A DNA stretch of 64,000 nt from Algoriphagus sp. (lineage in GTDB: Bacteria; Bacteroidota; Bacteroidia; Cytophagales; Cyclobacteriaceae). The translations under genes were made by a program, and so were the position numbers. The stretch is taken from the NCBI RefSeq assembly GCF_030694375.1, contig NZ_JAUXYL010000023.1:1-64000 (forward strand), in the 5' to 3' direction. Shown here piece after piece: positions 1 through 64,000 of this stretch (the first letter of the stretch is position 1; each line of letters opens with the position of its first letter). The notes beneath the pieces were generated by a model. That model ran no database searches and had not been told where the DNA came from. It saw only the letters and a program-made list of their open reading frames with translations.

Positions 1-160
1 GCTCGATATCCTGCTACTCGCTGTCCTGTTTCTCTTCCGATATTTCGATCGGGACTGGACTTGAATTCTTTGCGACTTACCGCCTTTGCGAGAAATCCTA
101 ACACCGCTCAACTTGGCGCAAGTTTTCAAACTTGTGCCTACAATAATGCAGTCCTCAGAC

Positions 161-203
161 TTGCCTGCCGCTAGGTAGGTTTATCTACCGCAAGGTAGGC
201 TGC
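161..203. repeat. Short palindromic intergenic repeat (TGCCTGCCGCTAGGTAGG...CTACCGCAAGGTAGGCTG)
   Basis: Inverted repeat visible directly in the sequence. Confidence 0.5.
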
Positions 204-423
204 TTTCAATCCAAATAACCCTTCCATTGCGCTGGCAACAACATCCTTTTCCAAAACAAAAACCTGCTTCAGCGCTGGGAACCTTCATCCCATCTTTTAA
301 CCCAGCTTTAAAAAGCTGGGCTATTAAAGCACCAGCCTTCAGCACTAGCTTGGAACTAGATTCATCATTTAAATGAATCGCTTTGAACTCCGGTCTGCCG
401 ACTCTTTACCAAAACTCCCAACC

Positions 424-867
424 TCACCAGGTCGGATGCCGCTTCATCCAACTGTCGACAGAGAATTTACCGGATCCATAAACCATAAATGTGATCAACA
501 GAACCAGCACGATCAACGAAATCCCAAACTCAAGATTGTTGGATACCGCTAAAAACCCCTGTTGGATATTCACCAAAAATACCGCCCCTAGCAATATCGG
601 AATCTGAAATGCGATCGCTATCCGCGTGACCAAGCCCATCGCGATCAAAATACCACCAACCAAATGAGAAAAGGCTACATAATGTGCCAAGCCCAAATTG
701 ATAAATTGCAAATCCGCAGTCTTCATGATTGACAGAAGCGCTTCGGTATTGGAAATAAACAAAATGCCCTTATACAGGATAAAGAGTCCAAGTATTATCC
801 GGACAAAGTCCAACCACTGCGGATGATGGCTGTCTGCCCACCGTTCGATTTTTGTGAAAGTATTCAT
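424..867 (-). CDS. DoxX family membrane protein
   Basis: 147 aa, four hydrophobic segments, DoxX-like pattern (RIILGLFILYKGILF, HLVGGILIAMGLVTRIA). Confidence 0.75.
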   Translation of the reverse strand: MNTFTKIERWADSHHPQWLDFVRIILGLFILYKGILFISNTEALLSIMKTADLQFINLGLAHYVAFSHLVGGILIAMGLVTRIAIAFQIPILLGAVFLVNIQQGFLAVSNNLEFGISLIVLVLLITFMVYGSGKFSVDSWMKRHPTW

Positions 868-1079
868 GGCTTTTTGGGTTTGTTACCCTATTAATTTACA
901 AATAAAAAATTGTAAAAGTCCTGATTTTCAGCAGAATGAAAAAATAATCTGTGTATCCGCTCACTTACCTTTATCAAAAATAAATATGGGTTGAAGTTCT
1001 ATTGAACAAGCCAATTGCACTTTCAACTTTACAACTTTCCCACCTTCCCACCTTCCCACCTTCCAACTACCCCTTCCAA

Positions 1080-2360
1080 CTACTTCTTCAAAACCTCCCG
1101 GTAAACCTCCTCCAATTCAGACACCATCCTCCGCATAGAGAATTTCTCAATAACTCTTGCCCGGGCTGATTTAGCCATTTTCATCCTCGAATCGGCATCC
1201 CTTATCATCAGAATACAGTAATCGGCCAGTTTCTTCCACTCATCAACTTCTGTCAAATAACCTTGGACTCCATCCTGTATAACCTCCCCAATCCCCCCTG
1301 CACGCGTAGCCACGACGGGCACTTCGCAGGACATCGCCTCCAACATCGCAATCGGCAAACCCTCAAATTCAGAACTGCTCAGGTAGATGTCCATGATGGA
1401 CAAGTAGGGGATGACCTGCTTCTGAACTCCTACCCAGTGAAAGTGTTCCTGCATCCCGGACCTTCGGATTTGGTCCAGAATTCTATCTCTCCATTCCCCA
1501 TCCCCAACCAGCAGAAAATGGGTTTCAGGACATTCCTTCAATATCGCCAAGGCTACTTCCACCCACAGCCAAAGTCTTTTCTGTGACCGAAATACCGCCA
1601 CTTTCCCGATTACAGGAGCCGTCTCCGGTATCCCTAGCTGAGTTTTTAATGAAAGATCACTCGAAGGAGTTAAGGCCCCAGACATACCCTCTTGGCTACC
1701 GCGATTTGCCTCGCCTGTGCCGAACCAAGTCGAAGCATGCTTCTCGCTTAGTGTTTCTGACGTCTCGCTTCTTGTTTCTAATCTTCCGCTCGCCATCCTC
1801 CTAAACACGTTCGTATTCACTCCATTTTGAATCACTTTGATCTTTAGCCTTCCGCCACGCTGATAAGGGTCTAAAAAGGAATTGAGCTGCATCGAAAGCG
1901 CAACTTCATTGGATACCGCAATGGCAATGTCCTGCTGCTTAAACGTGAAGCGGTTGCCAAAATAGGACACCTTGTTGTACCGGTCCCAGGTATTGTGCTC
2001 CGTGTAGACGATGGGGATTTCAATTTGCTTTCCCACAAATCTCGCCAATATCCCGGCCCAGGGTAGATGCGCATGGAGAATGTCAAACCCGTTTTTCTGG
2101 ATGAAATCCCGAACCTTTTTCACCTGAAAAAACAAACCCAGATTGCTTGAAGGAATCAGGTGAACAATGATCCCCGATGCTTCGAGCTCGTCGACAATGT
2201 TGTTCTTTTGATAATAAAAATAGAGGCAGTGAAACTCAAACTTGCTCTGATCATGAACCAGGGCAGTTTCAGGAATCAGTTTTTCCGCGCCCCCCCGGCC
2301 CAGACTTTTGATCAGGTGGAGAACTTTGATGCGCTTGGGCTTATTTTCTGTCATAGCTTC
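1080..2360 (-). CDS. Glycosyltransferase family 4; start probably at MTENKPKRIKVLHLI rather than the upstream M
   Basis: KVLHLIKSLGRGGAEKL N-terminus, EFEGLPIAMLEAMSCEVPVVATRAGGIGEVI C-terminal GT4 motif; carries an unusual ~45-aa insertion. Confidence 0.85.
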   Translation of the reverse strand, partial: EAMTENKPKRIKVLHLIKSLGRGGAEKLIPETALVHDQSKFEFHCLYFYYQKNNIVDELEASGIIVHLIPSSNLGLFFQVKKVRDFIQKNGFDILHAHLPWAGILARFVGKQIEIPIVYTEHNTWDRYNKVSYFGNRFTFKQQDIAIAVSNEVALSMQLNSFLDPYQRGGRLKIKVIQNGVNTNVFRRMASGRLETRSETSETLSEKHASTWFGTGEANRGSQEGMSGALTPSSDLSLKTQLGIPETAPVIGKVAVFRSQKRLWLWVEVALAILKECPETHFLLVGDGEWRDRILDQIRRSGMQEHFHWVGVQKQVIPYLSIMDIYLSSSEFEGLPIAMLEAMSCEVPVVATRAGGIGEVIQDGVQGYLTEVDEWKKLADYCILMIRDADSRMKMAKSARARVIEKFSMRRMVSELEEVYREVLKK

Positions 2361-2571
2361 GTGCTGCAAGTTGCTTCTGCAGTTTGACAATTGCAAAGAT
2401 GAGAAACTCAAGTCTCGCAAGTCCTTAATTTAGTGTCATTTCGACTTTCAAAACGCCCCAATCCCGAATCCGGATTTTGGCAGCAAGGCCAATTTATACC
2501 TGCCGGCCATTCAGATTTTTTTTTGTTTGGTAAACATTAATTGTTTGTTTTGACAAAGGTTCTGAAAAAAA

Positions 2572-3192
2572 ATGGCAAGCGAGTTTGAAGCTCATCCTCA
2601 TCAACAATTGGTCTTTGATATTTCCCAAGGAAATGAAAAGGCCTTTGAAAAGCTTTATGCCCTGTTTTCTGAGAAAATCTATCACGTCTCCCGACGGATG
2701 AACCTCAGCCATGAAGATGCCGAGGGAATAGTCCAGGAGGTTTTTTTGAAAATATGGAGAAAACGAAGCAAGCTTGACCCTCAACTCTCCATCAATGCCT
2801 ACATGATCGCTATTGTCAGATCATTGGTAATCAAAAAAGCCAAAAAAGAAGCCCGGTTTTTTGCTTTTCAGAACTACAGCATTCCGCTCTACGAGTTTGA
2901 ACGTAACAGTGGCCCCGAACAGGATCTGATCTATTCTGAGTTTCACCACATTTCCGAGGAGATAATCAAGCAACTTCCCGCAGGGCAAAAACAGATTTTT
3001 ATCCTTCGACACTTTGAAAACCTTTCGGTGGAGGAAATTGCCGAAAAACTTAACATCTCCAGAAGAACCGTAGAAAACCAGATATTCAGGTCAACAAAGG
3101 CCGTCAGAGAAAAACTGGTGAAATTGAAGATCATATCACTCAGCGTTCTTTCAATGGCACTTCAAACGCTATTAATTCAAGTATTTGACTGA
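2572..3192 (+). CDS. RNA polymerase ECF sigma-70 factor (Bacteroidetes type)
   Basis: Region 2 (AFEKLYALFSEKIYHVSRRMNLSHEDAEGIVQEVFLKIW) and region 4 (LSVEEIAEKLNISRRTVENQI). Confidence 0.9.
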   Translation: MASEFEAHPHQQLVFDISQGNEKAFEKLYALFSEKIYHVSRRMNLSHEDAEGIVQEVFLKIWRKRSKLDPQLSINAYMIAIVRSLVIKKAKKEARFFAFQNYSIPLYEFERNSGPEQDLIYSEFHHISEEIIKQLPAGQKQIFILRHFENLSVEEIAEKLNISRRTVENQIFRSTKAVREKLVKLKIISLSVLSMALQTLLIQVFD

Positions 3193-3299
3193 TTTATCGG
3201 TAGGATCTGAGGGGTTTTCAAAAAAAGAACAAATTTCTTTGACTTTCTCATGAGTATTTTTCCATGCTTGAGGCTATATGCATATGTAACTAGCGCTCG

Positions 3300-4319
3300 A
3301 TGGACCATAAGAAACGAATAAATGATTTTTTTGAGGGTAAACTAAGTCAGGAACAGGCTCAGGAACTCCTCGATTGGCTTGATTCTTCCGAAGCCGAAGA
3401 ATTTTTGTCCGCAGAGATTCTGCAGATTTGGTCCGAAAAAATCCGGGCCCACCAAGCCGAGACTTGGGACTCGCAGCCGCTTTGGGAAAAAATCAACCAG
3501 GCAAAAGACGGATATTCCCGACCTCATCTCCTCGTGGATTTAAAGCCTTCCAAAAAACTGTTCCCCCTTTGGCTCAAGGCAGCAGTGGTCTTCTTGGTCC
3601 TTGGCTTTTCGGCCCTATTTTTCTTTGAAGTCAACAAGTCAGTCGAAATTCCTTCGGGAATTTCAAGCAGCGAACCAAAAATGATCGTTCGTGAAAACCC
3701 CTCAGGGCAAAAAACTAAAATCAATCTTCCTGACGGTTCTACGGTGTTTCTCAACTCTGAAAGTAAAATCACCTACCCGGAAGACTTTTTGACAAGCCGA
3801 CACATTGAACTTGAAGGCGAAGGCTTTTTCCAGGTTGCCAAGGATGAGGAAAACCCGTTCTCAGTCGAGGCTGAGGGAATCATCACCACAGCAATCGGTA
3901 CTTCCTTTAATATTTCAACTTTTAATTCACAGGAAAAGGTGGCTGTCACTTTGGTGACTGGAAAAGTACGCCTCAATCAAAAAGGCAACAAAAACTCCCT
4001 CGACCTCAACCCGGGTGAAGAATCTCTGCTCTCACTGAAAGATGAAAGCTTTGGAAAATATCCGATAGAAGTTTCAAATAGAATCAGCTGGATAGATGGA
4101 GTTTTGCGGTTTTCCGAAACTCCTTTCAACGAAATGATCCAAATCCTTCAACGCTGGTATGGAGTGAAAATCCAGGTGATCGGCAATCCAAAAGTGATGA
4201 AGGGAACCGGAACATTTGATACCAATGAAAGCCTGCAAAATGTGCTCCATGTGCTCAGTGGCTCCATGGAATTTGAGTATCAGTTAAAAAACAAAGAAGT
4301 AGTCATCAATTTCAACTAA
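3300..4319 (+). CDS. FecR family anti-sigma regulator
   Basis: TM segment, FecR motif (TKINLPDGSTVFLNSESKITYPEDF...FFQVAKDEENPFSVEA), C-terminal secretin/STN-like domain. Confidence 0.9.
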   Translation: MDHKKRINDFFEGKLSQEQAQELLDWLDSSEAEEFLSAEILQIWSEKIRAHQAETWDSQPLWEKINQAKDGYSRPHLLVDLKPSKKLFPLWLKAAVVFLVLGFSALFFFEVNKSVEIPSGISSSEPKMIVRENPSGQKTKINLPDGSTVFLNSESKITYPEDFLTSRHIELEGEGFFQVAKDEENPFSVEAEGIITTAIGTSFNISTFNSQEKVAVTLVTGKVRLNQKGNKNSLDLNPGEESLLSLKDESFGKYPIEVSNRISWIDGVLRFSETPFNEMIQILQRWYGVKIQVIGNPKVMKGTGTFDTNESLQNVLHVLSGSMEFEYQLKNKEVVINFN

Positions 4320-4471
4320 GCTGCCTATGTGAATTTAAAAGGACTTTAAAAAAGAACAGGAACGTACTGCGAATACGCTCCTGTGAAAATCAAAACACGG
4401 CACCCAAGGACTAAAGCTTAGCGGTCTGTCATCCAAGGGTATTTCAATGTTTCAACTTACAACCCTAAAAT

Positions 4472-7400
4472 ATGAAAAAAATAATACCATTAATAGTTAT
4501 GTCTATTAAGTTAGTAGTCAGAGGTGTGTTGCTGCTTTGCCTGACATTGAGTCCCTTGTTGGCCAGCACCACTTCTGCACAGGTAAAAAGCATCGATCAG
4601 GTTCACCTCAAACTGGAAAAGAGCAACTACTCGCTCCTTCAGCTTTTTCGTGAAATTGAAGACAAAACCGACTTTAGGTTTTTTTACTCCGAAGCTGCTG
4701 TCAAAGGCCAATCGGGTCTGAGTATTGAAAAAACCTCCGGATCAGTGGAGCAGCATCTCTATCAGATTGCAACCCAGACCAACCTCCGGTTTAAGCAGGT
4801 AAACAACACCATCAGTGTCATCGTCAACGGTACAGGCACCAAGCTGGTAGAAACAGCCTCCAATAGAGCTATGATCTCCGGCGTAGTCAAAGACATGACA
4901 GGAGCAGCCCTGCCGGGAGTCACCATTCTTGTCGAAGGGACTACCACCGGCACGGTCACCGATATTGATGGCAACTTTTCCATTGAAGCATCGGAAGGAC
5001 AAGTCCTTATTTTTTCATTCATAGGCTTAAAGCGCCAAAAAATCACAGTTGGGAATGCGACCACCTTGCAGGTAGTGATGGTGTCTGAGGACAATAACCT
5101 GGAAGAATTTGTAGTGGTAGGCTATGGTACACTGCAGAAAAAAGACATCACAGGCTCAGTGAGTGCCATATCAAGTGAGGAAATCAAAGACCAGCCGGTA
5201 GTAAGCATCGATCAGGCCATGGCAGGTCGAATGGCCGGCGTGGTGGTGACCCAAGCTACAGGCGCACCGGGTGGAGGAGCTTCGGTGAGAATCCGTGGCG
5301 CAGGCTCCCTCAGCGCGGGCAATGAGCCACTTTATGTCGTGGATGGATTCCCAGTCACCAATGATTTTGACCAAAGAAATAATCCATTAAATACGATCAA
5401 CCCAAATGACATTGACAATATCCAGGTCTTGAAAGATGCCTCTGCTACCGCAATCTACGGTTCAAGAGGCTCTAACGGCGTCATTTTGATCACTACCAAA
5501 TCAGGAAAATCCGGAATGTCCAAGATCGATTTCAGCATCAACACCGGAATTCAGCAGGTCGAGAAAACCTTGGATGTACTCAATGCAACGGAATTTGCGA
5601 GGTATATCAACGAATCCAGAAATAACGCTTGGGTAAACTCAGGCCCCGGTCGTGCCGCCACTGATCCTAATTCTGTTCGCCTTAACAATGTCATGTACCT
5701 ATTGCCGGAAGTTTTCAGCAATCCTGAGTCCCTTGGCGAAGGAACCGATTGGCAGGACGAAATCTTCCGAACCGCTCAAATGAGCAACTACCAGTTGAAT
5801 TTCTCCGGAGGAAATGATAAAACCAAGTACTTCGTATCCGGTGGCTACCTGAGTCAGGATGGAGTAATTATCAATTCTGATTTGAAGCGCTACTCCTTCA
5901 GAGTAAATGTGGAGTCCCAAATGAACAAGCGGGTGAAAATAGGAGCCAACTTTACACCTTCCTACACCTTCTCCAACCAATCACTTGCCGAAGGAAACTG
6001 GCAGGGGGGAGGAATCATCCAATCCGCAATTACTGCTGCCCCACACCTGAAACCTTACGATGAATTTGGAAATTACACCAAAATTACCGGACAGGGTATC
6101 GGACTTTCTGAAGTGGATAATCCGGTGAAAATCGCCAGGGAATATTTCCACCAACAGCAAAATCTCAGATTGCTCGGGACTTCATTCGCAGAGTTTTTAT
6201 TGGTGGACAACCTGAAGTTCAAAGCCCTCGTGGGTGCGGATATCAGAAACTTCCGGGAAGACATTTTCAGTTCTTCCATCATCAACCCCAATAGTGTCAA
6301 TCCAACCAAGCCGGCAATAGGAACCAATGGGACTTCCCAAATCAGAAACTGGCTTTCAGAATTTACCCTCGGCTACAACAAAAGAATCGGTAAACATAAT
6401 TTTGATGCCGTTTTGGGTTACACCGTTCAGCAGGAATCATTGGATGTCAACCGGATGACGGGAACCAACTTTGCCAATGATAATATCAAAACCATCAATG
6501 CGGCAGGATTGATCTCCAACGCATTCTCCTCCAAAGAAGAATGGTCTTTGATCTCTTACCTAGCCCGTGTGAATTACAATTTCGATGACAGGTATTTGCT
6601 CACTGCAACATTCCGACGTGATGGTTCCTCCAGATTTGGACGGGACAACCGTTGGGGTTCTTTCCCTTCGGTTTCTTTGGGCTGGAGATTGTCTGAAGAA
6701 GCATTCCTGAGTGATGTCAATTGGTTGTCTGAGTTGAGAATCCGAACCAGCTACGGCTTGACAGGTAACAACTTCATCACGAATTATGGCTCAATCGGTC
6801 TGACCGGTATCGAAAATTATCCCTTCGGAATGAATGGAGGTACTGTTAACAACGGTATCCGCCTGACCAATATCCCAAACAGTAGATTGGGTTGGGAAAG
6901 AAACAGCCAAACGGATTTGGGTATCGAAATCGGCATTTTGCAAAACAGAATCTATGCTTCTGCAGATTACTACGTCAAACGCACCTCTGACCTTTTGCTC
7001 AATGTGCCGGTTCCTACCTTGACGGGCTACACCACTGCCCTGCAGAATATCGGTGAAATCGAAAATAAAGGCTTTGAATTCACAGTCACCAGCCGTAACA
7101 CGGTAGGTCAATTCAAGTGGACTACGGATCTCAACTACTCCACCAATGCGATTCAGGTATTGGCTTTGGGGCCAGACGGATCTCCCATCATCTCCAGACA
7201 GGCAACTTCTGCCAGTGCACCCACACACATCACCAAAATCGGTTCCGCACCAGGAAGCTTCTTTGGCTACAATGTGATCGGAGTTTACCAAAATCAACAA
7301 GAAATCGACAACAGCCCGGTCATTCGGAATGGCAACGGAACAGTTCAGTCCAAACCAGGTCAGTTGAAATTTGAAGATGTCAACGGCGATGGCAAAATCG

Positions 7401-7957
7401 ACGCCGATGACAGAACGGTTTTGGGAAGCCCTTTTCCTGATTTTACATGGGGTATGACCAATTCCTTTAGCTACAAAAACCTGGATTTCGCATTCACACT
7501 TCAGGGTGTTCATGGATTTGAAGTCCTCAATGCAGCCAGAAGGTACTACGCCAATTATGCCGGCTCCTACAATGTTTTGTCAAGCGCATCAAATGGATGG
7601 AAGTCTGAATCCGATAGAGGGGATGGCGTTTCACCGATGATTGACAGAAATTTCAACGGGTACGCAGGAAGTAATGTGGTCAATAATATGACCTCCCTGT
7701 TTGTTGAAGATGGATCATTCCTGAGAATCCGAAACATTACTTTGGGATACAATTTACCTCCATCTGTCTTGGAAAAAGTGAAACTGGCTAATGCCCGATT
7801 GAGCTTCACAGTCCAAAATGCTTACACCTTCACAAATTATGAAGGGTACAATCCTGAAGTAAGTGCCCAAGGTGGAAGTCCTTTGGTACCGGGCGTGGAT
7901 GCCGGTGGCTATCCCTTGGCCCGCACGTTCATGTTGGGTTTAAATGTTGGCTTCTAA
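4472..7957 (+). CDS. SusC/RagA family TonB-linked outer membrane protein with N-terminal STN domain
   Basis: STN domain, carboxypeptidase-D regulatory-like domain, plug (YGTLQKKDITGSVSAI), long beta-barrel. Confidence 0.95.
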   Translation: MKKIIPLIVMSIKLVVRGVLLLCLTLSPLLASTTSAQVKSIDQVHLKLEKSNYSLLQLFREIEDKTDFRFFYSEAAVKGQSGLSIEKTSGSVEQHLYQIATQTNLRFKQVNNTISVIVNGTGTKLVETASNRAMISGVVKDMTGAALPGVTILVEGTTTGTVTDIDGNFSIEASEGQVLIFSFIGLKRQKITVGNATTLQVVMVSEDNNLEEFVVVGYGTLQKKDITGSVSAISSEEIKDQPVVSIDQAMAGRMAGVVVTQATGAPGGGASVRIRGAGSLSAGNEPLYVVDGFPVTNDFDQRNNPLNTINPNDIDNIQVLKDASATAIYGSRGSNGVILITTKSGKSGMSKIDFSINTGIQQVEKTLDVLNATEFARYINESRNNAWVNSGPGRAATDPNSVRLNNVMYLLPEVFSNPESLGEGTDWQDEIFRTAQMSNYQLNFSGGNDKTKYFVSGGYLSQDGVIINSDLKRYSFRVNVESQMNKRVKIGANFTPSYTFSNQSLAEGNWQGGGIIQSAITAAPHLKPYDEFGNYTKITGQGIGLSEVDNPVKIAREYFHQQQNLRLLGTSFAEFLLVDNLKFKALVGADIRNFREDIFSSSIINPNSVNPTKPAIGTNGTSQIRNWLSEFTLGYNKRIGKHNFDAVLGYTVQQESLDVNRMTGTNFANDNIKTINAAGLISNAFSSKEEWSLISYLARVNYNFDDRYLLTATFRRDGSSRFGRDNRWGSFPSVSLGWRLSEEAFLSDVNWLSELRIRTSYGLTGNNFITNYGSIGLTGIENYPFGMNGGTVNNGIRLTNIPNSRLGWERNSQTDLGIEIGILQNRIYASADYYVKRTSDLLLNVPVPTLTGYTTALQNIGEIENKGFEFTVTSRNTVGQFKWTTDLNYSTNAIQVLALGPDGSPIISRQATSASAPTHITKIGSAPGSFFGYNVIGVYQNQQEIDNSPVIRNGNGTVQSKPGQLKFEDVNGDGKIDADDRTVLGSPFPDFTWGMTNSFSYKNLDFAFTLQGVHGFEVLNAARRYYANYAGSYNVLSSASNGWKSESDRGDGVSPMIDRNFNGYAGSNVVNNMTSLFVEDGSFLRIRNITLGYNLPPSVLEKVKLANARLSFTVQNAYTFTNYEGYNPEVSAQGGSPLVPGVDAGGYPLARTFMLGLNVGF

Positions 7958-7970
7958 TCTGAAATTCTTA

Positions 7971-8057
7971 TGAAATGCCCATGAGAAAGAATCTCATACA
8001 AGGAGATAATTATCGAGGGCATTCCATGTGGCAAATAAAAATCAAAATATAAACACA
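7971..8057 (+). repeat. TGAAA-bounded structured element, copy A (87 bp)
   Basis: TGAAATGCCC-ATGAGA/TCTCAT hairpin-...GGGCATTCCATGTG...AAACACA(TGAAA); tandem with copy B. Confidence 0.85.
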
Positions 8058-8144
8058 TGAAATGCCCATGAGAATAGTTTCTCACACAGAGGGATGATTA
8101 TTAGGGGCATTCCATCTGACCACTGAAAAAAAAATATAAACAGA
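8058..8144 (+). repeat. TGAAA-bounded structured element, copy B (87 bp); its right end supplies the susD start codon
   Basis: TGAAATGCCC-GAGAA/TTCTC hairpin-CACACAGAGGGATGATTAT-GGGGCATTCCATCTG...AAACAGA(TGAAA). Confidence 0.85.
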
Positions 8145-9607
8145 TGAAATCGATAAAAATATTAATCGCTGCGGGATCTATTCTCTTGCTTTCCGCAGGC
8201 GCTTGCAGTGATGATTTTCTGGACTTGGCTCCCATCTCTCAGCAAAACAGTTCTAATTTCTACAAAACTGCCGAGGACATGAAAAATGCCCTCACGGCAG
8301 TATATGGCTCCTTGCAGTACGGAGGTCAATACTATTCCTCTATCCATGTGATGGGTGACCTGCGCTCTGACAATACAGAAATCACCAATCCCAATGCAGG
8401 TGCAGACCTTCAGGCTATAGATAATTTCACCAACACACCGGTGACCTCGACCAGCAGCATTACCTGGAATGCGCATTATCAGGGAATTCAGGCAGCCAAT
8501 ATCCTCATCGAAAAGATCGAACCAGTGAACATGGAACCCGCTCTCAAGGCTCGTTACCTGGGAGAGGCAAAATTCCTCAGAGCATTGATGTACTTCAACC
8601 TGGTAAGAATCTATGGGGACGTTCCCTTGGTGACCAAAGTCATCAACAACCCTCAGGAAGGCTATGACTACGGTAGAGAGACCACAGCGAAGGTGTACGA
8701 ACAAATCATCGCAGACTTGATGGCAGCGGAAGGCTCCCTTCCTTATGCCTATCCCGCGGCTGAGGCGGGTCGTGCCACCAAGGGCGCTGCAATGTCCCTC
8801 TTGGGTAAGGTCTACCTCACCAGAAAAGAATGGTCTTTGGCTGCTCAAAAATTGAAGCAGGTGATAGATGATTCCGCGCAGACCAGGTACAGACTGATGC
8901 CTACGTATGCGGGGATTTTCGGAGCCTCTGCCGAAAATAACCTGGAATCCATTTTCGAAGTGCAGTTCAAAAGCGGTTCAAACGGGGAGGGTAGCCCTTT
9001 TACCAACCAATTTGCTCCGATTGGATCGGGTACCGCTGTAGTCGCTGTCGGTAATCCATTGGGACAAAATATCCCGACTGCAACGATGAATTCTGCCTAC
9101 GAAGCGAATGATTTGCGAAAAGATGTCTCAATGAAAACAAGCTATGTGCTCGCGGGAAAAACTGTCCTTCACAACTATGTGGTGAAATACAGCGGAACTC
9201 CGGCTGCCAACCTTGACAGTGACAACAATTGGATCGTCCTGAGATATGCTGATGTGCTCCTGATGTATGCCGAAGCACTCAACGAACTTGGATTTGTAGC
9301 CAACGGACCTGCCTTTGATTTACTCAATCAAATCAGAACCCGGGCAGGTCTTCCGATCAAAACCTTTGCGAATGCAAACCCCGCACTCCAAATTACTTCC
9401 CAAGCCCAATTCCGTTTGGCCTTGGAGCAGGAGCGAAGAGTCGAACTGGCCTTCGAAGGGCATCGTTGGTTTGATCTGGTCAGAACGGATCGCGCCTTGG
9501 CGGTATTGGCCGATAAGGGTATGCAACCGCACCATGTGTTGTTGGCGATTCCTCAAAGTCAAGTGGACATCAATCCTTCCATGATTGTCCAAAATCCGGG
9601 ATATTAA
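8144..9607 (+). CDS. RagB/SusD family nutrient uptake outer membrane lipoprotein
   Basis: Lipobox LLLSAGAC, SusD-like repeats, C-terminal RRVELAFEGHRWFDLVRTDRA motif. Confidence 0.95.
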   Translation: MKSIKILIAAGSILLLSAGACSDDFLDLAPISQQNSSNFYKTAEDMKNALTAVYGSLQYGGQYYSSIHVMGDLRSDNTEITNPNAGADLQAIDNFTNTPVTSTSSITWNAHYQGIQAANILIEKIEPVNMEPALKARYLGEAKFLRALMYFNLVRIYGDVPLVTKVINNPQEGYDYGRETTAKVYEQIIADLMAAEGSLPYAYPAAEAGRATKGAAMSLLGKVYLTRKEWSLAAQKLKQVIDDSAQTRYRLMPTYAGIFGASAENNLESIFEVQFKSGSNGEGSPFTNQFAPIGSGTAVVAVGNPLGQNIPTATMNSAYEANDLRKDVSMKTSYVLAGKTVLHNYVVKYSGTPAANLDSDNNWIVLRYADVLLMYAEALNELGFVANGPAFDLLNQIRTRAGLPIKTFANANPALQITSQAQFRLALEQERRVELAFEGHRWFDLVRTDRALAVLADKGMQPHHVLLAIPQSQVDINPSMIVQNPGY

Positions 9608-9617
9608 GTAATTGAGC

Positions 9618-9683
9618 AAGGGGCTAAAGCCACTTCACTTTTCCTGCATAGGAATGGTTTAAAGTTTTAGCCCCTTCTTTTTC
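9618..9683 (+). terminator. Rho-independent terminator-like hairpin after susD
   Basis: AAGGGGCTAAA...TTTTAGCCCCTTCTTTTT. Confidence 0.6.
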
Positions 9684-9783
9684 TTCTGCCTTAGATGAAA
9701 CCCGGATTATGCATTAGAATCCGGAATCAAAAGCGATTTTGCTCTAAATAGGGAAGACCCTAAAAAAATCAAATCATACTACA

Positions 9784-11247
9784 GTGAAACAAACTCTGAT
9801 CACGCTTTTTCTGGGGTGTACCTTACCGCTTTGCCTATTCGCACAGCAGCCCTTAACTCTTAATCAAAAGGATTCGGGCTACCGGGGAATCTGGTACAGC
9901 AACCAGCCTTCCAACGATAAGTATGTCTACAAGTACAGCGGTGGGCTGGCTACCTATCCTGCCAATCACTATCCCTTTTCTATCTATGTAGGCGAAGTTG
10001 ATAAGACATTTTTTTGCTATGGGGGAACAGACCCTTCGGGAAATACCCTGCTCCATATGATCTCTTATTTTGATCATAAAACGAAAACTTTGCCCAAACC
10101 CACCATCGTACTGGACAAACAAACTGACAACGCCCATGACAATCCGGTCATGAATATCGACGCTGAGGGCTACATCTGGATTTTTTCTACTGCTCATGGG
10201 ACTGACAGTCCATCCTACATCCACAGAAGCAAAAAGCCCTACGACATTGCTGAATTCGAGCAAATCTTTGCTTCTAAAATAGTGGATGATGCCACCGTCC
10301 AAATGGATAATTTCTCTTACCTCCAAACCTGGTATCAGCCTGAAAATGGGTTTATCAACCTCTTCACTCATTATGAACGAAATGTAATTCCACACCAGCC
10401 CTCCAAGCCAAGAAGGACGATAGGATTCATGACAAGCCCTGATGGAATCAGGTACTCCGAATGGAAAGACCTCGCTAAAATAGCCGAAGGTCACTACCAG
10501 ACTAGCGCTCAGCATCAAAACACCCTCGGTACCTCCTTCAACTTTCACCCTGTTAAAGAACTCGAAAACGGACTGAACTATCGTACCAATTTATATTACA
10601 TCCAAACCGACGACTTTGGAAAAAACTGGAAGTCCGCTGATGGTAAATTACTGGACATTCCACTGACGGAAATCCAAAATCCGGCGCTGGTCAAGGATTA
10701 TGCCTCGGAGGGTTTGCTGGTGTACATCAACGACCTGACATATGATGCAGATGGGAATCCCGTGATTTTATATGTCACTAGTAAAGGCTTCGAAGCCGGA
10801 CCTGAAAAAGGGCCACGAACCTGGCATACCGCAAGATTTACCGGTTCAGGCTGGGACATCCTTCCGGTCACCCAATCCGACAATAATTACGATATGGGCT
10901 CCCTCTACATTGATGAAACTGGCACATGGCGAATTGTTGGTCCCACATCTACCGGTCCCCAACCTTACAATACCGGAGGCGAAATGGTGCTTTGGGAAAG
11001 TCACAACAATGGCCAAAGTTGGGAAGCCCGGGCCATGACGGCCAATAGCAAGCGCAATCATTCCTATGCCCGAAGACCTGTCCATGTTCACGATGATTTT
11101 TATGCCTTTTGGGCAGATGGGCACGGACGGAAAAAATCAAAATCCAGACTCTATTTCTCTGATAAAAATGGAAATGTCTACCAACTCCCCACCAAGATGT
11201 CAGCTGATTTTGCAAAGCCAAAGCAAATAGAACTCAGAAAGAAATAG
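9784..11247 (+). CDS. Secreted BNR-repeat (BNR_4-like) protein, putative polysaccharide-active enzyme
   Basis: Signal peptide; DSGYRGIWYSNQPSNDKYVYKYSGGLATYPANHYPF typical of BNR_4 family proteins. Confidence 0.7.
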   Translation: MKQTLITLFLGCTLPLCLFAQQPLTLNQKDSGYRGIWYSNQPSNDKYVYKYSGGLATYPANHYPFSIYVGEVDKTFFCYGGTDPSGNTLLHMISYFDHKTKTLPKPTIVLDKQTDNAHDNPVMNIDAEGYIWIFSTAHGTDSPSYIHRSKKPYDIAEFEQIFASKIVDDATVQMDNFSYLQTWYQPENGFINLFTHYERNVIPHQPSKPRRTIGFMTSPDGIRYSEWKDLAKIAEGHYQTSAQHQNTLGTSFNFHPVKELENGLNYRTNLYYIQTDDFGKNWKSADGKLLDIPLTEIQNPALVKDYASEGLLVYINDLTYDADGNPVILYVTSKGFEAGPEKGPRTWHTARFTGSGWDILPVTQSDNNYDMGSLYIDETGTWRIVGPTSTGPQPYNTGGEMVLWESHNNGQSWEARAMTANSKRNHSYARRPVHVHDDFYAFWADGHGRKKSKSRLYFSDKNGNVYQLPTKMSADFAKPKQIELRKK

Positions 11248-11248
11248 C

Positions 11249-12724
11249 ATGACTAGAACTTTGCTTGCCCTTCTTTTTTGCCTTGCTTTTCTTTCGTCCT
11301 GCACCAAAGAACAGCCGAAGCTTTCCCTGCAACAACTGGACATCGTCCGTCTGCAGCAGTCTTGGTTGAAAGTGGAGGTGCTGTCCGATTCCATGATCGT
11401 CCCATGGGATTTGGAGACAGACTCCCAAGGCTTCCTTTGGGTGGCCGAACAGGAAGGAAAAGTATCCAGGATTAACCTGTCAACTGCCGAGAAGAAAGTA
11501 ATGCTGGTCATCTCAGATGTTTGGCAACAGCGGACCTCCGGTCTGTTGGGCATGGCTGTTCATCCGGATTTTGCCAATAATCCTTTCGTCTACCTGAATT
11601 ATACCGTAAAAAAAGACAGCCTGATCAGCAGCCGACTCTTCAGGTATAAGCTGGATAAGGACAGCCTTACGGATCCAATACTACTGTTGGAAATCGAGGG
11701 CGGAACATCCCACAATGGGTCGAGACTCGCTTTTGGACCGGATGGAAAACTCTATTGGGCCACAGGAGACACCCATGATTTCACCTATGCCCAAAACTCG
11801 GAAAAGCTAAACGGTAAAATATTGAGGATGAACCCGGATGGAAGTATCCCTTCAGACAATCCCGACCCAGGAAGCCTGGTTTGGGCCAAGGGTTTTCGCA
11901 ATATGCAGGGACTTACCTTTTCGGACAGCGGACTGCTGTACACCTCCGAACATGGAGATGCGATAGAAGATGAGGTAAACCTGATCATTGCCGGCGGGAA
12001 TTATGGATGGCCTATCATCGAGGGAATGCATGACTTGGATCCGGAGAAGGTATTTGCTGGGGAAAATCAAACCATCGAACCCATCCGCTCCTGGACGCCC
12101 GTGATCGCTCCTGCGGGGATCGCTTTTTACGGAGAAAAAACAATTCCGGAATGGACCAATACCCTCCTCCTGACAACCCTGAAAGGAAAAAGCCTAAGGA
12201 TACTTCAGCTCAGCCAAGACGGAAAAACAATCCTGGACGAAGAAATCCTCTTTGAAAATCATTATGGCCGACTTCGTGATGTGACGGTTGGCCCCAAAGG
12301 AGAAATCTACCTCAGCACCAGCAACAAGGATTGGAATCCCCAGCCTGGATTTCCACTCCCGGGAGACGATAAAATTTTGAAAATCAGTCTGACAGACCAA
12401 GTTGTTCCCAGCCCCTTGGAAGCAAGTAAACCAGCAGAACCACTTATCTTGAATGGAGAGCAATTGTATCTCAACTATTGCGCCTCCTGCCACAAGGCAA
12501 ATGGGACAGGCCTTAGCGAGGTCTTTCCGACTTTGGCAGGTTCTACTCTAGTCAAAGGGAATGTCAAACCCCTGATCCAATTGGTATTAAAAGGGAAAAA
12601 TCAAATGCCTGCATTTGGCTTTCTAAGCAATCGGGAAGCCGCGGAAATTCTAACTTATATAAGACAGAATTGGGGCAATAAAGCTTCGGAAATCACATCC
12701 CCGCAGGTAGAAGAAAACAGATGA
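11249..12724 (+). CDS. PQQ-dependent sugar dehydrogenase-like beta-propeller fused to a C-terminal cytochrome c domain, lipoprotein
   Basis: Lipobox FLSSC; PWDLETDSQGFLWVAEQEGKVSRIN, SEHGDAIEDEVNLIIAGGNYGWP; CASCHKANGTG heme c motif. Confidence 0.85.
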   Translation: MTRTLLALLFCLAFLSSCTKEQPKLSLQQLDIVRLQQSWLKVEVLSDSMIVPWDLETDSQGFLWVAEQEGKVSRINLSTAEKKVMLVISDVWQQRTSGLLGMAVHPDFANNPFVYLNYTVKKDSLISSRLFRYKLDKDSLTDPILLLEIEGGTSHNGSRLAFGPDGKLYWATGDTHDFTYAQNSEKLNGKILRMNPDGSIPSDNPDPGSLVWAKGFRNMQGLTFSDSGLLYTSEHGDAIEDEVNLIIAGGNYGWPIIEGMHDLDPEKVFAGENQTIEPIRSWTPVIAPAGIAFYGEKTIPEWTNTLLLTTLKGKSLRILQLSQDGKTILDEEILFENHYGRLRDVTVGPKGEIYLSTSNKDWNPQPGFPLPGDDKILKISLTDQVVPSPLEASKPAEPLILNGEQLYLNYCASCHKANGTGLSEVFPTLAGSTLVKGNVKPLIQLVLKGKNQMPAFGFLSNREAAEILTYIRQNWGNKASEITSPQVEENR

Positions 12725-12883
12725 TATGAGCTTAATGGTAAAGCACTTAGCTATCACTGTCAATAAATGAAGTTCAGGTTGCGCGGCTCCCTCTTTCACA
12801 ATGGGGGGTTAGGGGGATTTTAATAAATGGAATTTTGAAAATTTTACCTACCAAAAACATATCGTAAGTCTTTACAGATAAAC

Positions 12884-14089
12884 ATGCCGGAAAACAAAAT
12901 CATCAAACTAGCAAAAGGCCTCGGTCCAGGAATCATTACCGCTGCCTTGGTTTTCGGTCCCAGCAAAATGACCATCACCTCCCGTTTGGGGGCTGAATAT
13001 GGGTATTCCACACTGTGGGTAGTCGTTGTGGCGATCTTCTTTATGCTGATTTTTACGGATATGGGAGCCAGGATCGGTCTGAGCAGTTCGGTAAGCTTGC
13101 TCACACAGATCCGAAACAAATGGGGAAAGGCAGCAGGTGTAATCATCGGATTTGGAGTGTTTTTGGTTGCTACCTCATTTCAGGCTGGAAATTCCATCGG
13201 AGTTGGGATCGCTGTAGCAGAGGCAAGCGAAACCCCAACTTGGATTTGGATTTTGGTTTTTAATCTTGCGGGTGTGAGTCTGCTCTTCTTCGGCAGTTTT
13301 TATAAAACGCTGGAAAAGTTGATGATTGCCTTGGTCGGGCTGATGCTCATATCCTTTTTAACGACCTTATTTCTCAGCAAACCCTCCCTAAGTGGGATTG
13401 CTAATGGTTTTATTCCCTCCATCCCATTGGGTTCCGCAGGTTTACTGATTGCTTTTACGGCCTCCTGCTTTTCTATTGTAGGGGCATTTTACCAATCTTA
13501 CTTGATTCAGGAAAGCAAAAAACCGGGCTTCGAAAAACAAGCAAAAAACCGGAGTGCGATTGGGATATTAATTTTGGGAATCATGAGTTTGGTTGTGATT
13601 ATTTGTGCTGCATCCATCCTTAACCCGCAGGGAATCAAGGTAAACAGCGCTTCAGAAATGTCCAAGGCACTGGAGCCGCTGTTTGGTTCCTATGCCGCTC
13701 ATTTGTTTTTGGCAGGCCTTTTTGGAGCCTCATTTTCCTCCTTGGTTGGGAATGCTACCGTTGGGGGAAGTTTGCTTGGTGATTCCCTGGGTTTCGGGAA
13801 TCGCCTGAGTTCAAAGGCCGTCCGCGGTTTTATTGCGCTGGTCATGGCCTGTGGTGCCAGCATCTCTCTCATCTTCGGAAAACTTCCACTCGAACTCATC
13901 ATTTTCGCTCAAAGCGTCACCATTTTTTTGGTGCCCTTTATCGGTTTTGCGATGTATGCCATCGCCAATGACCCCAAGATCATGGGCGAAAAAGTCAATT
14001 CTTCCTTTGCAAAAATCTCCGGAGCCATCGGTCTGATTCTACTCACCGGTTTGGCTGTCTGGAACTTCAACGAACTGTTTATCAAATAG
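12884..14089 (+). CDS. Nramp-family (SLC11-like) transporter with non-canonical TM1/TM6 motifs
   Basis: LGPGIITAALVFGPSKMTITSRLGAEYGYSTLWVVV aligns with Nramp TM1 but lacks DPGN; ~11 hydrophobic segments. Confidence 0.8.
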   Translation: MPENKIIKLAKGLGPGIITAALVFGPSKMTITSRLGAEYGYSTLWVVVVAIFFMLIFTDMGARIGLSSSVSLLTQIRNKWGKAAGVIIGFGVFLVATSFQAGNSIGVGIAVAEASETPTWIWILVFNLAGVSLLFFGSFYKTLEKLMIALVGLMLISFLTTLFLSKPSLSGIANGFIPSIPLGSAGLLIAFTASCFSIVGAFYQSYLIQESKKPGFEKQAKNRSAIGILILGIMSLVVIICAASILNPQGIKVNSASEMSKALEPLFGSYAAHLFLAGLFGASFSSLVGNATVGGSLLGDSLGFGNRLSSKAVRGFIALVMACGASISLIFGKLPLELIIFAQSVTIFLVPFIGFAMYAIANDPKIMGEKVNSSFAKISGAIGLILLTGLAVWNFNELFIK

Positions 14090-14112
14090 ACTTCATTCAG
14101 AACCTAAATACA

Positions 14113-15129
14113 ATGAAAGACTTAATTCAATTAGAGAAAGAACTACTAGCTCCCTCCCCGGCGCTGATTGCCGACATGGCAAAGATTGAGGGGGATATGA
14201 TCCTCTTGGGTATTGGCGGCAAAATGGGCCCGAGTATGGGTAAACTCGCCGTGGCCGCAGCCAAAGCAGCCGGAGTGGAGAAGCGAATTATAGGAGTTTC
14301 CAGGTTTTCAGATCCCAAAGCAAAAGCTGAATTGGAAGCTGCTGGCATTGAAACCATTTCCTGTGACTTATTGGACGATAAGCAGTTGCAGGAATTGCCC
14401 TTGGTAAAAAACGTGATCTATCTCGCAGGCAATAAATTCGGTACCACCGGCAATGAAAGTTTCACTTGGGCGATGAATGCTTACCTGCCGGGTCGGGTGG
14501 CAGAGAAATACAGGGATTCCAGGATTGTGGCTTTCTCCTCAGGAAATGTACTTCCTTTTGTACCCGTGACATCGGGAGGGCCATCTGAAGAAACCAGTCC
14601 CGAACCCATCGGTGAATATGCCCAGTCTTGCCTTGGCAGAGAGCGCGTTTTTGAGTATTTCTCAAAAAAGAACCATACACCAACGCTTATCTACAGACTG
14701 AATTATGCAGTGGATTTCCGATATGGAGTGATGATGGAGATCGCAAAGTCTGTCCTGAACGGAAAAGAAATAGACCTCAAAACCGAAAATGTAAACGTAA
14801 TCTGGCAGGGGGATGCAAATGAAATTGCCATCCGTTCATTGCTGCATTGCGAAACTCCGGCGAAAATCCTCAATGTCACCGGTCCGGAGATCCTCTCTGT
14901 ATATTGGATCGCCAATCAGTTTGGTAGAATTTTCAATAAAGAACCAAAATTCATCAATGCATCCACAGGCACAGCACTTTTAAACAATGCCTCCGAATGC
15001 CACCGGATTTTTGGCTACCCAAGGGTGACGGTGCGGGAGATTATTGACATCACCGCAACCTGGATTTCACAGGGTGGGGAGGAGTTTGGCAAAGCCACGC
15101 ATTTTCAAGAGAGAGGAGGGAAATTCTGA
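14113..15129 (+). CDS. NAD(P)-dependent epimerase/dehydratase (extended SDR-like)
   Basis: Gly-rich GIGGKMGPSMG, Rossmann pattern, EYAQSCLGRERVFEY in the YxxxK position. Confidence 0.75.
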   Translation: MKDLIQLEKELLAPSPALIADMAKIEGDMILLGIGGKMGPSMGKLAVAAAKAAGVEKRIIGVSRFSDPKAKAELEAAGIETISCDLLDDKQLQELPLVKNVIYLAGNKFGTTGNESFTWAMNAYLPGRVAEKYRDSRIVAFSSGNVLPFVPVTSGGPSEETSPEPIGEYAQSCLGRERVFEYFSKKNHTPTLIYRLNYAVDFRYGVMMEIAKSVLNGKEIDLKTENVNVIWQGDANEIAIRSLLHCETPAKILNVTGPEILSVYWIANQFGRIFNKEPKFINASTGTALLNNASECHRIFGYPRVTVREIIDITATWISQGGEEFGKATHFQERGGKF

Positions 15130-16193
15130 TGAACAAGTTAAGCCCAGAATTAAAGCAGCATTTGCATCAGGGGACAGTGATTCCTGCCCATCCTTTGGCA
15201 CTAAAAGCCGATCGAACGATCGATGAAGCCAGACAAAGACAACTCAGCCGCTACTACATGGCTAGCGGGGCGGGCGGAATAGCCATAGGCGTTCATTCCA
15301 CTCAGTTTGAAATCAGAGATCCTCAGGTTAACCTCTTTGAAACCGTCCTGAAATGGGCAGCAGAAGAAATTAAAGCCGCAAATTTAACCCGTCCTTTTTT
15401 GAAGGTTGCCGGAATCTGCGGGCCAACCAATCAGGCGATTGCCGAGTCCGAAATAGCTGTAAAGTATGGCTATGATATGGGGCTGCTAAGCATGGGTGGC
15501 TTGCAGGCTTGGACTGAAGCCGAGATTTTGAAGCGAGTAAGAGTAGTGGCGGAGATCATTCCGGTTTTTGGATTTTACCTGCAACCCTCAGTCGGAGGAA
15601 GGATTTTCAGCTATGATTTTTGGAAGGAATTTGCAGAAATAGATAACGTGGAGGCCATCAAATGTGCATCCTTCAATCGATATCAAACACTTGATGTGAT
15701 GCGGGCGGTAAGCCTAAGCAGCCGCAGCAATGCGATTGCCATGTACACGGGTAATGATGACAATATCGTTGCGGATTTGCTTACGACCTATCGCTTTGAA
15801 GAAGAGGGTAAGACCTTCGAAAAAGAATTTGTCGGTGGATTGCTGGGACATTGGGCAGTATATACCCAAAAAGCTGTCGCGCTTTTAGAAGAGGTAAAAG
15901 CCTGTAAAAAGAATGGTTCGGCACAAGACTGGTCCAAACTTTTGGCAAAAGGAATAGCGGTGACTGATGTCAATGCGGCCATGTTTGACACGGCCCACCA
16001 TTTCCATGGATGTATCCCGGGAATGCATGAAATGCTGCGAAGACAAGGACTCCTCGAAGGAATCTGGTGCCTCAATCCCAAGGAAGTTTTGTCCGAAGGA
16101 CAGGCAGAAGAAATCAGCCGGGTGCATCATGACTACCCTCATCTGAATGACGATGAGTTTGTAAGGGAATTTTTGAAAAAGGATAATTTCTAA
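15129..16193 (+). CDS. Dihydrodipicolinate synthase/N-acetylneuraminate lyase family aldolase-like protein
   Basis: GGIAIGVHSTQFEIRD, conserved Schiff-base region VEAIKCASFN; start overlaps upstream stop (TGATG). Confidence 0.8.
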   Translation: MNKLSPELKQHLHQGTVIPAHPLALKADRTIDEARQRQLSRYYMASGAGGIAIGVHSTQFEIRDPQVNLFETVLKWAAEEIKAANLTRPFLKVAGICGPTNQAIAESEIAVKYGYDMGLLSMGGLQAWTEAEILKRVRVVAEIIPVFGFYLQPSVGGRIFSYDFWKEFAEIDNVEAIKCASFNRYQTLDVMRAVSLSSRSNAIAMYTGNDDNIVADLLTTYRFEEEGKTFEKEFVGGLLGHWAVYTQKAVALLEEVKACKKNGSAQDWSKLLAKGIAVTDVNAAMFDTAHHFHGCIPGMHEMLRRQGLLEGIWCLNPKEVLSEGQAEEISRVHHDYPHLNDDEFVREFLKKDNF

Positions 16194-16249
16194 AATGAAT
16201 TTTCAGGAGCATCAAAACAGAGTTTTTCCAAATGAATCTACCAATACCC

Positions 16250-16395
16250 AAAAAAGCTGTCTCAAAAGGACTGAAGGTGTCAGCCTGAGCACCTGACCAA
16301 CGAGAGTTGGGCAGTACGAAGGCCATTTACAACGAATACAGCCGCATTTCGACTTCGATCAATGTGACAAGCAGCAGTTATGAGACAGCCTCAGG
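16250..16395. repeat. Imperfect palindromic intergenic repeat with GCTGTCTCA...TGAGACAGC arms
   Basis: AAAAAGCTGTCTCAAAAG at left, TTATGAGACAGCCTC at right. Confidence 0.5.
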
Positions 16396-16460
16396 GGATT
16401 TTGACAATAAGTTTGGCTTCAACTCACCATTTGCTTAGACCTTTAACCATTCAATTATAG

Positions 16461-18419
16461 ATGAACCATTTAAAACAATTAAGCTTAGCTTTTCTTTTTT
16501 TCGCCGTTTTGACGGAGTCATTTTCCCAGGTAGACACCACCCGTTTTACCAATCATGGTCCGCAGCTTTTTGCCTCCATGATTCAGGGTAGTGTATTTGC
16601 AAAAGACCAACATGGAAATGATCTGATCTATACCGTCGTCCGGGGCGAGCCGGCGCATTTGTTGGGATATGACCTCAAAACCAGGGAATTGATTTTGGAT
16701 CAGGCCCTTCCTAAAGCTGATGGAGCCTGGGATTTGGCACAGTCTTCCGATGGGACACTGTATGCTCCGGGAGCAAACGGTAGCTTGTTTGCCCATATTC
16801 CCGGAACTCAGGAAGTCAAGGATTTGGGCGTAGTCCTGGAAGGAGAGACCTACCTTTGGAATCTCAGCTCTGGAGCGGATGGTGAAGTTTTCGGTGCTAC
16901 TTATCCCGGTTGCCGGGTTTTTAGATACCATCCAAAAGAAGGTTTTTCTGATGTGGGAAAGGGGCCATTGGTGGAAAATGAAAACTATGTCCGAAGCCTG
17001 GCTTTCTATCCCAAGACAGGGATGCTTTATGCCGGTGTTGGTTCAAAAGCTCATCTGATCGAAATCAATCCGAAAACAGGAGAGAAAAAGGAATTGCTAC
17101 CCGAGAAATTCAAAGACTTCGAGTTCGTCTATGGGCTCGAAATCGTCCCCGGATTGGATGGAAACGACAGACTTTTTGCACTCATTACTAATGGGAGCAT
17201 TACCCTGGTCTATAACTTGAAGACTCGGGAATTTGAACAGGAAATACAGGGTATGGACATGCGGGCGATCGCAGGAGAAAATTCCGGAAGGGCCGTATAC
17301 TACACCTCAAAGTCTGATTTGATGAGTTTTGATCCGGCCCAATCAGTGGAAACGGCGCAAAAACTGGCAGAGGGAGTCGGTACTGCGCTCGCTTTCAATA
17401 TCGGAACGGATGGAAAGGTTTATTTCCTGACTTCAGGTGCAAATTTGATTTCATACGACCCGAAGGATAATTTACTGGAAAAAACCAAGCTTCAAATCCC
17501 CGGACAGCCCATCCCAATCCACTCCTTGCTGACCGCTCCTGACGGTAAAATCTGGTCGGGTGGCTACTTGGCCGGAGGAAATGCGACTTTCGATCCTAAG
17601 ACCGGGACGCATACCTTTCTCCCTGGTTTGGATCAGACTGAGGCAATGTCTGTGCTGGGAGATCAAATCTTTTTTGGGGTTTACCCAAAGGGGAAATTCT
17701 ATGTGTATGACAGCAAATCCAAGTGGATGCCCAAGGAAAATAACCCAAAATTTCTGGGGCAGAAAGAAGGTCAAAGCCGCTCATTTGCCCAGGTTAGCAT
17801 TCCGGAACGTCAGTTACTTGTCTTTGGGATGATTCCTGAATATGGAAAACTTGGAGGAGCGATGGTTACCTATGATTTGGCAAAAGAGGAGTTGAAATTC
17901 TTTGACAGCCCGGTTGACAAGCAGTCGATCGCTACCTTGGCTTATACCGGAACGTATGTGCTTGGAGGCACTACCATCTCCGGAGGATTAGGGAAAAACC
18001 CCGAAACCAAGGAAGCGGTGTTGTTTGCTTGGGATCCGACCACAGGTCAAACCCTGTTTGATACGGTGCCTGTTCCAGGTGCCTCTGCCTTGACCGGACT
18101 GATCAAGGGGCCAGACGGGAATTTCTGGGGAATGGGAGATGGCACTTTATTCATTTTTGATCCAGTGGAGCGAAAAGTGATTTTCACCCAAAAGCTTTAT
18201 GATTTCCCTCCATTTAAAAGTCATATCTGGAGAAGTGCCTTTCTGGTTCTTCATCCGGATGGAAATATCTATGGGACTGATTGGGAAAAACTGTTCAAAC
18301 TGGATCCGCTGACCAAGGAAGTGACACAATTGACAAAAAACGCAGCCTTATTGGTCATGGGGAATGATGGCACACTGTATTTCAAAAGAGGTACTGAGCT
18401 ATGGTCATACCGTCCCTGA
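16461..18419 (+). CDS. Secreted beta-propeller protein of unknown function
   Basis: Signal peptide, repeated propeller blades (GYDLKTRELILDQ, VYNLKTREFEQEIQG, FDPKTGTHTFLPG). Confidence 0.7.
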   Translation: MNHLKQLSLAFLFFAVLTESFSQVDTTRFTNHGPQLFASMIQGSVFAKDQHGNDLIYTVVRGEPAHLLGYDLKTRELILDQALPKADGAWDLAQSSDGTLYAPGANGSLFAHIPGTQEVKDLGVVLEGETYLWNLSSGADGEVFGATYPGCRVFRYHPKEGFSDVGKGPLVENENYVRSLAFYPKTGMLYAGVGSKAHLIEINPKTGEKKELLPEKFKDFEFVYGLEIVPGLDGNDRLFALITNGSITLVYNLKTREFEQEIQGMDMRAIAGENSGRAVYYTSKSDLMSFDPAQSVETAQKLAEGVGTALAFNIGTDGKVYFLTSGANLISYDPKDNLLEKTKLQIPGQPIPIHSLLTAPDGKIWSGGYLAGGNATFDPKTGTHTFLPGLDQTEAMSVLGDQIFFGVYPKGKFYVYDSKSKWMPKENNPKFLGQKEGQSRSFAQVSIPERQLLVFGMIPEYGKLGGAMVTYDLAKEELKFFDSPVDKQSIATLAYTGTYVLGGTTISGGLGKNPETKEAVLFAWDPTTGQTLFDTVPVPGASALTGLIKGPDGNFWGMGDGTLFIFDPVERKVIFTQKLYDFPPFKSHIWRSAFLVLHPDGNIYGTDWEKLFKLDPLTKEVTQLTKNAALLVMGNDGTLYFKRGTELWSYRP

Positions 18420-18452
18420 TCAAAGAGTTTACTTTTTTCATATTCCGACTGG

Positions 18453-18488
18453 AAAAGCGCATACTGCTGGTATGCGTTTTTTTTTTTC
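18453..18488 (+). terminator. Rho-independent terminator
   Basis: AAAGCGCATAC-TGCTG-GTATGCGTTTTTTTTTTT. Confidence 0.75.
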
Positions 18489-18659
18489 CTTAATAAAGAT
18501 TATCCGCTTTTTCTCCCCTCCACCACAAACGATATCGCCTAGCACCGATCGCCGCCTCCCGGAAGCCAGGAAGTCGAGGTGAAGCAAATAAAAATTGGCT
18601 ATTGCTGTCATTGCGGACATCCATATTCTTTAAAGAGAACTCCCTTCAATGTGCTGTGA

Positions 18660-18895
18660 GCTTGTACGTACTCGTCCCTCGTACCCCCCCCCTAGCTCCG
18701 AAATCTGACATCCAGCATCTATCATCAAACATCGGACATCGGTCACCTAACATCGGTCAACCTTCACCCATCTTCGGTCTCCGGTCTCCGGTCTTCCCGC
18801 TTGTCACCTCGTACCTCGTACTTCGTACCTCGTCCCTCGTCCCTCGTATCTCGTACTTCGTATCTCGTATCTCGCACCTCGTACCTCAAAACACC
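18660..18895. repeat. Low-complexity TCGTACCTCGTAC / ACATCGGTC type intergenic repeat tract
   Basis: Many imperfect copies of CTCGTACYTCGTA in tandem. Confidence 0.7.
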
Positions 18896-19824
18896 TCCAA
18901 ATCCCCCAAACTCCATCCCCAAGGCAAGGCCATTGGAGAGCTATCATCCTGAACTTTTCGCAATGTGACCACAGGACCAATTTTCATAATTGGGATCAGG
19001 CCCATTTCAAGGATTTTTTGATTGGGGTAGTTTAGCCCTGAAAAAGATGAAAACCTTGAGCCCGAAGCTTCAATTCGCTCATTTAGCGTTTTTTGGAAGT
19101 CCTTTTCCAAAGTCTTGGTAAGCTTTTGGCTGACCAGCAAATCACAGATTCGAAATTCCCGACCCATTTTCCCCTCTTTGATTCGGTAGACCAAGAGGTA
19201 GTTTTCTCCGTCACTGAGGAATTGATAGGGGAAAAGTGGATTGTCTCGAAACCTCCAATTTAGGTACCCGGGAACAATTCGGGTTTGGGTTGCAACTCCT
19301 TCCCGGGATGAAGTTTCTATTCTTCGGATAAGCTTTGAAATTCTATTCCAATCTGATGAGGGTACCTCTTTTTGTTTTCCGGATTTACTGAAGTGGAAAT
19401 TAAGTTTGAGCGGAAGTTTCCCCCATTTTTCCCAATCCATTTTAAGGTATCCCGGCGTGCTTTTAGCATTGGGCGTATTGAAGATCAAATCAAGGCCTTC
19501 TTTTTTGATGTCTTCGATCAGTGCCAACGTGAGATTTTTGAATATGCCTTTTCCCTGATGATCAGGGTGAGTGGCGGTATCGACCGCACGGCAGGCTTTG
19601 AGGATTTTCCCTTGATCCAAAAACTCCCACCTCAGGAATGCCCTGACTCCAATCAGTTGACCGGCTTCCTCGGCAACTAAGACTGGAGACTTCCCAAAAG
19701 GATTGTACAGGTGTTTCCACTTCCAAAGCGCTTCAGATTTTGGAATCATACTTTCCCCCAATGAAAGTTTCAGCAGTTCAATAATTTGGGGGATATCCGA
19801 TTCCGTAGCTTTACGAATGTTCAT
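18886..19824 (-). CDS. GNAT family N-acetyltransferase
   Basis: MNIRKATESDIPQIIELLKLSLGE, AVDTATHPDHQGKGIFKNLT acetyl-CoA binding motif. Confidence 0.85.
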   Translation of the reverse strand: MNIRKATESDIPQIIELLKLSLGESMIPKSEALWKWKHLYNPFGKSPVLVAEEAGQLIGVRAFLRWEFLDQGKILKACRAVDTATHPDHQGKGIFKNLTLALIEDIKKEGLDLIFNTPNAKSTPGYLKMDWEKWGKLPLKLNFHFSKSGKQKEVPSSDWNRISKLIRRIETSSREGVATQTRIVPGYLNWRFRDNPLFPYQFLSDGENYLLVYRIKEGKMGREFRICDLLVSQKLTKTLEKDFQKTLNERIEASGSRFSSFSGLNYPNQKILEMGLIPIMKIGPVVTLRKVQDDSSPMALPWGWSLGDLEVF

Positions 19825-20031
19825 AGGCTCAATTTAGGGGAAAATGTCATTGCAACCGAACAAGACCTTGCCGGGTTTTCTCCATTGTGGTATTTCCGGA
19901 GCCGATCCCTCGCAATAGTAGGATGGAGTAAAGCTTATTTAGTAATAGCTTAATTCAAAAAGTATATTTTGCACAGCATATACTAGTTCACCATAAATCT
20001 TTACTTGAATCCTTTCTGGCAACATATTGGC

Positions 20032-20060
20032 TTGAGGATAATCAATTTTACATATCTTTG
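20032..20060 (+). promoter_or_regulatory. Bacteroidota-type promoter (TTG-18-TAnnTTTG) upstream of the Wza-like gene
   Basis: TTG at 20032, TATCTTTG at 20053-20060, CDS at 20086. Confidence 0.55.
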
Positions 20061-20085
20061 ATTTACTGAGTTCAAATCATTCTAA

Positions 20086-20910
20086 ATGAAGCATCTCTTC
20101 TTTTTCGCCTGCATCACTCTTTTGGCATCTTCCTGTATCAGTAATAAGCGGATAACTTATTTACAAAACCTTTCTGACAGTACCGCAATCGGGCTAAATG
20201 AGTTTATTCCATTTGCTGAAGTCGACTATACTTACATCCTGCAACCCTTTGACATCGTACAAATTGACTTTGCCAGCGCAGATCCCGAATTGGTAGCCGG
20301 ATTCACCTTTTTGAATTCCCCGCAAGGTGCGGGTGCCAGAATCGGCATAGGTGGAGGTGGTGGGGGAGGCAGTGACCCGCTCTACATGTCGGGTTACTCC
20401 TTGGACAAAGATGGGATGGTCGAAATACCCAAATTGGGCAAAATCAAAATCAGTGGACTTTCCGAAGAGCAGGCAAAAGTGGCCGTGCAGCAGGAAATCA
20501 ACAAATTTTTCAAGGAGGAAGTATTTGTTAGACTAAGGATGGCCGGAATCCGATACACCACTTTGGGGGAATTTAACAGTGTGGGTGTTCAGATTATTTA
20601 TAAAAACAGAGCAACTCTTTTTGATGCTTTGGCCACAGCAGGCGAAACCAGCCTCTTGGGAAAAAAGAACAAAATGTTTCTCATTCGACAATATGATGGT
20701 GGAACAAAAATCCATCAGATTAACCTCAATGACAGGGCTTTGCTCGGAAGCCCCTGGTTTTTTATCCAACCCAATGACATTTTGTATCTCGAACCGATGA
20801 AAATCCGTCAAATAGGTACTGCAGATAATTTGACAGCTTCTTTAGCTTTATTTGCCGGACTCTTTGCTTCAACTCTTTTAATATTTAATTTAGTTTCGAG
20901 AGGAATATAA
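20086..20910 (+). CDS. Polysaccharide biosynthesis/export protein (Wza-like), lipoprotein
   Basis: Lipobox LLASSC; YTYILQPFDIVQIDFAS; SLBB-like region. Confidence 0.85.
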   Translation: MKHLFFFACITLLASSCISNKRITYLQNLSDSTAIGLNEFIPFAEVDYTYILQPFDIVQIDFASADPELVAGFTFLNSPQGAGARIGIGGGGGGGSDPLYMSGYSLDKDGMVEIPKLGKIKISGLSEEQAKVAVQQEINKFFKEEVFVRLRMAGIRYTTLGEFNSVGVQIIYKNRATLFDALATAGETSLLGKKNKMFLIRQYDGGTKIHQINLNDRALLGSPWFFIQPNDILYLEPMKIRQIGTADNLTASLALFAGLFASTLLIFNLVSRGI

Positions 20911-20914
20911 GAAG

Positions 20915-23377
20915 ATGGAGAAACTGGATCTGAGTCAACTCGACAACGAAGAAAAAGCACTGGAGATCAGGTATGTGATCGCCAAGTACATTCGTTATTG
21001 GCCTTGGTATGTGCTCTTTACGGTTATTTTTCTCACTGCAACCTTCCTCTTTCATCGTTACACCGTCGATGAGTTTGAAGTTACGGGTTCCATCGTCATC
21101 AAAAACAGCAACACCCCTGAATCCAGGATTTTGGATCGCTCAAATATTTTCAATGCAGGTATAAATCTTGAAAATGATATCCTCCGCCTTCGGTCAAAAA
21201 ATATGGCCCGAATTGCCATGGATAAACTCCACTTTGATGTGGAATATTTTGCTAAAACCAATATCAAGGACATCGAACTCTATGATCGATCTCCGATACG
21301 AATCGAGGTAGATTGGAATCACCTGCAGGTAACTGATGCATCGGTTGAACTGGAAATCCTTTCCGAAACCAATTTCAAACTGCTTCCTGCAGAGTCAGGC
21401 TTGATGGACTTCAACTCCGCGCAGGCTGCCGGTGATGAATCAGTGTATAATAAGACATATACCTTCGGACAAACTATAGAAACCGCAAGGTCCAAATTTA
21501 CGGTCTTTTTGGTCAATCCATCCCGAATAGGCGAATTGGTTATTTTTAGATTTGTCAATCCCGCTGTCTTGGAAGAACAACTTGCCAGATCTGTACAAGT
21601 AGTTCTGCAAAATGAATATTCTTCTGTATTGAGACTCAGTACTACCACCAAGGTCGTTGAAAAGGGTAGAGACTACATCAACGCCCTGATGCAATCCTAC
21701 ATTGAGTACGATCTCAATGAGAAAAATAAAATCCAGGAAAATACCATTGACTTTATTGAAAGCCAACTTGGGTACTTGGAGGATTCACTCAAGGCCAAAG
21801 AAAGGGAACTGCAACGGTTCAAAGTTGACAACAAACTCTTGGATGTTTCGGCTGAGTTTTCCAGCATTCTTTCTAAAATGAATGCCTTGGACGAACGCAA
21901 TGCTGCCCTGGAATTCCAACTTCAATACTTCGAGGAAATCCGACAGTATATGGAGCGTAAAAGCAGGGACTTTTCTGATGTCGTTGCACCTTCTGTGATT
22001 GGTGTCCCTGATCCATTGCTGAATGGGCTGATCCAAACCTTGGTCACCTTGTCCCAAGAGCGCAGAAAACTTCTGGCCACGGTCAATGAAAATCACCCGG
22101 AGGTAATCAAAATCGATGTGCAAATGGAAAAGGTCCAGGATGCACTCTTTGAAAACGTGGTCAATCTGATTGAAAACACAAACAAACAAAAGAAAAGTAT
22201 TCAGGCCGAAATCAGAGTATACGATGCTCAGTTTGCAACACTTCCTGAATCCGAATCCAAGTACACCAGTATTTTCAGGGAATTTAAACTTCGGGAGTCG
22301 CTCTACACATATTTGCTCGAGAAAAGGGCAGAGGCTGGTATAGCGCGCGCTGCTAACGTCTCCGACAATGCGATTCTGGATTTGGCAAAAAAAGGAACAC
22401 TCGTATTTCCAAAGAAAACCCAAAACTATGGTTTGGCCTTGGCACTTGGGCTATTGTTGCCTTTCGGATTCATCGTGTTGCGGGATATGTTTGACGATAG
22501 CATCAAGGATCAGCGCGACTTGAAAAAGCATTTCATGATTCCTCAACTCGGTGTCGTGGGCTACAGCACTAAGGGAACCAACAAGGTGGTCTTGGAACAT
22601 CCTAAATCTGCAGTTGCGGAATCCTTCAGGTCACTCCGCTCAGCGATTTCATATTTGGCTGCCGGTAAAAACACCAAAAAAATTCTTGTCACCTCCTCTG
22701 TTTCAGGTGAAGGGAAAACATTTACCTCCCTCAATTTGGCTTCAGCAATGGCTTTGGGTTCAAAGAAAACAGTGGTGGTAGGTGCTGACTTGAGAAGACC
22801 AAAATTGGCCAGTTATTTTGATCATTCAGAAAAGGTGGGATTGTCCACCTATTTAATCGGTAAGGTATCCGCAGAATCGATAATTTTCCCGACACAACAA
22901 GAAAACCTGTTCTTTGTTCCTTCCGGGGTAATTCCTCCCAATCCTGCCGAACTACTTCAGACACCCCGGTTAATTGAGTTCTTGAGCTATTTGGACGAAC
23001 GCTTTGATATCATCGTTTTTGATACCCCTCCTATGGGATTGGTATCAGAGACCATCGATCTGATGCGCTTATTTGATATCAATCTTTATGTGGTTAGGCA
23101 AAATTATACCATCAAGGACCACTTGGTGATGATCAACGACCTGTTTAACAACAAGCAGGTCAAAAATGTCTATGGTGTCTTTAACGGAATACTCAATTCA
23201 GGCTATCACTACGAAGGCTACAATTACGGCTACGGCAATACCTACCTGTACTCCCAGAATAACAAGTACATGTATAATTACTACGGAGACGACCTGGAGA
23301 CCAAGAAAAAGAAAATCAAAAAGGCCAGTACCTTTGATCCCGTCAAAGCGATAAAGAAGGTTTTTAGAATCAGATGA
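20915..23377 (+). CDS. Polysaccharide co-polymerase / tyrosine autokinase (Wzc-like)
   Basis: Wzz domain, Walker A VTSSVSGEGKTFTSLNLA, Walker B FDIIVFDTPPMGLV, Tyr-rich C-terminal cluster. Confidence 0.92.
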   Translation: MEKLDLSQLDNEEKALEIRYVIAKYIRYWPWYVLFTVIFLTATFLFHRYTVDEFEVTGSIVIKNSNTPESRILDRSNIFNAGINLENDILRLRSKNMARIAMDKLHFDVEYFAKTNIKDIELYDRSPIRIEVDWNHLQVTDASVELEILSETNFKLLPAESGLMDFNSAQAAGDESVYNKTYTFGQTIETARSKFTVFLVNPSRIGELVIFRFVNPAVLEEQLARSVQVVLQNEYSSVLRLSTTTKVVEKGRDYINALMQSYIEYDLNEKNKIQENTIDFIESQLGYLEDSLKAKERELQRFKVDNKLLDVSAEFSSILSKMNALDERNAALEFQLQYFEEIRQYMERKSRDFSDVVAPSVIGVPDPLLNGLIQTLVTLSQERRKLLATVNENHPEVIKIDVQMEKVQDALFENVVNLIENTNKQKKSIQAEIRVYDAQFATLPESESKYTSIFREFKLRESLYTYLLEKRAEAGIARAANVSDNAILDLAKKGTLVFPKKTQNYGLALALGLLLPFGFIVLRDMFDDSIKDQRDLKKHFMIPQLGVVGYSTKGTNKVVLEHPKSAVAESFRSLRSAISYLAAGKNTKKILVTSSVSGEGKTFTSLNLASAMALGSKKTVVVGADLRRPKLASYFDHSEKVGLSTYLIGKVSAESIIFPTQQENLFFVPSGVIPPNPAELLQTPRLIEFLSYLDERFDIIVFDTPPMGLVSETIDLMRLFDINLYVVRQNYTIKDHLVMINDLFNNKQVKNVYGVFNGILNSGYHYEGYNYGYGNTYLYSQNNKYMYNYYGDDLETKKKKIKKASTFDPVKAIKKVFRIR

Positions 23378-23421
23378 TAAACTGAACAAAAAACGATTCG
23401 ATTTCTTTTTATTCACTTTAA

Positions 23422-23543
23422 TGAAATGCCCATGACCTCGTAGCTTCGGTACCACAGGGGAAGGATGATCCGGAGCGTTCTCCCGATCCGTCGCGGCGGA
23501 AGGGACAGCAGGAGCTACTTTTAAAAAACAAATTATAATCACA
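23422..23543 (+). repeat. TGAAA-bounded structured element, copy G (122 bp, degenerate, carries an insertion); right end supplies the kdsB start codon
   Basis: TGAAATGCCCATGA...ACCACAGGGGAAGGATGAT...AAAAAACAAATTATAATCACA(TGAAA). Confidence 0.65.
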
Positions 23544-24268
23544 TGAAAATAGCCGCTCTCATACCTGCACGTTATGCTTCCACCCGCCTGCCGGCCAAGT
23601 TGGTACAGGACCTTGGTGGGATTTCGGTGATTCAGCGTACTTACCTAAGTACACTTGCTGCAGGCGTTTTTGACGAGGTTTGGGTCGTCACTGATCATAA
23701 AGAAATTGAACGGCAGATTCTGGACCTTGGAGGAAATGTCTACTTCAGTAAGAAAAATCATGAAAGCGGTTCGGATCGGATTGCCGAAGCTCTGGAGAAA
23801 GTTGATGCCCACCTAATTGTCAATGTACAGGGGGACGAACCTTTCCAAGACCCTAAATCCCTGCAGGGTCTAGTTGCCGCTTTCGAAAGACCAAAAGTGA
23901 AAATGGCTTCCTTGATGTGCAGGATTTCGGAAGATGAGGCCTACAACCCAAATGCCGTCAAGGTTGTAGTGGATGAAAAAATGAATGCCATCTATTTTTC
24001 CCGCTCTCCAATCCCTTTTAATAGGGAAAGATCAGAGGATATTTTTTATTGGAAACATGTCGGAGTATATGCCTATACCCGTGAGCTATTGAAGGAATAC
24101 ACTTCTTGGCCTAAAGGCTACCTCGAACAAATCGAGATGCTCGAACAACTTCGATTGGTTGAAAAAGGAGTGAAAATCCGGATGGTCGAAACCACCCATC
24201 AGGCCATCGCAATCGACACCAAAGAAGACCTCGACCGGGCAAGGAATTTTTTGAAGAGTATTCTTTAA
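23543..24268 (+). CDS. kdsB: 3-deoxy-manno-octulosonate cytidylyltransferase
   Basis: KIAALIPARYASTRLPAKLVQDLGG, NVQGDEPF, IDTKEDLDRAR. Confidence 0.93.
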   Translation: MKIAALIPARYASTRLPAKLVQDLGGISVIQRTYLSTLAAGVFDEVWVVTDHKEIERQILDLGGNVYFSKKNHESGSDRIAEALEKVDAHLIVNVQGDEPFQDPKSLQGLVAAFERPKVKMASLMCRISEDEAYNPNAVKVVVDEKMNAIYFSRSPIPFNRERSEDIFYWKHVGVYAYTRELLKEYTSWPKGYLEQIEMLEQLRLVEKGVKIRMVETTHQAIAIDTKEDLDRARNFLKSIL

Positions 24269-24547
24269 GTACAAGGTATCAAGTACCAAGTACCAAGTAT
24301 TGTCATTAATAATTTCAAACCGGAATCAAAAAATAAGACTTTTATACCCATTCTCCCCCCTTAAGGGGGTCGTGGGGTACATCCGACAATCAGTCATCCA
24401 GCCTCCCAGCTTCCTTGCTTCCTTACTTCTCAACAATGACAACCTTTTAAACATCCCTCATCAGTCATCCAGCATTCAACAATTTTTTCATATTATTCTT
24501 TGAGTAGTTTCATTCGATATTAGAAAAACCATATCTTAATTATGTAA

Positions 24548-24708
24548 TCTGTATATCCGCTTTCTTACCAGTAGCCATAGGAAATAAGGCTAGAAGTCCG
24601 ATGAGACGAGCTGTGGACTGTGGACGGTCGTCTGTCGACGATTATCCGCTTTTTGCAATTTCAATTTTAGCAAACTGGTAGAATTGCGGATAATCATATT
24701 ATGTAATT
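24548..24708. repeat. ~160-bp imperfect palindromic repeat, CCGCTTTCTTACCAGTAGC...GGTAGAATTGCGGATAATCAT
   Basis: Second copy at 49664-49828 and partial copy near 950-1010. Confidence 0.7.
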
Positions 24709-24747
24709 AACCAGCCCGTTTTCCATCACTCTTTTTTTTAGTTTTTA

Positions 24748-25578
24748 ATGTACCTGAATTCATTGATTTTATTTCAGTTTAATAGGGTTTTAGCCTTTGC
24801 ATCGGCTACAGATTCGAATGGAGATACTATCCAAATGGCCATTTTGCTTGGACTTATACCCGTAGTTCTGGCATTTTCTTTTATCATTTTTGTGATTTAT
24901 CGCTCCCGAAGGGAATCGGATTTCCGAAAAAGAGAAACCGAGCTTAGGCTCTCCAAAGCGGAAGGGGAACTCAAAGCCCTCCGTGCACAAATCAATCCTC
25001 ACTTCATCTTCAATTGCCTCAATTCTATCCATCATTTTATACAGTCCCATGAACCCAATCAGGCGGGTGATTACCTAATTAAGTTTTCCCAGTTGATCCG
25101 GTATGTGCTGGAAAGTTCCGCCAAACAGTGGGTTAGCCTTCAGGAAGAATTGGAGGCCAATCGAATCTACCTGGACCTCGAAAAACTTCGAACAGGCAAT
25201 GCATTCACTTATGGATTCACTTTGTCGGAAGAGCTACAGGCAGAGGAGATTTCTATTCCGCCAATGATGATTCAGCCCTTTTTGGAAAATGCTGTTTGGC
25301 ATGGGCTGAAGGAATCAGGTGTGATTGAAGTGTTGTTTTCTATGGAAAATGAAAATCATCTGCGAATCCGAATAAAAGACAATGGAAATGGTCATTCTGA
25401 AAAGTCCGATATCGACCTGTCCCGAATAGTCAAAAAGAGCTCCATGGGACTCAACCTGATGGAAGATCGATTTCGCACACTTAACGAACTTCGGGGTTCA
25501 AAAGCCGGATTCTATTTCAGTGAGCATACCTCGGAAGGAAAAGAAGTGATCGTAATTATACCTTTTGATAAAGATTGA
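24748..25578 (+). CDS. LytS/YehU-type sensor histidine kinase
   Basis: LRAQINPHFIFNCLNSIHHFIQ and SIPPMMIQPFLENAVWHGL motifs. Confidence 0.88.
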   Translation: MYLNSLILFQFNRVLAFASATDSNGDTIQMAILLGLIPVVLAFSFIIFVIYRSRRESDFRKRETELRLSKAEGELKALRAQINPHFIFNCLNSIHHFIQSHEPNQAGDYLIKFSQLIRYVLESSAKQWVSLQEELEANRIYLDLEKLRTGNAFTYGFTLSEELQAEEISIPPMMIQPFLENAVWHGLKESGVIEVLFSMENENHLRIRIKDNGNGHSEKSDIDLSRIVKKSSMGLNLMEDRFRTLNELRGSKAGFYFSEHTSEGKEVIVIIPFDKD

Positions 25579-26324
25579 TAATGGCCTATAGAGTATTGAT
25601 TGTAGAAGACGATGCCCATGCCCGGGAAAACCTGATCCGTCTGATTCAGGGTGTTTCGGATTTGGATCTTGTAGGTATGGCAACCATGATCGGGGAGGCA
25701 GATCAGCTGTGTAAAAGTTTAAAGCCGGATCTGGTCTTTTGCGACGTGATGCTTCCACCGGATACAAGTTTTGACTGGCTGATGAAGCTGGAAAAGATCC
25801 CTTTCGAACTCATCTTCATTACCTCATTTGAGGAGTTTGCGGTAAAGGCCTTTCGCTTGGCGGCGGTGGATTACCTGATCAAGCCCATCGCACAGGAGGA
25901 ATTCAACTTGGCTTTGGAGCGTTTTCGCTCCCGCAGGGAAAAAAGCACCGATCAGATTCAGTCACTGCTCAAGAACCTGAGCCTGCCGCGTGAACATGCG
26001 AAAATAGCCCTTCCAACCTTGAATGGGTACCTTTTTGTACAGATCAAAGACATCCTGCGCTGCGAATCGGATAATACCTACACCACCTTTTTCACAGCCG
26101 ACAAACGCAAAATCCTGGTTTCCCGCACACTCAAGGATGTGGAGCAAATGCTGGAAGAGTACCGATTCTTCCGTGTGCACAATTCTCACCTGATCAATCT
26201 GGACTATGTCGCCGAATACTTCAAAGGCGAAGGAGGGCAGGTGAAGCTGACCGACGGTGCGGTAATCGATGTTTCGAGAAGGAGGAAAGAGGAGTTTTTG
26301 AATTTGTTGAGGAAAGGGCAATGA
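25575..26324 (+). CDS. LytTR family response regulator
   Basis: REC domain, LytTR DNA-binding C-terminus (RCESDNTYTTFF...FFRVHNSHLINLDYVAEY); overlaps upstream stop. Confidence 0.92.
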   Translation: MIMAYRVLIVEDDAHARENLIRLIQGVSDLDLVGMATMIGEADQLCKSLKPDLVFCDVMLPPDTSFDWLMKLEKIPFELIFITSFEEFAVKAFRLAAVDYLIKPIAQEEFNLALERFRSRREKSTDQIQSLLKNLSLPREHAKIALPTLNGYLFVQIKDILRCESDNTYTTFFTADKRKILVSRTLKDVEQMLEEYRFFRVHNSHLINLDYVAEYFKGEGGQVKLTDGAVIDVSRRRKEEFLNLLRKGQ

Positions 26325-26669
26325 GCAATGGACAATTATCAATGATCAATTATCAATGATCAATTACCAATGAGCAATGATCAATGGACAATGAGCAATT
26401 ATCAATGAGCAATTATCAATGAGCAATGATCAATTATCAATGAGCAATGATCAATGGACAATGAGCAATGAGCAATTTCCAATGTTCAAAAGTTATGATA
26501 TTTGAAAATTGACCATTGAGTTTGATCATTGAGTTTGAAAATTGGTCATTGAACATTCAGTCGGGTTTGAAAATTGTCCCGAAAGTTATCGGGATGAGTT
26601 TGAAAATTGATCATTGAATTTGGTCATTGAGTTTGATAATTGAATTTGAAAATTGATAATTCACACGGT
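26325..26669. repeat. Left arm of ATCAATGAGCAAT / ATTGATCATTGAG low-complexity inverted repeat (type 1)
   Basis: Alternating CAATGATCAATTATC then complementary GATAATTGA/TCATTGAG units. Confidence 0.8.
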
Positions 26670-27032
26670 ATGGAAAAGAGATATGACCTAGAAGAGCGGT
26701 TGGTTCGATTTGCAGGAGAAAGTATCAAGTTCTGTAGTACTCTTGGGAGCAGCTTTGCTGAAAACCATCTGAAAGGACAATTGATTCGGTCAGCAACAGG
26801 GGCTTGTTTGAATTACGGAGAAGCACAAGGAGCGGAAAGCAAAAAGGATTTTATTCATAAAAATGGAATTGTGTTGAAAGAACTGAAAGAGTCACGATCT
26901 ACTTTGAAGATTTTAATTTATTCTGACTTAGGCGATGCCCTGAGTAGATCTCAATTGCTTCAAGAAAGCGAGGAGCTGTGTGCAATTTTCGGTAGAATCA
27001 TAACTAGTGCAAGAAAAAGCCTGGAGCAATGA
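26640..27032 (+). CDS. Four helix bundle protein (S23/IVP-like); translation likely begins at MEKRYDLEERL (26670)
   Basis: YDLEERLVRFAGESIKFC, GQLIRSATGACLNYGEAQGAES, IHKNGIVLKELKESRSTLKI. Confidence 0.85.
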   Translation: MNLKIDNSHGMEKRYDLEERLVRFAGESIKFCSTLGSSFAENHLKGQLIRSATGACLNYGEAQGAESKKDFIHKNGIVLKELKESRSTLKILIYSDLGDALSRSQLLQESEELCAIFGRIITSARKSLEQ

Positions 27033-27271
27033 GGTCAAAGATCAATTTCCAATTATCAATTGCCAATGATCAATGAGCAATTTCCAATGTTCAAAAGTTA
27101 TGATACTTGAAAATTGACCATTGAGTTTGATCATTGATCATTGAATAGGTTACTTGAATATTGTCCCGATAGGTACGGGATGAATTTGATCATTGACCAT
27201 TGAATGGGTTACTTGATAATTGTCCCGAAAGTTATCGGGATGAGTTTGAAAATTGATAATTGAATATTGAT
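27033..27271. repeat. Right arm of type 1 repeat; shares a 63-bp near-identical direct repeat with the left arm
   Basis: 27075-27137 matches 26470-26532 with about one mismatch (GAGCAATTTCCAATGTTCAAAAGTTATGATA...). Confidence 0.8.
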
Positions 27272-27677
27272 CCACCAGATCCGGTTCAAACGGAACCGAA
27301 ATCAAAGTCTTTCCAACCAAAATCTGGTTTTTACTTAGAAAAATTAGCTGAGGTATTGATCTTCAGTAATGTTTTTGGCAAAGGCAGATGAACAGGGTGA
27401 TCATCGGCTTGGCCTGACCGACGAACCAACCGGAGAAGACTTTTGATCAGGGGTGATTAAGCAAAAGATCCGGCGGTATTTTTTGCGTCATTATTCCCAA
27501 AAGATCAAAAGCCTGCCCAGAAGTATTTCCGGGACGGAAGAAAGAAGATTACAAAGGGTCAAACCGCGTCAAATGAATTCAACGTTTGAGATTAGCCTTT
27601 GGCAAATTCCCCCTTTTTAAGGGGGCTAGGGGGATTTCATTTCAATCGACATTTAAAAAATTATAAAAAAAAATCAT

Positions 27678-28409
27678 ATGCCAATAGAAGAAAAAGCAAC
27701 CAAACCAATAGGTTACGAAAAAGCAGCTATCTACTTATCAAATCTTATTAAGTCTGAGTCCAGTTTTGGATTTATTAATTATTCGGGGGGAACTTTTAAT
27801 CTTCGAAAATTCAAAGACTGGGATGGGCAAGGAATTGTGTTCTCGGGAATTATGTGTTGGTTCTGTAAGGATGATAGGTCAAACATCTTTATTGCCATAG
27901 AACCCCGGTTTAATTTTGAATACGATGAAAATTCACTCCACAAAGTGAAACCTGAAAGTGAATACCTTTTTATTCCACCTCAACTATTGGATAAGAGTAT
28001 TTTAGCTGGCAGTAATCTTCAAGAAGGTGAGTTGGAGAGGAGATTGCGCGGTTTTAGGAAGCCGATGGTCAAACCCAATAAAAAGGCAAAAAACCGAGAT
28101 GTTGTCTCATGGGTAAATAATTTTAGAAGTGACTCTAATTTCAAGGAATTAAGTAGTTACGGGTTTACCTATTTTATAAATAATGGAAAAACTAAAGATG
28201 GATCGGAAAGATCCTTTATTTCAGAATTTCTTATACAGAATCAAATCCAATTTGTAAGGTACTTTTTCGGATTAGACACTGATTTGAAAACCGATAAATT
28301 AAGGTTGATTCTGGTCCCGGTAGATTTCTCCGGAAAGAATATTGAACCCGCCGGAAATCGATTAGATAATGAAAGCCTCCTCCAGTACTCCTGGCCACCA
28401 AGTACTTAA
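27678..28409 (+). CDS. Hypothetical protein
   Basis: Long ORF with A-rich upstream region and plausible codon use. Confidence 0.6.
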   Translation: MPIEEKATKPIGYEKAAIYLSNLIKSESSFGFINYSGGTFNLRKFKDWDGQGIVFSGIMCWFCKDDRSNIFIAIEPRFNFEYDENSLHKVKPESEYLFIPPQLLDKSILAGSNLQEGELERRLRGFRKPMVKPNKKAKNRDVVSWVNNFRSDSNFKELSSYGFTYFINNGKTKDGSERSFISEFLIQNQIQFVRYFFGLDTDLKTDKLRLILVPVDFSGKNIEPAGNRLDNESLLQYSWPPST

Positions 28410-28420
28410 ATTGAATTATT

Positions 28421-29065
28421 TTGACACCAGTTCAACTCCAGACATTTTCTTCTCTAGCGATTTGGATACCCTTACTTTTCGCGCTGGTTAAGCTAAAAAC
28501 AGGCGACATCAAATTTCGCCTGTTTTTTGTATTTCTGTTATTTGGAGCTTTGGTGGATGGGTTTGGGTTGATTATCTATTATTTTCTGCCACATGATTTA
28601 TTCAATTATCACGGAATTTTTCAGCTCTTTTACCTCTGGTTTGAAGCCCTGTTCTTTGTCTGGATTTGCTTTTATTTTTTGGATTTCAGTAAAAAGAATC
28701 GATGGAGGAACACCCTTTTTTTGGTGTTTTCAGCGCTGTACTTTTCTCAATTTGTTTTGAAAATAATCTATTCCGATACCAACACCACCCTCATTGCCAT
28801 TACCAATTCCTTTTTTCTGGTAACCACTTCATTTCTTTCAGCCTTTGCATTGCTTCGGATTGCTGAGAATAGGGAGGAAATCCTGCGATATGCCTGGTTT
28901 TGGATTCTATCTGGAATATTCTTCTACTCCCTGGGCAGTTTTTTTGTGGACATCTTGTCCTACACGGCCTTCGAAAAAAGCATCTGGTCCATCCGCATCT
29001 TCGCTAATATCATTCAGTATGGATTTTTTGTGATGGGGCTTTTAAAAATGGACAATGAGCAATGA
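28421..29065 (+). CDS. Hypothetical multi-pass membrane protein
   Basis: ~6 hydrophobic helices; TTG start likely. Confidence 0.6.
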   Translation: MTPVQLQTFSSLAIWIPLLFALVKLKTGDIKFRLFFVFLLFGALVDGFGLIIYYFLPHDLFNYHGIFQLFYLWFEALFFVWICFYFLDFSKKNRWRNTLFLVFSALYFSQFVLKIIYSDTNTTLIAITNSFFLVTTSFLSAFALLRIAENREEILRYAWFWILSGIFFYSLGSFFVDILSYTAFEKSIWSIRIFANIIQYGFFVMGLLKMDNEQ

Positions 29066-29146
29066 GCAATTTCCAATGAGCAATGAGCAATTTTCAAGGG
29101 CTAGGTTACTTGATAATTGAACATTGAGTTTGATAATTGATAATTG
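29049..29146. repeat. Solo type 1 repeat hairpin (no ORF)
   Basis: GACAATGAGCAATGAGCAATTTCC...ATTGAACATTGAGTTTGATAATTGATAATTGAC. Confidence 0.75.
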
Positions 29147-29306
29147 ACAAAGAAGAATTTTCGCCGAATTCTAGTTGAGATTGACCGAAATCACTTTTAG
29201 ATTTAACAGTTACTACTTGTAAATCTTGCAGTTAAATTCCGAGTACTAAATTGAATTTGAAATTCTTAATTAATTACAAATATTCAAATTTTGGTCTCTC
29301 ATAAAA

Positions 29307-30443
29307 ATGAAAACAATCTACTTCTTGGCAATTTTTCTAGGAACTTCTCTTTCAGTTTTTGCCCAGTTCCCAACATTTTATCCTACTTATAAGAATGATT
29401 ACACTCTTAAAAAGAATGAGGAGTTTGTGACTGAAAAACTAAAAGCCGCTGCCATCTCTTTGCTTGACTCAATTGGTAAGGATTCCCTCTCCTTTCATGT
29501 GCGATCTGCTCCGGATATGGTAGGCGTCTTGAAAAGAATGAATGATAGGTTAAAGTTAAAGGTTGATTCGCTGGAGTTAGAAGTGAAATCTGCTTACATA
29601 AATAAGATCCCAACTGTCGAAGAAGTTAAAGAAGTTGTAAATTGGAAGGAAGCTATTTTAAAAAACACTAACGAGATCGATAAAAATAATATCCTTATAG
29701 ATTATTTTGGTTCGATTAATAGTTTTTTAGGCAAGCCCGTGATGGCTACGAGATTTTTTCCTGTAAAAAACAGAAACCAAGGTGATTTCTTTTACAATAA
29801 TGTAACCTCATCGGGTGTTTCAACACTCAACAGTTTTGTCATTCAGGCTTCTGGGAATGGCGGGGTAGCAAACACAGAAATTGTAAGCGGCAGAATTTCA
29901 GCTCTTAGAGTTTCTTTTTCTTCTGTAATACAAGGTGGGGGAGATTCCTCCGATAGCTTAGAAGTAAATACTAAGCTTTTTAATGGTGGAGGCATTACAA
30001 ATCTTCATCTTGAATATCCTTTTTTTTATTATAACAGACAAAATGTCCTATTTTACTCTGCCTTTAAACCAGGCTTTGTAGCAGATCTTCCTGTTTTCGG
30101 TTCACAACTTGAGAGAGACGCTTTCTCAGGATATGCTGATCTAGCTATGGAGTTTTTAACTGAAATTAGAACTGATGGAGGGGAATTCAGTTTATTTGCT
30201 AATTTTAAAGGAAGTTACATTACAGGCACTCCCACTTTTTATTCAACCTTAAAGGCTCCTGATACAGATTTAGAATCAAAAAAGGTTGATAAGCCATTCT
30301 GGATTTCCCAAGTTTATGTCGGGATTTCTGTTTCCAAGCAGTTTCGGGTTTCGGCTAATATACCCATCGCCACAACTCGCCAAATCGCGCTGCCTGATAA
30401 AATTCAAATAGGAATACAAATATTAACGAATTCAAATAAGTAA
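29307..30443 (+). CDS. Secreted hypothetical protein
   Basis: Signal peptide MKTIYFLAIFLGTSLSVFAQ; long ORF. Confidence 0.65.
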   Translation: MKTIYFLAIFLGTSLSVFAQFPTFYPTYKNDYTLKKNEEFVTEKLKAAAISLLDSIGKDSLSFHVRSAPDMVGVLKRMNDRLKLKVDSLELEVKSAYINKIPTVEEVKEVVNWKEAILKNTNEIDKNNILIDYFGSINSFLGKPVMATRFFPVKNRNQGDFFYNNVTSSGVSTLNSFVIQASGNGGVANTEIVSGRISALRVSFSSVIQGGGDSSDSLEVNTKLFNGGGITNLHLEYPFFYYNRQNVLFYSAFKPGFVADLPVFGSQLERDAFSGYADLAMEFLTEIRTDGGEFSLFANFKGSYITGTPTFYSTLKAPDTDLESKKVDKPFWISQVYVGISVSKQFRVSANIPIATTRQIALPDKIQIGIQILTNSNK

Positions 30444-30581
30444 CCGAATTTAAATAAAGTTGGGAAAAACAATTTGAATGACAATCCTGACGCATAGGTC
30501 ACCGGATATCTAGCTTCGGACATCACTTCCAATTTCTCCCCCAAACCCACCGAATTCTAATTCCTTCTTCTTTAATACACT

Positions 30582-30617
30582 AAGTGCCTGCAAATTCAGC
30601 TTGCAGGCACTTTTTTG
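30582..30617 (+). terminator. Rho-independent terminator
   Basis: AAGTGCCTGCAA-ATTCAGC-TTGCAGGCACTTTTTTG. Confidence 0.8.
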
Positions 30618-30662
30618 TATCGTGCTTATCAAATATTGTATTTCCAAATAAATTTCAAAGCT

Positions 30663-31670
30663 ATGAAAAAAAGTATAATTAAGATTTTAATTTGGTTCTT
30701 GCCTCTTACTGCTTGGGCTCAAGATGCCGAAGAAACTGTAATCGTAGAACCAACATCAATTGGGCCTAATGGATTGGTATTATCACATTCTTTCTTAAGG
30801 GATTCTAAAATTCTGATTGCTGGAGAATTTACAACTTTTGATGGAATACCAGCAGGGAGGATAGCTCGGATTGATTCAGAAGGAGCCTTTGATCCGACTT
30901 TCAACTCAAAATCTGGAGCAAATGGATCTGTATTTTCTACAATTGTTCAGGATGATGGTAAAATTCTTATTTGCGGTGATTTCACCTCTTATAATGGAGT
31001 GGCGAAAAATAAAATTGCAAGATTAAATGATGACGGTAGTCTTGATGCTTCCTTCAATGAAGGTGAAGGGCCAGACAATTCTGTTTTGTCAATGGCAATA
31101 TTACCAGATGAAAAAATTTTAATTGGGGGGAGTTTTGATTTTTTTAATGGAATTGAGAGAAAATACTTTGCAAGACTAAATTCTAATGGTAGCCTGGATA
31201 ACACTTTTTATCCTGGTACGGGTGTAAATGATAAGGTCTACAACATTTCAGTACAACAGGATGGTAAGATATTGATAGGAGGAGACTTTACAAGTCATAA
31301 TGGCGTATCAGTAAATAGAATAATTAGGCTTAATCAAGATGGGAGCTTAGATAATTCTTTTGATATAGGAACTGGTGCAGACAATTCGGTTAGGGCTATT
31401 GCTGTTCAAAGTGATGGTAAGATCCTGATTGCTGGTGACTTTTTGTCTTTTGATGGAAATAAGATCAATAGGATTGCCAGACTTGATAATGATGGCAGCA
31501 TTGATACTTCCTTTAATTCAGGAGCTGGAGCAAACAACTCAATTTGGAATATTGTAATTGAGTCAGATGGTAAAATTTTGATTCATGGTTCATTTAGTAC
31601 TTATAATGGATCGGATAAAAATAGCTTAGCAAAGCTAAATAATGATGGTAGCTTAGATACTTCATTTTAA
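30663..31670 (+). CDS. Secreted delta-60 repeat protein
   Basis: Repeats of DGKILIAGDFxSYNGxxxNRIARLNxDGSLDxSFN; signal peptide from MKKSIIKILIWFLPLTAWAQ. Confidence 0.85.
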   Translation: MKKSIIKILIWFLPLTAWAQDAEETVIVEPTSIGPNGLVLSHSFLRDSKILIAGEFTTFDGIPAGRIARIDSEGAFDPTFNSKSGANGSVFSTIVQDDGKILICGDFTSYNGVAKNKIARLNDDGSLDASFNEGEGPDNSVLSMAILPDEKILIGGSFDFFNGIERKYFARLNSNGSLDNTFYPGTGVNDKVYNISVQQDGKILIGGDFTSHNGVSVNRIIRLNQDGSLDNSFDIGTGADNSVRAIAVQSDGKILIAGDFLSFDGNKINRIARLDNDGSIDTSFNSGAGANNSIWNIVIESDGKILIHGSFSTYNGSDKNSLAKLNNDGSLDTSF

Positions 31671-31749
31671 TTCAGTGACAAAAAAATATCAATATTATTT
31701 TTATTAATAATTTTAAAATAATAAATAAAATAATATAAATAATTGTTTT

Positions 31750-34700
31750 ATGAAAAAGACATTACTCATTACTTTATTGATTTTATTTATCAATAATATA
31801 CTCATTGCTCAAGAAGTAAGTGTTTTTGAGGTTTCCGGAAGTTATACTTGGGAAGTACCTGAAGGTGTGAATTCTATAAAAGTATATGCATGGGGTGGAG
31901 GAGGTGGCGGTGGAGCAGCTATTTATGAAAATACAAGAGGTGGAGGAGGAGCGGGTGGATCTATCACGGTTTCAACTGTTTCTGTACAGCCAGGCGAAGT
32001 TCTTCAAATAATAGTAGGCAATAGAGGGGTTGGAGGTTTTTCAGACGGAGGTAATGGAGGTAATACCACAATTAGTGGATCTTTTGGGACGATTTTAGCT
32101 TATGGAGGCGCAGGTGGAAAAAGAGGGTATAGGAATTCATGTCAAGTTGTTGTTGGCTCATATTGTTGTAGCAGTAGTAGTTGGGGAGGTTGTAGATCCT
32201 ACTGCTCCATTTATAATACAGTTCCATGTGGAGGCGTTCAATATGGTTCCGCTGGAATTGCCACAGTAGGATTGACTTTTAATGGTGGTTCTGGAGGCAA
32301 TGGTTCCGCTGGAATTAGTGGAGCCGGAGGAGGTAGTGCGGGCGATATGGGTTCTGGAGGGAATGCTAATTTTGGTACAGCTGGTATTGCAGGACTTGGA
32401 AATTACTCAGGGGCAAAAGGTGCTGATGGAAGATCAACTGCTGGATCAGGAATCCCCTCATCTGAAGTTGGGGGTGGAGGTTCCGGTGGTTTTGTTGGTC
32501 AACAAGGTTTTACTTCCTATGCAGGTGGTAGTGGGGGGCCTGGAAAATTGGTAATAGAGTTTATAAAAGATTGTACAGCTCCGGAATTTATTAAAGTACC
32601 TGATTCGACCAATGAGGAAACATTACCTGCTGCTCAATGTGAAAAGCAAATATTTTATGATATTCAAGTAGAAGAGGAAACAAATTTGTTTTTTGAATTT
32701 TCTGGTGCAACCGAATTAACAGGTAGTGGATCAGGAAGTGGAGAACTTTTTAAAGCGGGGATTACAAATGTTTTTATTAAGGCAATCAATTCTTGTGATG
32801 AGGAATCTACATTTAATTTTGAGATTAATCTTAAGGACAAAACTAGTCCGGTAATCACGACAAATCAGGATCAAAACCTGACAACCGAAGCAGGACTTTG
32901 CACTGCAAGCTTTGAAGCGACAGCAACGGCTAGCGACAATTGCTCAGTCGGAGCTCCGACAGGAGTACGAAGTGATGACAAGCCCTTGACCGACCCTTAT
33001 CCGGTTGGCACAACGACGATCACTTGGACTGTGAGCGATGCCAATGGCAATCCAGCAGTACCGGTTGTTCAGACGATAAAAGTTACTGACAACCAAGCTC
33101 CGGTAATCATTACAAATCAGGATCAAAACCTGACAACCGAAGCAGGACTTTGCACTGCAAGCTTTGAAGCGACAGCAACGGCTACAGACAACTGCTCAGT
33201 TGGTGCTCCGACAGGAATTCGAAGCGACAACAAGCCGTTGGCCGATTCCTATCCGGTCGGCACAACGACGATCACTTGGACTGTGAACGATGCCAATGGC
33301 AATCCAGCAGTACCGGTTGTTCAGACCATTACTGTTACTGACAATCAGGCTCCGGTAATCACGACAAATCAGAATCAAAACCTGACAACCGAAGCAGGAC
33401 TTTGCACTGCAAGCTTTGAAGCGACAGCTTCAGCTACAGACAACTGCTCAGTTGGTGCTCCGACAGGAATTCGTAGCGACAACAAGCCGTTGACCGATTC
33501 CTATCCGGTTGGAGTAACGACGATCACTTGGACTGTCTCTGATATCAATGGTAATCCAGCCACTCCGGTTGTTCAGACCATTACTGTTACTGACAGTCAG
33601 GCTCCTAGTTGGGAAACTGCATTGGGTGAGCTAGACAGAACAGTATTCTGCGGACAGGATCAACTGCTTTCAAGTGCCCAAAACCTGCAACCATTTGGTT
33701 TTGACAATTGCACTATAAAATCTATTCAAAAAACATCCGGAAATTTTGTATCCACCGGACTAAATGGGGCAGGAACATTCACCAATACTTGGATTGCTGA
33801 GGATTTAGCAGGAAATAAATCAACAGTTTTCAATCAAGTGATTACCATTCAGGGATTGGAAGTCGACGCTTCGGCCAGTGGTACCCCGGTTCCACTTAAT
33901 TCAACAGCCACTCTAAGTGCTAAAGTAATTCCTGCTGTTGAAGGGATTTCAGTAAACTTCTATTTGGATGAAGAATTTAAAGGAAGCAAAGCAACAGATG
34001 AATTTGGAATTGCAACTTTAGATGTGACCGGACTCCCATTGAATGTGTATAAAGTAACAGCCGTAGTTGGAAGTGGTTGTGCAGAATCCATTGCATACCT
34101 GCCTGTCTATGATCCCAATGGAAACTTTGTAACCGGCGGTGGCTGGATTAATTCACCTGAAGGAGCACTTATTGGGACCACAACCGTCGGAAAAGCAAAC
34201 TTTGGTTTTGTGTCCAAATACAAAAAAGGCTCCAACCAGGTAGATGGCAATACTGAATTCCAGTTCAACGCCGGAAACCTGAGCTTTAAATCAATCCTTC
34301 ATGAGGCAGGTACTCTGGTCATTTCGGGTAAAAAAGCTACCTATAGAGGAGAAGGATCAATCAATGGTGTGTCCGGCTTCAAATTTACTTTGGTAGCCAT
34401 TGACGGTCAGTGGAATGGTGGAACCAACCCCGATCAATTCCGAATAAAGATTTGGGGAAGTAATGGTGTCATCTATGACAATGGCTTGGGAGCGGATGAA
34501 AACTCTGAAGTTTCAACTGTCCTTGGTGGAGGTTCAATTGTGATTCATGAATCAAAAACCAAAGGCAATAAGCGTGTGTCAGCCGAACTGATTACCGTTC
34601 CTTGGAATACGCCTTTTGAAACCATCAGGAAAAAAGTGGATCAGATGAGCTCGACCTGGTTTGAAAGCAGAAAGCTTCTAATGACTTTGGATGCGGGAAC

Positions 34701-35328
34701 CTACGATCCATTGACTCCAGGTTTGTATGAACTGAAAGCGAATTTGATCGACAATGAGTTCTTCGAATTGGATGAACCGATTGCTATTCAAGTTTTGGTT
34801 CAAGACAAACCAAAAGCCCTCGACATTAAGCTGAGCAATCAGAAGGTTGTGAAAAATGCTGGATCTGGAACTGTCATAGGAAGCCTCAATACCATCGATC
34901 CTGTGGACGATATCCACACCTACAGCATGGATCCAAATCCGGATTTGGAGATTCGAGGAAATCAACTGATCTGGAAGGGAACCAATACTCCAGCCGCACA
35001 AATGACCATTACTGTCTTCAGTACGGATCGGGCAGGTCAGACCATCAGCAAGGACATCGTACTAACCCGTGAAGTAGGACCGAATCAATTCATCTTGTAT
35101 CCCAACCCTGCTCAAAACGAAACCAATATAATGGTCGATTTGGACGAGGGTGCCGAAGTTGAAATCCAAGTATTTGATGCCGTAGGCCGAATGGTAATCG
35201 AGGACACCATTTATCGGGAATCGACCTTCATTCAAACCTTAGACTTGAATGGTATGGCTCCGGGCATGTATATGGTGCAGGTCAAAATCGGATATATCAT
35301 CATGACCGAACGACTGATTAAAAGGTAA
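31750..35328 (+). CDS. Secreted glycine-rich/HYR-repeat protein with T9SS type A C-terminal sorting domain
   Basis: Gly-rich N-terminal region, three HYR-like 84-aa repeats (DNQAPVITTNQDQNLTTEAGLCTASFEATA), C-terminal FILYPNPAQNETNI...MYMVQVKIG. Confidence 0.88.
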   Translation: MKKTLLITLLILFINNILIAQEVSVFEVSGSYTWEVPEGVNSIKVYAWGGGGGGGAAIYENTRGGGGAGGSITVSTVSVQPGEVLQIIVGNRGVGGFSDGGNGGNTTISGSFGTILAYGGAGGKRGYRNSCQVVVGSYCCSSSSWGGCRSYCSIYNTVPCGGVQYGSAGIATVGLTFNGGSGGNGSAGISGAGGGSAGDMGSGGNANFGTAGIAGLGNYSGAKGADGRSTAGSGIPSSEVGGGGSGGFVGQQGFTSYAGGSGGPGKLVIEFIKDCTAPEFIKVPDSTNEETLPAAQCEKQIFYDIQVEEETNLFFEFSGATELTGSGSGSGELFKAGITNVFIKAINSCDEESTFNFEINLKDKTSPVITTNQDQNLTTEAGLCTASFEATATASDNCSVGAPTGVRSDDKPLTDPYPVGTTTITWTVSDANGNPAVPVVQTIKVTDNQAPVIITNQDQNLTTEAGLCTASFEATATATDNCSVGAPTGIRSDNKPLADSYPVGTTTITWTVNDANGNPAVPVVQTITVTDNQAPVITTNQNQNLTTEAGLCTASFEATASATDNCSVGAPTGIRSDNKPLTDSYPVGVTTITWTVSDINGNPATPVVQTITVTDSQAPSWETALGELDRTVFCGQDQLLSSAQNLQPFGFDNCTIKSIQKTSGNFVSTGLNGAGTFTNTWIAEDLAGNKSTVFNQVITIQGLEVDASASGTPVPLNSTATLSAKVIPAVEGISVNFYLDEEFKGSKATDEFGIATLDVTGLPLNVYKVTAVVGSGCAESIAYLPVYDPNGNFVTGGGWINSPEGALIGTTTVGKANFGFVSKYKKGSNQVDGNTEFQFNAGNLSFKSILHEAGTLVISGKKATYRGEGSINGVSGFKFTLVAIDGQWNGGTNPDQFRIKIWGSNGVIYDNGLGADENSEVSTVLGGGSIVIHESKTKGNKRVSAELITVPWNTPFETIRKKVDQMSSTWFESRKLLMTLDAGTYDPLTPGLYELKANLIDNEFFELDEPIAIQVLVQDKPKALDIKLSNQKVVKNAGSGTVIGSLNTIDPVDDIHTYSMDPNPDLEIRGNQLIWKGTNTPAAQMTITVFSTDRAGQTISKDIVLTREVGPNQFILYPNPAQNETNIMVDLDEGAEVEIQVFDAVGRMVIEDTIYRESTFIQTLDLNGMAPGMYMVQVKIGYIIMTERLIKR
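32849..33604 (+). repeat. Three tandem ~252-bp in-frame repeats (84 codons) within the HYR protein gene
   Basis: CGGTAATCA starts at 32849, 33101 and 33353 (period 252 bp), high nucleotide identity. Confidence 0.85.
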
Positions 35329-35356
35329 GATTTTATGAAAACAATGCTTTGGATAG

Positions 35357-35397
35357 GAATAGCCTCCAGAATTTTTCTGGCGGCTATTTTTTTGACT
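35357..35397 (+). terminator. Rho-independent terminator
   Basis: ATAGCCTCCAGAATTTTTCTGGCGGCTATTTTTTT. Confidence 0.7.
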
Positions 35398-35460
35398 TTT
35401 AAAATTTCATTCTAAAATTCAATTTGTAGATTGTTTGAACTTACATCAAAAGCATTCAAA

Positions 35461-35609
35461 TGAAATCGAGCCTGCTTGAGGCAGACAGGCCTGCCTGAGG
35501 CAGACAGGCATGACTAAAAAGTCACACACTGGAATGATTATCAAACTTGCGAGATTCCCTGTCCGAATACAGGCGGGCATCTGACCAATAAAATCAAATT
35601 ATAAACAGA
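35461..35609 (+). repeat. TGAAA-bounded structured element, copy C (149 bp, interrupted by CCTGCCTGAGGCAGACAGGC-type palindromes)
   Basis: TGAAATCGAGC...GACTAAAAAGTC-ACACACTGGAATGATTATC...GCGAGATTCC...CATCTGACC...AAATTATAAACAGA(TGAAA). Confidence 0.8.
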
Positions 35610-35700
35610 TGAAATCAAGCATGACGAGTACGTCTCACACTGGGATGATTATAATCCATGCGAGATTCCATCTGACAGATAAAAAACAATTATAAACAGA
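35610..35700 (+). repeat. TGAAA-bounded structured element, copy D (91 bp); right end supplies the VOC start codon
   Basis: TGAAATCAAGCATGACGAGTACGTCTCACACTGGGATGATTATAATCCATGCGAGATTCCATCTG...TATAAACAGA(TGAAA). Confidence 0.85.
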
Positions 35701-35905
35701 TGAAAAAACGTGTCACCGGTATCGGCGGAATATTCTTCAAAGTCAAAGATCCCAATGCCACAAAGTCCTGGTATCAAAAACACTTGGGTTTGAATACCGA
35801 CAACTATGGGACAGCTTTTGAATGGAGAAGCAGTGAAAATCCCGAACAAAAGGGCTTTTCCCAATGGTCTCCGATGAAGGAGGATACCACCTATTTCAAA
35901 CCATC

Positions 35906-35996
35906 TGAAATCGAGCATGACGAGAACGTCACACACTGGCATGATTATCCACCATGCGAGATTCCATGTGACCGAAAAAAACAAATTATAAACACA
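35906..35996 (+). repeat. TGAAA-bounded structured element, copy E (91 bp) inside the VOC gene
   Basis: TGAAATCGAGCATGACGAGAACGTCACACACTGGCATGATTATCCACCATGCGAGATTCCATGTGACC...AAATTATAAACACA(TGAAA). Confidence 0.88.
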
Positions 35997-36089
35997 TGAA
36001 AAGGACTTTATGATCAACTACCGGGTGGAAAATCTGGTGGAATTGCTGGCAGAACTGAAATCGGAAGGTGTTACAATCTTAGACGAAAT

Positions 36090-36178
36090 TGAAATACCCA
36101 TGTCGAAAGAGCGACACACAGGAGCATGATTATCTGGGGGTATTCCATGTGGCCATTAAAAAACAAATTATAAACACA
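36090..36178 (+). repeat. TGAAA-bounded structured element, copy F (89 bp) inside the VOC gene
   Basis: TGAAATACCCATGTCGAAAGAGCGACACACAGGAGCATGATTATCTGGGGGTATTCCATGTGGCC...AAATTATAAACACA(TGAAA). Confidence 0.88.
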
Positions 36179-36488
36179 TGAAACGGTCGAATACGGAAAG
36201 TTTGTTCACATTCTGGATCCGGATGGTCACAGCATCGAACTTTGGGAGCCGAATGATAATGTCTATGATAAGCTGACGGAAGGAAGAACGATTAGTTAAA
36301 TAAGTACAAAGTACCATGTACGAAGTACCAAGTATCCTTTACAATAAACGATTAACCAATGAATCCTGAACTAATGAACATTGAACCCATCACGATTCAC
36401 CGATTCAACAACGGTTGGTGAGCTCGTCGAACCATTCGTCAATTCAACCCTAAACCCTGAACAAATCAACCCTTAACTCCCTAACACC

Positions 36489-36770
36489 ATGGAAATCAAA
36501 CATGAATTTGACGGTCGAAAAGGTTCATTTTTTGTAGAGGAAGGAGCCAAGCGTATTGCCGAAATGGTCTATGTAATGGCTGGCACAAAGAAAATGATCA
36601 TCGAACACACCGAAGTGGATGAAAGCCTGAAGGGGCAGGGGGTCGGTGTCAAATTATTGGAAGCACTGGTCGAATTTGTCCGAAAGGAAGAGATCAAAGT
36701 AATTCCCCTTTGCCCTTTTGCAAAAGCCACGTTCAGGAAGCGGAAAGACTTGCAGGACGTACTGAATTAA
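36489..36770 (+). CDS. Small GNAT-like N-acetyltransferase (YjdJ/GTLF3-like)
   Basis: IIEHTEVDESLKGQGVGVKLLEALVEFVRKEEIKVIPLCPFAKATF. Confidence 0.88.
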   Translation: MEIKHEFDGRKGSFFVEEGAKRIAEMVYVMAGTKKMIIEHTEVDESLKGQGVGVKLLEALVEFVRKEEIKVIPLCPFAKATFRKRKDLQDVLN

Positions 36771-37018
36771 TCAAAAAACAAATAGGCTAGAATAATGGCT
36801 GTCAATCCTACGAGTCCAAGGATAATTAGGCTTTGATTTTTAAGCCGTGATTTCCGCATATTCCGGTGTAAAATAGCCTCGGAGAGAGCCTTGGGATCCG
36901 CATTTTTTCCGTCTCTGGAAATTCCTTCTGCCTCGGATTTTTGACGGATTTTCCCCAACTTATGGTTGTCCTTAAATGACTGGCTGCTATCCCTGCTAAA
37001 TCCAATTCCTCCGGTCAT
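36767..37018 (-). CDS. Small membrane protein, hypothetical
   Basis: 83 aa with C-terminal TM (SLIILGLVGLTAIILAYLFF). Confidence 0.55.
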   Translation of the reverse strand: MTGGIGFSRDSSQSFKDNHKLGKIRQKSEAEGISRDGKNADPKALSEAILHRNMRKSRLKNQSLIILGLVGLTAIILAYLFFD

Positions 37019-37044
37019 AATCTTGGTTTCTATTTCTCAAAATA

Positions 37045-37452
37045 ATGATTTCGTTCCAGGTAGAAAAGAATTTAAGTCTTGAAGAATACATTTTCATTCT
37101 CAATGACTCTGGTTTGGGGAAACGACGCCCCATGCATGATTCCGATCATTTGCGCCGAATGATAGAAGGTTCAAACCTCCTCGTCACTGCGCGAGAAAAA
37201 AATCAATTGGTCGGTGTCCTTCGAGGCCTTTCTGACTTTTGCTATCGTTGCTTTATTGCAGATTTGGCTGTTGCCAAAGCGTATCAGGGAAAAGGTATCG
37301 GTAGGGAAATCCTTCAATTCACCCGGAGCTTAGCCCCCGATGCCCGATTGATACTGTTTGCGGCTGAGGATGCAGAACCCTTTTATCAAAAACTGGGCTT
37401 CAAACTCCATGAGCACTGCTATCAATTGAAGCCTGAAGATTTACTTGGGTGA
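37045..37452 (+). CDS. GNAT family N-acetyltransferase
   Basis: CFIADLAVAKAYQGKGIGREIL motif. Confidence 0.88.
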   Translation: MISFQVEKNLSLEEYIFILNDSGLGKRRPMHDSDHLRRMIEGSNLLVTAREKNQLVGVLRGLSDFCYRCFIADLAVAKAYQGKGIGREILQFTRSLAPDARLILFAAEDAEPFYQKLGFKLHEHCYQLKPEDLLG

Positions 37453-37871
37453 TGCATCCAATCTTAAAGCATAATAAAACACCTTACCACAGCCTCATTT
37501 TCCACGACAGCACTCTTCTTTTGGATAATCCTTTATCATGAATCCCGAGCGAGGTTAATTTGAGCACATTCCATTTTTCAATGACCTATCTTCTTGCCAT
37601 CTAATAAACTTAGGTTGATTTTTGGGCCTTCGATAATTTCAATATTTAGAATATCGTGAATTGGTAAATGAATTCACAAAATTCAATATCACAGATCATG
37701 TATGCGTACTTATTACTTTGAAATTAAAAATTGTTAATTCCATTTGTAAATATATTCAAGGATTGGAATGGGCTTTGCATTAATATGCTGAGTTTTTCTT
37801 TATTTTGCGGCCACCTTTGTCGCCCAATTCGACACTTGAAAATTAAATTATTAAAAACTTAATTTATTAAA

Positions 37872-38345
37872 ATGATGAAACAGTCAATGTTCGCCTTTTC
37901 ACTCCGAAAAACTCTAGTCCTGGCTCTATTCGCCTTGTTGGCCATGGGTGCTTGTAAGAGTAAAAAGAAAGCCGTCCAAACCGCACCAGCTCCAGCACCT
38001 GTTGAGCAAGTCCAAACTCCACCTCCAGCTCCTGCTGCCACCAGATCAGCGGAAGAAATTGCAGCCGAAAAACTTGAAAATTATTTCAATTCGGTAGCCA
38101 GAGCTAGCAGCGTGAATTCAGCAAACCAATCCATTCAGGAAACGTTAGCAATGTTCTCTAATCAGGAGACTCCGGTATTGATCGTTATTCATGAAGAAAA
38201 TGGAATCAAGGATTACGATGAGCCTACGACCATCAAGAAGTATCTAGAATACCTGAAAGACACCAAGAAAAACCTCAATTACATCTCTGATATCAGAATG
38301 GATGCAAATGGTAAAGTGTCTGAATTGGAATTGAGAAGAAAATAA
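37872..38345 (+). CDS. Putative lipoprotein, possibly NTF2-like
   Basis: Lipobox LLAMGAC, Pro/Ala-rich linker, NTF2-like C-terminus (IKKYLEYLKDTKKNLNYISDI). Confidence 0.65.
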   Translation: MMKQSMFAFSLRKTLVLALFALLAMGACKSKKKAVQTAPAPAPVEQVQTPPPAPAATRSAEEIAAEKLENYFNSVARASSVNSANQSIQETLAMFSNQETPVLIVIHEENGIKDYDEPTTIKKYLEYLKDTKKNLNYISDIRMDANGKVSELELRRK

Positions 38346-38371
38346 CCATCACCTAGCAAATCTAAATTGAC

Positions 38372-38947
38372 ATGAATAATAAATTATTACTCTTCTTGGG
38401 ATTATTCCTCTCCGCCTCATTGGTGGCGACAGCACAGGACAATATCAGCCCGGCTCGTAAGCAGGCGATTGATTCACTCGCTTTGGAAAAAGTGAAGGAT
38501 CTTTCTAAATACATTTCCATTATCGGAAGCAAGGAGACACAATTCTCCGAAGCAAACCGCGTTATGGATAGAGCTGAGGAGCTTTTTGCTCCAGGTGCAG
38601 AAATGGGGGTTTCTTCTATCAATACGCAGGAAATCGCTTACTACAAAGTGAGAAGATACTTCGAAAGACTGATGGCACTCAATTATGACCGCGTGAATAT
38701 CACCTGGTATGATATTCAGTACATTTCTGACCTCGAAAGACAGCCTGATGGACGTTATGTTGGTGTGATCACCATCTATCAGCGTTTTGAAGGGACGTCT
38801 ATTGAAACCGGCATGAACTATAAAGACACAACCAAAAAAGACATCACGATCTACGTTGAGAAAAAGCAAACCCAAATTGCAGGTCGTACGATTGAATTTT
38901 GGGATGTCATGCTCGGAGACGTAAGAGTGACCGAAACCTCCGCATGA
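38372..38947 (+). CDS. Secreted hypothetical protein
   Basis: Signal peptide, YFERLMALNYDRVNITWYDIQYISDLE. Confidence 0.7.
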   Translation: MNNKLLLFLGLFLSASLVATAQDNISPARKQAIDSLALEKVKDLSKYISIIGSKETQFSEANRVMDRAEELFAPGAEMGVSSINTQEIAYYKVRRYFERLMALNYDRVNITWYDIQYISDLERQPDGRYVGVITIYQRFEGTSIETGMNYKDTTKKDITIYVEKKQTQIAGRTIEFWDVMLGDVRVTETSA

Positions 38948-39783
38948 GAAAAACCTTTCTGATTTTTGCGTTTTTTATCGCAATCATCGCTAATGTTCCG
39001 GGGCAAGGCTTAGGCAGCCCCGGAACTATTAAGGATGATGGCAGATTTGCCGCTTCAACCAAGCAACTCAATCAATTTTTTAGACGATTCAACGGGGAGG
39101 AGTCCATAGACGGTACAGTTCGATTCTACCCGGGAGATCCGCTTTATAGAAATATTCCGCTGAGAAAAGGGTTTTTAAACATCCTTTTCGACAATCAAAC
39201 TTCCTCGGTTTCCCCCGATCTTAAAAATCAGTTTATTCAGAACGCACTCTCTGAAGTCTATCCAAATTACTTGGTGTTCCACAGGGAGGGTTGGTATGCA
39301 GAAGTAGAAACTGATTTTATTTTCAAGGGAAAAAAGGAAAAGGCGACCCTGTTTATGAAAATTCAACCCGAAGGACTGGGCTATGAGTGGGTAATAGACC
39401 AAGTAAAGTTTGAGCCCTTCAAGAATTTATTCAACAAACCTGTCGGCGATAAAAAAGATTTTCTTCACCCTCTCAGTCACGAATTAGGGTTTATGAACCT
39501 CAGAAGGGCATTTCAGGACTCCAATTCACCAGAATCTTTTACCCCTACCTCTTACAAGCCGGATTATCTGGCAATCTTCTTGTATGAAATGAAGCAAAAC
39601 AACCTTCGTTTCGTTACCGTCACAGGTTTGAAGTTTCACTTCTTTCAAATTCAAGGCTGGTATTTCGAAGTCAATCAATTCAATAGACCTGGATTTAATA
39701 CAGGCTGGTTGATTTCTAATTTGGTCAGACTTGGTCCGGGCGATAAGGAGACTATTCTCAAATACATCTATGATCAGGAGTAA
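38944..39783 (+). CDS. Secreted hypothetical protein (start corrected to MRKTFLIFAFF, ATGA overlap with upstream stop)
   Basis: Signal peptide, ATGA coupling. Confidence 0.7.
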   Translation: MRKTFLIFAFFIAIIANVPGQGLGSPGTIKDDGRFAASTKQLNQFFRRFNGEESIDGTVRFYPGDPLYRNIPLRKGFLNILFDNQTSSVSPDLKNQFIQNALSEVYPNYLVFHREGWYAEVETDFIFKGKKEKATLFMKIQPEGLGYEWVIDQVKFEPFKNLFNKPVGDKKDFLHPLSHELGFMNLRRAFQDSNSPESFTPTSYKPDYLAIFLYEMKQNNLRFVTVTGLKFHFFQIQGWYFEVNQFNRPGFNTGWLISNLVRLGPGDKETILKYIYDQE

Positions 39784-42220
39784 ATACTTTCTCTTTACAA
39801 GCTTACTCTTCTTACTTTCCCTGTCAATAAGTGCCCAAACAATAAAGGGATACAGCAAAGAGCAGGTAAAAGAATTATCGACTAAAGTAGAAGATCAAGT
39901 CAGGTTTCTTGAATACCTATTGAACACAGTAGGGAGTGCACAGACTTCGCCTCGGGACAAGGACGTGATCATACGTGAGAGCTACCTCAAAATTTTCAGA
40001 GACGAAAAAGTCCAGGTGGAAGACGATTTGCTCCTGGATCGAAAGGTCGTTACCAATAAAGATGTCACGGCCTATCTCAAAGACATTGAGTTCTTTTACA
40101 AGAACATCGAGTTTAAATTTAAAATCCGGGAAGTAAAGCCTGCCCAAAAAGAAAATGGAGACATCTACTTTTTGGCGTCCTTAGACAGGACCATCTCTGC
40201 CACAGCCCTTTCCGGGGAAAAAGTAACCAATACCAAACCACGTTTTGTGGAAGTAAACCTTAACGAAAAATCCCAAGAGCTTAAAATCGTGAGTGTTTAC
40301 ACCACTAAAGTTAGCCGGGATGAGGAGCTGACTGCTTGGTGGGGAGCCTTGGATGCGCCATGGAAATCATTTTTCCGAACCAAATTCAGCCTTACCGAAC
40401 GTGATACCGCAAATCTGGAATGGTTTTACCGGTTTGTCAGTATAGATTCTCTGGATATTTCAGGGAATAACAGAATCGTGACCCTGAGTCCGCTGTCCGA
40501 ACTGCGGGACTTAAAAGTCATCAATTTATCAAACTCCAGAATTACTGACCTTGGTCCGATCTCCAATGTGACCTTTCTGGAAAGTCTCAATATTTCAAAT
40601 ACCGCTACCAAGGATATTCAGTTTATCAAATACTCTGATCGACTCAAACACCTGGATATCTCAAATACTCAAATTGAAGATATCTCACAGCTGCTGAACC
40701 TGAAAAGCTTGGTTTCGCTGAAAGTCCAAAAAACACCTATTCTCAGTTTTGCCGTTCTCAATGAATTTAAAAACCTGACTCAACTCAATCTTGCTGAATC
40801 CGGCTTCAACAACGCTGAAAATATCAAGGAGCTGAAAAACCTGGAAAGCCTCACCTTAGGAGGGAACTATATGATCAATTTCTCTGCATTGTCAGGACTT
40901 ACATCATTGAAATTCCTCGATTTATCTCAAACTAACATTCAGGATGTTACTCCTCTGGCAGGTCTTGAGAATTTGGAATCATTGGATATTACGGGAAGTG
41001 GGGTAGCAGATATTTCTCCGCTTGAATCTCATCCTAATCTTAAAAAAATCGCTGCAGACGAGACCAAGCTTACTCCTTTGGCTGCTGATGCCTTTGTTCG
41101 TAAAAATCCCCGGATACTTTTGATTCACCATGTCAAAGATCTGGAAAGTTGGTGGTCAAGTCTCTCGGAGGAATGGAGAACGGCACTCAAGCAAAACAAT
41201 CCCCTGATCACGACTGACTCACCGGGAATTGAAACCCTTACCCAAGCCGTCACGGTGACAGAACTAGACCTTGATAGCGCACAAATCGATAACCTGATTC
41301 CGATAACGAGATTTGTCAATTTGGCCAGACTCAATATTTCCAACAACCCGATTTCTGACTTGTTACCCCTAAGTGAGGTAAGGACATTGGTGAAATTGGA
41401 AGGAAAAAATACTTCAGTTGAAGATTTGTCTGTACTTCGTGAAAATGATCTTTTGGAATTCATCGATCTTGAGTTTAGTCCTGTTCAAAGCATCTTATCT
41501 GTCACGTCTTTGCCGAGATTGACTTTTTTGAATGTGAATGGTGCTGCCTTTGATCAAAGTGAGATCCCTAACCTATTGATCCAAAGACCAGATATCAATG
41601 TCGTCTACAGGACAGCCGAGCTCAATTCATGGTGGAGTAGTCTTGATGCGCAATGGGAGACAGTTTTTAGGAAACAGTTTTCGCTTCCCGAAACCCCAAG
41701 CACTGAACAGCTTCACTTGCTTTCGGCCAGTTCCGAACTTAGCCTTCGAAGTGTGGGGATTCCAGACTTAACTCCACTCGCTGTTTTTGTGAATCTAAGG
41801 AGCCTGGAAGTCTTTGACACTCCCATATCTTCTGTTGCTCCTTTGAGTGCGATGAATCTTCTTACCAAACTTAAACTGTCACAGGTAGCCGTTACTGATT
41901 TTCTGCCATTGTCAGGACTTTCTTTACTTCAGGAATTGGATCTGTCCAATACAGGAATCGAAGGTTTGGTGCCGATAAGCAATCTGATCGAGTTGAAAAA
42001 ACTTAATATTTCAGGTACAAATTTAAAGACGCTTAAGGGACTTGAGTCGCTAAGAGACCTTGAAGAATTGGATGTAGCGAGTACAAATCTCAGGAGCTTA
42101 AAGCCGATTTTTGGACTTCCAAACCTTAAAAAATTGTCTTGCTTTAATACCAATCTCAATAGCCGGGCAGTCGCCTCCTTTAAGGCAAGTCATCCTGACT
42201 GTGAGGTAAGATTTTATTAA
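39770..42220 (+). CDS. Secreted leucine-rich repeat protein with three WWxxLxxxW modules
   Basis: Start corrected to MIRSKYFLFTSLL; SDS22-like LRRs (LKFLDLSQTNIQDVTPLAGLENLESLDITGSGV). Confidence 0.85.
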   Translation: MIRSKYFLFTSLLFLLSLSISAQTIKGYSKEQVKELSTKVEDQVRFLEYLLNTVGSAQTSPRDKDVIIRESYLKIFRDEKVQVEDDLLLDRKVVTNKDVTAYLKDIEFFYKNIEFKFKIREVKPAQKENGDIYFLASLDRTISATALSGEKVTNTKPRFVEVNLNEKSQELKIVSVYTTKVSRDEELTAWWGALDAPWKSFFRTKFSLTERDTANLEWFYRFVSIDSLDISGNNRIVTLSPLSELRDLKVINLSNSRITDLGPISNVTFLESLNISNTATKDIQFIKYSDRLKHLDISNTQIEDISQLLNLKSLVSLKVQKTPILSFAVLNEFKNLTQLNLAESGFNNAENIKELKNLESLTLGGNYMINFSALSGLTSLKFLDLSQTNIQDVTPLAGLENLESLDITGSGVADISPLESHPNLKKIAADETKLTPLAADAFVRKNPRILLIHHVKDLESWWSSLSEEWRTALKQNNPLITTDSPGIETLTQAVTVTELDLDSAQIDNLIPITRFVNLARLNISNNPISDLLPLSEVRTLVKLEGKNTSVEDLSVLRENDLLEFIDLEFSPVQSILSVTSLPRLTFLNVNGAAFDQSEIPNLLIQRPDINVVYRTAELNSWWSSLDAQWETVFRKQFSLPETPSTEQLHLLSASSELSLRSVGIPDLTPLAVFVNLRSLEVFDTPISSVAPLSAMNLLTKLKLSQVAVTDFLPLSGLSLLQELDLSNTGIEGLVPISNLIELKKLNISGTNLKTLKGLESLRDLEELDVASTNLRSLKPIFGLPNLKKLSCFNTNLNSRAVASFKASHPDCEVRFY

Positions 42221-42228
42221 TGATCTTT

Positions 42229-42434
42229 CAACCCGGACTATGCATTAGGTTTCGTTTTGAGGACAGTAAGTGCAATAAAATCAGACTCTTTGGAGACTGA
42301 GTCCGCCGCGGCGGATATGGTGATCCCGATAGCTCGGGAGAAAACAGAAACGTAGTGACTGATTTTGAAGTAATTACTGGGCTCAATAACTTGTGCGCCG
42401 TGGCGTAGAATTGCTAATGCATATTTCGGGTTGA
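42229..42434. repeat. ~205-bp imperfect palindrome with AACCCGGACTATGCATTAG...CTAATGCATATTTCGGGTT arms
   Basis: Complementary arms; arm fragment also at 9698-9717. Confidence 0.7.
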
Positions 42435-42454
42435 ATCTGCTGCTATCATAAAAA

Positions 42455-42488
42455 AAGTGTTATCCGGAAATTTCGGATAACACTTTTG
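42455..42488. terminator. Bidirectional terminator hairpin
   Basis: AAAAGTGTTATCCGGAAATTTCGGATAACACTTTT. Confidence 0.75.
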
Positions 42489-42958
42489 AAAACTCCCGAA
42501 ATTACTTCCGGAAACAATTACTCAGCTTCGTTAAAAAAAAATCCTTCAAAGCCTCTGAAACAAGCTCTTCAAAATTGTCGAGAGCTAAAATAAAAGGGAG
42601 GTAAAAGTGCTGAAAAAAGTCCCTTTAAAATTTTCTAGTAAAAATCCTGAGAAAAGTTGCTTAATCACCCTGATCAAATGTACAGCCTTGACCTTTCTTA
42701 AAAATACCCAGTACTGGGTATTTTTTGTTTTTATAGGCGTAAAGTTTTCCACAAAATTGTGCTTTGCCAATATTGATTTTAACCTAATCAATAATTTAAA
42801 AATAGTTGAAAGACATTAATTTTTAATTATTCTCAGAGCATTCTTTGGATCTCAAGTCATTAAGATGAACCAAGTATTTTGTGGGATGCGCCATGCTTAG
42901 CCTAAAATCAGAGACACTTCAATTAAAAAAAGAGGATCAATTTCCCGGGAAACATTCA

Positions 42959-44263
42959 TTAGGCACTTCTTTTTTTTCCCAACCAATACAGTCCCGATCC
43001 AATTGCAATAAATAAGGCTGTCATCCAGATGGAGCGCTCACTGACCTGAAGCATCAGCCATAAGCAAGCAAGAATTCCCAAAACAGGGATAATATACCCT
43101 CCCTTAAGAATAAATCTTCCTTCCCCTTCAAATCTGGATCTCAACCTGGGAATAGCGGCGCAGCTCATAATATACAGGAATAGCCGGGATAAAACGGTCA
43201 TTGCCGCTAATACGGTAAATGAACCGAAGGCAGAAAGCAAAAAGGCTGACACGCCAAAGAATATCACGGAATTGGCGGGTGTCAGGAATTTGGAATGGAC
43301 TTCACCAAACCATTTTGGAAGGGATTTGTCCAGGGAAAGTGCGTAAGTCAATCGAGTGGAGGAGAACATTGATCCTAGCAAATTTGCAATCACCGATGCG
43401 GCTACGCCGATCATCAAAATCACTGCACCGGTATTTCCAAAAAGTGCTGCCGATGCATCAAGCAATGGCGTTTTGGAATCTGCCAAATTTGGAACGGCAG
43501 CCTGAGTTACCAGTTGAATTACCATGTACAAGATGGCCACAACCCCAAGTCCAAGCAACAAGCCCAAAGGCATGTCCCGCTCAGGACGCTTTGCTTCGCC
43601 AGCGGGCACCACAGCACCCTCAAACCCCACAAAAGCATAGATCAATAACAAAGCTGCACTTCCCAAATCTGAAAATGGCGGAACAGGGGTGTCAAAGCGC
43701 GGAATCACCTCAGCACCCAAAAGGATAAATCCTCCCAAAGGCAGCAGAATCAAAACCGCGAATTTGACAATGGTAAATACAGTCATCGAACGGATCGACT
43801 CGACTGATCCAAGCACATTCACCAAACTCAATGCAAGGCAAATGATCGCCAGAGAAATCAACCGACCCAAACTTTCGGCGGCTGCCGGAATGAAATAGGC
43901 AATGCTGTCAGTGAGTAAAACTGTATTGGCTGAAAAGGAAATCAGTCGGGCTAAATAGTATAACCACCCCCCCTGAAAACCTATAAACGAGCCAAAGGCC
44001 AAGGTTCCGTATTTGATGGGACCTCCAGTTCCTCGGAAGTAACTCCCCAATTCCGCAAAACAGAGAATCACTGGAAGAATCAACAAGGCGCAAAAACCAT
44101 AGACTAAAATGCTGTATTCTCCGGCCAATGCTGCTGCTCCGCTGGGAAGCCCAAAGATCCCGGCTCCAATCAATCCATTCACGACCAACATCCAGATTCC
44201 CCACAGTCCCAGATTTCTGGGTAATTTTTCCTGGATATTTTCTGTAGTAGAACTCGTGATCAT
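42959..44263 (-). CDS. APC family amino acid permease
   Basis: GIWMLVVNGLIGAGIFGLPSGAAALAG, VGFEGAVVPAGEAKRPERDMP. Confidence 0.88.
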   Translation of the reverse strand: MITSSTTENIQEKLPRNLGLWGIWMLVVNGLIGAGIFGLPSGAAALAGEYSILVYGFCALLILPVILCFAELGSYFRGTGGPIKYGTLAFGSFIGFQGGWLYYLARLISFSANTVLLTDSIAYFIPAAAESLGRLISLAIICLALSLVNVLGSVESIRSMTVFTIVKFAVLILLPLGGFILLGAEVIPRFDTPVPPFSDLGSAALLLIYAFVGFEGAVVPAGEAKRPERDMPLGLLLGLGVVAILYMVIQLVTQAAVPNLADSKTPLLDASAALFGNTGAVILMIGVAASVIANLLGSMFSSTRLTYALSLDKSLPKWFGEVHSKFLTPANSVIFFGVSAFLLSAFGSFTVLAAMTVLSRLFLYIMSCAAIPRLRSRFEGEGRFILKGGYIIPVLGILACLWLMLQVSERSIWMTALFIAIGSGLYWLGKKRSA

Positions 44264-44385
44264 GAAGGGTTTCGAAGAAATTCAGTTGGATTGATTTAGA
44301 AAAATATAAAAATTAGTCCAAGGCCAATCAATTAATCTGATCAGGGGCACTACATTTTTCAAAAAGCCCAGGCTTCATGCCCAAG

Positions 44386-45249
44386 TTATACTGAGACCAA
44401 GTCTTTTGCGGCGCCCTCCTTTACCAATAGGTAGTTGTAAATGTAAGTCACTAATAGCACCATCAAGCCTGCGATCACTGCCAAAAGTACATTGAAATAG
44501 GCAGGTGCAGACAAGGTAAGCCGAAGGAAAATTGTGGCTAAAGCAAAGGATGAATACCTGAACAGATTCAAATATTTGGTTGTGTAGCGTAGTGAAAAAA
44601 GCAAGATAAATACATCCGTAAATATCAACAGGTTGTAAAATAGCTTGACACTGGAGATGAACGTCTGATTTTCATAGGCTCTGAACAGGTCATAAAACCC
44701 GATCAGGACAAAGAAAAAAACCAGATATATTGACAGTAGCTTTTTGATTTTGATAAAGCCAGACTGCTCTTCATAATTTCTGGTAATCCTAAAATGCTTT
44801 TGGGCCCGATAAAAAAGCCCTGTGATCAGGAAAACCAAAATCGCTCCAAAGGCGTCCGAAATAATCGGGGTCAACTCAATCAGGAAGTCCATACTCCAGT
44901 TGACATCTCCTAAATAGTGTCCGAATTCCTTGAATGCATCACGTAATAAAATCAATGAAATAATTTCAAACTGCTTGCCGACAGAATCTGCCACGGAATC
45001 AGGGAAAAGAAAAATCAGACTCATCGCCTCAAAAATCAGCAAAACATTAAATGCCAATTCAATGGAAAAGAAAATGTTGATTTTCATTCCCTGAGGAAGG
45101 AAGTTGAAATGTGACATAAGGGCTATCAAAAGCCCGGTCAAAAATGCGATTACGACAATATTGGAGATCAGCTTGTTGACTTTAGGACTTTCCCAAAGCA
45201 GGTGAAACTTGTCATAGGAATTTATCTGAAACTGGAGAATCTTTTTCAT
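44386..45249 (-). CDS. Hypothetical multi-pass membrane protein
   Basis: ~7 hydrophobic segments. Confidence 0.65.
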   Translation of the reverse strand: MKKILQFQINSYDKFHLLWESPKVNKLISNIVVIAFLTGLLIALMSHFNFLPQGMKINIFFSIELAFNVLLIFEAMSLIFLFPDSVADSVGKQFEIISLILLRDAFKEFGHYLGDVNWSMDFLIELTPIISDAFGAILVFLITGLFYRAQKHFRITRNYEEQSGFIKIKKLLSIYLVFFFVLIGFYDLFRAYENQTFISSVKLFYNLLIFTDVFILLFSLRYTTKYLNLFRYSSFALATIFLRLTLSAPAYFNVLLAVIAGLMVLLVTYIYNYLLVKEGAAKDLVSV

Positions 45250-45364
45250 GGGCGATATGCTTTTCTTCGAATCACTTTGGTCTCAACCAAGCGTTCAAAG
45301 CATTTGTTAGAGAAGAGATTTCAAAAATGACACAGATTTGAAGTCTAAGTCAGCTGTGCACAAT

Positions 45365-45830
45365 TAAAAAAGTCTCTCACAGATGACACAGATCATCACA
45401 GATTTTTTAAAGAATATAGCTGTACTCATCCGTGCTATCTGTGAGCAAAAAAAGTCTCTCACAGATGATACAGATTTTTCAGTTCCAATTTATCTGTGTT
45501 CATCCGTGCTATCTGTGAGCAAAAAAAGTCTCTCACAGATGACACAGATCATCACAGATTTTTTAAAGAATATAGCTGTGCCCATCCGTGCTATCTGTGA
45601 GCAATTAAAAAAGTCTCTTGCAGATGACAAAGAACATCACAGATTTTTTAAAGAATATAGCTGTACTCATCCGTGCTATCTGTGAGCCAAAAAAATCTCT
45701 CACAGATGACACAGATTATCACAGATATTTAGATAGGATATAGCTGTGCGTATCCGTGCTATCTGTGAGCAAAAAAAAGTCTCTCACAGATGACACAGAT
45801 CATCACAGATATTAAAAGTAAAATATTCTG
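45365..45830. repeat. Tandem palindromic CTCACAGATGACACAGATnATCACAGAT...ATCTGTGnnCATCCGTGCTATCTGTGAG repeats, left array (~5 units plus a half unit)
   Basis: Directly visible; each unit has complementary CTCACAGAT/ATCTGTGAG ends. Confidence 0.92.
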
Positions 45831-45856
45831 ATCCAACAAGGTTTGGGGAACCTTAA

Positions 45857-46297
45857 TCAATTTACAATTCTGATTATAGTCTCTTTTTCAACAAGTTTTA
45901 TCGAATTGAAATTAATTAGAAGTCCGACCTTTCGCTCCGAAAGTCTCAAGTAGGTAAGGAGTTGTTTTTTGTGAACATCATGAAGCAAATCGACTGATTT
46001 AATTTCTACAATAACTGATTCTTCTACTAAGAGATCTATTCTGAACCCTAATTCAAGTTTGATCTCCTTGTAAATGACCGGTAGTGGAACTTGGGTCCTG
46101 ACTTTTAACCCAGCTTTAATTAATTCATAAGCCATTGAGGATTCATAAACACTTTCAAGCAATCCCGGACCTAATTCATTATGAACCGAAAAGGCTGCCC
46201 CCCTTATTTTAAAAGTAATATCATTTAAGTCCATAAAAAGCAGAATAAAAGTTGAAGTAATTGAAAATTGATACTCGGATAAAGTAAAGATTATCAA
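45857..46297 (-). CDS. GxxExxY protein (PD-(D/E)XK-like, PDDEXK_3 type)
   Basis: GAAFSVHNELGPGLLESVYESSMAYEL, ELGFRIDLLVEESVIVEIKSV; true start probably MDLNDITFKIRGAAF. Confidence 0.88.
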   Translation of the reverse strand: MIIFTLSEYQFSITSTFILLFMDLNDITFKIRGAAFSVHNELGPGLLESVYESSMAYELIKAGLKVRTQVPLPVIYKEIKLELGFRIDLLVEESVIVEIKSVDLLHDVHKKQLLTYLRLSERKVGLLINFNSIKLVEKETIIRIVN

Positions 46298-46328
46298 TGT
46301 AAAAAGTCAATAGAAAAATAAATATCAA

Positions 46329-47023
46329 ATCATCTGTGCACATCCGTGCTATCTGTGAGCCAAAAAAATCTCTCACAGATGACACAGATTATCACAGATA
46401 TTTAGATAGGATATAGCTGTGCGTATCCGTGCAATCTGTGAGCCAAAAAAATCTCTCACAGATGATACAGATTTTTCAGTTCCAATTTATCTGTGTTCAT
46501 CCGTGCTATCTGTGAGCAAAAAAAAGTCTCTCACAGATGACACAGCTTATCACAGATTTTTGAATAGAATTTATCTGTGCGCATCCGTGCTATCTGTGGG
46601 CAATTAAAAAAGTCTCTCACAGATGACACAAATCATCACAGATTTATGGATAGAATTTATCTGTGCCCATCCATGCTATCTGTGAGCCAATAAAAAGTCT
46701 CTCACAGATGATACAGCTTATCACAGATTTTTGAATAGAATTTATCTGTGCTCATCCGTGCTATCTGTGAGCAAAAAAAAGTCTCTCATAGGTGACACAG
46801 CGTATCACAGATTTCTGGATAGAATTTATCTGTGTTCATCCGTGCGATCTGTGAGCAAAAAAAAGTCTCTCACAGATGACACAGATCATCACAGATTTTT
46901 GAATAGAATTTATCTGTGCGCATCCGTGCTATCTGTGAGCCAATAAAAAGTCTCTCACAGATGACACAGCTTATCACAGATATTTAGATAGGATACAGCT
47001 GTGCCCATCCGTGCTATCCGTGA
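46329..47023. repeat. Right array of the same CACAGAT/ATCTGTG palindromic repeats (half unit plus ~8 units)
   Basis: Directly visible; begins with the half unit CATCTGTGCACATCCGTGCTATCTGTGAG. Confidence 0.92.
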
Positions 47024-47024
47024 G

Positions 47025-49607
47025 CTATTTTATCTTACTACGTATCCATTTTTCGAGCTCCACGGCATGAAATACAATCAGCGCCATTCCTCCGGCAAAC
47101 GCCAACTCTTTTAGATTTAAAGCTTCCGTATGGAAGATATCATTCATAAAAGGAACGTAAATGACTCCCAACTGAAGGAGCATTGTTCCCCCCACAGCTA
47201 GTAAAAGCGGTAGATTACTCAATAGTCCCTGCCTGAAAAGAAAGGTGCGGTCACTTCTAATGGCCATCACGTGTCCGAGTTGGGAAAAAGCCAGTACAGA
47301 GAATACCATTGTCTGCCAATGCCAGCCATTTTGAATCGCCCAATACTGCGTGAAAAGCGTAACCCCAGCCATCAGCATCCCTACCCAGACGATGTGATAA
47401 CCCACGCCTTCGGCGAAGAGACTTTGCTTTGGAGGACGGGGAGGACGTTTCATCTGGTCTTTTTCGGATTTTTCACCTGCCAAAGCCAATGCAGGAAGCC
47501 CGTCAGTAACCAAATTGATCCAAAGGATGTGAATCGGTAAAAGTGGATTAGGGAAGCCCAGAAAAGGAGCTAAACCAATCACCCATATTTCCGCACTGTT
47601 GCAGGTTAATATGTATTTGATGAATTTCCGGATGTTCTCAAAAATACGCCTTCCTTCTTTCACTGCTCCGACAATCGTAGCAAAGTTGTCATCCAGCAAA
47701 ATCATGTGGGCAGCTTCCTTGCTTACATCAGTTCCTGCGATTCCCATAGCCACACCTATATTTGCTGCTTTCAAGGAAGGCGCATCATTCACCCCATCTC
47801 CCGTCATTGCAACATAATGGCCTTTCAGCTGCAAGGCTTGTACAATTCGAAGTTTTTGTTCGGGAGCAACACGTGCATACACACTGATCTGTTCGACTTT
47901 TTTGGCAAAGTCCTCGTCGCTGAGTTTTGTCAATTCTGCGCCTGTGAGCACGAGGTCTCCAGTTTTCCAAATGCCGACTTTGGCAGCGATGGCTTTAGCT
48001 GTAGCAGGATGGTCACCGGTGATCATCACGGGTTTGATTCCCGCAGATTTACATTCCTTGATGGAGACTTTCACTTCTTCCCTAGGCGGGTCGATCATGC
48101 CAACTTTCCCGAAGAAATCGAGTTCGTTTTCCAATTTTGACCATTCGGACTCCGGTTGAAGGTTTGGAACCAGTTTTCCTGCGAAAGCTAAAACACGTTC
48201 CCCCTTCTCAGCCCATACTTCTGAAGAAAGGGTAAGTTCCTTTGCCAAAGCTCCATCTTTTAAAATCCCGGAAATAGACTCAGATGCACCTTTACAAAGT
48301 ATCAACACTTGATCTCCAAATTGATGGAGGGTACTCATTCGCTTTCGGGTAGAGTCAAAAGGAAGCTCTCCGATTCTGGGAAACTCCTGTTCGAGTAAAA
48401 GGTATTGTTTCTTGGAAATCTCTTTGAGCAAGCGCTCCACGAGAGCCAATTCTGTAGCTTCACCTTCCGGTTTTCCCTTCTTATCCAGGTGTACATCGTG
48501 GCTTAGGCCCATCGCCAACTGAAGATTGGAGAATTTGGGAGAAAAGCTCTTCCGATGGTCCGCTTCCAGACTGATCACAGACATTTTATTTTGTGTAAGC
48601 GTACCGGTTTTGTCCGTGCAGATGTAGGAGACGGAACCCAAACTTTCCACGGCGGGAAGCTTGCGTATCAAAGCTTTCTTTTTGGCGAGCCGACCTGCCC
48701 CGAGGGAAAGTGCTATGGTAATTAAGGCCGGTAAAGCCTCAGGAATCGCCGCCACCGCCAGGCTTACGGATAGCAGTAATACCTGAAAAATATCCTCTCC
48801 CCGAGCCACTCCTGAAGCAAAAAGCAATGCACAGATCCCGAGTATCAAATAGGAAATCACTTTCCCAAAACGTTGCATGCGTTGCTGAAGCGGAGTTATT
48901 GGGGCATTCTCCTGCAGCAAGCCGGCAATTTTTCCGATCTCAGTACTCATTCCAGTGCCAACCACCAGGCCCGAGGCGCGACCATTGGTGATCAATGTCC
49001 CTTTGAAAACCATGTTCAGCTGATCACCCGGCGCCAGTCCTTCTTTTTGTAGAGGATCAGCTATTTTATCGATAGCTACTGATTCTCCTGTAAGCGAGGA
49101 TTCATCTACTTTAAGTGAAAAAGTTTCGATCAATCGAATATCTGCCGGTGTCATATTGCCGGCCTCCAAAACCACAACATCCCCAGGCACCAGTTCTTGG
49201 GATGGGACTACGATTGTCTGTGCATCCCGAATCACTTTTGTCTGGGTTTCGGTCAGCTTCTTCAGCGATTCCATTGTCTTTTCTGCACGATACTCTTGGG
49301 TAAATCCGAGTAATGCATTCAGTAGGATAATCAGCAGGATGATAATCGTGTCGGTCAGATCACCTACAATGCCCGAAATAACTGCCGCTGCAGCCAAAAT
49401 CAAAATCATGAAGTCTTTGAATTGAGCTAAAAAAAGTACCCAAGCAGGTTTTTTCTTTTTCTCCAAAAGGATATTCGGGCCAATTTCCTGAATTCTTTTT
49501 GCCGCTTCGGAACGGGTTAGGCCTTCCTTTTGGGATTTTAGCTGAGAGAAAAATTCGTCAATAGAATTTTGGTAAAAATTCATGAAGCAGGAATCTTTTG
49601 ACTCCAA
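47025..49607 (-). CDS. Cation-translocating P-type ATPase (P2/Ca2+-ATPase-like); start possibly MNFYQNSIDEFF
   Basis: DKTGTLT phosphorylation motif, TGES, MTGDGVNDAPSLKAANIGVAMG. Confidence 0.93.
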   Translation of the reverse strand: MESKDSCFMNFYQNSIDEFFSQLKSQKEGLTRSEAAKRIQEIGPNILLEKKKKPAWVLFLAQFKDFMILILAAAAVISGIVGDLTDTIIILLIILLNALLGFTQEYRAEKTMESLKKLTETQTKVIRDAQTIVVPSQELVPGDVVVLEAGNMTPADIRLIETFSLKVDESSLTGESVAIDKIADPLQKEGLAPGDQLNMVFKGTLITNGRASGLVVGTGMSTEIGKIAGLLQENAPITPLQQRMQRFGKVISYLILGICALLFASGVARGEDIFQVLLLSVSLAVAAIPEALPALITIALSLGAGRLAKKKALIRKLPAVESLGSVSYICTDKTGTLTQNKMSVISLEADHRKSFSPKFSNLQLAMGLSHDVHLDKKGKPEGEATELALVERLLKEISKKQYLLLEQEFPRIGELPFDSTRKRMSTLHQFGDQVLILCKGASESISGILKDGALAKELTLSSEVWAEKGERVLAFAGKLVPNLQPESEWSKLENELDFFGKVGMIDPPREEVKVSIKECKSAGIKPVMITGDHPATAKAIAAKVGIWKTGDLVLTGAELTKLSDEDFAKKVEQISVYARVAPEQKLRIVQALQLKGHYVAMTGDGVNDAPSLKAANIGVAMGIAGTDVSKEAAHMILLDDNFATIVGAVKEGRRIFENIRKFIKYILTCNSAEIWVIGLAPFLGFPNPLLPIHILWINLVTDGLPALALAGEKSEKDQMKRPPRPPKQSLFAEGVGYHIVWVGMLMAGVTLFTQYWAIQNGWHWQTMVFSVLAFSQLGHVMAIRSDRTFLFRQGLLSNLPLLLAVGGTMLLQLGVIYVPFMNDIFHTEALNLKELAFAGGMALIVFHAVELEKWIRSKIK

Positions 49608-49663
49608 AATACAAAGGAATTACGCATTTACCGCTTGTGATTTTTTTATAAACTTATATGTAG

Positions 49664-49828
49664 GTCCGCTTTCTTACCAGTAGCAAAATAAAATAAGGTT
49701 TGAAGTTCAAAAAAAGGAGCTACGCCACGGCGCACAGGTGTGGACATTTGACAGTCGTCTGTGGACGTATTGTCCGCCATTTTCCTAGCTTATTTTTTCT
49801 ACTGGCAGAATTGCGGACAATCATATTT
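49664..49828. repeat. Second copy of the CCGCTTTCTTACCAGTAGC palindromic repeat
   Basis: GTCCGCTTTCTTACCAGTAGC...CTACTGGCAGAATTGCGGACAATCAT. Confidence 0.75.
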
Positions 49829-49870
49829 TTCAATCTTTCAATTTTTCAATTTTTCAATTTTCCAATCACC

Positions 49871-50410
49871 TCAATTTGGCGACATAAAAATTCGTTGTTG
49901 GTAATGAAAATTCAATAAGCTGAGTACATCTCCAAAAGCTTCTGCAGCTTTCACTTGCTCGTCCGGTACTTTTTTGCCTAAAAGCCGACAAAGCAAAAGT
50001 CCATAGATGCCGTTGAGGCAGATCTGAATTTCGTTGCCCGGATTTTCATTGGCTGAGTTGATTATCGCTTCCAGAATAAAGGGCTTCGCCTTGGAGTAGG
50101 TTTCGAAATAGGTTTTGTCCGTTTTCAGAAGTTTCCAATGGATTTGGGCAAGGTTTTCCACCAAATCTTTCAGCTCATTCAAATGTCCTTTTTCTAAAGA
50201 TTTCTCCGCCTGCATCTTGTTCAGAATCCCTTCAAACCAAGTTGAAATTTCATATTTCTCTTCTTCCGACACCGGATAATGGGAAATCACATATTGTCGG
50301 ATTTCATCCATATTTCCCTGATAGGAGCGAATCAAATCTTCCATTTGATACATGTAGATCAGGTATTCTCCGATGTTTTGGGATTTTTTCTTTTCGGCTA
50401 TGGATTTCAT
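49871..50410 (-). CDS. Hypothetical protein (likely DUF4924-like helical protein)
   Basis: 179 aa ORF, KSQNIGEYLIYMYQMEDLIRSYQ. Confidence 0.65.
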   Translation of the reverse strand: MKSIAEKKKSQNIGEYLIYMYQMEDLIRSYQGNMDEIRQYVISHYPVSEEEKYEISTWFEGILNKMQAEKSLEKGHLNELKDLVENLAQIHWKLLKTDKTYFETYSKAKPFILEAIINSANENPGNEIQICLNGIYGLLLCRLLGKKVPDEQVKAAEAFGDVLSLLNFHYQQRIFMSPN

Positions 50411-50700
50411 GGAATTGGTTTTTGCAAAGCAAAGGTAAGAATTGAAAAAAGATAGCTAAGCAGATAATTTTAAGATATGGCTACGCCGAGATATTTTGGG
50501 CACCATACCTTGATATCTCACGAATTATTTCGCTACTAGCCTATCTCGCGAAGCATATCTTTTAAAGTATATCTCGCGAAGCATATCTCTTTCCACCATC
50601 TTTCCCAACAAATTATTTTAACAAAGTGTATTTGATGCAAACACTGAAACGGATAGACTAATCATCCCCCTTTTTCACTACTTTTGCGACACGAATAGCT

Positions 50701-52488
50701 ATGAAAAACATAAGAAATTTCTGTATCATCGCCCATATCGATCATGGGAAGAGTACATTGGCGGATAGGTTATTGCAGACAACAAACACGGTTTCAGACC
50801 GGGATATGCAAAACCAGTTGTTGGATAACATGGATTTGGAACGAGAGCGTGGTATCACGATTAAGTCTCACGCGATCCAAATGAAATACACCTACGAAGG
50901 CGAGGAATACATCCTCAACCTGATCGATACGCCCGGACACGTTGATTTTTCCTATGAAGTTTCCCGGTCAATTGCAGCTTGTGAAGGCGCACTTTTGATT
51001 GTGGATGCTTCGCAAGGGGTGGAAGCCCAGACGATTTCAAATCTTTATTTGGCACTGAACCATGATTTGGAAATCATCCCTGTTTTGAATAAGATAGATT
51101 TACCCGGTGCAGATCCCGAAACTGTCGCTGATGAGGTGATTGATCTGATCGGTTGTAAAAGAGAAGATATTATTTTGGCCTCCGGCAAAGCAGGTTTGGG
51201 TATTGAGGACATTCTCAAAGCTGTGGTCACCAGAATACCGGCTCCAAAAGGTGATCCGGACGCACCACTTCAGGCGATGATTTTTGATTCAGTGTACAAT
51301 CCCTTCCGCGGTGTTGAGGTGATTTTTAGGATATTCAATGGCACCTTTAGCAAAGGAGATAAAATCAAATTTGTCAATACAGGCAAGGAATACGAGGCAG
51401 ATGAAATCGGGATTTTGGGATTGAACCAAATTCCACAGCAAACCATGAGTGCCGGTAACGTAGGCTACCTGATCTCAGGAGTAAAGGTGGCTAAGGAAAT
51501 CAAAGTGGGTGATACGATCACCCATGTCAAACGTCCATGCGAGGCTGCAATTCAAGGATTTGAAAACGTAAAACCGATGGTGTTTGCCGGGATTTACCCG
51601 GTGGAGACCACCGACTATGAGGAGCTTCGCTACTCGATGGAGAAACTCCAATTGAATGATGCATCGTTGGTTTGGGAACCTGAAACTTCCATGGCTTTGG
51701 GCTTTGGATTTCGCTGCGGATTCTTGGGAATGCTCCATATGGAGATCATTCAGGAGCGTTTGGAGCGTGAATTCGATATGACGGTGATCACCACTGTTCC
51801 CTCGGTGCAGTTCAAAGCCCTCATGACCAACGATACCTATCAGCTCATCAATGCACCCTCTGATATGCCGGATCCTACGCGGATGAAACATATCGAAGAG
51901 CCCTATGTAAAAGCTTCCATCATTACCGCATCAGAATATGTCGGAGCAGTGATTACACTTTGTATGGATAAGCGTGGGTTGATCAAGAATCAGGTTTATC
52001 TGACAGCTGAGCGAGTAGAACTTTCTTTTGATATGCCTTTGGCTGAGATTGTTTTTGATTTCTTTGACAAGCTGAAAACCATCTCAAGAGGCTACGCTTC
52101 TTTGGATTATGAGTTGATTGGATACCGGATTTCCAACATGGTGCGATTGGATGTGATGCTTAACGCGGAGCCGGTTGACGCCTTGTCCGCAGTAGTTCAC
52201 CGGGATAAAGCATACGATTGGGGCAGAAGACTTTGTGAGAAACTGAAGGATTTGGTTCCAAGACAAATGTTTGAAATCGCCATCCAGGCGGCTATTGGTC
52301 AGAAGATCATTGCCAGAGAAACCGTAAAGGCCATGCGTAAAAACGTATTGGCAAAATGCTACGGGGGTGATATTTCGCGTAAGCGTAAACTCCTCGAAAA
52401 GCAGAAAAAAGGAAAGAAGCGAATGAGACAAGTCGGCAATGTCGAGATCCCTCAGGAGGCCTTTATGGCAGTGTTGAAATTAGATTAA
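50701..52488 (+). CDS. lepA: Elongation factor 4 (LepA)
   Basis: [46 protein letters not shown]-terminal LepA motif. Confidence 0.97.
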
Positions 52489-52497
52489 GGAATTTAC

Positions 52498-52755
52498 AAT
52501 ACGAGGTCGATTCTTCATTATTCGATGCTCGATATTAATTTGATTTAAGTTCATTATCTTATCATTCGATACTAACTGAAATTTTGATTTACGATACAGC
52601 TACTTCATCATTCGACATTCATCATTCGATGTTCGATATTTAATTTACTTATACTTTACTAATTCAGTAAAGGCTTGTTCTTAAAAATTAGGCAATCATC
52701 TTCGATATTAATTTTGATTTCGAAATTTAGTATTCATTATTTCCATGTCTTAAAT
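52498..52755. repeat. Left arm of CATTCGATnTTCGATATT repeat (type 2)
   Basis: CATCATTCGACATTCATCATTCGATGTTCGATATT. Confidence 0.75.
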
Positions 52756-52764
52756 CATTAGAAG

Positions 52765-53136
52765 ATGGATCGAAAATATGACCTTGAAGAAAGATTGATT
52801 GATTTTGCTTCGGAAATCATAATTTTCACTGACACAATGGTGAACTCCAAGGCAGGAAATCACATGGCAGGTCAGCTTTTGCGGAGTGGAACTAGTCCCG
52901 CTTTAAATTATGGCGAAGCCCAATCTGGTGAATCCAGAAGAGACTTTATACATAAATTGAAAGTGATTTTGAAAGAGCTAAGAGAAAGTAGAGTCGCTTT
53001 GAAAATTATAGAAAAAGCTAAACTTCATCCAGATTTAGCATTCCTAGAAAGACTTAAAAATGAGAACAATCAGCTTATTTCGATCTTCGTGAAAAGCGTT
53101 GGGACAGCAGAAAAAAATAATCAAGATCAAATTTAA
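52765..53136 (+). CDS. Four helix bundle protein (S23/IVP-like)
   Basis: [64 protein letters not shown]. Confidence 0.9.
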
Positions 53137-53139
53137 AAA

Positions 53140-53182
53140 TAATGAACATCGAATTCTGAATGTTGAATGTCGAAGTTTAGAA
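53140..53182. repeat. Right arm of type 2 repeat (complement of left arm)
   Basis: ATAATGAACATCGAATTCTGAATGTTGAATGTCGAAGTTT. Confidence 0.7.
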
Positions 53183-53194
53183 AAACAAGAGATC

Positions 53195-54079
53195 ATGCCT
53201 ACAATCATCGACGGAAAACAAACCGCCCAAGAAATCAAGTCAGAAATCGCTGTCCGTGTAGCTGAAATCAAAGCTAAAGGCGGAAAAACCCCGCATTTGG
53301 CAGCAGTGTTGGTGGGAAGTGATGGGGCAAGCCAAACCTATGTAGGTGCAAAAGTAAAAGCCTGTGAAGAAGTGGGCTTCAAATCCACGCTAGTCCGTCT
53401 GGAATCTGATGTAACTGAGGAAGATCTCCTCAACATGGTGGAGGACATCAACAATAACCCGGATATCGACGGATTGATTGTTCAGCTGCCGCTTCCTAAG
53501 CATATTTCCGTTGACAAAGTCACCAATAAAATCAGGCCCGAAAAAGATGTCGATGGATTCACCCCGGCAAACGTTGGTCGGATGACTTTGAATTGGCCTG
53601 CCTATGTAGCAGCAACTCCCTACGGAATTGTGGAATTATTGAAAAGATATGAGATCGAAACTGCCGGCAAACACTGCGTAGTCATTGGTCGAAGCCATAT
53701 TGTGGGCAGCCCTATGAGTATCTTGATGGCTAGAAATGGCTATCCCGGAAATGCAACGGTGACCCTGACTCACAGCAAAACTCAAAATCTTCCTGAAATC
53801 TGCCGATCTGCCGATATTTTAATTGTAGCGATTGGAAAGCCTGAATTTGTAACTGCGGACATGGTGAAGCCAGGTGCTGTGGTGATTGATGTGGGAATTC
53901 ACCGCATCGAAGACGCTTCCAAGAAGTCAGGGTTCCGATTGATCGGAGATGTTAAATTTGATGAAGTAGCAGAAAAAGCAGCAGCAATCACACCTGTTCC
54001 CGGTGGAGTAGGACCTATGACCATCGCCGCGCTGCTTTACAACACGCTTCAATCAGCTGAAAAGAAGGTTTTTGGATAA
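53195..54079 (+). CDS. folD: Bifunctional methylenetetrahydrofolate dehydrogenase/cyclohydrolase; start corrected to [15 protein letters not shown]
   Basis: [42 protein letters not shown]. Confidence 0.96.
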
Positions 54080-54114
54080 ATTGGAAAAAAAGTAAAGAAA
54101 TCCCTGATTCCGGT

Positions 54115-54145
54115 TTGTTTCAATTGGCTTGGATTTCTACTTTTG
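54115..54145 (+). promoter_or_regulatory. Bacteroidota-type promoter (TTG-20-TACTTTTG) for tRNA-Leu
   Basis: TTG at 54115, TACTTTTG at 54138-54145, 12 nt before the tRNA. Confidence 0.6.
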
Positions 54146-54157
54146 CAGACCCTAACC

Positions 54158-54241
54158 GCGCACGTGGTGAAATTGGTAGACACGCCACTTTGAGGGGGTG
54201 GTGCCCTTACGGGTGTGGAAGTTCGAATCTTCTCGTGCGCA
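54158..54241 (+). tRNA. tRNA-Leu, anticodon GAG
   Basis: GCGCACG/CGTGCGC acceptor stem, anticodon stem CCACT/GGTGG with loop TTGAGGG, long variable arm, TTCGAAT T-loop. Confidence 0.95.
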
Positions 54242-54243
54242 CA

Positions 54244-54278
54244 AAGCCTAATCGTTCTTCGGTTAGGCTTTTTTTTTA
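54244..54278 (+). terminator. Rho-independent terminator after tRNA-Leu
   Basis: AAGCCTAA...TTAGGCTTTTTTTTT. Confidence 0.85.
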
Positions 54279-54333
54279 CTAACGGACTTTTTGAAGTTTG
54301 ATTTTTAGTTACTTTTCGCCAAAATTCTTCCTG

Positions 54334-54876
54334 ATGCGAACTATCCTTAAATTCACGCTACCTGTTTTTTTCCTTTTCCTTGCTGTGCAGTCTCAAGCCC
54401 AGACTCCCCAATTCCCCATTGTCAAAGGATTTGGAGGGATTTATGAAATTGCTGACGCAAAAGAACGGCCTGATCCAACTTTGGAATATAAAATTATTGT
54501 AGACCTTACTTCAGCCGCTGAAGACAACAAGGAGATCTCCCGCTGGGTGGACAATGTCGCACGAATGATGAATCTTCACGGACTTGCGGGAGTGCCAAAG
54601 GACAAAATGAAAGTGAAAGTCATCATTCATGGCGGCGCTATTTTCACTTTGCTCAATGATGAGAATTATCAAAAAAAGTTTGAAGTAGCCAACCCCAATC
54701 TTAAAGTTTATGAGGCTTTGAAAGAAGCTGGAGCGGATGTTTATGTATGTGGACAATCCCTGGTCGCTCGGAATCTTAAAACTGCAGATCTTTGGCCGGG
54801 AGTTACGATTGCACATTCTGCCTTGACTACCATCACTACCTACGTTCCCCAAGGGTATGTTTTATTGAAGTTCTGA
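54334..54876 (+). CDS. DsrE family secreted protein; start corrected to MRTILKFTLPVFFLF
   Basis: Signal peptide; VKVIIHGGAIFTLL...CGQSLVAR DsrE-like pattern. Confidence 0.75.
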   Translation: MRTILKFTLPVFFLFLAVQSQAQTPQFPIVKGFGGIYEIADAKERPDPTLEYKIIVDLTSAAEDNKEISRWVDNVARMMNLHGLAGVPKDKMKVKVIIHGGAIFTLLNDENYQKKFEVANPNLKVYEALKEAGADVYVCGQSLVARNLKTADLWPGVTIAHSALTTITTYVPQGYVLLKF

Positions 54877-54923
54877 CAAGCTTGGAATAATTATTGAATA
54901 ATTGAGGGCTCCTACCTAAATGT

Positions 54924-57422
54924 ATGAAGCCCTTTAAATCAATTATTTCTACTGGAAAGAAAGTAGCCGCCGGATTTTTTTTGGCTACGTTTATTCTCGT
55001 TAGTGTTGCGGGCCTGACTTATTATACCTTAAATCAATTAGAGGATTCCGTCAGACAGTTGGCACAGCCCAACAAAAAGTTGGAACTCCTGAATAACCTT
55101 CAATCTGAGATTTTTAGAATTACCCGTGTTGGAGGAGATAACCTAAGGACCGATGCCCGTGTCAATGACTCCACAATCGCTCAGCTTCAGATTAAGCTTG
55201 ATCAGCTTGACACCTTGGCTGTCGATACCTTGGAAAAGCAAAGTGTTCAAATCATCAGAGATAATCTCGCTGTTCTGATCAATGGCTTTGTAGACTTGTA
55301 TGAAGTCAAAAGAAATCTTGCCACCCGGAATTTTTCTCAGGAAGCACTCAACAAGGTGGAAATTGGAATCCGCCGCCGTGCTCAAAATCTGGAGTATAGG
55401 CCCTTGAGGGAATTAAACCCTAAAAAATTTATATACAACGAACTTCAGGAACAAACTAACAGCCGTCAGGAGCTGAGGACAGGGATTATTTCCAGAGACG
55501 AGGATCGTTTGATCACATATTTGAAAAAACTGCGGGATGAGAATGCACAAAACTCCTTGCCATCCTCGCAAACTCAAAATTTGGACAGTGTCCTGTATTC
55601 CTTGCGGGGAGTGATCAACAAGATTTACAAAGAGGAGACTTTCCAGCGACAAAAATTGGCCACTTTGGAAGCCTCACTTTCCCAAAAACAAAATGAAATT
55701 GGAACCACGATCCAAACGTTGATTGCAGATCTTCAATCCAAAGCGATTTTGGCGTCGAATGAGCAAAGTGAACAGGCCTCGGGGCTCGTCTTCGATGTTA
55801 CTTTTTTCTTGATTATCGTGGTAATTATTGCGGTTTTGGGAACCGCTTTTCTTGTGCTCTCCATTCTGAAGGAAATCAACATCAACAAAACTTACCAGGA
55901 AGATTTAGAGGTATCACGGAAAAAGTCGGATCAACTGGCGAAATCCAAGCAGGAGTTTTTGGCTAACATGAGCCATGAAATCCGTAATCCATTGCACGTA
56001 ATTCAGGGTTACAGAGCGATTTTGGAAAAGTCATCCCTGGAATCAAATCAGCAGACACATTTGAAAATGATCGGTTTTGCCTCCGATACCCTGATGGAGA
56101 TAGTCGATGACATTCTTGATTTTTCAAAGTTGGAAGCAGGAAAGCTAAAGTTGGAAAAACACCCATTTGACCCATTGGAGCTTTTTGGGGCAATTCAGAG
56201 TTTCTTTGAGTTGACAGCAAAAGACAAAAAGTTGGAATTTTTATGGCATTTGGAACTGCCTGATGCGCAATGGTTGGTTGGTGATGCCTTAAGAATCAAA
56301 CAGGTCATGAATAATCTCCTCAGCAATGCATTCAAATTTACTCAGGAAGGAAAAGTAGAAGTTGGTGTGAAATGGGCGGAAAATCAACTGGAGATCAGCA
56401 TTCAGGATTCAGGTATCGGGATGAATCCGGAGGAGCTTGTCAAAGTTTTCCAGGAATTTGATCAGGCGGATGCCTCGATTTCCAGAAAATTTGGAGGAAC
56501 TGGCTTGGGCTTGGCGATCGTTCAGCGCTTGGTTACCCTGATGGAAGGGGAACTCAATGCTGAAAGTGTCCCGGGTATCGGGACCACGATGAGGATCGTA
56601 ATTCCTATGGAATTGACATCTGTCCAGATTGTCCCAGAAATCCCCGCAGAAGGTAAATTCATTGACTTATCAGGATTGAATATTATGGTAATCGATGATG
56701 ATCGGGTTGGTCTGAAGTATTTGGAGACAGTGTTGCGCTATTTCGGAGCCAATGTGATTTCTTTTCCGGGAGGTCGCTTTTTTAGGGATGATTTTGAGCC
56801 AATAGCTTTGGATTTGGCTATGATCGATATACAAATGCCTGAATTTTCAGGGTTTGATGTGGCAAAATCAATCCGGAATTTCCCCAAATTCAAAAAATTA
56901 CCGCTGTTGGCTATGACTGCAAATGTCTTTGTGGAGGAGAAAGAGAGACTAGTTGCAGAAGGCTTTGATGAATTGATTTTGAAGCCTTTTCAGGAGAAAA
57001 AGCTTATTTCGGTTCTCGGTAATTTTTTCCCGGAACGTTTGAAGGTTGCCGTTCAGGAGTTAGACCAAGTGGAAATTACTGCTGAAGTTGTTAACCTTTC
57101 CGATTTGGATAAATTTTGCATGGGAGATCAAGAATTACTGGCCGATATTATCCGTGATCTTATCCGTGAGACCGAGACAGATTTACAAAAAATCACACGG
57201 GCAAGACTGAATGATCGCTGGTCTGAAATCCTCGAAATCTGCCATCAATTAGGGAGTAGACTGGGCCAAATCAAAAGCCAAGCCGGACCTATTGCGCGCA
57301 AAATTGAAAACAACCTAAAACTTAACAACCAGCAGGGCATTCAGGAGATGCTCAATCAGCTGGACGCGGAGACACGGAGAACTCTGCTAGTGCTGAAGGA
57401 CAAAATTTCAGAAATGGTCTGA
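54924..57422 (+). CDS. Hybrid sensor histidine kinase with receiver and Hpt domains
   Basis: HisKA MSHEIRNPLHVIQGY, HATPase GTGLGLAIVQRLV, REC LAMIDIQMPEFSG, C-terminal Hpt-like ICHQLGSRLGQIK. Confidence 0.92.
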   Translation: MKPFKSIISTGKKVAAGFFLATFILVSVAGLTYYTLNQLEDSVRQLAQPNKKLELLNNLQSEIFRITRVGGDNLRTDARVNDSTIAQLQIKLDQLDTLAVDTLEKQSVQIIRDNLAVLINGFVDLYEVKRNLATRNFSQEALNKVEIGIRRRAQNLEYRPLRELNPKKFIYNELQEQTNSRQELRTGIISRDEDRLITYLKKLRDENAQNSLPSSQTQNLDSVLYSLRGVINKIYKEETFQRQKLATLEASLSQKQNEIGTTIQTLIADLQSKAILASNEQSEQASGLVFDVTFFLIIVVIIAVLGTAFLVLSILKEININKTYQEDLEVSRKKSDQLAKSKQEFLANMSHEIRNPLHVIQGYRAILEKSSLESNQQTHLKMIGFASDTLMEIVDDILDFSKLEAGKLKLEKHPFDPLELFGAIQSFFELTAKDKKLEFLWHLELPDAQWLVGDALRIKQVMNNLLSNAFKFTQEGKVEVGVKWAENQLEISIQDSGIGMNPEELVKVFQEFDQADASISRKFGGTGLGLAIVQRLVTLMEGELNAESVPGIGTTMRIVIPMELTSVQIVPEIPAEGKFIDLSGLNIMVIDDDRVGLKYLETVLRYFGANVISFPGGRFFRDDFEPIALDLAMIDIQMPEFSGFDVAKSIRNFPKFKKLPLLAMTANVFVEEKERLVAEGFDELILKPFQEKKLISVLGNFFPERLKVAVQELDQVEITAEVVNLSDLDKFCMGDQELLADIIRDLIRETETDLQKITRARLNDRWSEILEICHQLGSRLGQIKSQAGPIARKIENNLKLNNQQGIQEMLNQLDAETRRTLLVLKDKISEMV

Positions 57423-57424
57423 GA

Positions 57425-58843
57425 TCACTCCAGGCCGTATTTTTCGATTTTGCTGTATAAGGTTTTCCGATCCATGTTCAAGATTCGTGCGGTTTTGGAC
57501 TTGTTAAACCGTGTGTCTTGAAGCACTTTTTGAATCAGTTCCTTCTCTTGCTCTTTCCATTGAGACTTATAGTCCGTAGCTGAGGATGGTGGATTTATAG
57601 AAGAACCCCCAGTGTTGGATGACAAGGTTACGCTGGATTGTGTGGATCGTTCCGGCAAGAATGCGGAATCATAGAGCTCCAGAGGTAAAGCCTCTTTTTC
57701 TATTTTTTCACCGGTGGAGAGCAGTACCGCCCGCTTGATGATGTTTCGAAGTTCGCGGAGATTTCCGGGCCAGTCATAGTTGTAAAAAATATCCCAAACA
57801 GCCGGACTCAGACTCTTTATCGATTTTTGGAGTCGCTCATTACTTTCTTCAAGAAAATCACCTACAAAATATTCTAAATCCGCTTTTCTGTTTCGCAGTG
57901 CAATGGCATGAAGTGTGAATTCATTCAGCCTATGATACAAATCTTCCCTGAAAATGCCCTCACCGGATTGGGAGATTAGATTCTCATTCGTGGCAGCAAT
58001 GATTCGCACATCGATTTCTATTTCTTTGTTTCCACCGATTTTTCGGATTTTCCGCTCCTGAATAGCTCTTAGCAACTGAATCTGAACTTCATAGCTGAGA
58101 TTCCCGATTTCGTCCAGAAAAATGGTACCTCCGTTTGCGGATTCAAAATGTCCGGTTTTGTTGTCCAGTGCACCGGTGAAGGCTCCTTTTACATGGCCGA
58201 ATAATTCACTTCCGGCGAGTTCTTTAGGTAAAGCCCCACAGTCAATGGCTACAAAAGGCCCTTCTTTTCGGTTCGAAAATTCATGGATCCGTTTTGAGAT
58301 CAACTCCTTACCCGTACCCGTTTCGCCTAAAACTAACACACTCAAATCCGTCGGTGCTACAAGTTGGATGTGTTTTTCCAGTTTTTGAGCTTCTTGTGAT
58401 TCGCCAAGTACATAGGGATTGTGAGATTTTGGTTTGGAGATTTTATTCGGTTTTTCAGGTACGGTTTCGCTTTTTAATTCGGTTTTTTGAGCCAGAGACT
58501 CCTTGACGGTGGCTAGCAATTCATCCGGGTTGATGGGTTTGGTGATGTATTCAAATGCCCCGAGTTTCATGGCCTTGATGGCAATACGAATATCAGAATA
58601 ATGGGTAATGAGAATAACCTGCAATTGTGGGAAGTTCGCCTTTGCCCATTGAAGAAGTTCCATGCCGGTACCGTCCGGTAATCTGAAATCAGCGATGATC
58701 AGATCGTATTTTGCAGAATTAAGGATGTTCTGCGCCTCTTTTACTTTTACTGTGGTGGTGACCTCAAAATTATTTTTTTCCAAAAAAGTCTTTACAATTC
58801 TGGAATACGTCAGGTCGTCTTCAACTAATAGTATATGAGCCAT
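57425..58843 (-). CDS. Sigma-54-dependent response regulator (NtrC family)
   Basis: REC domain, GETGTGKELISKRIHEFS, GAFTGALDNKTGHFE, C-terminal Fis-type HTH. Confidence 0.95.
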   Translation of the reverse strand: MAHILLVEDDLTYSRIVKTFLEKNNFEVTTTVKVKEAQNILNSAKYDLIIADFRLPDGTGMELLQWAKANFPQLQVILITHYSDIRIAIKAMKLGAFEYITKPINPDELLATVKESLAQKTELKSETVPEKPNKISKPKSHNPYVLGESQEAQKLEKHIQLVAPTDLSVLVLGETGTGKELISKRIHEFSNRKEGPFVAIDCGALPKELAGSELFGHVKGAFTGALDNKTGHFESANGGTIFLDEIGNLSYEVQIQLLRAIQERKIRKIGGNKEIEIDVRIIAATNENLISQSGEGIFREDLYHRLNEFTLHAIALRNRKADLEYFVGDFLEESNERLQKSIKSLSPAVWDIFYNYDWPGNLRELRNIIKRAVLLSTGEKIEKEALPLELYDSAFLPERSTQSSVTLSSNTGGSSINPPSSATDYKSQWKEQEKELIQKVLQDTRFNKSKTARILNMDRKTLYSKIEKYGLE

Positions 58844-58870
58844 CTTTAGTATTTTTTTAGCTTATCAAAC

Positions 58871-58914
58871 AAAAAAAGCACCAGACTGGAGTCCGGTGCT
58901 TTTTAAATTAGGGG
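58871..58914 (-). terminator. Rho-independent terminator (works on the minus strand; near-symmetric)
   Basis: AAAAAAAGCACCAGACTGGAGTCCGGTGCTTTTT. Confidence 0.75.
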
Positions 58915-58924
58915 AATTAGCAAC

Positions 58925-59242
58925 TTACTCTTTTATCTCGTTGCCCTCAGCATCATAGGTTTTCCAAAGTAAGTCTTCAGTTCCATTATCAAAAGCGACT
59001 TTGAAATGGACTACTCCGTCGACTTTTTTTACCTGCCATGCTTCAGCTAGTGTCAATTCTTTCAATGTATCATCACCTGCAATCGTAAGTTTTACGGGAG
59101 TTGGAAGTTCATCAGGTTTGATTTGAGTTTTTTCTTCCTGCAGCGTGATTTCCATTGGGTTTGAAATCACCTTGGCAATAGTTGGTGTTACAAAAGCAGC
59201 ACCTGCTACCATCATGGCTGACATTAAAATGATCTTTTTCAT
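58925..59242 (-). CDS. Small secreted hypothetical protein
   Basis: Signal peptide [23 protein letters not shown]. Confidence 0.7.
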
Positions 59243-59569
59243 GGTGTTATTTAATTAGGTTTAGTTTAAAATCAGAATTTGGATTCTGATTCCGGAAACG
59301 TGTTTTCCGATTCTGATGATCTTAATGCTAAGGCTGTGCCAAGGCTTTTTTGGGGCAAGGAAAGCCCTTTTGTGGAAATTTGACTAAGGAATTTTGGGTA
59401 GTCAATCCCCTAGCTGGGGAGAATGGATGACATTTGTTCATGCAACTGCCACTTAATTATCAATTAATAGCCTGCCATATATTATTCTTCACAACAGAAC
59501 TTTTATTCAGGAATAAATCTTTTGAAAACACCTACCTTTGACACACCAAAAGAACATTCGCCTTTCTCC

Positions 59570-61453
59570 ATGAGTGACGCCATCAAACATGAATGCGGAA
59601 TTGCCATGATTCGGCTCCGTAAGCATCCTCAATATTACATCGACAAATACGGCACGAATGCTTTTGCAGCCAAGCGCATGTATGTGCTGATGCAAAAGCA
59701 GATCAACCGGGGTCAAGATGGTGCGGGGGTAGCCAACGTCAAAATAGACACCAAGCCGGGAACCCGATACATCAGTAGGTATCGATCTGTAGAAGCCTCA
59801 GCCGTTAATTTCATCTTCGATAAGATTAACGCCAAGTATAAAAAGGCCAAAAAGATCGGTGGTAAAAAGGTTCTTGAAGATGCCGATTGGCTAAAAACAA
59901 ACATTGCATTTACCGGAGAAGTTTGGCTTGGTCACCTTCGCTACGGAACACACGGGGAAAACAGCATCGAAACTTGTCACCCCTTTTTAAAACAAAATAA
60001 CTGGAGAAGCCGAAACCTCGTCATGGCAGGCAACTTCAACATGACAAACAACGAGGAACTTTTTAGCAAACTCGTCCAACTGGGACAGCACCCGAAAGAA
60101 AAAACCGATACTGTCACCGTGATGGAAAAAGTCGGTCACTTTTTGGACGAAGAAAATCAGCGAATTTTTGATAAGTACAAACACCAATTCAGCAACGAAC
60201 AGATCACTCAACTGATTGAAGATGAATTGGATGTGATCCGTATCCTGAAAAGATCCTGCAGGGATTTTGACGGTGGATACGCAATGGCGGGAATGATCGG
60301 AAACGGTTCATCTTTTGTCGTTAGGGATCCCTCAGGTATTCGCCCTGCCTTTTATTATGCAGATGAGGAGATAGTGGTGGTCGCTTCGGAAAAGCCGGCG
60401 ATAAAGTCCGCATTTAATATTGACTTTAAAGAAATTAAGGAAATAAAGCCTGGTCACGCCATCGTAATCAACAAAGACGGTTCGTACACCGAATCGCAGA
60501 TTATGCCAGCGAGAGAGAAAAAATCCTGCTCATTTGAGCGTATTTACTTTTCAAGAGGGACGGACCCGGATATTTACCAAGAACGTAAAAATCTTGGGAA
60601 GGCCCTGATTCCCCAAATTCTTAAAGCGATCGATTTCGATCTGAAAAACACCGTTTTCTCTTATATTCCAAACACGGCTGAGACGGCCTTTTTGGGAATG
60701 ATTGAAGGATTGGAAGACTATCTTAGTGCAAAACGAAGAGAGGTGTTTCTGGAAGGAAAGCCCCACGTCGGAGATTTGGACGACCTGCTCAATTTCCGCC
60801 CGAGGGTAGAAAAATTGGTCAGCAAGGATGTAAAGCTGAGGACCTTCATCACTAATGATACCGATCGTGATGCCATGGTGGCCAATATTTATGACACCAC
60901 CTATGAGGTGATCAAGCCGGGAGTGGATACACTTGTGGTGATAGATGACAGCATCGTAAGGGGTACTACGCTGGAGAAAAGCATCTTGACGACTTTGGAT
61001 AAGTTAAACCCAAAACGAATTATCATTGTGTCCTCAGCACCGCAAATCCGCTTCCCGGATTGTTACGGAATAGATATGTCACGAATGAAGGACTTTATTG
61101 CTTTCCGTGCTGCCATTGGATTGCTTCGGGATCGGAAAATTGAACACGTGCTTGATCGGGTCTATGAATCATGTGTGCAAAACCCGATGTCATCCGAAAA
61201 CTTCGTGAAGGAGGTTTATGATGCATTTACGGATGAAGAGATATCTGATAAAATCGCCGAAATTGTAACTACTCCTGAGATCAATGCTGTGGTTAAAGTG
61301 ATATTTCAAACTGTCGACAACTTGCATAAATGTATACCCAAACACCTGGGGGACTGGTATTTTACCGGAGATTACCCAACTACAGGGGGGACACAAGTTG
61401 TAAATCGCGCTTTCGCAAACTACATGGAGGGAAAGACTGTCAGAGCTTACTAA
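59570..61453 (+). CDS. PurF-like class II glutamine amidotransferase/phosphoribosyltransferase family protein; start corrected to MSDAIKHECGIAM
   Basis: HECGIAMIRL, QINRGQDGAGVANV, PRTase motif LVVIDDSIVRGTTLEKSIL. Confidence 0.88.
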   Translation: MSDAIKHECGIAMIRLRKHPQYYIDKYGTNAFAAKRMYVLMQKQINRGQDGAGVANVKIDTKPGTRYISRYRSVEASAVNFIFDKINAKYKKAKKIGGKKVLEDADWLKTNIAFTGEVWLGHLRYGTHGENSIETCHPFLKQNNWRSRNLVMAGNFNMTNNEELFSKLVQLGQHPKEKTDTVTVMEKVGHFLDEENQRIFDKYKHQFSNEQITQLIEDELDVIRILKRSCRDFDGGYAMAGMIGNGSSFVVRDPSGIRPAFYYADEEIVVVASEKPAIKSAFNIDFKEIKEIKPGHAIVINKDGSYTESQIMPAREKKSCSFERIYFSRGTDPDIYQERKNLGKALIPQILKAIDFDLKNTVFSYIPNTAETAFLGMIEGLEDYLSAKRREVFLEGKPHVGDLDDLLNFRPRVEKLVSKDVKLRTFITNDTDRDAMVANIYDTTYEVIKPGVDTLVVIDDSIVRGTTLEKSILTTLDKLNPKRIIIVSSAPQIRFPDCYGIDMSRMKDFIAFRAAIGLLRDRKIEHVLDRVYESCVQNPMSSENFVKEVYDAFTDEEISDKIAEIVTTPEINAVVKVIFQTVDNLHKCIPKHLGDWYFTGDYPTTGGTQVVNRAFANYMEGKTVRAY

Positions 61454-61512
61454 AGTCCGAGTCTTGATTGGATCAGTTCGCATACCGGAACGATTCAAAA
61501 AAGAAAATAAGG

Positions 61513-61546
61513 AAAGGCGCAGAGAGCAATCTTTGCGCCTTTTTAC
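61513..61546 (+). terminator. Rho-independent terminator
   Basis: AAAGGCGCAGAGAGCAATCTTTGCGCCTTTTT. Confidence 0.7.
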
Positions 61547-61610
61547 ATTTATGGAAGTATGCTTTGAAGTCAAAAGGTTTAATTTGGAGCAGAAATGAAT
61601 TCAAAGAAAA

Positions 61611-62663
61611 ATGGAAATAAATGTCGCTTTATTAAAGCAAATCTGTGAGATCCCAGGAGCACCCGGATTTGAAAAAAGAGTAAGAGATCTGGTGATTGAA
61701 TTGGTCACTCCACTGGCAGACGAAGTGAGTATTGATAACCTTGGGAGTGTGATAGCCATTAAACGGGGAATACGGAATCCTGAAGGAAAGCGCGTCATGG
61801 TTGCGGCTCACTTGGATGAAATCGGGTTTATAATTACCCACATTGATGAGCAGGGATTTTTAAGATTCCACACATTGGGAGGATTTGACCCCAAAACATT
61901 AACTGCCCAGCGGGTGATTGTGCATGGAAAAAAGGACCTGGTCGGCGTGATGGGAAGTAAACCTATCCATGTGATGTCAGTGGAGGAAAGAGCTAAACTC
62001 CCCAAGACCACAGATTTTTTCATCGATATGGGTATGTCTAAAGAAGAGGTGGAAAAGTATATTTCCATCGGCGATCCGGTCACCCGTGATCGGGAACTGA
62101 TTGAAATGGGAGACTGTGTCAACTGTAAATCAATCGATAACCGTGTGGCTGTTTTCATTTTGATAGAGACATTGAAACTATTGGATAAGCCTGCCTATGA
62201 TGTCTATGCCACTTTCACGGTGCAGGAAGAAGTGGGAATTCGCGGCGCAAATGTGGCAGCTCATAGCATCAACCCTGACTTTGGAATAGCCTTGGATACC
62301 ACGATTGCATTCGATGTGCCCGGAGCTGCAGCACATGAAAAGATCACCGAGCTAGGCAAAGGGACTGCGATTAAAATCATGGATGCCATGACCATATGCG
62401 ATTACCGAATGGTGGAATTCATGAAGCAAACGGCTGCAAAAGAAGCCATCTCATGGCAACCTGAAATTCTGACTGCCGGAGGGACAGATACTGCCGGCGT
62501 CCAGCGAATGGGGAAGCAAGGCGCGATCGCTGGAGCCATTTCCATCCCAACCCGGCACTTGCATCAGGTGATCGAAATGGCGCACAAAAAGGATATTGCA
62601 GATTCCATTGCTTTGCTCAAGGCTTGTCTGGAGCAGATGGATGGGTATGACTGGACGCATTAA
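61611..62663 (+). CDS. M42 family metallopeptidase
   Basis: MVAAHLDEIGFIITHI, CKSIDNRVAVFILIE, FTVQEEVGIRGA, TAGGTDTAG. Confidence 0.93.
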   Translation: MEINVALLKQICEIPGAPGFEKRVRDLVIELVTPLADEVSIDNLGSVIAIKRGIRNPEGKRVMVAAHLDEIGFIITHIDEQGFLRFHTLGGFDPKTLTAQRVIVHGKKDLVGVMGSKPIHVMSVEERAKLPKTTDFFIDMGMSKEEVEKYISIGDPVTRDRELIEMGDCVNCKSIDNRVAVFILIETLKLLDKPAYDVYATFTVQEEVGIRGANVAAHSINPDFGIALDTTIAFDVPGAAAHEKITELGKGTAIKIMDAMTICDYRMVEFMKQTAAKEAISWQPEILTAGGTDTAGVQRMGKQGAIAGAISIPTRHLHQVIEMAHKKDIADSIALLKACLEQMDGYDWTH

Positions 62664-62674
62664 GTAATCCAAAC

Positions 62675-62760
62675 TTCGAAATTCATCATTCAGCTTTCGG
62701 TGTTCGATATTTTAAGTTTTGAATATCGAATATCGAATGATGAACATCGAATAATGAAGG
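62675..62760. repeat. Solo type 2 repeat hairpin (no ORF)
   Basis: CTTCGAAATTCATCATTC...GTTCGATATT...AATATCGAATATCGAATGATGAACATCGAATAATGAAG. Confidence 0.8.
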
Positions 62761-62827
62761 TAAGAGACCAAAGCCCTAGGCTATAGCCTCACAGACCACT
62801 ATTTTCCAAACTAAACTCCAAAATTCC

Positions 62828-63622
62828 ATGAAATCCATCCTTCCTTTCTTCGCCATCCTTCTTTTCATTTCCTGCCAAAAAGCCGAAAAGGAGGCGATCA
62901 TTCTTGGACAAGCAGATTCAGAATGGCAAGTTCTTTTTAATGGCAACGATCTTTCCGGTTGGATTCCCAAAATCCACCATCACGAGTCAGGGGAGAATTA
63001 CGCCAATACATTTAAAGTTATAGATGGTGCGATCGAGGTCAATTACGACGACTATGGAGCCTTTGAGGATCGATACGGACACCTGTTTTATGAGAAGCCA
63101 TTTTCATCTTTTCACCTGAGTTGGGAATATCGATTCACCGACCAATGGTTGAATGATGCCGCTAGCTACACCTATCGCAATTCCGGGGTTATGTTTCATT
63201 CCCAATCCCCAGCCTCGATTTTGAAGGAACAAGATTGGCCGATTTCTGTCGAATATCAGATGCTGGCTGAAGAGAAAGAGGGAGTCGCCCGACCAACCGG
63301 AAATATGTGCAGTCCGGGTACTGATGTGGTATATGAGGGAAAAATCGATGAGCGGCACTGCATCAATTCCACCTCGCCAACTTTCAAATGGGATGAATGG
63401 GTGAAAGCCGAACTGATCGTATATGGTGACTCCATTGTTCATCATTTAGTCAATGGGGATACGGTATTAACCTACCGCTCTCCGCAAATCGGTGGAGGAG
63501 TGGCTAACCGATTTGATCCTGCGATAAAGGTGGATGGCACCCCGCTGAAGTCTGGCTATATCGGTTTGCAAAGCGAAGGACAGGGTGTGATTTTTAAGGA
63601 GATTAAGATTCGGGAGTTTTAA
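62828..63622 (+). CDS. DUF1080 (3-keto-disaccharide hydrolase-like) lipoprotein
   Basis: Lipobox LLFISC, WQVLFNGNDLSGWIPK, GYIGLQSEGQGVIFKEIKI. Confidence 0.9.
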   Translation: MKSILPFFAILLFISCQKAEKEAIILGQADSEWQVLFNGNDLSGWIPKIHHHESGENYANTFKVIDGAIEVNYDDYGAFEDRYGHLFYEKPFSSFHLSWEYRFTDQWLNDAASYTYRNSGVMFHSQSPASILKEQDWPISVEYQMLAEEKEGVARPTGNMCSPGTDVVYEGKIDERHCINSTSPTFKWDEWVKAELIVYGDSIVHHLVNGDTVLTYRSPQIGGGVANRFDPAIKVDGTPLKSGYIGLQSEGQGVIFKEIKIREF

Positions 63623-63659
63623 GAAACCTTTGAGGTTTTTAATAACCTCGAAGGTTTGA
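63623..63659. terminator. Palindrome/terminator-like hairpin
   Basis: GAAACCTTTGAGGTTTTTAATAACCTCGAAGGTTT. Confidence 0.55.
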
Positions 63660-63904
63660 ATAATTCAAAAGAGCAAGGAGAAATTTAAATTTCTCGTCTG
63701 CCTCTGTCCATCTTGGTATTGTAGTTCCAGATTTTAAAGAAATTCTCATAAGATAAAAGGGTATTTCAGACCTCGAAGTGTGGCGCTCTTCCACTATTGG
63801 GAATCGCTAAATGAAGTCTATTAGCCATTGAGAGGCGATTTTTTCCTTGGCATACATGTGGGATACTGTGAATCAAATAAATTTTTCACTTAACTAAAAT
63901 AACC

Positions 63905-64000
63905 ATGTCACATCATTCCCAAATAAGTTGCGGTACCGCAACTTCATGTAAAATCAAAACTGCCCGTGATGAATCGGTAGGATCCATCAAGGAGTTTATG
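63905..64000 (+). CDS. Possible 5' end of a CDS running off the window (MSHHSQISCGTATSCKIKTARDESVGSIKEFM...)
   Basis: Open frame from ATG to the window edge with AT-rich upstream; too short to identify. Confidence 0.35.
   Translation, partial: MSHHSQISCGTATSCKIKTARDESVGSIKEFM

Follow-up and report, generated by a model that had tools for sequence, protein, structure and literature searches.

An Nramp-related protein lacking metal-binding residues, encoded in a Sus-type locus of Algoriphagus, as a probable carrier of organic acids

An Nramp-related gene in a Sus-type locus

We analyzed a 64,000-nucleotide stretch of DNA from Algoriphagus sp. (contig NZ_JAUXYL010000023.1, positions 1 to 64,000), hereafter called the window, with a focus on the protein P0001. 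The open reading frame of this protein occupies exactly positions 12884-14089 on the + strand and has an ATG start and 401 codons; the opposite strand carries stop codons throughout. The closest homologues were found in Algoriphagus, and the window is part of contig C13 of its genome (G000). The gene is part of a Sus-type locus with the following features:

3300-4319, + strand: FecR-type anti-sigma factor, likely the regulator of the Sus locus (PF16344/PF04773)
4472-7957, + strand: SusC-family TonB-dependent transporter (from its open reading frame and sequence; 65-90% identity in related loci)
8144-9607, + strand: SusD-family glycan-binding lipoprotein (PF07980/PF14322)
9784-11247, + strand: BNR_4 beta-propeller, presumed secreted glycan-active enzyme (PF15892, E 1e-15)
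11249-12724, + strand: GSDH-type sugar dehydrogenase with a C-terminal cytochrome c domain, 491 aa, presumed periplasmic (PF07995, E 8e-79; PF13442, E 1e-11)
12884-14089, + strand: P0001, Nramp-related carrier, GPSK variant of the G-motif group, 401 aa (PF01566)
14113-15129, + strand: SDR / NAD-dependent epimerase-dehydratase family protein, 338 aa, the next gene after P0001 (PF01370, E 5.6e-5)
15129-16193, + strand: N-acetylneuraminate lyase / DHDPS-like class I aldolase superfamily protein, 354 aa (from its family profile and Foldseek)
16461-18419, + strand: beta-propeller of unknown function, last gene of the conserved locus (a homologue stands beside an SDR-aldolase pair in Mesobacillus)

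The initial annotation had placed P0001 between a sugar dehydrogenase and an epimerase/aldolase pair, and this arrangement was confirmed, with the GSDH-cytochrome c gene upstream and the SDR and aldolase-superfamily genes downstream. The ATG of the aldolase gene overlaps the stop codon of the SDR gene (15129). The whole locus, from SusCD through BNR_4, GSDH, Nramp, SDR and aldolase to the propeller, is common to Algoriphagus, Pedobacter and Niastella. A search of the PDB for relatives of the BNR_4 protein, which might have named the glycan, found none. The genome of the window encodes a second Nramp, of the GPGT (PxpT) type, at G000:C8:64700-65854. Neither pxpA nor pxpC lies within 5 kb of this gene, and a DPGN Nramp was not found in the genome.

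P0001 belongs to the Nramp superfamily by sequence and by fold, in agreement with its initial assignment. It matched the Pfam Nramp family (PF01566) with an E value of 3.9e-64 and 217.4 bits, against a curated cut-off of 29.8 bits, and Nramp structures were its only matches in the PDB, in a sequence search as well as in a profile search (lowest E 1.5e-36). An AlphaFold model calculated with 21 aligned sequences as input reached a pLDDT of 79.8 and a pTM of 0.80. When this model was compared with known structures, as the initial annotation had proposed, the best Foldseek matches were DraNramp and EleNRMT (TM 0.83-0.85); the lower ranks held other carriers of the LeuT fold, among them ApcT and BasC, which carry amino acids. 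The TM1 helix is broken at residues 24-25 of the model, the overall confidence of which is moderate (pLDDT ~80).

Metal-site and proton-path residues and position in the family

The P0001 site was compared with that of canonical Nramps by multiple alignment in DraNramp numbering; DraNramp was represented by chain 8e6i, which carries the M230A mutation, and M230 refers to the wild-type residue. Three segments were altered:

12956-12967, + strand: TM1 motif G25-P26-S27-K28 replacing D56-P57-G58-N59 (alignments; invariant in 27 proteins)
13181-13192, + strand: TM3 Q100-A-G-N103 replacing the proton-path D131...E134 (multiple alignment)
13463-13480, + strand: TM6 S194-C195-F196-S197-I198-V199 replacing A227-T-V-M230-P231-H232 (alignments)

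The canonical DPGN of TM1 is absent (D56→G25, P57→P26, G58→S27, N59→K28), as is the MPH of TM6 (A227→S194, M230→S197, P231→I198, H232→V199), and the pairing of GPSK with DPGN was recovered in independent alignments to the BfraNramp, DraNramp and EleNRMT chains. What had been read from the single sequence, namely GPSK for DPGN, a TM6 without MPHN and the loss of the Asp, Asn and Met ligands, thus stands. Beyond the initial annotation, we found the exchange of Asn for Lys, membership in a previously noticed G-motif group and the loss of the proton-path residues (E124→F93, D131→Q100, E134→N103, R352→I317, R353→A318). Clade B BfraNramp is likewise without most TM3/TM9 proton-path residues. The Q378 of canonical Nramps is kept in P0001 as Q343.

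The GPSK, S-SIV and QN signatures were present without exception in 27 distinct proteins. These cover several Bacteroidota families and come from Algoriphagus, Pedobacter, Niastella and several further genera. Acidic or thioether ligands at the site had been named at the outset as the finding that would speak against a lost metal site, yet no conserved acidic, His or thioether replacement was found in the alignments of these 27 proteins. M29 and C195, neighbours of the site that might have stood in as ligands, vary among homologues. K28 is the sole clade-specific, invariant charge brought into the TM1 site, where cousins of P0001 have GPGS.

In a maximum-likelihood tree of 72 Nramps, P0001 fell within a GPGS/GPSK clade (support 100/100), members of which include haloarchaeal proteins, and GPSK had a single origin inside this clade (100/100). 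The canonical DPGN (100/100), NRMT-type DAGG (100/97) and GPGT (100/99) proteins formed separate clades; the branching order deep between the clades was weakly supported. The comparison with NRMT and other divergent clades suggested by the initial annotation therefore sets the P0001 clade apart from that of NRMT, bootstrap support being 100% for each of the two, and P0001 has no DAGG motif. It also lies outside the GPGT clade of PxpT-type carriers and has no pxpABC neighbours. Its TM1 Asp is replaced by Gly and its MPH is missing, as in the G-motif groups. According to the BfraNramp preprint (PMC12873925), Nramp-related proteins are paraphyletic to canonical ones, and these paraphyletic groups, the G-motif groups among them, are uncharacterised apart from MntG and NRMT. 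Since these groups, which resemble P0001 in being Nramp-related without DPGN/MPH or the proton path, have already been named there, the absence of DPGN and MPH alone is not new. In the passages of the preprint consulted, we found no description of the GPSK subtype, its invariant Lys or its SDR-aldolase linkage; a literature search on Nramps and polysaccharide-utilization loci returned no earlier report of this linkage, and no assay on the clade of P0001 was found in the literature.

Two further Nramp-related groups were seen in the course of this work. One has GVSH (in one case GASH) in TM1 and IPI, APL, API or IPL in TM6 and is conserved in Bacteroidota with no obvious operon (L126-L129, L131-L134). 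A second orphan group has DPSG in TM1 and SPY in TM6 (L112, L138, L139, L141-L143).

Linkage to an SDR-aldolase pair and neighbours of relatives

We surveyed 292 genomes of the order for P0001-like (E<=1e-45) and aldolase-like (E<=1e-30) genes. Each was present in 18 of the 292, and the two sets of 18 genomes, from 6 genera, were identical; the probability of such an overlap by random drawing is 5e-29, a figure that overstates the case, since the genomes are related and hence not independent draws. In a sample of 396 genomes of the phylum, all 5 genomes with a close Nramp (E<1e-50) also had the aldolase, and 5 of the 6 aldolase-bearing genomes had a close Nramp, the sixth having a distant aldolase only. 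The two genes are on different contigs in one of these five genomes (G171). The Nramp-SDR-aldolase order was constant in 14 further loci in which the surroundings were much altered, and it was the same in Algoriphagus, Pedobacter and Niastella. The P0001-type Nramp was missing in 10 of 12 sampled congeners. The locus, although shared by these three genera, is thus accessory and probably moves horizontally.

The two partner enzymes were examined by motif, profile and structure. The SDR keeps the Rossmann glycines (GxGGKMG motif). Where classical SDRs have YxxxK, however, almost all of 24 homologues have Y-A-Q-S-C-L-G-R-E, and since the catalytic Lys is missing the reaction may not be a standard dehydrogenation. 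A phmmer search with the single SDR sequence gave weak matches only, to TerB and an engineered uronate dehydrogenase (E 0.015-0.08). The single aldolase-like sequence matched nothing in Pfam at E<=1 except noise and has no Pfam model of its own. Its family profile, searched against the PDB, matched N-acetylneuraminate lyase (NAL) and DHDPS (E 2.4e-9), and its AlphaFold model (pLDDT 84.9) matched the same enzymes in Foldseek at an E of about 1e-13. K178, the candidate Schiff-base Lys, is invariant across five phyla, over which the family is about 48-66% identical. By its modelled TIM-barrel fold and predicted Schiff-base Lys, the protein is assigned to the sialate-lyase/DHDPS superfamily.

The SDR-aldolase pair occurs in Bacteroidota, Bacillota, Actinomycetota, Pseudomonadota and Planctomycetota, with the loci of phyla other than Bacteroidota drawn from plasmid records only. 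Its neighbours in Paenibacillus, Streptomyces, Nitratireductor, Tistrella, Sulfitobacter and Rhodococcus include carriers of the carbohydrate ABC, tripartite tricarboxylate (TTT), other ABC or MFS type, suggesting that the Nramp fills the slot of an organic-solute importer. A GNAT acetyltransferase gene (PF18014 in L072) recurs near the pair or the Nramp (L072, L046, L077, L080) and both L042 and L051 have an M20 deacetylase-like gene, a hint that the substrate may bear an N-acyl group.

The gene neighbourhoods of relatives were compared with those of canonical Nramps, as the initial annotation had advised. A DtxR-type repressor was present within 5 kb of 7/18 DPGN Nramps from the same phylum but of 0/50 GPSK, GPGS or GPGT Nramps (Fisher p 3e-5); these loci are a sample and not a census, the GPSK ones are close relatives, and the motif and neighbour counts are phylogenetically non-independent given the single origin of GPSK. 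The relatives were located in loci for the catabolism of sugars, amino sugars, uronates or 5-oxoproline. The pxpA or pxpC genes adjoin 17 of 23 GPGT Nramps, and neither was found within 5 kb of GPSK Nramps. GPGS and GPSK Nramps have neighbours of the amino-sugar type (NagA, NagB-like, NagP-like, GH20, GH109, AgaR, AgaS-like) as well as PfkB, a GatY-type aldolase, tagaturonate reductase, altronate dehydratase and enolase-superfamily proteins. The haloarchaeal relatives adjoin heparinase II/III, Gfo/Idh/MocA and FAH enzymes, one of them standing beside an SDR 51% identical to that of the window. Depending on the locus, the neighbours suggest amino sugars, uronates or aldonates.

Two other arrangements were observed among these loci. 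In marine Bacteroidota, GTGS-type and GPGS-type Nramp-related genes are close together with a NagB-like gene (L046 4830-9206, L048 3197-5764, L049 5405-9227). A very divergent Nramp-related protein (GPGF/GGY) is encoded beside pxpABC (L125 5955-7181), so the recruitment of Nramp-like carriers to 5-oxoproline operons may have happened more than once.

Proposed function and alternatives

We propose, with a probability of about 0.7, that P0001 has abandoned metal transport and acts as a secondary carrier of the inner membrane that brings in a small organic solute. This solute would most likely be a sugar derivative with a carboxylate, and K28 would help to bind the carboxylate. The import of an organic nutrient appears most likely from the loss of the metal-gripping residues together with the constant company of two sugar-acid-type enzymes. 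The evidence supports a class of substrates rather than a single one. In the proposed scheme, SusC/D and the BNR_4 protein would free and take in a glycan fragment, and in the periplasm the GSDH-cytochrome c protein would oxidise its sugar end. The resulting acid, an aldonate or an oxidised amino-sugar acid, would enter the cytoplasm through P0001, where the SDR would modify it and the sialate-lyase/DHDPS-like enzyme would then cleave it to pyruvate and an aldehyde. Glycine-rich TM1 breaks hold the carboxylate in amino-acid carriers of the same fold. In P0001, the Gly-Pro-Ser-Lys break, through its backbone amides and K28, may replace the metal-binding Asp/Asn and hold the carboxylate. Whether the whole GPGS/GPSK branch of bacteria and haloarchaea consists of organic-acid carriers with the metal site turned into a carboxylate site, the derived K28 marking a sugar-acid subtype coupled to an undescribed SDR and sialate-lyase-like pathway, seems to us an even bet.

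P0001 could still be a divalent-cation transporter with an altered site that supplies a metal cofactor to the enzymes of the locus. Its PF01566 membership and Nramp fold would fit such a role, as would the lack of a DPGN Nramp in the genome. NRMT transports Mg2+ without DPGN/MPH motifs (PMC8806188), and Mn phenotypes are documented for YcsG/MntG, overproduction of which raises cellular Mn (PMC10448178), and for MumT, an Nramp in a urea-carboxylase operon for which metal-cofactor supply to urea carboxylase was proposed (PMC5050338). Since both are encoded in catabolic operons, such a context alone is no proof against a metal substrate. EleNRMT, however, retains the TM1 Asp (DAGG), whereas P0001 has none and carries a Lys in the site instead. 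Among the 50 G-motif Nramps examined, none had a DtxR-type regulator within 5 kb, and the absence of the gene from 10 of 12 congeners argues against a housekeeping metal importer. Neither SDRs nor Schiff-base aldolases are known as a metalloenzyme class. We therefore consider a metal substrate improbable. The suggestion in the initial annotation that the substrate is not a Mn/Fe-type ion gains indirect support from the missing replacement ligand, the site Lys, the SDR-aldolase linkage and the DtxR contrast. Its conjecture that an organic compound, for example a sugar acid, might be the substrate finds support, again indirectly, in the lock to the SDR-aldolase pair and in the catabolic neighbours of relatives.

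The amino-sugar neighbours of several relatives (NagA/NagB/NagP-like, GH20, GH109, AgaR and AgaS-like) would equally suit a carrier of a neutral sugar or N-acetylamino sugar, such as GalNAc or GlcNAc, in place of an acid. In L147 and L149, though, a NagP-type MFS carrier adjoins the Nramp, indicating that a sugar carrier is already present there. The aldolase partner acts on keto acids by superfamily, a GSDH is part of the window operon, enolase-superfamily proteins are found in L150, L152 and L156, and K28 suits an anion; a neutral substrate is thus unlikely. With all known functional residues of canonical Nramps lost, P0001 might even be a divergent pseudo-transporter or a sensor (transceptor) that transports nothing. 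This is very improbable, as many membrane positions are invariant across 35-90% identity, the Nramp is kept in every genome of the order sample that has the enzyme pair, and it takes the place of ABC, TTT or MFS carriers found elsewhere.

Two specific assignments were also considered and rejected. 5-Oxoproline was discarded as the substrate of P0001 for the lack of pxpABC nearby and the different clade. Identity with the oxidative-chitin (GlcNAc1A) ong pathway was discarded since the ong transporter is of the SSS family and OngB is a subtype V amidohydrolase, in contrast to the M20 ArgE/DapE-like hydrolases here; a substrate of the GlcNAc1A kind is possible.

An organic-acid carrier of the kind proposed can be compared with several known systems. 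PxpT, YcsG (MntG) and PxpG resemble P0001 in combining an Nramp fold with a gene locked to organic-acid catabolic enzymes, and the pxp-linked Nramps share the replacement of the TM1 Asp by Gly (GPG motif). They differ in forming their own GPGT clade, with VPY in TM6, E at 131 and no site Lys, and the partners of PxpT are PxpABC rather than an SDR-aldolase pair. PxpT is needed for growth on 5-oxoproline, although metal transport is a possibility that its authors leave open (PMC13274462), and whether YcsG/MntG carries a metal or an organic acid is openly disputed (PMC10448178 versus PMC13274462). EleNRMT (Mg2+) and SiNRAT (Al3+) also have an Nramp fold with an altered site (TM 0.81-0.85), EleNRMT being in a separate clade. 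Canonical MntH/DMT1 proteins (DraNramp, ScaDMT, BfraNramp) share the overall fold, the helix order and the conserved Gln with P0001, but not its operon context, and all DPGN/MPH ligands and TM3/TM9 proton residues are replaced in P0001. OngIT, an N-acetylglucosaminate importer of a marine Pseudoalteromonas (PMC9537276), is like the proposed P0001 an inner-membrane carrier of an oxidised sugar acid in a TonB-receptor locus; it belongs to the SSS family, however, and its partners OngB, OngC and KdgK differ from the enzymes seen here.

Annotation as a Mn/Fe importer is routine for Nramp proteins, and databases so label P0001-type genes. The P0001 clade provides a clean test case, since it has no metal ligand, carries a Lys in the site and is linked almost obligately to an enzyme of the keto-acid-aldolase type. 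The SDR-aldolase pathway, which spans five phyla, is apparently undescribed. If our interpretation is correct, the Nramp fold carries organic acids and many database annotations would need correction. The finding would add to the few recent hints that this fold has been reused for organic molecules, and metal transport would be one specialisation within a broader family of organic-solute carriers, in line with the paraphyly described in PMC12873925.
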